A stretch of DNA of 40,815 nt from contig JAIXYC010000148.1 of the NCBI GenBank assembly GCA_027490455.1, positions 1-40,815 on the forward strand, given 5' to 3'. Positions 1-40,815 of the stretch are shown here, one piece after another. The DNA comes from Sphingomonadales bacterium (GTDB taxonomy: Bacteria; Pseudomonadota; Alphaproteobacteria; Sphingomonadales; Sphingomonadaceae). The notes beneath the pieces were generated by a model that saw nothing but the letters and a program-made list of their open reading frames with translations, ran no database searches and was not told the origin of the DNA. A program made the position numbers and the translations under genes. Position 1 is the first letter of the stretch. The number at the start of each line of letters is the position of its first letter.

Positions 1-300
1 GATTATTCGGGCTATCCCGATTGTCGCCCGGAATTCATCCGCGCCTTTGAAGGCATGGCCAATTTGGCCACCAAGGCGGGTGTTGAGGGCGATCATTTCA
101 GCGTCCACACCCCGTTGCTGCACATGAGCAAGGCCGATATCGCCACGCAAGCGGCGCGGCTTGGCCTTGATGCGGGCATGAGCTGGTCCTGCTACGATCC
201 GACGCCCGATAACAAAGCCTGCGGCCGCTGTGACAGCTGCCGCTTGCGCGCCAAGGGCTTTGCCGATGCGGGATTGCCCGATCCCACCATCTACGCATGA
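1..300 (+). CDS. queC: 7-cyano-7-deazaguanine synthase QueC, C-terminal part (truncated by window start)
   Basis: Frame 1 open from base 1 ([27 protein letters not shown]...); C-terminal CxxC-type cluster [25 protein letters not shown] typical of QueC; followed by queE with ATGA overlap. Confidence 0.93.
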
Positions 301-935
301 GCTACGCGGTTAAAGAGATTTTCCTGACGCTTCAGGGCGAGGGCGTGCATGCGGGCCGCCGTGCGGTGTTCCTGCGCTTTGCCGGATGCAATTTGTGGAC
401 GGGTCGCGAAGAAGACCGCAGTTCGGCCATCTGCCAATTTTGCGATACCGATTTTGTCGGCATGAACGGCGAAAATGGCGGCCGTTATGACGCGGCGGAC
501 CTTGCTGCAAAAGTCGCGGCTTTGTGGGGTGATGGCGCGCAATCGCGCTATGTCGTCATAACAGGCGGCGAACCCATGTTGCAGGTCGATGATGCGATTG
601 TCGACGCATTGCACGCGCACGGGTTTCAGATCGCCATTGAAAGCAACGGCACTATCGCGGTTCATCCGGGCATTGATTGGGTCTGCATCAGCCCCAAGGC
701 AGGGTCTGACGTCATCCAGCATCATGGCGATGAACTGAAACTCGTCTGGCCGCAATTGGCGAGTGATTTGGACCGCATGGAGGGATGGCAATTTGCCCAT
801 TTCCTCATTCAGCCCATGGATAAAGGCGATCCCGAGCTAAATGCCGCCAGCGTAAAAGAAGCCACGCGCTTCGTCATGGACCGCCCAAAATGGCGCTTAT
901 CCCTGCAAAACCACAAGATTTTGGGGCTGCCCTGA
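297..935 (+). CDS. queE: 7-carboxy-7-deazaguanine synthase QueE (radical SAM)
   Basis: [34 protein letters not shown]...[18 protein letters not shown]; adjacent to queC. Confidence 0.95.
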
Positions 936-1005
936 CCCTTATTAAATATGCTTGAAACCTATTCCCAAAGATGACAGTCTTGTGACGGGAAGAGGAGAGC
1001 AAAAA

Positions 1006-1353
1006 ATGGCAAAAGCCGAACAAGCGCAATTGCGCAGCTATAAAAGCTATTCAAAACGTATGTCCGACCATGTCGCCTTTGCGCTGGTCGTCTACACATT
1101 GGCGCTGATATTTTTGGTGACGCCCACCATTGAATCGCGTGGCACGTCGATTTTTCCTTATTTTGTCTTGGTCCTCTTTGTGGCTGTGGTCATTCCGCCC
1201 TGCCGCAATATGGAGCGCCGCTGGCAGGCGCTGGATGCCGCTGCATACAATGGCGACGGTCTGAAGACGCATTATGTCGCGGACCGGTTGAAGCTTTGGG
1301 CGGCCGCTGTGGCCATTCCGGCATTTTTAGCGGTGGTGTTTACGGTATTTTGA
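1006..1353 (+). CDS. Small membrane protein of unknown function
   Basis: Within ORF 952..1353; GGAG Shine-Dalgarno before ATG at 1006; three hydrophobic segments. Confidence 0.6.
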   Translation: MAKAEQAQLRSYKSYSKRMSDHVAFALVVYTLALIFLVTPTIESRGTSIFPYFVLVLFVAVVIPPCRNMERRWQALDAAAYNGDGLKTHYVADRLKLWAAAVAIPAFLAVVFTVF

Positions 1354-1399
1354 CCGCCGCTTGATTGACGCTGTAACGGCCCGCGCCTAAGCGGGAATC

Positions 1400-2746
1400 A
1401 TGCTTAAACCTCAAGAAGCGCTTGATCGCGCGCACAATCTCGTTTCCCAAGCCATTAAAGCCGGTGCCGATGCCGCCGATGCCGTTTATGTGTGTGACGC
1501 ATCGACGGACGTTCAGGTGCGGCTGGGCCAGTTAGAGGATGTCGCCCGATCCGAAGGCGAGGATATTGGCTTGCGGGTTTTTGTTGGCCAGCGATCGGCG
1601 ACGATATCATCGTCCAACATGAACCCCGATATTCTTGCCGGTCTAGTTGCCCGCGCCATCGATATGGCGAAAGAAGCCCCCGAAGACCAATATGCGGGCC
1701 TCGCCCCGCAAGATCGCCTGCTCACCGGTGCAATTCCGGACTTCGACAGCGATGATGGGCAAGACCCCGATCCTGCGCATCTGCGCGCAGCGGCGCTTGA
1801 ATGCGAAGATGCCGCGCGCGCCGTTCCCGGCGTCACCAACAGCGAAGGCGCAGGCGCAAGTGCCTCGCGTTCGATCTTTGCGCTGGCCACCAGCCATGGC
1901 TTTGCAGGCGTAAAGGCTGGATCAGGCTATGGCATATCGGCAAGTGTGCTCTCAGGCGACGGCGACGCCAAGGAACGCGATTATGACTGGCGTTCGGCCC
2001 GGCATCTCGCCGACCTTGCCAGCCCCGCCAGCGTCGGCACGCGTGCCGGTGAACGCGCGGTCAAGCGGTTGAACCCCGGCACCATCAAAAGCGGACAGAT
2101 GCCCGTGGTCTTTGACCCGCGCGTGGGCAGTTCTTTTGTCGGGCATTTGCTGGGCGGGATCAGCGGGTCGGCCATTGCCCGCAAAACAAGCTTCCTGCTG
2201 GAATCGCTCGGCGCGCAATTGTTCGACAGCGGCATATCGATCATCGACAATCCGCATGTGCAGCGCGGGCTTGGGTCGCGCGCCTTTGATGGCGAAGGCC
2301 TGCCCACCGCGCGCCGTGCGATCATCGAAAATGGCGTTTTGACCGGCTGGTTGATGGAAAGCGCATCGGCGCGGCAATTGGGATTAGAACCCACGGGGCA
2401 TGCGAGCCGTGGCGTCAGCGGCGCGCCGGGCGTCAGCCCATCCAACGTACATTTGGAAGGCGGCAGTGTCAGCGTTGCGGAACTGATCGCGGATATCAAA
2501 CATGGCGTCTATGTGCACGAACTCGCCGGGCAGGGCGTCAATCCGGTGACGGGCGATTACAGCCGTGGTGCCGCCGGTTTCCTGATCATCAATGGCGAAA
2601 TTGCCGGACCCGTGAGCGAATTTACCATTGCCGGCAATTTGAAGGATATGTTTGCAGCGATGACCGCCGCGAACGATCTGGAATTCATCCGCAGCATCAA
2701 CGTGCCCACCTTGCGGATTGACGGCATGATGATCGCAGGTGCCTGA
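1400..2746 (+). CDS. pmbA: TldD/PmbA family metallopeptidase (PmbA/TldE-like)
   Basis: 448 aa; PmbA-like features (GLRVFVGQRSATISSSN, GVNPVTGDYSRGAAGFLIINGEI, LRIDGMMIAG C-terminus). Confidence 0.9.
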   Translation: MLKPQEALDRAHNLVSQAIKAGADAADAVYVCDASTDVQVRLGQLEDVARSEGEDIGLRVFVGQRSATISSSNMNPDILAGLVARAIDMAKEAPEDQYAGLAPQDRLLTGAIPDFDSDDGQDPDPAHLRAAALECEDAARAVPGVTNSEGAGASASRSIFALATSHGFAGVKAGSGYGISASVLSGDGDAKERDYDWRSARHLADLASPASVGTRAGERAVKRLNPGTIKSGQMPVVFDPRVGSSFVGHLLGGISGSAIARKTSFLLESLGAQLFDSGISIIDNPHVQRGLGSRAFDGEGLPTARRAIIENGVLTGWLMESASARQLGLEPTGHASRGVSGAPGVSPSNVHLEGGSVSVAELIADIKHGVYVHELAGQGVNPVTGDYSRGAAGFLIINGEIAGPVSEFTIAGNLKDMFAAMTAANDLEFIRSINVPTLRIDGMMIAGA

Positions 2747-3539
2747 ACGCCAACTGGATAGAGACGCCGTCATCGCAGCGACGCAGGAAGCTGCGGCGTT
2801 GGCGTTGGCCAGCTGGCGTGACGGCGCCGTGCCCGATGCGAAGGTGTGGGAAAAGAGCCGCGACAATTTCGTGAGCGACATCGACATGGCCGTCGACGCG
2901 TTGCTGACCACGCGTTTGCAGGCGATTTTGCCGGAGGCTGCATGGTTGTCCGAAGAGACGCTCGATGACCCAAAGCGGCTCGACGCGCGGCTGTTGTGGC
3001 TGGTCGACCCCATTGATGGCACACGCGATTATGTGCGCGGACGCAGCGGATGGTGTGTCTCGGTCGCCTTGGTGGCCGATGGTATTCCGATCTTTGCGGT
3101 GATGGCCGCGCCGGCGGAGGACAAAATCTGGGTCGCGGCACGCGGTGAAGGCGTGACATGCAACAATGCGCCTCTGTCGGGCAGCACGCGATTGGATTTT
3201 AACGGATCACGTGTCCCCGCCGATGAATTGCCACGGCTGGATGCGGACCTTGTGACGGTGACCAAGCCCAACAGCATTGCGATGCGGATGACGATGGTCG
3301 CCTGCGACCGCGCTGACTTGGTGGCGACGCTGCGCTGGGGCAATGAATGGGACATCGCCGCTGCGCACCTCGTCGCGCAGGAAGCAGGCGCAGTCGTGAC
3401 CGATGCGCTTGGCGGACCGATCTTATATAATAAGCGCAAGCCATTGGATTTCGGTCTGATCTGCTGCGCGCCGGGGATACATGACGCCGTGGTGGAGCGC
3501 CTGTCGGGGCGCGCGGCGCAGATTTTGTCGGCGTCGTGA
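2739..3539 (+). CDS. Inositol monophosphatase family / 3'(2'),5'-bisphosphate nucleotidase (CysQ-like)
   Basis: GTG start overlapping the pmbA stop; DNFVSDIDMAVD, WLVDPIDGTRDYVRG motif, WDIAAAHLVAQEAGAVVTD. Confidence 0.85.
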   Translation: MPERQLDRDAVIAATQEAAALALASWRDGAVPDAKVWEKSRDNFVSDIDMAVDALLTTRLQAILPEAAWLSEETLDDPKRLDARLLWLVDPIDGTRDYVRGRSGWCVSVALVADGIPIFAVMAAPAEDKIWVAARGEGVTCNNAPLSGSTRLDFNGSRVPADELPRLDADLVTVTKPNSIAMRMTMVACDRADLVATLRWGNEWDIAAAHLVAQEAGAVVTDALGGPILYNKRKPLDFGLICCAPGIHDAVVERLSGRAAQILSAS

Positions 3540-3562
3540 ATGTGTGCCCACATGCCCATAAC

Positions 3563-3638
3563 CGTCACCCTGAACTTGTTTCAGGGTCTTACTTTTTCGA
3601 CGTCGGCAGTAAGACCCTGAAACAAGTTCAGGGTGACG
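3563..3638. repeat. REP-like nested inverted repeat
   Basis: 31-bp perfect inverted arms (3563-3593 and 3608-3638) around a 14-nt spacer; each arm is itself a hairpin (ACCCTGAA...TTCAGGGT); lies between convergent genes. Confidence 0.92.
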
Positions 3639-3678
3639 AATTTCCGGTAACAACTTCAGGATAGCAAAGCCCGCGCAG

Positions 3679-4614
3679 CTAGACCCTCGCCCGTGTCCAC
3701 AATGCCGCACGGTCCATATCACGCGGGTTGTTCGCAACAGCATCAACAAATGCTTTGCGCACCCAGCGAAACTTCTCGGGGCGGCTGGTGAAAATACGTT
3801 GGTCCCACGCGTGGCTGTCGGCGGCGCGGACTTTGCGGGCAATTTCGCCATAAATGCCAGCAGCCGATAGCACCGCCCAGCGTGCACGCAGCGGCAGATG
3901 CGCCGCGCCGACGCGTGCCGACGCTTCATATTGCTCGGCCTCGTCCGCCAACCACCGGCCCATCAGCGCCAGTTTCTTGCGGTTATGCGGCTTCATATGC
4001 TCGCCTGGGGCGATATCGAGCGTCGCCAGCCAGTCGTCGGGTAAATAACAGCGTCCGGCGGCGTCATCTTCCGCAATATCCCGCGCGATATTGGCAAGTT
4101 GAAAGGCGAGGCCAAGGTCACACGCCCGGTCGAGCGTAGCATCATCATCCGCTGGAACGCCCATCACCACGGCCATCATCACGCCGACGGCACCAGCAAC
4201 ATGATAACAATATTGGTAAAGATCGCTTTCGCGGCGGGGGTGCCAGTCCGCGGCATCCAATGCGAAGCCTTCGATGACATCCTCCGCCATGCGCGCCGTA
4301 ATGCCACACTCCCGCGCGACCACGCCGAGGCAGTCAAACGCTGGCTCACCCGTAGGTATGCCCGCCAGCGCTTTTGCGGTCAGCGTGCGAATGGCGGCAA
4401 GGCTTTCCTGCGGATCGATGACCGCTGCCATCGCGCCGCCATGGTCCTGACCATCGGCCATATCATCGCATTTGCGGCACCACGCGTAGAGCAACCAAAC
4501 GCGTTCGCGCGTTATGCGGTCAAACAACCGGCTGGCGAAACGGAAGGATTTTGAACCCCGCGAGATGCTGTCCTGCGCAAATTGAACAAGGGCAGGGCGA
4601 TCAAAATCAGCCAC
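3679..4614 (-). CDS. crtB: Phytoene synthase
   Basis: squalene/phytoene synthase motifs: SKSFRFASRLFDRITRERVWLLYAWCRKCDDMADG; QLANIARDIAEDDAAGRCYLPDDWL. Confidence 0.95.
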   Translation of the reverse strand: MADFDRPALVQFAQDSISRGSKSFRFASRLFDRITRERVWLLYAWCRKCDDMADGQDHGGAMAAVIDPQESLAAIRTLTAKALAGIPTGEPAFDCLGVVARECGITARMAEDVIEGFALDAADWHPRRESDLYQYCYHVAGAVGVMMAVVMGVPADDDATLDRACDLGLAFQLANIARDIAEDDAAGRCYLPDDWLATLDIAPGEHMKPHNRKKLALMGRWLADEAEQYEASARVGAAHLPLRARWAVLSAAGIYGEIARKVRAADSHAWDQRIFTSRPEKFRWVRKAFVDAVANNPRDMDRAALWTRARV

Positions 4615-4650
4615 GGCAAAAATCTGTGCAAGGGCTGATGGCGGCTTGGT

Positions 4651-5232
4651 TCACAAATCGTCTGCTTTCATCTGGAAGATGGTCTTGTGCGGCACATAAG
4701 CCGCCATCTTGTCCAGCAGGCCGTCCAGCGTGTCATCGACAATCATGATGCCCGCATGTTGCGGCCGGATAAAGCCGACATCGATCATATTCTGGTTGAA
4801 CGCGATAAGCTGATCATAGAAACCCGCAATGTTCAAAACGCCGACGGGTTTTTGATGATAGCCAAGCTGTGACCAGCTGATCGCTTCCCACAATTCGTCC
4901 ATCGTCCCGACACCGCCGGGAATGGTGATGAAGCCATCGGACAATTCGGTAAACCGCGCCTTGCGTTCGTGCATACCCGAAACGACGTGCAGTTCGGTGC
5001 AGCCCTTGTGCGCGACTTCAGCGCCGACCAGTGCTTCGGGGATGATGCCAATGACTTCGCCGCCTGCCGCAAGCGCGCTGTCGGCCACTGCACCCATCAG
5101 CCCCAATCGGCCGCCGCCATAGACAACGCCAATGCCGCGTTCCGCCAGCATCTTTCCAACGCTGCGCGCCGCTTCGATATAAATGGGGTTATCGGGGGTA
5201 GCCGAACCGCAATAGACCGCGAGCCGCTTCAC
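4651..5232 (-). CDS. LOG family protein (TIGR00730 Rossmann-fold, cytokinin riboside 5'-monophosphate phosphoribohydrolase-like)
   Basis: MKRLAVYCGSATPDNPIY...GVVYGGGRLGLMGAVADSAL...GGVGTMDELWEAISW (PGGxGTxxE motif). Confidence 0.9.
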   Translation of the reverse strand: MKRLAVYCGSATPDNPIYIEAARSVGKMLAERGIGVVYGGGRLGLMGAVADSALAAGGEVIGIIPEALVGAEVAHKGCTELHVVSGMHERKARFTELSDGFITIPGGVGTMDELWEAISWSQLGYHQKPVGVLNIAGFYDQLIAFNQNMIDVGFIRPQHAGIMIVDDTLDGLLDKMAAYVPHKTIFQMKADDL

Positions 5233-6716
5233 TTATTTGCTTCCTCCAGCATTAATGCGGCGGTTGCCTTTGCGCTGCCGACGACGCCGGGGATGCCAGC
5301 GCCCGGGTGCGTGCCTGCGCCAACGAAATACAGATTTGGTATCGCATCATCGCGGTTGTGCGCACGCATATAGGCCGACTGCCACAGAACGGGTTCAAGG
5401 CTGAACGCGCTGCCCAAATGTGCCGAAAGGTCGCGGCCAAAATCGGCCGGTGTGTAATGGAATTGGGTCATGATCCGGCTGCGGATGTCGGGGATCAGGC
5501 GGCGTTCAAGCTCATCCAAAATCCGTTCCTTCAACGCTTCACCCACATCGCCATCCCAATCGAGCGGCGCTTTGCCCATATGCGCGACAGGCGCGAGGAC
5601 ATAAAATGTCGAGCAACCTTCGGGCGCAAGGCTTGGGTCCGTGACGGTTGGATGGTGCAAATATAGCGAGAAATCCTGCGGCAGGACGCCGTTTTTGTAA
5701 ATGTCGTCGAGCAAGCCTTTGTAGCGCGGGCCAAACAGGATCATATGGTGCGGAATGCCCGGCCATGTGCCCTTAATGCCAAGGTGCAGAACGAAAAGCG
5801 ATGGCGACCAGCTTTTGCGCCGCAGCGATTTGGTTGCGCGTTCGCCGCGTTTGTTGCTGGTCAACAAATCCTTGTAGGTGTGCATCAGGTCGCCATTGGA
5901 CGCCGCCATGTCGCAGTCCATATGCCAGCCTGATTTCGTGCGCACGCCAATGACCTTGTCACCGCGTGTCTCGATTTCTTCGACCGGATCGCCCAGACGG
6001 ATCGTCCCGCCGAGCCGTTCAAAATGCGTTACCATCGCGGCGACAAGCCGGTTGGTGCCGCCCTTGGCAAACCAGACGCCGCCCTCTTTTTCGATGGTGT
6101 GGATAAGCGCGTAGATCGCGCTGGTGCTCATCGGGTTTCCGCCGACGAGCAATGTGTGGAATGACAAAGCTTCGCGCAGCTTTTCGTCTTTCACGTACGA
6201 CGAAACGATCGAATAGACCGAACGCCACGCCTGATATTTCATCAGCGCAGGCGCGGCCTTAATCATCGATGCGAAGTCGAGGAATGCGACGGAACCAAGC
6301 TTTTGGTAGCCCTCTTTGAACACACCCTTCGAATATTCGAGGAACTTGCGATAGCCCTCGACATCGTCGGGGTTCAGCTTTTCAATTTCGGCTTTCAGGC
6401 CGGGTGCGTCATTGGAATAATCGAAATTCGTGCCATCGGGCCAGTTCAACCGGTAGAACGGGAATACGGGCATCAATTCCACGTCGTCCGACATTTTATG
6501 GCCGGACAGCGACCATAATTCTTCCAGACATGGCGGGTCGGTGATGACCGTTGGGCCACCGTCAAAGGTGAAGCCATCCTTTTCCCAATAATAGCCGCGG
6601 CCACCGGGCTTATCGCGCGCTTCGATAATCGTCGTGGAGATGCCTGCAGATTGAAGCCGCATTGCAAGCGCAAGGCCGCCAAATCCGGCACCAATAATCG
6701 CTGCTGTCTTCGTCAT
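5229..6716 (-). CDS. crtI: Phytoene desaturase
   Basis: N-terminal AAIIGAGFGGLALAMRLQSAG dinucleotide fold; GGRGYYWEKDGFTFDGGPTVITDP; C-terminal YFVGAGTHPGAGIPGVVGSAKA. Confidence 0.96.
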   Translation of the reverse strand: MTKTAAIIGAGFGGLALAMRLQSAGISTTIIEARDKPGGRGYYWEKDGFTFDGGPTVITDPPCLEELWSLSGHKMSDDVELMPVFPFYRLNWPDGTNFDYSNDAPGLKAEIEKLNPDDVEGYRKFLEYSKGVFKEGYQKLGSVAFLDFASMIKAAPALMKYQAWRSVYSIVSSYVKDEKLREALSFHTLLVGGNPMSTSAIYALIHTIEKEGGVWFAKGGTNRLVAAMVTHFERLGGTIRLGDPVEEIETRGDKVIGVRTKSGWHMDCDMAASNGDLMHTYKDLLTSNKRGERATKSLRRKSWSPSLFVLHLGIKGTWPGIPHHMILFGPRYKGLLDDIYKNGVLPQDFSLYLHHPTVTDPSLAPEGCSTFYVLAPVAHMGKAPLDWDGDVGEALKERILDELERRLIPDIRSRIMTQFHYTPADFGRDLSAHLGSAFSLEPVLWQSAYMRAHNRDDAIPNLYFVGAGTHPGAGIPGVVGSAKATAALMLEEANK

Positions 6717-7882
6717 TTCTTCTTGCTCCGGATCGCGGTGATGGCTTTCCCTATGGGAATGGGCGGCTTGCCAATCAGGATGCGCGCCTTATCACTGTTG
6801 CTGCTATTCCCAGCATAAAAGCGTTCAATCAATCCGGGCTTTAGCCTGTAGAAACGTTCTAATATTTTATATCGGTCGCGGCCTTCGGCGCCGCGGAAAA
6901 GCATCCGGTTGAGTATCCGGAAAAATCTGCCCTTGTTCCAATGCTCCTGTGCACGCTGGCGTAGAACAAGATTGAGCTTGTCGCCGTCAAGATCGGGCTG
7001 CTCTGCAATGAAGATTGCGTTGCGCACGGCGTCGGGCAGGGAATAGCTGGTCACCGACTGAAAAAATGCACCGCGCGCGCCGGCCTTTGCCGTGCGGCCA
7101 CTGCCACTGGTCCAATAGCTTTCCAGATCGCCGCCCATTACGACGGGCAAGACGCCATTTTCTTCCCGCAAGACGCGCTCGACTTTCCAGCCTTTTTCAT
7201 CCGCATAAGCCGCAATCCGTTGGCGCAGGATGCGCGGGTCCAACTCGGGCTTATCGCTATAATAAGTGTCTTCGACAAACAATTTATCCATCCCAAAGGG
7301 CAGGACATAGACAAAGCGATAGCCATCATGCTGGTCGACTGTCGCGTCCATGACGATGGGTTTTGTAAGATTGTGCGGCTCTGACAATTGCATCAGCTGG
7401 CCGGTAAATTTCTGCCAACCGCAATCGAGATGGTTCAGGTCACCTGCGCCGCGCGCGTCAATCACGCCGCCGGCGTTAATACGCTGCGCGCCGTCGAGAA
7501 CCACAAGCCGAGGCGAGACCGCCTTCACTTCACGGCCAAGCATCAATGACGATGCAGGCAGGTTTTTGCGCAGAACCCAGTCGAGCCGTTCGGATTCAAT
7601 CGTGTAATAAATATTGTCGAGCGTCCGGCTGTGCCCGGGGAATTTGACGTCATAACCCGACCAGCCATAAGTCACCAATGGCGCAGTGAGCCAACGATGC
7701 TCGGGCAATATGTCGCTCGCAAAAAAGCTCCAGATATGGTTGCCGCCAAAGCTGTCGCCTTGTTCAATTAGGACAATCTTTAGTTCGGGCCGCATTTTCG
7801 CAAGGGCAAGCGCGATGAGCCCGCCGGCAAGCCCGCCGCCGACAATGGCCAAATCGCATTTGATATTTTCGCGTGTCACCAT
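6713..7882 (-). CDS. crtY: Lycopene beta-cyclase
   Basis: CDLAIVGGGLAGGLIALAL; QKFTGQLMQL; MDATVDQHDGYRFVYVLPF; operon position with crtI. Confidence 0.93.
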   Translation of the reverse strand: MVTRENIKCDLAIVGGGLAGGLIALALAKMRPELKIVLIEQGDSFGGNHIWSFFASDILPEHRWLTAPLVTYGWSGYDVKFPGHSRTLDNIYYTIESERLDWVLRKNLPASSLMLGREVKAVSPRLVVLDGAQRINAGGVIDARGAGDLNHLDCGWQKFTGQLMQLSEPHNLTKPIVMDATVDQHDGYRFVYVLPFGMDKLFVEDTYYSDKPELDPRILRQRIAAYADEKGWKVERVLREENGVLPVVMGGDLESYWTSGSGRTAKAGARGAFFQSVTSYSLPDAVRNAIFIAEQPDLDGDKLNLVLRQRAQEHWNKGRFFRILNRMLFRGAEGRDRYKILERFYRLKPGLIERFYAGNSSNSDKARILIGKPPIPIGKAITAIRSKKK

Positions 7883-8043
7883 GCGGCCCTAGCGCAGCCA
7901 TTTTACAAGGGGAAGGCTTCTGCCAAGGTAATGCACAACTTTATGCATGGCGATTGGACCGCGCACCGACGTCGTCATAATTTTTCTATATGCTAACCAT
8001 ATTGAAGCGGCGTAAGTGTGTCGTCAAACGGGGGAGATTTATC

Positions 8044-9105
8044 ATGCGGAAGAAATGGCTTTTGGCGGTCCTTGGCGGGCTGGTCCTTGCGGGCGGCGCG
8101 GCATATGTAAAGCGTGACGCACTGGCGATGGCGCTGATTGCGCGGGCAGCGGACGGCGCAATGTCGCGCAATGTCATGGCGGAATTGCCCGCCAACGCGC
8201 TGCATGTCGGGTTTTGCGGCACGGGCTCGCCCTTGCCCAACCGTGACCGCGCTGCCGCGTGCACCGTTGTGATTGCCGGTGGCCGGTTGTTCGTTTTCGA
8301 CATGGGTGAAGGCTCCGGCAAAACGCTGTCTCTCATGGGCATGCCGCTCGATAAGATTGAGGGCGTGTGGCTCACGCATTTGCACAGCGACCATTTCGAA
8401 GGCCTTGGCCCGTTCACATTGCAACGTTGGGCAGGGACAAGCGCGAAAACGCCATTGTCGGTGTCTGGCCCTGAAGGCGTCACGGAAATCACCGATGGCC
8501 TGAATGCGGCGTACCGGATTGATTCAACCTACCGCATTGCCCACCATGGCGCAGCCGTTGTGCCGCAATCGGGCTTTGGCATGACGGGCAAGGCGATCCA
8601 GCCCGGCGTGGTTTACGATGCCAACGACGTGCGCATTACCGCCTTTTCTGTGGACCATGATCCGATCACGCCGGCCTTTGGCTATCGCGTCGATTATAAA
8701 GGCCGCAGCGTCACGATATCGGGTGACACCGCCTTCACCCCTGCGCTCGCCAAAGCCGCCAAGGGTTCGGATTTATATGTCAGCGAACTGCTGTCGCCGC
8801 GCATGGTCGATGCCCTCGCCACCAGCGCGCAAAAGGCAGGGATGATAAATCGGGCCAAAATCTTCGATGATATCCAGAATTACCATATCAGCCCCGAACA
8901 AGCCGCTGATGTCGCAAAAGCGTCTGGCGCAGGCATGTTGGCCTTCACCCATATCGTCCCGTCGGTGCCCAAGCCTTTGGAATTCGCGCTGATTGGTGAT
9001 GCCGCAAGCCGGTATAAGGGACCAATCAAGGTCATGCACGATGGCGACTTGATTAGCATTTCCGGCGCTGATGATTTCGAAACACGCAATTTGCTAAACC
9101 GATAG
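8044..9105 (+). CDS. MBL-fold metallo-hydrolase (RNase Z-like/arylsulfatase-type), probably membrane anchored or exported
   Basis: MRKKWLLAVLGGLVLAGGAAYVKRD hydrophobic N-terminus; LTHLHSDHFEGL (HxHxDH) motif; SGDTAFTP; FTHIVPS. Confidence 0.88.
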   Translation: MRKKWLLAVLGGLVLAGGAAYVKRDALAMALIARAADGAMSRNVMAELPANALHVGFCGTGSPLPNRDRAAACTVVIAGGRLFVFDMGEGSGKTLSLMGMPLDKIEGVWLTHLHSDHFEGLGPFTLQRWAGTSAKTPLSVSGPEGVTEITDGLNAAYRIDSTYRIAHHGAAVVPQSGFGMTGKAIQPGVVYDANDVRITAFSVDHDPITPAFGYRVDYKGRSVTISGDTAFTPALAKAAKGSDLYVSELLSPRMVDALATSAQKAGMINRAKIFDDIQNYHISPEQAADVAKASGAGMLAFTHIVPSVPKPLEFALIGDAASRYKGPIKVMHDGDLISISGADDFETRNLLNR

Positions 9106-9126
9106 CATAAGGGCTAAGGCCGCCAG

Positions 9127-9870
9127 ATGGGCTCATGGCTGATCTTATCATTATCAACACTGGCGATGACGGCGATTGTCGGCGTCCGTTATCTGCTCGT
9201 CAGCGGTGCTTTTGCATGGGCGACGAAATTGCGCGAGCCGGGTCTTTATGTTGGCCTTGACCAACAAATCCGCCGCGAAATCGGGTGGAGCCTCGCCAGT
9301 GCCGCGATTTACGGCATTCCTGCGGGTGTCGTCGCTTGGGGATGGGATAATCTCGGCTGGACGTTGATTTACCGTGATGCCGGCGCTTACCCTTTTTGGT
9401 ATCTGCCGCTGTCGGTATTTCTATATCTGTTTGCGCACGACACATGGTTTTATTGGACACACCGGCTGATGCATCGCCCGTTTTGGTTCAAGGCCGCGCA
9501 CGCTGTCCATCATGAAAGCCGCCCGCCGACGGCATGGGCTGCCATGTCCTTCCATCCGTGGGAGGCATTATCGGGGGCGTTCGTTATTCCGTTTTTGGTC
9601 TTCGTCATTCCCATTCATGTTGCGTCTTTGGGCGTCGTGCTATCGGTGATGACAATCATGGGCGTTACCAACCATATGGGGTGGGAATGTTTCCCGAAAT
9701 CCATCGTCAACGGCACATTAGGACAGTGGCTGATAACGGCGACACATCATCAAAAGCATCACGACGCATATCGGGGGAATTATGGGCTATATTTCAGGTT
9801 TTGGGATAAAATGTGCGGCACTGACCTTGGTCTCGGCCATTGGGATCGCAACCTTAAGCGGCGCGGCTGA
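9127..9870 (+). CDS. Sterol desaturase / fatty acid hydroxylase superfamily protein
   Basis: Histidine clusters HDTWFYWTHRLMH, HAVHHES, HHQKHHDAYRGNYGLYFRFWDKMCGT. Confidence 0.9.
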   Translation: MGSWLILSLSTLAMTAIVGVRYLLVSGAFAWATKLREPGLYVGLDQQIRREIGWSLASAAIYGIPAGVVAWGWDNLGWTLIYRDAGAYPFWYLPLSVFLYLFAHDTWFYWTHRLMHRPFWFKAAHAVHHESRPPTAWAAMSFHPWEALSGAFVIPFLVFVIPIHVASLGVVLSVMTIMGVTNHMGWECFPKSIVNGTLGQWLITATHHQKHHDAYRGNYGLYFRFWDKMCGTDLGLGHWDRNLKRRG

Positions 9871-10255
9871 GGCTACGTCTGCAACCTCCACGCTTGAAAT
9901 AAACATTTACGGTCTGCGCAGCACAAAGGGCAATGTCCTTGTCTGCGTCACCGCCAATCCGCGCTTCTTCCCCGATTGCGGCAAGGATCCCAAAAGTTTC
10001 AAAACCAGCGTATCGGCCCGCGATGCCGCAAATGTATCTTTCACGGGCATAACAAAGGGCACATATGCGGTCGCGTTGGTCCATGATGAAAATGCCAACA
10101 ACAAAATGGATATGGCCATTTTCCTGCCCAAAGAAGGCTTTGGCTTTTCCCGCAACCCCGCGATTGTTGCGGGCCCGCCCAAGTTTAAGGCCGCGGCATT
10201 TGCGGTTGATGCCGCCGCCGTCAGCCAGCGGGTAAAGATGAAATATATGCTGTAA
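9782..10255 (+). CDS. DUF2141 domain secreted protein
   Basis: Signal peptide-like N-terminus; GNVLVCVTANPRFFP...GTYAVALVHDENANNKMDMAIFLPKEGFGFSRN typical of DUF2141. Confidence 0.85.
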   Translation: MGYISGFGIKCAALTLVSAIGIATLSGAAEATSATSTLEINIYGLRSTKGNVLVCVTANPRFFPDCGKDPKSFKTSVSARDAANVSFTGITKGTYAVALVHDENANNKMDMAIFLPKEGFGFSRNPAIVAGPPKFKAAAFAVDAAAVSQRVKMKYML

Positions 10256-10357
10256 CGGCGCGGTTGTGCGCGGCGGCGGAACTTTCTCGCTCGCCTTAAC
10301 GAGTTGGAAATCATGTGTGGGTCATAGTCCCGATTCTCTGCAAATAGGGCGCCCGCT

Positions 10358-10786
10358 ATGATTTCGTCGCACGACCAGTTTACATCCAATTCCTCTCACC
10401 CCGCGTCGGCAAAGTCCGCCGACGCGCCACGCGCCCTTACGCGTGAGGCGCGCTTGAGCTGGATCGGATCAAAGCTGGCGCAGCTGATCGACATTGAAGA
10501 TGCCCGGCTTGATGCCCTGCACCACCGTATGTGGATGCGGATATTGCAAAGCGGCCTTGAACCCGCCGCACCGCGGAACGAGATCGATCAGCTGGCGATC
10601 CACATCCTTGCGGTTGCAACATTGGCAGACGATGTCGCGGCGAAAGATGGGTCACAGGCCGCAATGGCCGCCGTCATGCAAGCCAGCGGCAAAACACTCG
10701 AGCCGTTACTGGCGGAAAAATTCCTGCACCTTGCAAGCACACCCATATTCTGGAGGGCGCTGCGTTCGGATGTTGCTGCGGCTTAG
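10358..10786 (+). CDS. Hypothetical protein
   Basis: 142-aa ORF on the strand of its neighbours; no recognised motif. Confidence 0.55.
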   Translation: MISSHDQFTSNSSHPASAKSADAPRALTREARLSWIGSKLAQLIDIEDARLDALHHRMWMRILQSGLEPAAPRNEIDQLAIHILAVATLADDVAAKDGSQAAMAAVMQASGKTLEPLLAEKFLHLASTPIFWRALRSDVAAA

Positions 10787-10810
10787 CGCGCTAGATTAAA
10801 GTTGCCGGCA

Positions 10811-12031
10811 TCACTTCTTAAACGGGTCGCTGAATTTTGCGTCCGTGGTTAGGCTGCCGTCGTTCAGTGTGAGCAGGAATGCCACTAAAGCGGCCTTTTC
10901 ATTCGCCGTGAGGTTCAATCGCAACGGCGCTCCAGCTGGTGTTTTCAGCCTATTGTCCAAAGCCGGGCCATTTTGGATGCCGCTGTTGTAATGTTCTATC
11001 ACTTGCTCAAGTGTCGAAAATCTTCCGTCGTGCATGAACGCTCTCGATAGTCCGACATTCTTCAGCGACGGCGATTTGAATATGATCGTTTCATTTGCGT
11101 CCAACCCATTGCTGAGCGAATTGGCCGCCAATGCAAATGTCGGCGGTTGATGGCACGCCGCACAACCGGCCCCGCCTTGACCCCGGCCAGTCATAAACAA
11201 TTGATGGCCCAATTCTTCTGATGCCGAAAATCCGGGCAAGGGCGCATTGAGATTCCGGTTCTGTGCCGTGGCATTAAACACCTGCGCATATGCCGTGTCC
11301 CAACGGCTGGCGGACGAAATCATCGATCGGGCGAACTGGGCCAATGCCTGCTGTATCCGCGCCTCGGTGATCGCGGCATTGCCGAACGCGAGGGTGAACA
11401 GGTCTGGATAATATGTTGATGCCGCCAATTTGGTGAGCAAGGCGCTTATCCCGCCATGTGCGCTGTCAAAGCCCATTTCAATTGGGTGGACAATGGGCTG
11501 GCTAACCTGCAATTCCAACGAGGCCGCCCGTTTGTCCCAGAACATGGTGCCAGGGCGATAATATTTGATATTGCCCAGCCGCATGGCGTGGGCGCTGGTA
11601 AAGGCTGTGCCCGAAAAGCCGGTGCTAAATCGTCTAGGATCATCAAATCCACTGGCCTGTTGATGGCAGGACGCGCAGGACGTCGTATCGTTGACGCTCA
11701 ATCTTTTGTCGAAAAACAACACCCTGCCCAGCGTCGCTACCCGGTCACTCACCGGATTGTTGTTCGGTGTGTTGTCCAATGCCGCGACCGTCGCATCATA
11801 ATAAGCGGGCAGCACGGGGTTTGCGTAATTGTCGAGCCTGCTGACATCGATCGTTGTGAAATCAACGATCCCAGATACCGTTGGCGGCGGCGGTGGCGGC
11901 TGTGGTGTCGGCGCGGCCGCGACGGTTACAGGAGGCGTTGTCGCACTGGTGGTCGTATCTCCGCCACAGCCCGTCAGAGCGAGGCTGATGGGAAAAACGA
12001 TCCCCAAAGCGGTTGGAATAATCTTTCGCAT
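10811..12031 (-). CDS. Di-haem cytochrome c peroxidase / MauG family, lipoprotein signal
   Basis: LALTGCGG lipobox; two CxxCH (CASCHQ, CAACHQ); RVLFFDKRLSVNDTTSCASCH; FMHDGRFSTLEQVIEHYNSG. Confidence 0.93.
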   Translation of the reverse strand: MRKIIPTALGIVFPISLALTGCGGDTTTSATTPPVTVAAAPTPQPPPPPPTVSGIVDFTTIDVSRLDNYANPVLPAYYDATVAALDNTPNNNPVSDRVATLGRVLFFDKRLSVNDTTSCASCHQQASGFDDPRRFSTGFSGTAFTSAHAMRLGNIKYYRPGTMFWDKRAASLELQVSQPIVHPIEMGFDSAHGGISALLTKLAASTYYPDLFTLAFGNAAITEARIQQALAQFARSMISSASRWDTAYAQVFNATAQNRNLNAPLPGFSASEELGHQLFMTGRGQGGAGCAACHQPPTFALAANSLSNGLDANETIIFKSPSLKNVGLSRAFMHDGRFSTLEQVIEHYNSGIQNGPALDNRLKTPAGAPLRLNLTANEKAALVAFLLTLNDGSLTTDAKFSDPFKK

Positions 12032-12228
12032 ATTTCAACCCTCTGATTATTTTAAAGAAGTTAGAACACCCCGACGTATCAGCGTCAATGCTTCTTTGTG
12101 TTTGATATTATGAACAATAATTGAACGATAATGATGTTCGCGGATTACCCGCGCGATTTTGTTGTGCAGCGATTGCCGTTGCGATGTTCATCCTGCTGGA
12201 CTGACGCGCCTCTCTCGCCTATTGCATC

Positions 12229-14221
<1,993 letters not shown>

Positions 14222-14237
14222 GCTTTAATCCGCGCGG

Positions 14238-15206
14238 CTAACCGCCAATCGCTTCCTCGATCCACGCACGTGCATCGGGGAAGCTGCGCTCTACCTCTGG
14301 CAGGTCATTGACGCACAGAAATTTGATCGCGTCGCGCTCTGTCCCGCGCAGAAAGCCGCTGACATCATCGGCGGAATATTGGCCATGCGCGCCGACGGCA
14401 ATGTGCAGATAATCGCGCGTGTCCAATATCGCGGCGCTATTATCGGCAAGGCAGGCATGGTTATGCAGGCTTTGTGGCAGGAATTGCGCGGTGTCGCGAA
14501 AGCGATAGCTGGCGTTGTGCGCAAATTCGGACGGGAAGTTTTCAAACAAGTCCGCCATCACCGAACGCTGCATCGGGTGCACGACATGCGCGCTTTCGAA
14601 CACATGGTCGGCACTATAGCCAATCATCTGCGCGGCGTTGATCTGGTTAAAATGGTTCAGCAGGCTGGCCTCATCACGGCTCGCGCCACAGGCCGCCAGA
14701 TCGCTGTGGTCGGTCCATTTGCCGCGCAGCACGGGGCCATCGCCGGCAAAGAAATCCGACGGCGTAACCGGCGCGGTCAGGAAGACGTCATCATTGAAAT
14801 ATAGGAAATGTTCGGCCAGCCCGGGGATGCGCCACAACATAGTTTCAATCGACAGCGAATTGAACGTCGGCAACGCATTGTCCGCCCCGCCAAAGATGTC
14901 GCGATGGTCAACGATGCTGATCTTCGCCGCAAATTCGGGCGGCAATTGCGTAATCTGCGGGATTTGATTGTCGGTGACGATCCATATCCGCCGCACCCAC
15001 GGCGCATTGTTGGCGATGGAACGCATGCAATAATTCAGCTCATCACTGCAGACCCAGCGATGGGGGTTGGTGCCATTATCGTGGAGCGGCGCACGCGCGA
15101 AAGCATCCGCCTCCGCCTTGGCCTGCGCCAGATAGAAATCCCTTTGTGCCTTATGCGCGGGGTCCGCCCCGTCGACCCACGTAATGACTGCATCGACTTC
15201 TATCAT
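14238..15206 (-). CDS. Stealth family capsular polysaccharide phosphotransferase
   Basis: Stealth CR1/CR2-like: DAVITWVDGADPAH, RWVCSDELNYCMRSIANNAPWVRRIWIVTDNQIP, FLYFNDDVFL. Confidence 0.88.
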   Translation of the reverse strand: MIEVDAVITWVDGADPAHKAQRDFYLAQAKAEADAFARAPLHDNGTNPHRWVCSDELNYCMRSIANNAPWVRRIWIVTDNQIPQITQLPPEFAAKISIVDHRDIFGGADNALPTFNSLSIETMLWRIPGLAEHFLYFNDDVFLTAPVTPSDFFAGDGPVLRGKWTDHSDLAACGASRDEASLLNHFNQINAAQMIGYSADHVFESAHVVHPMQRSVMADLFENFPSEFAHNASYRFRDTAQFLPQSLHNHACLADNSAAILDTRDYLHIAVGAHGQYSADDVSGFLRGTERDAIKFLCVNDLPEVERSFPDARAWIEEAIGG

Positions 15207-15303
15207 TCACCCACAATTTACGCCCCAGTTTATGCCGCTGTAGGTTTATGCAGAGGTTTTGGGAAATGTAAAATCTTTGCGGGTGGAGGTGGGAAGCGAG
15301 AAC

Positions 15304-15353
15304 AAATCGGCCGCGAGATATATGGGCGCTGGTGGTCGGGAGCATGATTGAGC
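15304..15353 (+). pseudogene. Decayed second copy of thiC 3' end
   Basis: ATGGGCGCTGGTG...GGGAGCATGATT(A/G)AGC matches 14192-14223 at 28/32 positions, plus AAAyCGGCCGCGAG upstream; would encode RYMGAGGREHD*. Confidence 0.7.
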
Positions 15354-15434
15354 GAAACAATCAAATAAGAGCGCATTGATGCCGTCCCAATTTTATTTGG
15401 GTAGACAAGCAATGCATTCTAAATGCTTGGCGTG

Positions 15435-15470
15435 GTCGCTTTTGTCGCTTTTGTCGCTTTTGTCGCTTTT
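15435..15470 (+). repeat. 9-bp tandem repeat (GTCGCTTTT)x4
   Basis: Four exact consecutive copies in the intergenic region upstream of 15559. Confidence 0.95.
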
Positions 15471-15558
15471 GGCGTGCAATATTGCCGTATGGCTGTGCAG
15501 GCCAAGGGCATAGATGTTTGTCATTATGGCCATCAACCAAATAAGGGTTCACATATCA

Positions 15559-16118
15559 TGCGCGTCATTGCCTCGCTTCTCATCCTCGCGGCTGCTGCAG
15601 CCCCCGCCTTTGCCCAGCCGGCGTCGGTGGATATCGCCGCCGCGCGCGCCGCGATGACGGGGACATGGTCGGGGAAGCTCGAATATCTGGATTATGGCGC
15701 GAACAAATGGTTCGGCATTTCGGTCAAGACGCAGATTGAGGATCAGGGCGACGGCGTGACCATGATCCGCAAGTCCGACTTTGACGATGGTCCAAAGGTC
15801 GGGAATGTGCGGATTACTTCAGTCGAGCTGTTGGATCCGGCGGCGGGGACGGTGGCCACCGGGACATTTCGCAAGGGACGCAGCGTTGAGATATTTACCT
15901 ATGCGGTGCGGTTTGACGGGGCTCCGGCTGATGCGACGCATTGGACGATGGTTGAAGACGCGTTGGGGAAGGATGATGACCGCCCCGCAATACTGCGCCT
16001 GACGACCACGCGCGATGGCGACAGCATCGAAACGGTAAAGCAGATCGATTTTCAGGATGATGACAAGGCCGAGTGGATCACCCGCAACCGCACGCGGCTT
16101 TCGCGGATTGCGGGTTAA
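15559..16118 (+). CDS. Secreted protein of unknown function
   Basis: Start re-assigned inside ORF 15423..16118; MRVIASLLILAAAAAPAFAQ signal peptide. Confidence 0.7.
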
Positions 16119-16186
16119 GGAATGGCTGGCATAACGCGCAGGCGGCGTTATGCTGCGCGTTCATCGCCCACAAAAGTTGAACCATC

Positions 16187-16477
16187 ATGACGAAGCCGAA
16201 AAATCCCAGCTGGTTTGATATTTCTATGGATGCCTTCGCGCTCGCAGCGGAATCCAACATGGTGATTGCGGCGCGCTTGGGCAGTCTGGCGCTCGGCGGA
16301 CCAAATGCGGTGCGTGAGGCGGAGCGGATGGTGAGCGAGAAGGTCGCGGCCAACATGACGCTTGGCGCGGACCTGATGACCGGCAAGCACGGGCTTACCC
16401 CCGAAAGCATGGTCAGCGGCAGTATCGATCATTATGCCAAGCATGTGACCGCCAACCGCAAACGGCTTTTGGGTTAA
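16187..16477 (+). CDS. Hypothetical protein (96 aa)
   Basis: MTKPKNPSWFDISMDAFALAAESNMVIAARLGSLALGG...; intact ORF, no recognised family. Confidence 0.55.
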   Translation: MTKPKNPSWFDISMDAFALAAESNMVIAARLGSLALGGPNAVREAERMVSEKVAANMTLGADLMTGKHGLTPESMVSGSIDHYAKHVTANRKRLLG

Positions 16478-16719
16478 AGCGGGTGCGCGGGAATGGCCGG
16501 AAATGGCGGAAAAACAGGGGAAAAGCGGGCTTCGACCTTGTTATTTGCTAATGCCGTAAATTAGGCGTATAAGCCAGACACGCTATCGTCGACCGAGACG
16601 GAATTTGAGGCGCGTATCTGATGAAATAAGCGGAGCGTGCAACGTTTTTCCCAACACGACTTGGCTACCCACTTGGCGCTGTTGCCCGGTGGTCACCTGT
16701 TTCGTGAAAGGAACATATT

Positions 16720-16929
16720 ATGCCTACTGGCACCGTAAAATTCTTCAATGCCGATAAAGGCTATGGCTTTATTGCACCCGATGGTGGTGGCGATGACAGC
16801 TTCGTGCACATCTCGGCTGTTCAAGCTGCTGGCATGCACTCGCTCGACAAAGAGCAGCGCGTAAATTTCGAAGTCGAAATTGGCCGCAACGGTAAAGCTT
16901 CGGCTGTAAATCTTTCAGCTGCTGATTAA
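16720..16929 (+). CDS. Cold-shock protein (CspA family)
   Basis: GTVKFFNADKGYGFIAPDGGGDDSFVHISAVQ RNP motifs; AAAGGA SD. Confidence 0.97.
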   Translation: MPTGTVKFFNADKGYGFIAPDGGGDDSFVHISAVQAAGMHSLDKEQRVNFEVEIGRNGKASAVNLSAAD

Positions 16930-16942
16930 TCAGCGCTTAGGT

Positions 16943-16980
16943 TTAAAAAAAAGGGCTGCCGAAAGGCGGCCCTTTTTTTG
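16943..16980. terminator. Rho-independent, potentially bidirectional terminator
   Basis: A8 - GGGCTGCC GAAA GGCGGCCC - T7 between csp and the convergent zinc-finger gene. Confidence 0.93.
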
Positions 16981-16997
16981 TGCGCGGCGATTGCAGG

Positions 16998-17297
16998 TTA
17001 ATCGAACAGCTCTTCCAGAAATGACTTCCTCCGCTTTTGATACGGATAGCCATGGCCAAAGCCCGGCTGCTGGTGGCCATAGCCTGGCGGTGCAAATCCG
17101 GCTGGCGCTTGCGGCGGAACGGGTTGCGGGGCAGGCATCTCGGCAGCAGCGCTGCGTTCGATGATCTTGTCCAATTCGCCACGATCAAGCCAAACGCCGC
17201 GGCATTGTGGGCAATAGTCGATTTCGACGCCCTGACGGTCACTCATGACAAGCGCGACATTGCAAACAGGGCATGGCATTCCAACGGCTGGGTTCAT
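16998..17297 (-). CDS. zf-TFIIB-like zinc ribbon protein
   Basis: MPCPVCNVALVMSDRQGVEIDYCPQCRGVWLDRGELDKIIER; AGGAGA SD before ATG at 17297. Confidence 0.9.
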   Translation of the reverse strand: MNPAVGMPCPVCNVALVMSDRQGVEIDYCPQCRGVWLDRGELDKIIERSAAAEMPAPQPVPPQAPAGFAPPGYGHQQPGFGHGYPYQKRRKSFLEELFD

Positions 17298-17470
17298 ATC
17301 GGGTCTCCTCTTTATTGGTTTAAAGCGGTCCGACATCGCCGTCAGGTGACGACCAGAGGGGCCCGGCCCGCAAAACGCAGTTGGGCATTGGCAGGCATTA
17401 TTTCAATAAGCTTGGTTGTTAATTCCGCAATGCGCCGGTCATCCACATCGCGGACCGCCCACCCGAACCA

Positions 17471-17785
17471 TCAGCGTTTCCGGACAAACTCCGCACGCAG
17501 CACGAGGCCCTTGATGCCGTCAAACCGGCAGTCAATCTCCTGCGCATCGCCCGTCAAGCGGATGGATTTGATAAGCGTTCCGCGCTTCAATGTTTGGCCT
17601 GCGCCCTTTACGGTTAGGTCCTTGATCAATGTGACCTGATCGCCGTCGGCCAGAATATTGCCGACCGCGTCGCGGACCTCAACTGCGCCGTCCTGTTCGG
17701 ATTTGGCATTGGCTTCCGCGGCGCTGATCCATTCGCCAGAGGCCTCGTCGTAAACATATTCGTCGTCGGTTCCGTCGGCCATCAT
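17471..17785 (-). CDS. PhnA/YjdM-like protein lacking the N-terminal zinc-ribbon cysteines
   Basis: VRDAVGNILADGDQVTLIKDLTVKGAGQTLKRGTLIKSIRLTGDAQEIDCRFDGIKGLVLRAEFVRK matches PhnA domain pattern. Confidence 0.87.
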   Translation of the reverse strand: MMADGTDDEYVYDEASGEWISAAEANAKSEQDGAVEVRDAVGNILADGDQVTLIKDLTVKGAGQTLKRGTLIKSIRLTGDAQEIDCRFDGIKGLVLRAEFVRKR

Positions 17786-17896
17786 TCAATCCCCGTTTTG
17801 ATATCGCCACGCCCTAGCGCCATTTACGCGCGCGCGAAAGCCGGTTGCAATTTGCAACGATGTCAGTAAGATTTTTCGGATAGAGCGGAGAGTTAT

Positions 17897-19414
17897 ATGG
17901 CGCAGGCTGAAACGGTTGTAGATGTATTGATTGTGGGCGCTGGTTTATCCGGCATCGGTGCGGCGGCGCATCTGACCATGCAATGCCCCAATAAAAGCTA
18001 TGCCATTGTCGAGCAACGCGCCGACATGGGCGGCACTTGGGACCTTTTCCGTTACCCGGGCATCCGGTCGGACTCGGACATGCACACCTTGGGCTATCGC
18101 TTCAAACCATGGTTGCATGAAAAAACAATCGCTGACGGCCCATCCATCCATCAATATGTCCACGAAACGGCTGATGAATATGGCATCACGCCGCATATCC
18201 ATTTTGGGCACAAGGTGGTCTCCGCAAATTGGTCCAGCCCCGATGCGCGCTGGCATGTAACGGCGAAAGCTGTCGATGGTGGCGAGGAACGGCACTTTGC
18301 CGCGCGTTTCCTGTTCATGTGCGCCGGTTATTATGACTATGATCAGGGCTATAAGCCCGATTTTCCCGGTGAAGCCGACTTTGGCGGCCAGATCGTCCAC
18401 CCGCAGCATTGGCCCGAGGGTCTGGACTATAGCGGCAAGAAGGTCACGGTTATTGGCTCAGGCGCCACCGCGGTGACGATTGTGCCAGTAATGGCGCAAC
18501 AGGGTGCGCAGGTGACGATGCTTCAGCGTTCGCCGACCTATATGGTCTCGCGTCCTGCAATCGACCCATTCTCCAAATTTGTTCGCAAAATCTTGCCGGA
18601 AAAGCTGGCTTATGCGCTGACGCGCTGGCGCAACATTAACATGCAGCGGTTCACTTATTGGTATGCCCGCCGCAACCCAGCGAAGCTGGGCGAAAAGCTG
18701 GTCAACATGGCGCGTGAAGCGCTGCCGGCCTCAGTGGATGTCGATACCCATTTCGTGCCCAAATATGGCCCATGGGAGCAGCGCCTGTGTCTGATCCCAG
18801 ACAGCGACATGTTCACCGCCATAACCGAGGGTAAGGCCGAGGTCGTGACCGACCATATCGACCATTTCACCAAGACGGGCATTCAGCTGAAGTCCGGCAA
18901 GCATATTGAATCCGATATCGTAATCACTGCGACCGGTCTGAACCTTGTCACGATGGGCAAGACAGCGATCAGCGTGGACGGCGAAGCGGTCAATTTTGGC
19001 GAGCATTTCAATTATAAGGGCGTGATGTTCAACGACATTCCGAACTTCGCCAGCGTCTTTGGTTATATCAACGCGTCTTGGACGCTGAAGACCGATATCG
19101 TTGCCGATTATGTGTGTCGTTTGCTTTGGAAAATGGATGACAAAAACGCGCTTGTGGCAACCCCGCATCTCGATGATCCGGATATGCCCAAGCTGCCCTT
19201 TGTGACGGACTTTAGCTCAGGCTATTTCGCCCGCAGTTTTGATACGCTGCCCAAAAATGGGGACCGCCATCCTTGGCGCGTTCTGCAAAATTACGCGGCT
19301 GAAAAGAAAATCCTGACCCAAGATCCAGTTGATGACGGCGTTATGGTCTTTTCGGCACCGCATTTCGCAGCATCGCATAGCGAGAATGCGGAAACACTCA
19401 TAGCCGCCGAATAA
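17897..19414 (+). CDS. Flavin-containing / Baeyer-Villiger-type monooxygenase
   Basis: VLIVGAGLSGIGAAAHL FAD fold; GGTWDLFRYPGIRSDSDMHTLGYRFKPW; VIGSGATAVTIVP NADPH fold. Confidence 0.92.
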   Translation: MAQAETVVDVLIVGAGLSGIGAAAHLTMQCPNKSYAIVEQRADMGGTWDLFRYPGIRSDSDMHTLGYRFKPWLHEKTIADGPSIHQYVHETADEYGITPHIHFGHKVVSANWSSPDARWHVTAKAVDGGEERHFAARFLFMCAGYYDYDQGYKPDFPGEADFGGQIVHPQHWPEGLDYSGKKVTVIGSGATAVTIVPVMAQQGAQVTMLQRSPTYMVSRPAIDPFSKFVRKILPEKLAYALTRWRNINMQRFTYWYARRNPAKLGEKLVNMAREALPASVDVDTHFVPKYGPWEQRLCLIPDSDMFTAITEGKAEVVTDHIDHFTKTGIQLKSGKHIESDIVITATGLNLVTMGKTAISVDGEAVNFGEHFNYKGVMFNDIPNFASVFGYINASWTLKTDIVADYVCRLLWKMDDKNALVATPHLDDPDMPKLPFVTDFSSGYFARSFDTLPKNGDRHPWRVLQNYAAEKKILTQDPVDDGVMVFSAPHFAASHSENAETLIAAE

Positions 19415-19437
19415 TTGTCCAGATGGCGGGGCCCGCC

Positions 19438-20028
19438 TCAGGGCTCCGTATTGCGAACCGTCGCGGCAACGCGGCGGGTTTCGATGGCGGACTCTGGCGC
19501 GATGATATGCGTGCCGTTGCGAACCACCCAAATAAGTGAAGTAAGCCCGGCCAGTGCAGCAAAGGCAACCGTCACAAGCGCGTAGATTGTGTAGCGTTTC
19601 ATATCCTGCGTGTGCGTAACCAATTCGGGCGCTTTGTCGGTGGTCGTGACATCCCAATATTCGATCATCGGCTTGTTACGGTACCGGACCACGCGCACGT
19701 CGGATATAATCCACATTTTGCCATGCTGACCAGCGAACGTCAGATAGGCGCCGGACCCTTGACGTTGTTGAATGGCCGGAGCCAGTCGTGGCGCATCCTT
19801 CAAAATCCGCGACATTTCGGCAAACTGCACGCGGCTATCGTCGATGAAACCCGGGGCGACATATTTCTCTGCCGCCTTTTGGTCTCCGCGCCGCACAGCC
19901 GCATAAAAAGGCTTCACGACTGCGGTAATTTCCTCAGGCAGCGGCGGACGTGCGTCGGTTGATCGGTTGCATGCCGATAAGCCAAATGCTGCGATCGACA
20001 TCCAGAACAAAAGAAAAATACGTGGCAT
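19438..20028 (-). CDS. Putative lipoprotein with C-terminal TM helix, unknown function
   Basis: Start re-assigned to MPRIFLLFWMSIAAFGLSACNRS (lipobox LSAC); hydrophobic IYALVTVAFAALAGLTSLIWVV. Confidence 0.6.
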   Translation of the reverse strand: MPRIFLLFWMSIAAFGLSACNRSTDARPPLPEEITAVVKPFYAAVRRGDQKAAEKYVAPGFIDDSRVQFAEMSRILKDAPRLAPAIQQRQGSGAYLTFAGQHGKMWIISDVRVVRYRNKPMIEYWDVTTTDKAPELVTHTQDMKRYTIYALVTVAFAALAGLTSLIWVVRNGTHIIAPESAIETRRVAATVRNTEP

Positions 20029-20076
20029 TTCTGAATTATCTCCCGTTCTTGGCCTATTGCCGCTATCGCATCCTTC

Positions 20077-21465
20077 ATGCGTTATGACGATCTGATCCAA
20101 CCTGACAACGGCCAACCGGCCACACCTATCCACATAGTCGATAATAATGGCTTTGCGTCATGGCTTGCTGGCCAACCCGACCCTGTTCGCACGGCCGTAA
20201 AAGCACAGAAGTTTGAAGGTAGCGTAAACGATACCGCGATACTTCCTGGCGACAAGCCGGGGGAATGGTCAGTCGTTGCCGGTGTGGCGGATGCTTCCGC
20301 GCTTGGGCTTTGGAACCTTGCCAAGCTATCTGACATTCTGCCCGAGGGAAGCTATCGCTTGTTGGATGCCGACGCTGGCGAAGCGATGCTTGGGTGGGTG
20401 CTTGGTCAGTATCGATACCATGAATATCTCAGCGAGCCGAAAATAACCGGCGCACGCGTGTTGCTCGTGCGTGAACCCGGTAAAATCCACAATATAGTGC
20501 TTCAGGCGCGCGCCACGGCGCTGGTGCGCGATCTGGTCAACCGTCCGGCGGGTGACCTGGGTCCCGATGCGCTTGAGGCTGAGGCAAAGCGCATCGCCAA
20601 GGCGCATAAGGCCGACGTGACAGTGACAGCAGGCGAAGCGTTGGAAGCGGGCTATCCGCTGATCCACGCTGTCGGCAAAGCAGCGGCGCGCGAACATGCC
20701 CCGCGGTTGATTGAGCTGGAATGGGGCGACCCGCGCCACCCACGTATCGCGATTGTGGGCAAAGGCATAACGTTCGACAGCGGTGGTCTTGATATTAAAC
20801 CGGCGAGCGGCATGCGGCTGATGAAGAAGGATATGGGCGGCGCTGCCCATGCGCTTGCACTGGCCGAGCTTATCATGGCTGCGCATTTGCCCGTGCGCTT
20901 GCATATGCTCGTGGCCGCTGCAGAAAACAGCATATCGGGCAATGCTATGCGGCCGGGTGACATCGTTAAAAGCCGCAAGGGCATTACCGTTGAAATCGAC
21001 AATACCGATGCGGAAGGGCGCCTTGTGCTTGCCGATGCATTGACCAAAGCGGTCGAGGATGCGCCCGAACTTATCATCGATTTTGCGACGCTGACCGGCG
21101 CGGCGCGCGTTGCCTTGGGGCCTGATTTGCCAGCGATGTTCAGCAATGATGATGACACAGCAGACGCGTTGATCGCAGCATCAAAGGCGCAGGCTGACCC
21201 GCTGTGGCGGATGCCATTATGGGCACCTTATATGGAATTGTTGGATAGCGATATCGCGGACATGACAAACAGTGGCGGCGCTTTTGCAGGCGCAGTAACG
21301 GCGGCGCTCTTTATGCAGCAATTCGTTCCCGATGATGTGCCTTGGGTGCATCTGGATACCTTTGCATGGCGACCCACGAATAAGCCTGGCCGGCCAAAGG
21401 GCGGCGAAGCCCTTGGATTGCGCGCCGTCTTCGGCTATCTGGCCGACAAATATCCGGCACGTTAG
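20077..21465 (+). CDS. M17 leucyl aminopeptidase family protein
   Basis: VGKGITFDSGGLDIKP, MKKDMGGAAHALALA, NTDAEGRLVLADAL (M17 signature). Confidence 0.95.
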   Translation: MRYDDLIQPDNGQPATPIHIVDNNGFASWLAGQPDPVRTAVKAQKFEGSVNDTAILPGDKPGEWSVVAGVADASALGLWNLAKLSDILPEGSYRLLDADAGEAMLGWVLGQYRYHEYLSEPKITGARVLLVREPGKIHNIVLQARATALVRDLVNRPAGDLGPDALEAEAKRIAKAHKADVTVTAGEALEAGYPLIHAVGKAAAREHAPRLIELEWGDPRHPRIAIVGKGITFDSGGLDIKPASGMRLMKKDMGGAAHALALAELIMAAHLPVRLHMLVAAAENSISGNAMRPGDIVKSRKGITVEIDNTDAEGRLVLADALTKAVEDAPELIIDFATLTGAARVALGPDLPAMFSNDDDTADALIAASKAQADPLWRMPLWAPYMELLDSDIADMTNSGGAFAGAVTAALFMQQFVPDDVPWVHLDTFAWRPTNKPGRPKGGEALGLRAVFGYLADKYPAR

Positions 21466-21503
21466 GGTGCCATGACATGTTACAATTTCGGGGGCGTAAG
21501 TAG

Positions 21504-22406
21504 TTGGCAGACGGACACATGGGGGCGGGGAAGCGGCCCATATATACATTAAGTGGGCACAGCCTTGTCGGAGACAAGCGCACAACGCCCATTCGCGGGG
21601 ACCTTGCCGACATCAGTCTGGCCGGAAAGCTGTTCGCGCCGCATTACGCCGTGCCGATGCTGCGCACGGGCATTGCGCCGGTTACCGAAATTCATGCCGA
21701 GGCGCACGCCACATCCATGCCCGTTAGCGCGTTAATGCATGGTGAGGAGTTCGCGGTGCTTGATGTCGCGGGTGAATGGGCATGGGGTTATTGCCTGCAC
21801 GATAATTATCTGGGTTATGTCCGCTTTGCCGAGCTTGGCGATGATTTTGACGCCACGCATATCGTCAGCGCACCTGCGACATTGCTGGTTTCCGCACCAT
21901 CGACAAAGGCGCCTGTGCTGGCGCGCTACCCCATGGGTGCGCAATTGCTTTGCGGCAGCCCAAGCGAATGCGGCAACTATCTGGCGTGCGAAAACGGTTT
22001 TGTGCCGCTGGCGCATTTGTCTGAAATCGGACGCGTTGCGGCATCACCCGCGGATTTGGCAGAACAGCTGATTGGCACGCCCTACAGCTGGGGTGGCCGC
22101 AGTGGAGACGCCATTGATTGCTCGGGCCTTGTGCAATTGGTGTTCGGACTGAAGGGCCATATGCCGCCCCGCGATGCCGATATGCAGCAGGCAGAATTTG
22201 GCGAAGAGCTGGCCGAGGGCGATGCGTTGCAGCGCGGCGATCTGGTCTTCTTCCCCGGCCATGTTGGTATCATGGCCGATGCCGAAAACATCATCCACGC
22301 CAATGGCACCGCGATGGCGGTCAGCGTTGAACCGCTGGCAGATGCGGCGGCACGCTTTGCCGCGCATGATGAAGCGATTGTTGCGCGCAAGCGGGTGATG
22401 TTTTGA
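21504..22406 (+). CDS. NlpC/P60 (C40) family peptidase with SH3-like region
   Basis: GTPYSWGGRSGDAIDCSGLVQLVF, GDLVFFPGHVGIMAD; TTG start at 21504, alternative ATG at 21519. Confidence 0.92.
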   Translation: MADGHMGAGKRPIYTLSGHSLVGDKRTTPIRGDLADISLAGKLFAPHYAVPMLRTGIAPVTEIHAEAHATSMPVSALMHGEEFAVLDVAGEWAWGYCLHDNYLGYVRFAELGDDFDATHIVSAPATLLVSAPSTKAPVLARYPMGAQLLCGSPSECGNYLACENGFVPLAHLSEIGRVAASPADLAEQLIGTPYSWGGRSGDAIDCSGLVQLVFGLKGHMPPRDADMQQAEFGEELAEGDALQRGDLVFFPGHVGIMADAENIIHANGTAMAVSVEPLADAAARFAAHDEAIVARKRVMF

Positions 22407-22428
22407 TCCGCCAATCCCTCACAGAAAA

Positions 22429-22558
22429 CACCGTAGCCCTGAGCAGCGGTCGCGCAGCGAACACGTCCGTCGAAGGGTGTCTATCCGCGGCAGCGCAAAC
22501 CTTTAGACGCCCTTCGACGGGCGCAGTTGCTTTGCAACTGCTGCTCAGGGCTACGGTG
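22429..22558. repeat. Nested inverted repeat, REP-like
   Basis: Outer arms CACCGTAGCCCTGAGCAGC (22429-22447)/GCTGCTCAGGGCTACGGTG (22540-22558) perfect; inner arms 22464-22482/22505-22523 (17/19); CAGTTGC-TTT-GCAACTG hairpin 22524-22540. Confidence 0.93.
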
Positions 22559-22565
22559 ATTTGAG

Positions 22566-23504
22566 ATGACCAAATCGATCTTCATCGACGGCGCATCGGG
22601 CACAACCGGTCTGGAAATCGCGGACCGGCTCGCTGATCGCGCGGAATTCACGCTCATCATCCTCGACGATGACAAACGCAAAGAACCCGCTGCAAAACGT
22701 GAGGCATTGAACGATGCTGACTTCGTCATCCTGTGCTTGCCCGACGATGCCGCGAAAGAGGCGGTGGCAATGACGACGTCAAGCCATACGCGCATTATCG
22801 ACGCATCGACCGCGCATCGTGTGAACCCGAACTGGGCCTATGGCTTCCCCGAATATCGCACTGGCCAACACGACCGGATTGCCAATGCCCGCCTTGTCAG
22901 CAACCCCGGTTGCTACCCCACCGGCTTTTTGGGGCTGGTTGCACCCTTGGTCGCGGCCGGATTAATCCCCGCAGACTGGCCGTACAGCGTCAATGCCGTT
23001 TCGGGCTATTCGGGCGGCGGGAAGGCATTGATTGAACGGTTCGAAGGTGGCGACGGCGCAGATATCGGCTTTCGCACTTATGGTCTTGATCTGAACCACA
23101 AGCATGTCGCCGAAATGCAGCAACATGCAGGGCTCGGCCTCGCGCCGATATTCTCTCCCGCCGTGGTGCGCGCGTTTCGTGGCATGGTGGTCGAAATACC
23201 GCTGCCCATCTCGGTCATGCCCGGCAGCGATGATCCTGACGAAATGCGTGCGGCCTTGTCGCTGCATTATGCCAAATCGCCCGTCGTGAAAGTGCACCAA
23301 GATGCGCCGCCAGCGGAACTGCTGATCCGGGCCGACCAAGAACCGTCCGACAAGCTTGACCTCTACGTCCTCGGTTCACCCGACGGCGCGCAAGTCCGCT
23401 TGCTGGCATTGCTCGACAATCTCGGCAAAGGCGCAAGCGGCGCCGCTGTTCAGAACCTGAACATCATGGCCGGACTGGACGAGACGATTGGGTTGCGGTT
23501 GTAA
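22566..23504 (+). CDS. argC: N-acetyl-gamma-glutamyl-phosphate reductase (type 2)
   Basis: IFIDGASGTTGLEIADRL, SNPGCYPTGFLGL, GYSGGGK. Confidence 0.94.
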   Translation: MTKSIFIDGASGTTGLEIADRLADRAEFTLIILDDDKRKEPAAKREALNDADFVILCLPDDAAKEAVAMTTSSHTRIIDASTAHRVNPNWAYGFPEYRTGQHDRIANARLVSNPGCYPTGFLGLVAPLVAAGLIPADWPYSVNAVSGYSGGGKALIERFEGGDGADIGFRTYGLDLNHKHVAEMQQHAGLGLAPIFSPAVVRAFRGMVVEIPLPISVMPGSDDPDEMRAALSLHYAKSPVVKVHQDAPPAELLIRADQEPSDKLDLYVLGSPDGAQVRLLALLDNLGKGASGAAVQNLNIMAGLDETIGLRL

Positions 23505-23522
23505 GCCTGACCACGCGCAAAA

Positions 23523-23553
23523 AGTAAGCTGCTGAAACGCGTTCAGCATGACG
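23523..23553. repeat. Solo half-unit related to REP at 3608-3638
   Basis: AGTAAGCTGCTGAAACGCGTTCAGCATGACG, 24/31 identical to the right arm of the 3.6-kb repeat, stem retained. Confidence 0.75.
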
Positions 23554-23564
23554 TGGTAGAGACC

Positions 23565-24410
23565 TCAATAAGGCGGCTGGTGCCACCCCTTCGGACTGCT
23601 CGTAAATATCTCGCAGCCATCCTCGGTGATGCCGATACTGTGTTCGAACTGCGCGCTCAATGAGCGGTCCCGCGTCACGGCCGTCCAGCCATCGTCGAGG
23701 ACTTTGCCTGCGGCTTTGCCGATGTTGATCATTGGCTCGATGGTGAAGATCATGCCGGGGCGCAGCTCTGGACCAGTGCCGGGGCGGCCGACATGGACGA
23801 TTTCGGGGGCATCGTGGAATAATTGGCCAAGGCCATGGCCGCAGAAATCGCGGACGACGCCATAGCGGTGCTTTTCGGCGTGGGTCTGGATCGCGTGGCC
23901 AATGTCGCCGACGCGGTTGCCGGGCTTGGCGGCTTCGATACCCAGCATCAGGCATTGATAGGTCACATCGACCAATCGTTTTGCCTTTACCGGCACGTCG
24001 CCGACGAGGAACATGCGGCTGGTGTCGCCATGCCAGCCATTTAATTGCGGCGTGACGTCGATGTTGACGATGTCGCCGTCCTTCAATTTCTTGTCCGATG
24101 GAATGCCGTGGCAGATGACATGGTTGATCGAAATGCAGCAGCTGTGCGTGTAACCGCGATAGCCAAGGGTTGCCGGCACCGCGCCACCGCGTATGGTCAT
24201 CTCACGGACGATGTCGTCCAGTTCTTCGGTGCTGACACCCGGCACGACATGCGGCACCAATGCATCGAGGATTTCGGCGGCAAGGCGGCCAGCCTTGCGC
24301 ATGCCTTCAAAGCCTTCGGCTCCGTGCAATTTGATGACCCCGTCACGGGCCTGCATCGCCTCTTCGGGCGTAACGCGTACATATTGTTCCATGCGGACGA
24401 TATAAGGCAA
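23565..24410 (-). CDS. map: Type I methionyl aminopeptidase
   Basis: RGYTHSCCISINHVICHGIPSDKKLKDGDIVNIDVT; GHGLGQLFHDAPEI; MIFTIEPMI; true start possibly 24392 (MEQYVRV). Confidence 0.95.
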   Translation of the reverse strand: MPYIVRMEQYVRVTPEEAMQARDGVIKLHGAEGFEGMRKAGRLAAEILDALVPHVVPGVSTEELDDIVREMTIRGGAVPATLGYRGYTHSCCISINHVICHGIPSDKKLKDGDIVNIDVTPQLNGWHGDTSRMFLVGDVPVKAKRLVDVTYQCLMLGIEAAKPGNRVGDIGHAIQTHAEKHRYGVVRDFCGHGLGQLFHDAPEIVHVGRPGTGPELRPGMIFTIEPMINIGKAAGKVLDDGWTAVTRDRSLSAQFEHSIGITEDGCEIFTSSPKGWHQPPY

Positions 24411-24454
24411 TAATCCGCACTTTGCGAGGGGGTGAATTATGCTATCGCGTCTTC

Positions 24455-25213
24455 ATGACAGATTCCCGCATATATACCGCAGCGCTCGTAATCATCGGCG
24501 ACGAGATCCTCTCTGGCCGAACACAGGACAAAAACGTCGCGCAGATTGCCCTTTGGCTCAATATTCAAGGCATTCGCTTGCGCGAAGTGCGTGTGGTGGC
24601 CGATGACATGGATGCCATTATAGAGGCAGTGAACCTCTTGCGCGCGCGCAACGACTATCTGTTCACCACCGGCGGCATTGGCCCAACGCATGATGACATT
24701 ACCGTTGACGCAATCGCAGCCGCGCTCGGCGTCGATGTTGTTATTCATCCAGAGGCTAGCGCAGTCCTACATGCCTATTATGAAACGCGTGGTGGCATTA
24801 ACCCGGGCCGCCTGCGCATGGCACGCGTGCCCGATGGCGCTGACCTTATCCCCAACAAGATGTCAGGCGCGCCCGGCATTCGCCACGGCAACATCTTCAT
24901 CATGGCTGGCGTGCCGCATATCACCGCCGGCATGTTGGATGCCCTGACCGGAACATTGGAGGGTGGAGCGCCCTTGTTGTCACAACAAATCGGCTGCTGG
25001 GTGGCCGAAAGTGAGGTTGCCAAACTGCTGGGCGACACCGAAAAGCATCATGAAGGTTGCCAGATCGGCAGCTACCCGTTTTTCCGCGAAGGCAAGGTCG
25101 GGGCGAATTTCGTTGTCCGGACAACAGACGCGGATAAGCTTGCTGAATGCATTGAGGCGCTGAAACTTGGTTTGCGCGGTTTAGGCTATGATTCCGTCGA
25201 TGGTGGAATTTAA
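24455..25213 (+). CDS. CinA-like molybdopterin-binding domain protein
   Basis: AALVIIGDEILSGRTQDKNVAQIA; LFTTGGIGPTHDDITVDAIAAALG. Confidence 0.9.
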   Translation: MTDSRIYTAALVIIGDEILSGRTQDKNVAQIALWLNIQGIRLREVRVVADDMDAIIEAVNLLRARNDYLFTTGGIGPTHDDITVDAIAAALGVDVVIHPEASAVLHAYYETRGGINPGRLRMARVPDGADLIPNKMSGAPGIRHGNIFIMAGVPHITAGMLDALTGTLEGGAPLLSQQIGCWVAESEVAKLLGDTEKHHEGCQIGSYPFFREGKVGANFVVRTTDADKLAECIEALKLGLRGLGYDSVDGGI

Positions 25214-25273
25214 ACGCAGGTTGGCCAGCCTGTTCATGTGCAGTCAAGCCTTCGTTCCGTTATGGGGATTGTA

Positions 25274-28150
25274 ATGCGCAAATTTACTCAATCTCTCGCT
25301 TTGGCAGCACTGCTGCTCTCCACCTCTGCTTACGCACAAAATGTTGCGCCTGCTGTAACGGTCTCCGCAAAGGCGGCCAAAGTTCCATGGCTGTATGAAG
25401 GCAGCGACGTACCGGTGGATGACACTTGGACCTTTGGTGTGCTGCCCAATGGGTTGCGCTATGCGGTGAAGAAAAATGATGTGCCTGCGGGGCAGGTATC
25501 CATCCGCGTGCGAATTGATGCGGGCGCGTTGCATGAAAATAATGACGAGCAAGGCTTTGCCCATCTCATCGAGCATCTGTCCTTCCGTGGATCAACCTTT
25601 GTACCCGATGGTGAGGCAAAGCGCATTTGGCAAAGGTTCGGCGTCACCTTTGGCAGCGACAGCAACGCGCAAACAACCCCGACGCAGACGGTCTATAAGC
25701 TCGACCTGCCCAATGCGACGCCCGAAAAGCTCGACGAGTCGGTCAAAATCATTTCGGGCATGATCCGCAATCCGCGTATCTCACCGAGTGCCCTGAATGC
25801 CGAACGCGCCATTGTCCTTGCGGAGCTGCGCGAAAATAGCGGCGCGCAAATGGTATACAGCGATGCACTGCGTCAGCACGCGTTTCAGGGACAGCGGCTG
25901 GCAAACCGGTCGACGATTGGCACGCCTGAAACATTGCAGGCGTCCGACGCCTTACGTTTGAGTGCATTTCATGACCGTTGGTATCGGCCCGAAAACGCTG
26001 TCGTCGTGATGGCCGGCGATATGGAGCCCACGCAGCTCGCCAATTTGGTGCAGAAATATTTCAACGACTGGAAAGGGAAGGGCGCCCGCGCGCCTGAGCC
26101 TGCCTTTGGCGACCCAACGCCCCAAGGCACACCAACGCGTGTGCTGATTGAGCCAACATTGCCCACCATTGTCAGCATTGCGTATTTGCGTCCTTGGCGG
26201 AAGGTCGACGATACGATTGCTTATAATGAGCAATTGTTGATTGACGCCCTTGCGCTTCAGATCATCAATCGCAGGCTTGAGGTGCAGGCGCGCAGTGGCG
26301 GCAATTATCTGTTCGCTGAAATCGCGCAGGAAGATATTTCGCGCACAGCGGACGCGACTTTGGTGTCCGTCACCCCCGTTGGCGACAAATGGGAAGCGGC
26401 GACGCGCGACGTCCGTGCCGTCATCGCCGACGCCATTGCTACGCCACCATCGGTTGTAGATATCGAGCGTGAGAAAACGCTTTTCGGAAATGCGTTGCGT
26501 ACAATGCTCGACAGCTATCCGTTTGAAGCCGCCGCCAAGCAAGCGGACAATATCGTCAATGCCGTGGATATTCGGGAAACGGTGGCTGCGCCAAAAACCG
26601 TCGTTCAGGTCTATGAAGGCATGAAGGACAAGTTCACGCCGCAGCGGCTGCTGGCGTCGACCCAAAAGCTTTTCATGGCCGATGCAACACGACTGATGCT
26701 GTCGTCACCCGCGCCGATCGCGGACGCAGACAATCGTGCGCTTGCGGCATTGAACGCCGTCGTATCGGCAAATACGACTGCGCGTTTATCCGAAAACACC
26801 CTTGGCTTTGCGGCGTTGCCGAAGCTTGGCGCACCCGGCAAGTTGGTGAGCGAAGAGACAATCTCCCGCTTGCAGATGACCCGGCTTGAACTGTCGAACG
26901 GCGTGCGGGCGTTGCTGTATCCCAACAAGGCCGAAAGCGGCCAGATTCGCGTGCTCGTCCGTTTTGGTCGCGGCTATCAAGCCGTTACCCCTGACAAAGG
27001 CAGCTTGCTGTGGGCAGGGCCGATCGTTTTGCCAGAAAATGGCATTGGCAAACTCAAGCGCACAGAAATTGACCAGATGGTCAATGGGCGGCGCATTGAA
27101 CTCAACTTCTCCATTGATGATGATGCGTTCCAGTTTGGCGCAAATACGCGGCCTGATGACCTTGCGGATCAGTTGACCTTAATTGCGACAAAGATCGAGC
27201 ATCCCGGCTGGGACCCTGCGCCGGTTGAGCGGGCAAAGGCGCTCGCGACGTCGGGTTATGCGAGTTTCGAAATGTCGGCGACCTCCGTGTTGCAGCGTGA
27301 TTTGGAATATCTGCTGCGCAACAATGATCCGCGCTGGAAAGCCGCGGCACCGGCGGACGTTGCGAAAGTCGATGCAGCGAAGTTCGAAGCATATTGGAAG
27401 CCATTGCTGGCGCAGGGACCCGTTGAGGTTCTGCTCTTTGGGGACTTCGACAAGGCAGCGGCTGTTGCTGCCTTGGAAAAAAGCTTTGGTGCGCTATCGC
27501 CGCGCGCACCTTTGCTCGTCGCTGCGGCAGCGCGCGATGTCCGGTTCCCAGCCCCGACCGCGACCCCCATTCGCCTGACACATCGCGGTGCGCGTGATCA
27601 GGCCGCAGCGGTGGTGGCATGGCCCACGGGCGGTGGCATCGCTGGCATCAGCGAAGGACGGCAGTTGGAAACGTTAGCCGCCATTTTCCGTGACCGGCTG
27701 TTTGAAAAGTTCCGTGCGGAGCAGGCAGCGAGCTACAGTCCCGACATGGCGGCCAACTGGCCAGTAAATTTCAACAGCGGTGGATATTTGATGGCCTATA
27801 CGCAGGTCAAACCAACTGACGTGGACCGCTTTTTTGCATTCGCGGATTCGGTTGCTGCTGATTTGATAGCCCATCCGGTGAGCGCCGATGAACTTCAGCG
27901 TGCGGTTGAACCGACGAAGCAAGCCATTGAGCGCGCGGCGTCAGGCAACACATTTTGGCTCAACCAGCTCAAGGGATCGACATATGATCCCGAACGCTTC
28001 ACTGCACTGGGTACGCTTTACAGTGATTATAACAGCGTGACGCCCGAGATCTTGCAATCACTGGCGAAACGCTATTTCGTTAAGGACAAGGCGTGGAAGC
28101 TTGTGGTCGCGCCTCAGTCTGCGAATGCAGACGCTGCAAGCTCGCGCTGA
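25274..28150 (+). CDS. M16 family zinc metallopeptidase, secreted
   Basis: Signal peptide MRKFTQSLALAALLLSTSAYAQ; inverted zinc motif HLIEH with downstream ERAIVLAELRE; tandem M16 repeats. Confidence 0.94.
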   Translation: MRKFTQSLALAALLLSTSAYAQNVAPAVTVSAKAAKVPWLYEGSDVPVDDTWTFGVLPNGLRYAVKKNDVPAGQVSIRVRIDAGALHENNDEQGFAHLIEHLSFRGSTFVPDGEAKRIWQRFGVTFGSDSNAQTTPTQTVYKLDLPNATPEKLDESVKIISGMIRNPRISPSALNAERAIVLAELRENSGAQMVYSDALRQHAFQGQRLANRSTIGTPETLQASDALRLSAFHDRWYRPENAVVVMAGDMEPTQLANLVQKYFNDWKGKGARAPEPAFGDPTPQGTPTRVLIEPTLPTIVSIAYLRPWRKVDDTIAYNEQLLIDALALQIINRRLEVQARSGGNYLFAEIAQEDISRTADATLVSVTPVGDKWEAATRDVRAVIADAIATPPSVVDIEREKTLFGNALRTMLDSYPFEAAAKQADNIVNAVDIRETVAAPKTVVQVYEGMKDKFTPQRLLASTQKLFMADATRLMLSSPAPIADADNRALAALNAVVSANTTARLSENTLGFAALPKLGAPGKLVSEETISRLQMTRLELSNGVRALLYPNKAESGQIRVLVRFGRGYQAVTPDKGSLLWAGPIVLPENGIGKLKRTEIDQMVNGRRIELNFSIDDDAFQFGANTRPDDLADQLTLIATKIEHPGWDPAPVERAKALATSGYASFEMSATSVLQRDLEYLLRNNDPRWKAAAPADVAKVDAAKFEAYWKPLLAQGPVEVLLFGDFDKAAAVAALEKSFGALSPRAPLLVAAAARDVRFPAPTATPIRLTHRGARDQAAAVVAWPTGGGIAGISEGRQLETLAAIFRDRLFEKFRAEQAASYSPDMAANWPVNFNSGGYLMAYTQVKPTDVDRFFAFADSVAADLIAHPVSADELQRAVEPTKQAIERAASGNTFWLNQLKGSTYDPERFTALGTLYSDYNSVTPEILQSLAKRYFVKDKAWKLVVAPQSANADAASSR

Positions 28151-28189
28151 CGCTCCTTTTGTCTTTACAATCCGCTTAGGCAGAAAGCG

Positions 28190-29491
28190 TCAAAGCACAT
28201 ATTTCGACAGGTCGGTGTCTTTTGCGATGCCCGATAGCTGCTTGTGCACATAGTCCGCGTCGATCACGATTACGTCACCCTTGCGGTCTTCGGCATCGAA
28301 GCTGATATCTTCGAGCAGCTTCTCCATGACCGTTTGCAGCCGCCGTGCACCGATGTTTTCAACGGTTGAATTCACATCCATTGCAATGCGCGCGATGGCA
28401 TCAATCGCATCGTCGCTAAATTCCAGCGTGACCTCTTCCGTCGCTAACAGTGCAGTGTATTGCTGCGGCAAATTGGCGCGGGTTTCCGAAAGGATACGGA
28501 CGAAGTCGGCATGTTCCAATGCGCGCAGTTCAACACGGATGGGCAAGCGACCCTGCAATTCAGGCAGCATGTCGCTTGGCTTTGAAATGTGGAATGCGCC
28601 TGATGCGATGAACAGCACATGGTCGGTTTTCATGGGGCCATATTTGGTCGCCACTGTCGTGCCTTCGATCAGCGGCAGCAGATCGCGCTGGACGCCTTCA
28701 CGGCTGACTGAACCACCGCGCACGTCCGACACGGCAATCTTGTCGATTTCGTCGAGGAACACGATGCCATTGGCTTCCGCATCCGCCAAAGCCACGCGGT
28801 TGACGTCGTCTTGGTCAAGGCGCTTTTCGGACTCTTCCTCAACGAGCTTGGTCCAAGCATCGGGGACCTTCATTTTGCGGCGTTTCAGATCGTCTTTGCC
28901 AAAGGCTTTGCCCATCATCTCGCCAAGATTGATCATACCGACATTGCCGCCCATGCCGGGAATTTCCATCGGCGTGGTTGGACTGTCCGATACTTCAATC
29001 TCGATTTCGACATCGTCCATGTGCCGATCACGAATGCGCTGGCGAAATGCTTCGCGCGTGGCTTCGCTCGCGGTATCACCCGCCAACGGCTTCAGAATTC
29101 GTTCCATTGCGGCGGCTTCGGCGGCCTCACGCACATGTTCGCGGCGGCGTTCTTTCTCAAGACGCACAGCCTCTTCAGCCAAGTCGCGGGCGATCTGCTC
29201 AACGTCCCGCCCGACATAGCCGACTTCCGTGAACTTGGTCGCTTCGACCTTGATAAACGGTGCATCCGCAAGTTTGGCGAGGCGGCGCGATATCTCGGTC
29301 TTGCCGCAACCCGTGGGGCCAATCATCAGGATGTTTTTGGGCGTCACCTCATCGCGTAAATCCGCACCGAGGCGTTGGCGACGCCAGCGATTGCGCAGTG
29401 CAACCGCCACGGCACGTTTTGCGTCGGCCTGGCCAATAATATGTTCGTCGAGAGCAGCCACAATGGCTTTGGGTGTCAGAGCGATTTTCAT
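28190..29491 (-). CDS. hslU: HslU ATPase subunit of HslUV protease
   Basis: [56 protein letters not shown]. Confidence 0.98.
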
Positions 29492-29538
29492 TACTGCCTA
29501 GATGGGAAGTTGCTGGTGCCGTTCAAGTCGCTGCCGCG

Positions 29539-30105
29539 TTATGCCGCGCTGTCCAACGTCTCAACGGTCAGTTGGTCGTTGGTATACACACAAATTTCAG
29601 CCGCGATTTTCATGGCATGACGCGCCATTTTTTCGGCATCTGCCTCATAATCCGCGAGCGCCCGTGCCGCTGATAAGGCGTAATTTCCACCAGACCCAAT
29701 TGCTGCGATGCCATCATTGGGTTCAAGCACATCGCCATTGCCCGTCAGGATCAATGTCACGTCTTTGTCCGCGACGATCATCATCGCTTCCAAATTGCGC
29801 AGATATTTATCGGTGCGCCAATCTTTGGCCAATTCGACCGCAGCGCGCATCAATTGGCCGCGATGCTGCTCCAATTTGCGCTCAAGCCGCTCGAACAGCG
29901 TAAATGCGTCGGCGGTCGCGCCGGCAAAGCCACCAATGACGGATCCGTCATGCAGCTGACGGACCTTCTTGGCATTGGGCTTCATGACCGTTTGGCCCAT
30001 GGAGACTTGGCCATCACCAGCGATGACGACTTTGCCGTTTTTGCGCACAGACAATATGGTGGTGCCGTACCAAGTGGACGGATTTCCGTGAGAGTGATTT
30101 TCCAT
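29539..30105 (-). CDS. hslV: HslV peptidase subunit
   Basis: [43 protein letters not shown]. Confidence 0.97.
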
Positions 30106-30148
30106 ATTTTGGATATGGGTCGATTGACACCAAAGCGCAAGAGAGGGC

Positions 30149-31153
30149 TTAGCCGCCTTGAATATCTGTCAGGCGGCGTTCCCATGCGAGCGCGTGCTGG
30201 ACGATTTGGTCCAGATTGTCGTAGCGCGGTTCCCAACCAAAGCGGTTCTTGATTGCCCGATTGTCAGAAATCAGCGAGTCAGGATCTCCGGCGCGCCGAC
30301 CTTCCATCTTGCGGTGCAATTTTTTGTTGGTCACGCGGTCGACGGCGTCGAGAACCTGCATGACCGAATAGCCATGGCCGTATCCGCAATTGAGCGTGTG
30401 GCTCCGTTCGGGGGCGGCGATAAGTGCTTCAAGCGCGGTGACATGCGCCGCAGCAAGGTCGCTGACATGGATGTAATCGCGAACGCCAGTCCCATCTTCG
30501 GTCGCATAGTCGGTGCCGAAAACGCTGACGCTTTCCCGCTTGCCAAGGGCAGCCTCAACCGCAATTTTTAGCAAATGTGTCGCCCCGACAGTGGACTGGC
30601 CCGTGCGCGCCAGCGGATCGGCACCGGCGACGTTAAAGTAACGCAGCGCGCAATAGTTGAAATCATGCGCCGCCGCGACATCACGCAACATCATTTCAGT
30701 CATCAATTTCGATGATCCGTACGGATTGATGGGCTGTGTCGCCATATCTTCACGCACCGGGCTGGTTTCGGGAATGCCATATGTCGCCGCGGTCGACGAA
30801 AAAATCATGTGTTTGACGCCGGATGAAATGGCCGTCTCAATCAAACTTCGGCTTTTTGCAGTGTTGTTGTTGTAATATTTGAGGGGGTTCTCAACAGATT
30901 CAGGCACAACCACCGATCCCGCAAAGTGCATGATTGCGTCGATATGTTCATCGCGAATGATGCTTTCGACCAAATTTGAATCGCTGATATCACCATAATA
31001 GAACCCGGCGTCTTCAGCCACGGCCCAACGAAAGCCAGTCACAAGATTATCGATAACAATAGGGTGATGACCAGCGTCGATTAACGCGAGCACGGCGTGG
31101 CTGCCAATATATCCAGCGCCGCCGGTTACCAAGACGTTGAGCTTTTGTACCAT
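30149..31153 (-). CDS. galE: UDP-glucose 4-epimerase
   Basis: [41 protein letters not shown]; start taken as MVQKLN at 31153. Confidence 0.94.
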
Positions 31154-31324
31154 GGTCGCATTTCCCGTTATCATGATTGCGGACACGTCCGGAATCCATG
31201 CCGTTTTCGAATGTGTCTCTATTTTTCGGACTGTTGCATTTTCCATACAATACTGCGAACCATTTTGGATGGCCATGTTTCTTCAAAATCATGCTGCGGT
31301 TGGTTGCGGTAACGGCGGTATGCC

Positions 31325-32152
31325 TTGCGCGTAGCGGTGCACCAGATGACGAGCGGTGTTTTGCCAGCGGCGAACGTTTCGGAGATGATCGGGGCGATTG
31401 AAGCGGCTGCGCAGGGCGGGGCTGTCATGTATTTTGCGCCCGAAATGTCGATTATGGTGAATCGTAAGCGCGACGAAGCGCGCTTGCACATATGTGAAGA
31501 GGCGCAGACCAAATCGATCGAACACATCGCTGACGTTGCATCTCGCCATAACATATGGGTTCACTTGGGATCTATTCCGGTGGTGCATGGTGCCGGACCA
31601 CAACTGGCAAACCGAAGCATCGTCATTTCGGCCAATGGCGAAGTTATCGCGCGCTATGACAAAATCCATTTGTTTGATGTGGATTTGAAAACGGGCGAAA
31701 GCTGGCGCGAGTCTTCGGCCTATGTCGGCGGCGACACCCCCGTAATCGTGGACACACCATTGGGGAAAATGGGGCTAGCGGTTTGCTACGATATGCGTTT
31801 TCCAGACTTATTCAGCGCCTATGCAAAAGCGGGCGTGGATATCATCACGCTGCCATCGGCGTTTACAGTGCCGACCGGCGCGGCGCACTGGCACACGTTG
31901 CTACGGGCACGCGCGATTGAAAGCGAATGTTTCGTGATTGCAGCAGCGCAATGCGGGGTACATGAAGATGGCCGCGAGACATACGGCCATTCACTTGTGG
32001 CCGATCCTTGGGGAGAGGTCATCCTGGATATGGGAACCACGCCGGGACTCGCTTTTGTCGATTTGAATCTCGATAAAATCGCGGAAGTTCGGCAGCAAAT
32101 TCCCGTGCATCAAAACCGCCGCGCAATCGCGGAGCCCAGATTTTGTGAATAG
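31325..32152 (+). CDS. Carbon-nitrogen hydrolase (nitrilase superfamily, Nit-like)
   Basis: TTG start; YDKIHLFDVDL, GLAVCYDMRFPDLF catalytic Cys region. Confidence 0.93.
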   Translation: MRVAVHQMTSGVLPAANVSEMIGAIEAAAQGGAVMYFAPEMSIMVNRKRDEARLHICEEAQTKSIEHIADVASRHNIWVHLGSIPVVHGAGPQLANRSIVISANGEVIARYDKIHLFDVDLKTGESWRESSAYVGGDTPVIVDTPLGKMGLAVCYDMRFPDLFSAYAKAGVDIITLPSAFTVPTGAAHWHTLLRARAIESECFVIAAAQCGVHEDGRETYGHSLVADPWGEVILDMGTTPGLAFVDLNLDKIAEVRQQIPVHQNRRAIAEPRFCE

Positions 32153-32173
32153 AATGACCGCGAGCCTTTCGGA

Positions 32174-32389
32174 ATGAGCAGCTTTACCCTGATGCATTTG
32201 CAAGACCATTTTTGGACAGCTTTGTCCGCAGCGTCGGCATTGCTGGTGCTGGTTAGCAGCGTTGCGGACCGACGACGCCATAAACGCACTAAGCTCGACC
32301 AAGTCGGTATAATGCCATGGACCGGAATTACCGTGTTTTCCGTGCTGATTACGGTATTGGCAGCCGCGTTGGCGATTAAAGGGCTTTAG
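32174..32389 (+). CDS. Small membrane protein, 71 aa; stop codon formed at a MITE junction
   Basis: Intact ORF with two hydrophobic helices; stop TAG = TA target duplication + first G of element. Confidence 0.6.
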   Translation: MSSFTLMHLQDHFWTALSAASALLVLVSSVADRRRHKRTKLDQVGIMPWTGITVFSVLITVLAAALAIKGL

Positions 32390-32651
32390 GGTCAGGACCA
32401 ATTAAATGCACCATCGCGGCGTCAAAATGGCAAAGATATCGAAGTAAAATGTCCGCCGCAGGCAGTTATTCTGCCTGCAAGGGCATTTTGCTTTGAGATC
32501 GAAGCCATTTTGGCGTCCTTCGGATTTGACCCATATTGTCCATTGCTGCGTTGGCAAGCTTGGACTTAGAACCACTAAGTCCCGCGCTTACCGCCTTGCA
32601 CTGAACAATATGGCCTCAAACCGCGAAGGTGCATTTAAGTGGTCCTGACCC
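32389..32651. mobile_element. MITE-like element, 263 bp, TA-flanked
   Basis: TIRs GGGTCAGGACCA[A/C]TTAAATGCACC[A/T]TCGCGG at both ends (2 mismatches in ~30 bp); TA at 32387-32388 and 32652-32653; internal nested hairpins; no ORF with transposase features. Confidence 0.87.
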
Positions 32652-32693
32652 TAGGTTCTTGCGCGGGCGAAATTGTGAGCGCATAGGGCGCGC

Positions 32694-33086
32694 GTGATTC
32701 GCGCATCTTCGCCTTTCCGGAATATAGCTGCAGCAATGATATTGCTGGCGCTGGCTTTGCGCGTCATCATCCCGTCCGGCTTTATGCCGTCGTCGGAGCG
32801 TGGCTTTGCGCTGACCATCTGTACGGGAATGGACACCCAGACCGTCTGGATGGACAAATCGGGTAGGCTGCACAAAGAAGACCCATCAAAAGGCAAATCG
32901 GTTGAACATCAGCCTTGTGCCTTTGCGGGAACGGCGATGGCGGCGGATATGCCTGCCGCTGATTTTCAAGTTGCAATGGCGCCCGTTGCGCTCGCCATTC
33001 CGGTTTTTGCAAAGCGCGAAGTATCGGTTGGATCCGGCCTCGCTGCCCCGCCACCCCCTGCGATTGGGCCACCTTCTTACGTCTAA
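32694..33086 (+). CDS. DUF2946-like protein
   Basis: GTG start; ALALRVIIPSGFMPSSERGFALTICTG...HQPCAFAG pattern; upstream of TonB receptor. Confidence 0.65.
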   Translation: MIRASSPFRNIAAAMILLALALRVIIPSGFMPSSERGFALTICTGMDTQTVWMDKSGRLHKEDPSKGKSVEHQPCAFAGTAMAADMPAADFQVAMAPVALAIPVFAKREVSVGSGLAAPPPPAIGPPSYV

Positions 33087-33137
33087 ACTACCTGGCTGCT
33101 TTGCGGCCTATCTCTTGTTTAGATTTAGGAAAACATC

Positions 33138-35111
33138 ATGAAATTTTTGTCCATTTTGCGCGCGTCTGCTGCGTGCAGCTTCATTGCCATCATTACCCCC
33201 GCCGCAGCTGAAGAGGCTGCTGACACCACGATTATTGTCACCGGCCGCGTCGCCGCTGATGAAGCCGAAATATCGGCAAACAAAACCGCAGGCGGCACTG
33301 ATGTCGTAAGCCACGAAGATTATGCAGATAAGACTATTGTGTCGTTGCGCGATACTTTGGCCTTTTCGCCAGGCGTGTATACCCAGCCGCGCTTTGGGCA
33401 GGAGGTCCGCATTTCCATTCGCGGTTCGGGCCTTTCGCGTGGCTTCCACATGCGCGGACTGACGTTGTTGCAGGATGGGGTCCCCATCAATCTGGCCGAC
33501 GAAAATGGCGACTTTCAAGAACTTGAACCCATATTTTTCGACCATTTAGAGGTATATCGCGGCGCTAACGCGTTGAGGTTCGGTTTAGGTACATTGGGTG
33601 GCGCAATCAACGGTGTTACGCCCACAGGCGACAATGCGGTGGGTCTTTACCTCCGCGGTGATGTCGGAAGCTCTGATTTTTATCGCGGCTTGGCGTCTTA
33701 CGGAGTGGGTGACGGCGACGCCAATGCTTGGGCAGCGATCAGCGCCGATAGCCACAAGGGGGATCGCCAGCACGCCGCGCGGGACTCATTGCGTTTTAAC
33801 GGTAATGTTGGGCTTAGGATTTCGGATGTCGTGTCGACGCGATTTTACGTAAGCGCGACGACACTTAATCAGGAACTACCTGGTGCCTTGACCCGCGCGA
33901 TTGCCTTGTCTGCACCGCGAACCGGCAATTTTGTCGGGGATCAGGCACGCGATATCAATTCGGTTCGTATCCAGAACCGGACCCGTTTTGAATGGGGCAA
34001 CAGTCGTTTGGATGTTGGCGCGTTCCTGAACGCAAAAGAATTATATCACCCGATTTTCCAAGTTATTGATCAGGTATCGACCGATCGCGGCGTGTTCGCC
34101 CGTTATGATCGCGAGGGAGACGACTGGAGCGTTACTGTCGGCGGAGAGTCCCGTTGGGGAACCATTGACGCAAAGCGCTTTATCAATGTGAACGGCAAGC
34201 GTGGAGCGCTTACCTTCGATGCCGACCAGACTGCGCGCACCTCGAACATATATGGTGAGGTACGCGCCACGCCGGTTCCTAGCTTCACGGTCATCGCTGG
34301 CGGAATATATGCCGATGGTTTCCGAAAGCAGGTTCAGATCCTTCCGTCTGCCGCAACGGGTGCAGCGTCGTTCGACGCTTTCTCGCCCAAATTTGGCATA
34401 CTGTGGGAACCGTCCGAAGCCGTTCAGATTTTTGCGAATTATAGCAAATCCACAGAATTCCCGACCTTCGTTGAGCTCGCGCAAATTGCGGCGTTCGTTC
34501 CTGTAAAGGAACAAACAGCATGGACAGCCGAAATCGGGACGCGCGGAAAAATGGGTTGGGCGAGCTGGGATGTTGCCCTGTACCGCGCCAACATAAAACG
34601 CGAAATGCTGCAATTTACGGTAGGGCGGGACATTCCAGCCACAACGTTCAACGCCGATAAAACCCGGCATCAGGGTGTCGAAGCCGCGTTTAGCGCAGCG
34701 CCGACTGATTGGTTGCGCTTCCGGCAAATCTGGCAATATTCCGACTTCCGCTTTGTCGCTGATGCGCAATATGGCAACAACCGGCTGCCTGTGGTGCCAA
34801 AGCATGTCCTGCGGTCGGAACTTCGACTTGGCAGCGACGATTTGCATATTGCCCCCAATGTTGAATGGGTGCCGCAGGGTGCATGGGCAGACTATCGGAA
34901 CACGACGCGCACGACAGGCTATACCCTGTTAGGCTTATCTGCCGGCGCGCGCGTTATGCCCGGGGTCGATCTATTTGTTGATGCGCGGAACCTGACCGGC
35001 GAGAAAGCCATCGGCGACGTGTCTGCCGCTATCCTTGCCTCCCCAGCATCCGCCATTTACTACCCGGTTGAACGCCGTGCCATTTACGGCGGCGTCCGTG
35101 CGCGGTTTTAG
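33138..35111 (+). CDS. TonB-dependent receptor
   Basis: Signal peptide; plug domain RISIRGSGLSRGFHMRGLTLLQDGVPIN; C-terminal aromatic-X-F type end (YGGVRARF). Confidence 0.95.
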   Translation: MKFLSILRASAACSFIAIITPAAAEEAADTTIIVTGRVAADEAEISANKTAGGTDVVSHEDYADKTIVSLRDTLAFSPGVYTQPRFGQEVRISIRGSGLSRGFHMRGLTLLQDGVPINLADENGDFQELEPIFFDHLEVYRGANALRFGLGTLGGAINGVTPTGDNAVGLYLRGDVGSSDFYRGLASYGVGDGDANAWAAISADSHKGDRQHAARDSLRFNGNVGLRISDVVSTRFYVSATTLNQELPGALTRAIALSAPRTGNFVGDQARDINSVRIQNRTRFEWGNSRLDVGAFLNAKELYHPIFQVIDQVSTDRGVFARYDREGDDWSVTVGGESRWGTIDAKRFINVNGKRGALTFDADQTARTSNIYGEVRATPVPSFTVIAGGIYADGFRKQVQILPSAATGAASFDAFSPKFGILWEPSEAVQIFANYSKSTEFPTFVELAQIAAFVPVKEQTAWTAEIGTRGKMGWASWDVALYRANIKREMLQFTVGRDIPATTFNADKTRHQGVEAAFSAAPTDWLRFRQIWQYSDFRFVADAQYGNNRLPVVPKHVLRSELRLGSDDLHIAPNVEWVPQGAWADYRNTTRTTGYTLLGLSAGARVMPGVDLFVDARNLTGEKAIGDVSAAILASPASAIYYPVERRAIYGGVRARF

Positions 35112-35121
35112 GAGACCAGAA

Positions 35122-36462
35122 ATGGAAAATACGTCTTTCTACCGCACGATCTGGCGTTGGCATTTCTATGCCTCGCTCTTCGTCATGCCATTCATTCTCA
35201 TTCTTGCCACAACTGGGGCAATTTACCTGTTCAAGCCGCAGTTGGACCGGTGGGAAGAGCGGGCATTTACGAACCTGCCGACTGAAAAGGCAGTGTCACC
35301 CAATGTACAGTTGGCCGCCGTAATGGCGGCCAATCCGGGTGCGCAATTCCAAAGCTATCGCTTGCCCGAACGTGCAGGCGATGCCGCCATGATTCATATT
35401 GGCCTCGCCGACGGCCAATCCATGCGCGACGTCTATGTGTCACCGCAGGGTAAAGTGTTGGGCAGCATCGATCCGGAAAGCCGGATATCCGCGACCGTGT
35501 CGCGGATACATGGTTCGCTGCTGATCGGCAAAATAGGTGACTGGATTGTTGAACTGGCGGCGTGCTGGGCGATCGTCATGATCTTGACCGGACTGTATAT
35601 GTGGTGGCCGCGCGGGCAGCGCTTTGCCGGTGTCGTGTGGCCCCGTTTGGGAAAGGGCAATCGCGTGTTCCTGCGCGATCTGCATGCGGTGACTGGGTTC
35701 TGGGTTTCCGGGCTGGCGCTTGTTTTGCTGCCCACAGGACTGCCTTGGGCGAGCGTTTGGGGCGATGCGTTCCGTATTGCCCGCGCTGAATTGGGCCTTG
35801 TTCAAGGCGCGCAAGACTGGAAAACGGGCAGTGCCGCACCGCATGCCGAGCATGACCATGATGCGATGATGAAAATGCAGGCTGCCGGTGTTCCGCTGGT
35901 TGGCTTGGCGGACATGGTCGCCAAGGCGAAAGCCGAACGGCTGCCGCATCCGGCGTTGGTGAAAGCACCAGGCGCGCCAGAGCGTTTCGGCCCATCTGCG
36001 CCGATGGCCTGGACCATTAAGTCGGAGGCGCAGAACCGACCATTGAACCGCAGCATCACCTTTGATGTTGCGACGGGCAAGGAGATGTCGCGCACAGGCT
36101 TTGCCGACAAGCATGTCATTGATCAGGCCGTCAATTATGGAATTGCATGGCATGAGGGCCAGCTTTTTGGCTGGATTAATCAGCTTGTCGGCGTGCTTAC
36201 GGCGGTTGGCCTGATCACATTGGTGGTGTCGGGTTTCCTGATGTGGCGACGGCGCAAGCCCGATGATGCGCTCGGCGCACCTCCGGTTGCTGCGCTGCCA
36301 CCGAAAATACGCGGCGTGGCGGTGATCGTCGCTGTAATGGCCATATTGTTGCCATTGCTCGCGATGTCATTGCTGGCTTTATGGTTGTTCGACCGGCTGT
36401 TGCTGCCCCGACTGCCGGCGCTTGCGATGTGGCTTGGGTTGCGTCCGGCTCAGCCTGCGTAA
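35122..36462 (+). CDS. PepSY-associated TM helix domain protein
   Basis: FYRTIWRWHFYASLFVMPFILILATTGAIYLFKP; start at MENTSF after GGAG SD. Confidence 0.92.
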   Translation: MENTSFYRTIWRWHFYASLFVMPFILILATTGAIYLFKPQLDRWEERAFTNLPTEKAVSPNVQLAAVMAANPGAQFQSYRLPERAGDAAMIHIGLADGQSMRDVYVSPQGKVLGSIDPESRISATVSRIHGSLLIGKIGDWIVELAACWAIVMILTGLYMWWPRGQRFAGVVWPRLGKGNRVFLRDLHAVTGFWVSGLALVLLPTGLPWASVWGDAFRIARAELGLVQGAQDWKTGSAAPHAEHDHDAMMKMQAAGVPLVGLADMVAKAKAERLPHPALVKAPGAPERFGPSAPMAWTIKSEAQNRPLNRSITFDVATGKEMSRTGFADKHVIDQAVNYGIAWHEGQLFGWINQLVGVLTAVGLITLVVSGFLMWRRRKPDDALGAPPVAALPPKIRGVAVIVAVMAILLPLLAMSLLALWLFDRLLLPRLPALAMWLGLRPAQPA

Positions 36463-36854
36463 CGCGCTGCGGTCTCACGGATAAGCGAGATCATATTGGG
36501 AATGCCCTGTGTCCGGTTCGAACTTAACTGATTTTTGAGGTCGAACGGCGCAAGGGCACTCTCGATATCGGTCTTCAGAATATCGGCCGCATTTTTATGC
36601 TCGACCGTTTTAAGGACCAATGCGATGATGCCCTTGGTAATCGCGGCGTTGCTGTCGGCCAAAAAGGTCAGCGTGCTATCTGCGGTCACGGGATAGACCC
36701 ATACACTTGCTGAACATCCCCGAACCAGCGTCGCATCGGTTTTCAACGCGGCGGGCATTTCGGGCAATTCGCGGCCGAGGTCGATTAGCAACCGATAACG
36801 GTCATCGGCCTCAAGAAATGCATATTCTTCTGTAATGTCGGCAAATGTTGTCAT
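36450..36854 (-). CDS. SufE family Fe-S cluster assembly protein
   Basis: DDRYRLLIDLGRELPEMP...LVRGCSASVWVYP; converges with and overlaps the PepSY gene by 13 nt. Confidence 0.93.
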   Translation of the reverse strand: MTTFADITEEYAFLEADDRYRLLIDLGRELPEMPAALKTDATLVRGCSASVWVYPVTADSTLTFLADSNAAITKGIIALVLKTVEHKNAADILKTDIESALAPFDLKNQLSSNRTQGIPNMISLIRETAARYAG

Positions 36855-36878
36855 GCACTGCGCATATGGCCGCGGCGC

Positions 36879-37121
36879 TTAGATATCAATCCCTGCCGCT
36901 ATGGCTTCAAGCCTTTTCACGCGCTCTTTCAAATCGGCGACCTCAATACGCGACGTGGCCGAGGGCACAGGTGCATCATTGCCGTGCCGCATGGTTTCAA
37001 GTTCGGCATGCTTCAACGCGATCCAGTCGCGCCAGCCACGCAGGCTTAATGACGACACGATGCCGACGCACAGCACCGCAAAGGCGCCGATGATAATGTA
37101 GAAGTTGGGATCCTGTTGCAT
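36879..37121 (-). CDS. Small TM + coiled-coil protein (psp-locus paralog)
   Basis: N-terminal TM helix then EVADLKERVKRLEAIAAGI. Confidence 0.65.
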   Translation of the reverse strand: MQQDPNFYIIIGAFAVLCVGIVSSLSLRGWRDWIALKHAELETMRHGNDAPVPSATSRIEVADLKERVKRLEAIAAGIDI

Positions 37122-37147
37122 GGTCCTTCCTTTCCGTCCGCGCGCCG

Positions 37148-37420
37148 TTACCGGCTACGCAGTTCCTCAATCTGACGGTTGATATCACTCGCGCTATTGT
37201 TGTCTGTCGCGATGCGCTCCAAAACCTGAATGCGTTCCTTCAAGGCCCGAATTTCGTCCTGCATCTGCTGCGTATCCGCATTGTTCAAAAGACGGTGGGT
37301 TTTGGTGCCCATAAAGTCTTGATCCTCGACGATCCCATGCTTTGCCTTTTGCTTCGTCTGGATAATCCTGCCGATCGTGATGATGGCAATGATTGCGACG
37401 ACCATTTGAAACGGGTCCAT
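37148..37420 (-). CDS. PspB-like small TM + coiled-coil protein
   Basis: N-terminal TM; KAKHG; EIRALKERIQVLERIATD; C-terminal QIEELRSR. Confidence 0.72.
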   Translation of the reverse strand: MDPFQMVVAIIAIITIGRIIQTKQKAKHGIVEDQDFMGTKTHRLLNNADTQQMQDEIRALKERIQVLERIATDNNSASDINRQIEELRSR

Positions 37421-37430
37421 TAATTGCTCC

Positions 37431-37757
37431 TCAATTCGACGGCCCGCGAAGGGCCTCTATTTCAGATGTTAATCGGTGACTGTCATCGACAATGATTTTT
37501 TCGACATTGGCAAGCCGGTCCTTGATTGAGCCGATTTCTGCGCGCAGCTGCGCGTTTTCTTGGCTCAACAATTTTACGCGTTCGACGGCCTCCTGATCGG
37601 TTTTGGGATAGACTGCCTGACCCCATGCACCATCAAGCGGGTAGCCATTTTTGATGCGCATCCATGTGGTGAGCACCCATCCAACCGAAATTGCGACAAC
37701 GCCAATACCTATCATGGGGCCGATGGCCGTAATCATTGCTAGCTTGTCAGGGTCCAT
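37431..37757 (-). CDS. PspB-like small TM + coiled-coil protein
   Basis: TWMRIKNGYPLDGAWG; SIKDRLANVEKIIVD; RLTSEIEALRGPSN; GGAGG SD before ATG at 37757. Confidence 0.72.
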   Translation of the reverse strand: MDPDKLAMITAIGPMIGIGVVAISVGWVLTTWMRIKNGYPLDGAWGQAVYPKTDQEAVERVKLLSQENAQLRAEIGSIKDRLANVEKIIVDDSHRLTSEIEALRGPSN

Positions 37758-37775
37758 AGCTTCCTCCAATGCGCC

Positions 37776-38075
37776 TCAGCGCAGTTTTTCGATTTCTTCG
37801 GAAAGGCGCCCGGCCTTGTCCGTGACGATCCGTTCCAAGACAGCGACCCGTTCTTCCAGACGACCAACCTTGCCATTCAGCGTTTCATTTTCATTGCTGA
37901 GCAGCATGATTTTGCGCTCTGCTTCGGGATAGTCGCCATCGGTCAGCGCTGATTTTCCACCCCATTCATCTTCCAATGGGTAGCCATGTTTGGCGCGGAT
38001 CCAGTTGTTGATGAGCCAACCGACTGTCATCACTACCACAATCGCAATGACGAAATTGGGGCCTGCAAAGCTCAT
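37776..38075 (-). CDS. PspB-like small TM + coiled-coil protein
   Basis: NWIRAKHGYPLEDEWGG; RLEERVAVLERIVTD; RLSEEIEKLR; start overlaps upstream small ORF as ATGA. Confidence 0.75.
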   Translation of the reverse strand: MSFAGPNFVIAIVVVMTVGWLINNWIRAKHGYPLEDEWGGKSALTDGDYPEAERKIMLLSNENETLNGKVGRLEERVAVLERIVTDKAGRLSEEIEKLR

Positions 38076-38230
38076 TTGAATTCCCTCCATGGCAGACGGC
38101 GTGTGACGGGCCGGATGGGGCTGTCGCGGAAATCAACGCTCCAGTTGCGGCGATCCGCCTTGCGTTTCTTCTGTGCGAAGTGGCGATATGCAAACCACGC
38201 AATCAGCCCGAGAATAATGAGTGTGAACAT
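38072..38230 (-). CDS. Small membrane protein, 52 aa (not in supplied ORF track)
   Basis: MFTLIILGLIAWFAYRHFAQKKRKADRRNWSVDFRDSPIRPVTRRLPWREFK*; GGAGGGAA SD upstream; ATGA coupling to 38075 gene. Confidence 0.72.
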   Translation of the reverse strand: MFTLIILGLIAWFAYRHFAQKKRKADRRNWSVDFRDSPIRPVTRRLPWREFK

Positions 38231-38257
38231 GGAATATTCCCTCCAACATGCCGCCGT

Positions 38258-38641
38258 TTATCGAAGGCTCTCGATTTCGTCCGCCAGCTGCTTGTTATTG
38301 CTGACATAATAGGTTTCCATTTCGGCCAGCCGGTGGTCGATTTCCCGAAAACGCGAACGAATATCGCGTGTTGTACGGGCAGGTGACTGGCGCACACCCT
38401 GCCAGAATTTCTGGTCTTGCCGATCGTCGGTATACAGATGCACGGGCTTTGGGTTGGCCATCCAAGCGGTGATGACATAGGCAATGAGCGTCCACGGAAA
38501 ACCGCCCATCAAAGTGAGCATCACCGTGCCAAGCCGTACCCAGAGAACGTCCACGCCGGTATAGTCGGCAATCCCTGCGCAAACGCCTTTCCATTTGGCA
38601 TTCTGCTTATCCAGATAGAATTTGGTGTGTGTACCAGCCAT
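38258..38641 (-). CDS. pspC: Phage shock protein C
   Basis: FYLDKQNAKWKGVCAGIADYTGVDVLWVRLGTVMLTL PspC domain; start at MAGTHTK (38641). Confidence 0.92.
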   Translation of the reverse strand: MAGTHTKFYLDKQNAKWKGVCAGIADYTGVDVLWVRLGTVMLTLMGGFPWTLIAYVITAWMANPKPVHLYTDDRQDQKFWQGVRQSPARTTRDIRSRFREIDHRLAEMETYYVSNNKQLADEIESLR

Positions 38642-38642
38642 T

Positions 38643-38930
38643 TTAGCGGTTCCTTTCCAGCCTGTGGGCATTTTCGGGGTCGAAAGCATTTGTTTCATGG
38701 TCGATGCGACGTGGCTGCCATTCAGGATTTTCCTGAGCGACCAGACGCTCAACGGTATCAAGGCGGTCTTCGAGGCGACGGGCAAGTTCGTTCATGTCGC
38801 CCAGCATCCGCTCGTCATCATAGGTAAGCGTTGCCGCGGTTTTCCAGCGGGTGACATAATGCAGGATCAGCCAAGGCAAACCAATAAACAATATGCCAAC
38901 GACGAAAACGGGGATGAGCGTATCTTCCAT
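38643..38930 (-). CDS. pspB: Phage shock protein B
   Basis: TM helix then ARRLEDRLDTVERLVAQENPEWQPR, as in PspB. Confidence 0.9.
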   Translation of the reverse strand: MEDTLIPVFVVGILFIGLPWLILHYVTRWKTAATLTYDDERMLGDMNELARRLEDRLDTVERLVAQENPEWQPRRIDHETNAFDPENAHRLERNR

Positions 38931-38934
38931 CGGA

Positions 38935-39618
38935 TCAACCTTCCTTCTGTGCGTCTTGTTTCATGGCTTTTTTCATCGCTTCCAGCTCGGCATCGACAAC
39001 GTCGAAGGACTCAAGTGCTGCGATTTCGTCGCCCAAGCTGCGTGGCGCATCTGAACCGATGGACAGCGAGTCCGCATATCCCTGCGCTTCGTCCACGCGG
39101 CGTTCGAGCACGTCAAAGCGTGAGAAAGCTTCGCGAACCTTGTCGCCATTATACATGGTGCGCAGCTTGACCTGGTTCTCGGCGCTTTCAAGACGCGTCA
39201 TCAGCGCGTTCTGGCGGCTACGGGCGTCGGCGAGCTTTTTCTGCAGCTTATGAATATCCTGCTCCGACGCTTTCAGCGCGTCGTTGAGAACATCGACTTC
39301 CGCCGTCAGCTGGTCCTTCATGTCGGTCGCCTTGCGCTTTTCGACCAAGGCAGCCTTGGCAAGGTCTTCGCGATCTTTTGACAGTGCGAGATGGGCCTTG
39401 TCGGTCCAGTCAGCTTCAAGCGTGTTCAGCTTGTCGATGTGCCGGCGCAGTTCTTTCTGGTCAGCAATCGTCCGGGCTGCGGAAGCGCGGACTTCAACCA
39501 GCGTTTCTTCCATCTCCAGAATGATCATACGGATCATCTTCGCTGGGTCCTGCGACTTGTCGAGCAAGTCCGTGACGTTGGCGGCGATGATATCGCGGGT
39601 TCGTGAAAATATGCCCAT
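38935..39618 (-). CDS. pspA: Phage shock protein A (PspA/IM30)
   Basis: MGIFSRTRDIIAANVTDLLDKSQDPAKMIRMIILEMEETLVEVRASAARTIADQKELRR. Confidence 0.97.
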   Translation of the reverse strand: MGIFSRTRDIIAANVTDLLDKSQDPAKMIRMIILEMEETLVEVRASAARTIADQKELRRHIDKLNTLEADWTDKAHLALSKDREDLAKAALVEKRKATDMKDQLTAEVDVLNDALKASEQDIHKLQKKLADARSRQNALMTRLESAENQVKLRTMYNGDKVREAFSRFDVLERRVDEAQGYADSLSIGSDAPRSLGDEIAALESFDVVDAELEAMKKAMKQDAQKEG

Positions 39619-39655
39619 TGGGTAACTCCGGTTAAAACTGTTTATTTGCGTACTG

Positions 39656-39714
39656 AAAAAAGGGGGCGACCGGGTACCTTTAGAGGGTAGGGGAGCCGGG
39701 GGTACTCCGGTCGC
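39656..39714 (-). terminator. Terminator/attenuator-like hairpin between first psp ORF and pspA
   Basis: On minus strand: GCGACCGG-A-GTACC ... GGTAC-CCGGTCGC then CCCCTTTTTT. Confidence 0.6.
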
Positions 39715-39726
39715 GGGCTATCGACG

Positions 39727-39915
39727 TCAGGCAAGATAGCTGACAACGATTGGCCGGTGGGTGTAATTTGGGGCGTTCATGTCAATATCGTCATAATGGT
39801 TGAGAACCGAAACGGCATAGCTGGTGAAGATCATGGACACGGACAGGGCGACGGCCAGCCATAGACGGCTTTCGCTTGCCTTTACCTTGCCGCTGGTTTC
39901 GATATCGTTACGCAT
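39727..39915 (-). CDS. Small membrane protein, 62 aa, promoter-proximal in psp locus
   Basis: MRNDIETSGKVKASESRLWLAVALSVSMIFTSYAVSVLNHYDDIDMNAPNYTHRPIVVSYLA; single TM; downstream of sigma-54 promoter match. Confidence 0.65.
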   Translation of the reverse strand: MRNDIETSGKVKASESRLWLAVALSVSMIFTSYAVSVLNHYDDIDMNAPNYTHRPIVVSYLA

Positions 39916-39966
39916 CTTATGTCTTCCCTTTTGAATGCCGGTGATGTTCCGGCTTGTAAGATGCAT

Positions 39967-39983
39967 TGCAGGGAGCGTGCCAA
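39967..39983 (-). promoter_or_regulatory. Sigma-54 (-24/-12) promoter
   Basis: Minus strand TTGGCACGCTCCCTGCA versus consensus YTGGCACGrNNNTTGCW; spacing of GG and GC correct; oriented to psp genes. Confidence 0.88.
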
Positions 39984-40082
39984 TTTGAAAAATTGTCCGA
40001 TTTCCGCCATTTGTGAAAAAATGTGACATTCGGGCGCTGGTAATTATTGCCACACTATGGTGAAATATGCCAATCTTTGAAA

Positions 40083-40815
40083 ATGGAACGCGATAGTCAT
40101 CAATTCATTGGACAATCGTCCGCTTTTCTTGATGCCGTTGAGCGCGCAAGCCGCGCCGCACCGCTCAATCGGCCCGTGCTGGTTGTGGGTGAACGCGGAA
40201 CCGGGAAAGAACTGATCGCGGAACGCCTCCACCGCCTGAGTTCACGTTGGGATGGGCCTTTGGTCACGATCAACTGCGCTGCGCTGCCTGAAACCTTGAT
40301 TGAGGCCGAACTGTTCGGCCATGAAGCCGGCGCCTTCACCGGAGCCACCCGTGCACGCGAGGGGCGGTTTGAAGAAGCCGACGGCGGCACGCTGTTCCTC
40401 GATGAACTGGGCACGTTGAGCATGGGCGCGCAGGAACGGCTGTTGCGCGCGGTCGAATATGGTGAGGTCACGCGTATTGGTTCATCGAGGCCAATGCGTA
40501 TCGATGTCCGTATTGTTGCGGCCACCAATGAGCATCTGCCCAACATGGTGGATAAGGGACGCTTTCGTGCGGACTTACTCGATCGGCTGTGCTTTGAGGT
40601 GATAACTTTGCCGCCATTGCGCGTTCGCGAAGGCGATGTTGAGGTTCTTTCTGAATATTATGGGCGTCGGATGGCGGCCGAATTGGGGTGGGCAGGGTGG
40701 CCGGGTTTCGGCGAAGTTGCGACCCGGGCGCTTGAAAACCATTTATGGCCGGGCAATGTGCGCGAATTGCGTAATGTGGTCGAACGTGCCGTATATCGCT
40801 GGGCTGACCCTGCAC
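40083..40815 (+). CDS. pspF: PspF-like sigma-54 enhancer-binding activator (truncated by window end; not in ORF track)
   Basis: Open frame from ATG 40083: MERDSHQFIGQSSAFLDAVERAS...GERGTGKELIAERLH...AGAFTGAT...GGTLFLDELGTL...WPGNVRELRNVVERAV; divergent from psp operon. Confidence 0.94.
   Translation, partial: MERDSHQFIGQSSAFLDAVERASRAAPLNRPVLVVGERGTGKELIAERLHRLSSRWDGPLVTINCAALPETLIEAELFGHEAGAFTGATRAREGRFEEADGGTLFLDELGTLSMGAQERLLRAVEYGEVTRIGSSRPMRIDVRIVAATNEHLPNMVDKGRFRADLLDRLCFEVITLPPLRVREGDVEVLSEYYGRRMAAELGWAGWPGFGEVATRALENHLWPGNVRELRNVVERAVYRWADPA

Follow-up and report, generated by a model that had tools for sequence, protein, structure and literature searches.

Small membrane proteins with PspC-type tails form a variable gene array in the psp operon of Sphingomonadaceae

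Introduction

The mechanism by which PspB and PspC detect membrane damage and release PspF remains under debate, one reason being that PspC is anchor, sensor and output at once. The C-terminal cytoplasmic domain of PspC binds PspA in the on state (PMC5596341). When overproduced, the E. coli fragment PspC40-119, which consists of one transmembrane (TM) segment and the tail, interacts with PspA and induces psp even when PspB is missing, and leucine-zipper mutants of the PspC tail lose the interaction with PspA and keep that with PspB; the response to pIV still requires full-length PspC (PMC3068692). Because the topology of PspC is disputed (PMC3068692), the role of the tail in PspC itself is not settled. 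As for PspB, the available passages of Ravi et al. 2024 report PspB duplicates in psp operons, with AOL22920.1 as an example, and divergent PspB domains fused to the PspC C-terminus (PMC11237479).

We analysed a window of 40,815 nucleotides from a Sphingomonadales bacterium (assembly GCA_027490455.1, contig JAIXYC010000148.1), in which pspABC is followed by an array of small ORFs, o1 to o4. Like the PspB duplicates, these are extra PspB-like genes in the operon, whereas arrays of up to nine genes, a PspC-type tail, a restriction to Sphingomonadaceae and a joint loss with psp do not appear in the available passages of Ravi et al. 2024 (PMC11237479). In our literature searches we met neither the array itself nor an account of its PspC-type tail, copy number or joint loss, and members are annotated at NCBI as hypothetical, for example in Sphingomonas parapaucimobilis. 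Both the Psp system and PspB duplicates are already known, and the array is a variant of this known system.

Results

Organization of the psp locus

The first-pass annotation had recognized four consecutive minus-strand ORFs at 36879-38075, downstream of pspABC. Their coordinates proved correct, and the next gene is sufE (Table 1). The pspF gene is divergent from pspA, and 75 loci carry a pspF-like ORF on the opposite strand.

Table 1. Features of the psp locus in the window.
Feature	Position	Strand	Remarks
pspF, sigma-54 activator	40083..40815	+	AAA+ enhancer-binding protein frame; 3′ end open, past window end
Candidate sigma-54 promoter TGGCACGCTCCCTGC	39968..39982	-	~360 nt upstream of pspA
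pspA	38935..39618	-	TIGR02977, 268.5 bits, exceeds cut-off
pspB, genuine	38643..38930	-	PF06667, 83.7 bits; TIGR02976, 83.5 bits
pspC	38258..38641	-	TIGR02978, 131 bits; hhalign with o1/o2/o3
PspC tail common to array	38368-38261 (residues ~92-127)	-	hhalign with o1/o2/o3
52-aa TM ORF MFTLIILGLIAWFAYRHFAQKKR...	38072..38230	-	Between pspC and o1; no coiled coil; dN/dS 0.18 and 0.09
o1, 99 aa	37776..38075	-	TM, GYPLEDEWGG, PspC-type tail; AlphaFold2 model
o2, 108 aa	37431..37757	-	TM, GYPLDGAWGQAVYPK, PspC-type tail
o3, 90 aa	37148..37420	-	MDPFQMVVAI type, the type with relatives beyond Sphingomonadaceae
o4, 80 aa	36879..37121	-	Last gene of array; shortened tail RIEVADLKERVKRLEAIAAGIDI
sufE	36450..36854	-	PF02657, 115 bits; downstream neighbour, array boundary

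Within the window alone, matches to a sigma-54-like pattern are no more frequent than expected by chance. Across loci, a strict form of the pattern was found at most 500 bp upstream of pspA in 41 of 66, against about 0.04 per locus expected, and the listed examples lie at 342-402 bp. With this conserved candidate site and the near-contiguity of the genes that follow it, the array may be under the control of PspF and sigma-54. The spacing of roughly 360 nt between site and pspA is kept across loci; in the window it holds a small TM ORF of 62 aa (MRNDIETSG...VSYLA; 39727-39915, minus strand), and similar ORFs occur in 18 loci.

Two further small TM ORFs adjoin the array, each in some of the loci. 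Among the loci compared, relatives of the 52-aa ORF ahead of o1 were seen only in Sphingorhabdus-like loci, and this ORF, which has no tail, was rejected as an array member. In many Erythrobacter-type loci, a 58-aa ORF (AGIGLGSAIAVAISWSxxxSIxWA...TRPGG) follows o4, as at L085 6412-6585 and L094 6664-6840.

Architecture and relationships of the array proteins

Each of o1-o4 is preceded by a Shine-Dalgarno-like site, and the four are kept in 80 named loci. Judged by dN/dS ratios of 0.03-0.12 where computable (against three relatives), they are under purifying selection.

By hydropathy, 393 of 394 array members have a single N-terminal TM segment, and basic residues come after it, so that an N-out/C-in orientation is inferred from the positive-inside rule. 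The AlphaFold2 model of o1 (mean pLDDT 74) contains a TM helix at residues 6-30 and a long helix at 50-98; that of PspC, from an alignment of window and locus sequences, is of low confidence (pLDDT 58) and was set aside. The array proteins thus have the architecture of PspB, a single N-terminal TM helix and a C-terminal coil, the latter predicted to lie on the cytoplasmic side. Hydropathy and the o1 model thereby bear out the first-pass description of one TM helix and one coiled coil per ORF, for which the coiled-coil strings had been quoted correctly; the (A/I)K(H/N)G motif is indeed present in o1-o3, and GYPLxxxWG in o1 and o2.

The view that the four are mutual paralogs was upheld for three of them. 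Profile comparison identified o1-o2 (hhalign 99.8%) and o1-o3 (99.6%) as full-length homologs, and similarity between o4 and o1 is weaker (56%); an HMM of o3 recovers 34 of 80 o4 sequences. On these profiles, o1, o2 and o3 are clear paralogs to which o4 is tied weakly. We kept o4 in the array because of its position and its weak similarity to o3 and o1.

The shared tail is mainly of the PspC type

The array proteins share a conserved C-terminal tail, L(K/E)(E/D)R(V/L/I)xVLERI(A/V)TD....LxxEIEALR, whose core is, in shorter form, RVxVLERIxTD....EIExLR. Compared by hhalign with a PspC profile of 26 sequences including E. coli, o1, o2 and o3 reached 88%, 96% and 90%, in alignments that run to the last residue of PspC; against PspB, the values were 26%, 33% and 34%, with 1% for o4. 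Reversed profiles lowered the o1-o3 values against PspC to 1-19%, and PspA, an unrelated coiled coil used as control, gave 0.5-0.9%. These controls and column-shuffle nulls rule out chance coiled-coil similarity. The heptad core of the tail resembles both PspB and PspC, whereas the distal fifteen columns (9-23) resemble PspC only, with 20.6 bits against PspC and -1.3 against PspB; as the motif search had fixed columns 0, 1, 4 and 5, only columns 9-23 are unbiased. Because o1-o3 match the PspC C-terminus strongly and PspB weakly, the shared element is mainly the tail of PspC.

None of the four qualifies as a PspB by profile score. With a Pfam cut-off of 25.6 bits, o1 scores 10.8 and o3 10.3 bits, and o2 and o4 give no match; all four also stay below the cut-off of the NCBIfam PspB profile. 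The segment DxxxPxW that follows the coil in PspB is absent, the array consensus at this place being TD....LA.EIEALR. PF04024, the N-terminal PspC domain, has no match in o1-o4. The first-pass suggestion of PspB-likeness therefore stands for the architecture, and for one Erythrobacter-type array member elsewhere (L169 3732-4064, 32.1 bits) that exceeds the Pfam cut-off, but not for the profiles of the window's own members, which are all below the cut-off with similarities of 1-34%.

The C-terminal PspC tail, found in o1-o3, is not found in o4, whose tail is without the distal PspC-like half; hhalign and its controls gave no profile link of o4 to PspB or to PspC, and these comparisons do not support it as a relative of either.

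A possible though doubtful reading of this small family is that it arose from pspB and that its members are alternative PspBs, which would partner PspC and establish the off state. It can call on the shared architecture, on the PspB-like heptad core RxxxLERI, on the 32 array members recovered by the PspB profile at E<1e-3, a minority of which are PspB-like from end to end, and on the duplicates mentioned in the available passages of Ravi et al. 2024 (PMC11237479). Yet the PspC profile recovers 104 members at the same threshold, the window's members miss every PspB cut-off, and their distal columns are PspC-like without DxxxPxW. A true PspB duplicate, unlike the array, was observed in another family (L166 3318-3554, minus strand): downstream of pspC lies a genuine second PspB with a PspB tail (Pfam, 38 bits).

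As far as profiles and models tell, the fairest description of an array member is a PspB architecture with a PspC-type tail. With PspC (TIGR02978 / PF04024) it shares the operon and the C-terminal helical tail, for o1-o3 to the last residue, but it has no PspC domain, a single TM anchor, and a separate gene present in several copies. With PspB (TIGR02976 / PF06667) it has in common the operon, the single N-terminal TM segment, the C-terminal coil and the RxxxLERI core, but it differs in its PspC-like distal tail and in longer linkers with GYPLxxxWG-type motifs. Closest in build is E. coli PspC40-119, one TM segment plus the PspC tail (PMC3068692), which is an artificial truncation, whereas the array genes occur naturally and vary in their TM parts.

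N-terminal parts are 0.29-0.63 identical inside paralog groups and 0.01-0.29 between them, and tails 0.29-0.65 identical between groups. Such group-specific N-termini on a common tail fit varied membrane-facing parts with a predicted shared output. Within genomes, no co-evolution of array tails with the PspC tail was detected, and that between o1 and o2 tails was marginal (0.436 vs 0.417, p 0.01, 18 clades). In three Erythrobacter-type loci (L106, L102, L094), the adjacent o0e and o1 genes have a common C-terminal extension, GVPLxxxxKE, which suggests gene conversion or tail shuffling.

The array is linked to psp and confined to one family

When whole Sphingomonadaceae genomes were searched, 127 of 151 contained o1 relatives, with at most five matches in any one of them. 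From named genomes, a scan yielded 80 loci, spanning Sphingorhabdus, Sphingopyxis, Sphingobium, Sphingomonas, Novosphingobium, Erythrobacter, Porphyrobacter, Qipengyuania and others. All 81 loci have pspA, pspB and pspC in the same operon, 77 of the 81 have sufE, and the array sits between pspC and sufE, the latter nearly always straight after it. In 77 loci, 394 array genes of 65-125 aa were verified by profile, a mean of 5.1 per locus (range 1-9; four in the window), although these copy numbers lean high because loci were picked by similarity to o1. Neighbouring array genes are at most 50 nt apart in 308 of 317 pairs and overlap in 141. Single-member genomes have either an o3-like gene only (G025) or o4 only (G077, G119). 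Over more than 60 residues, identity between the nearest paralogs of a locus does not exceed 58%, with a median of 40%, and the duplications are therefore old. In other families of the order, sufE directly follows pspABC (L159, L160); since it adjoins pspABC in these array-less families too, the psp-sufE linkage is older than the array.

Array genes are present in 140 of the 142 psp-positive genomes among the 151 of the family. The two exceptions are a true absence, where pspC is directly followed by sufE (G051), and a contig edge (G099). In the nine genomes without both pspA and pspB, array genes are absent (0/9). This co-occurrence is significant (Fisher p ~1e-13, G099 left out), with a p value that overstates independence because the genomes are related. 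The linkage to psp genes expected by the first-pass annotation thus extends to other genomes, both in this presence with psp and absence without it and in the order pspABC-array-sufE, which almost all of the 81 loci show.

In GTDB terms, the array belongs to a single family, Sphingomonadaceae. In a class sample beyond the family, the o1 profile matched nothing except one o3-like gene. The o3-type profile matches 94 of 121 genomes of the order, as well as one further family of the class (f146) and, elsewhere in the phylum, several families that are gammaproteobacterial by resemblance. Outside the order, such relatives usually number one or two copies. None of those inspected in Gammaproteobacteria and in the f146 and f177 Alphaproteobacteria adjoins psp genes; the role of the tail may accordingly extend beyond Psp. 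As o3-type relatives are widespread, the array is best seen as an older family of small proteins that has been amplified within the psp operon in Sphingomonadaceae. As for the proposed local duplication of PspB, a recent duplication of the window genome's own pspB was rejected, on the sub-cut-off PspB scores of the window's members and on the single-copy relatives that are widespread across two classes, Alpha- and Gammaproteobacteria.

Natural variants with the tail apart from PspC

In 11 genomes of another family of the order (L162, L167, L225-L233), pspB, a full pspC, a tailless second pspC, whose profile match ends at about position 71, and a single TM-tail gene stand in a row. Within Sphingomonadaceae, one genome (G042, L222) lacks pspB; it has pspA and a pspC without tail, behind which two TM-tail proteins are encoded. 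These split-PspC arrangements are as would be expected if the tail can be provided in trans.

Discussion

With moderate confidence, we favour the reading that the array is a Sphingomonadaceae extension of the Psp system, in which PspC output tails on their own membrane anchors would dock PspA or PspB in trans. Since the array proteins are built like PspC40-119, we infer that their tails dock PspA or pair with the tails of PspB and PspC in trans. Upon induction by PspF and sigma-54, the array proteins would insert into the inner membrane, where their tails would join the interactions of the PspC tail, either by docking PspA or by associating with the tails of PspB and PspC. PspA-docking sites would thus become more numerous, and mixed complexes could arise whose membrane-facing parts differ; the place or time at which a member engages would depend on its divergent TM and juxtamembrane part, and the output would be common to all through the tail.

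It is improbable, in our estimate, that the array proteins instead take no part in signalling and serve as anchors for PspA oligomers or, in repair, as organisers of membrane patches. High copy number, the co-expression expected from a shared operon and the contact of the tail with PspA in E. coli PspC (PMC3068692) would suit such a scaffold, but the strongly group-specific juxtamembrane motifs, such as GYPLxxxWG, point to a role beyond simple anchoring. Dosage-neutral expansion of a dispensable gene, with duplications of little functional consequence, could account for copy numbers from 0 to 9 and for the loss of the whole array in G051, but is very hard to reconcile with the low dN/dS of all four genes and with an array kept in nearly every psp-positive genome and absent where psp is absent.

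Beyond the favoured reading of PspC-type tails acting in trans, we raise only as a speculation the idea that Psp in Sphingomonadaceae has passed from a two-sensor switch to a multi-input system. The TM and juxtamembrane part of each member would read a different membrane condition, the signals of all members would meet at PspA by way of an interchangeable PspC-type tail, and the inputs would vary from 0 to 9 by lineage.

In these genomes, the output tail has been parted from PspC and multiplied on varied anchors, and the PspC of some lineages is itself tailless. The array thereby offers a direct test of the tail as sole carrier of the signal and of the membrane part as the source of specificity. 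A large set of hypothetical proteins is also tied to a stress pathway. Because most array proteins end in a copy of the PspC signalling tail, the phage-shock system of Sphingomonadaceae may have many inputs or docking sites, where that of other bacteria has one.
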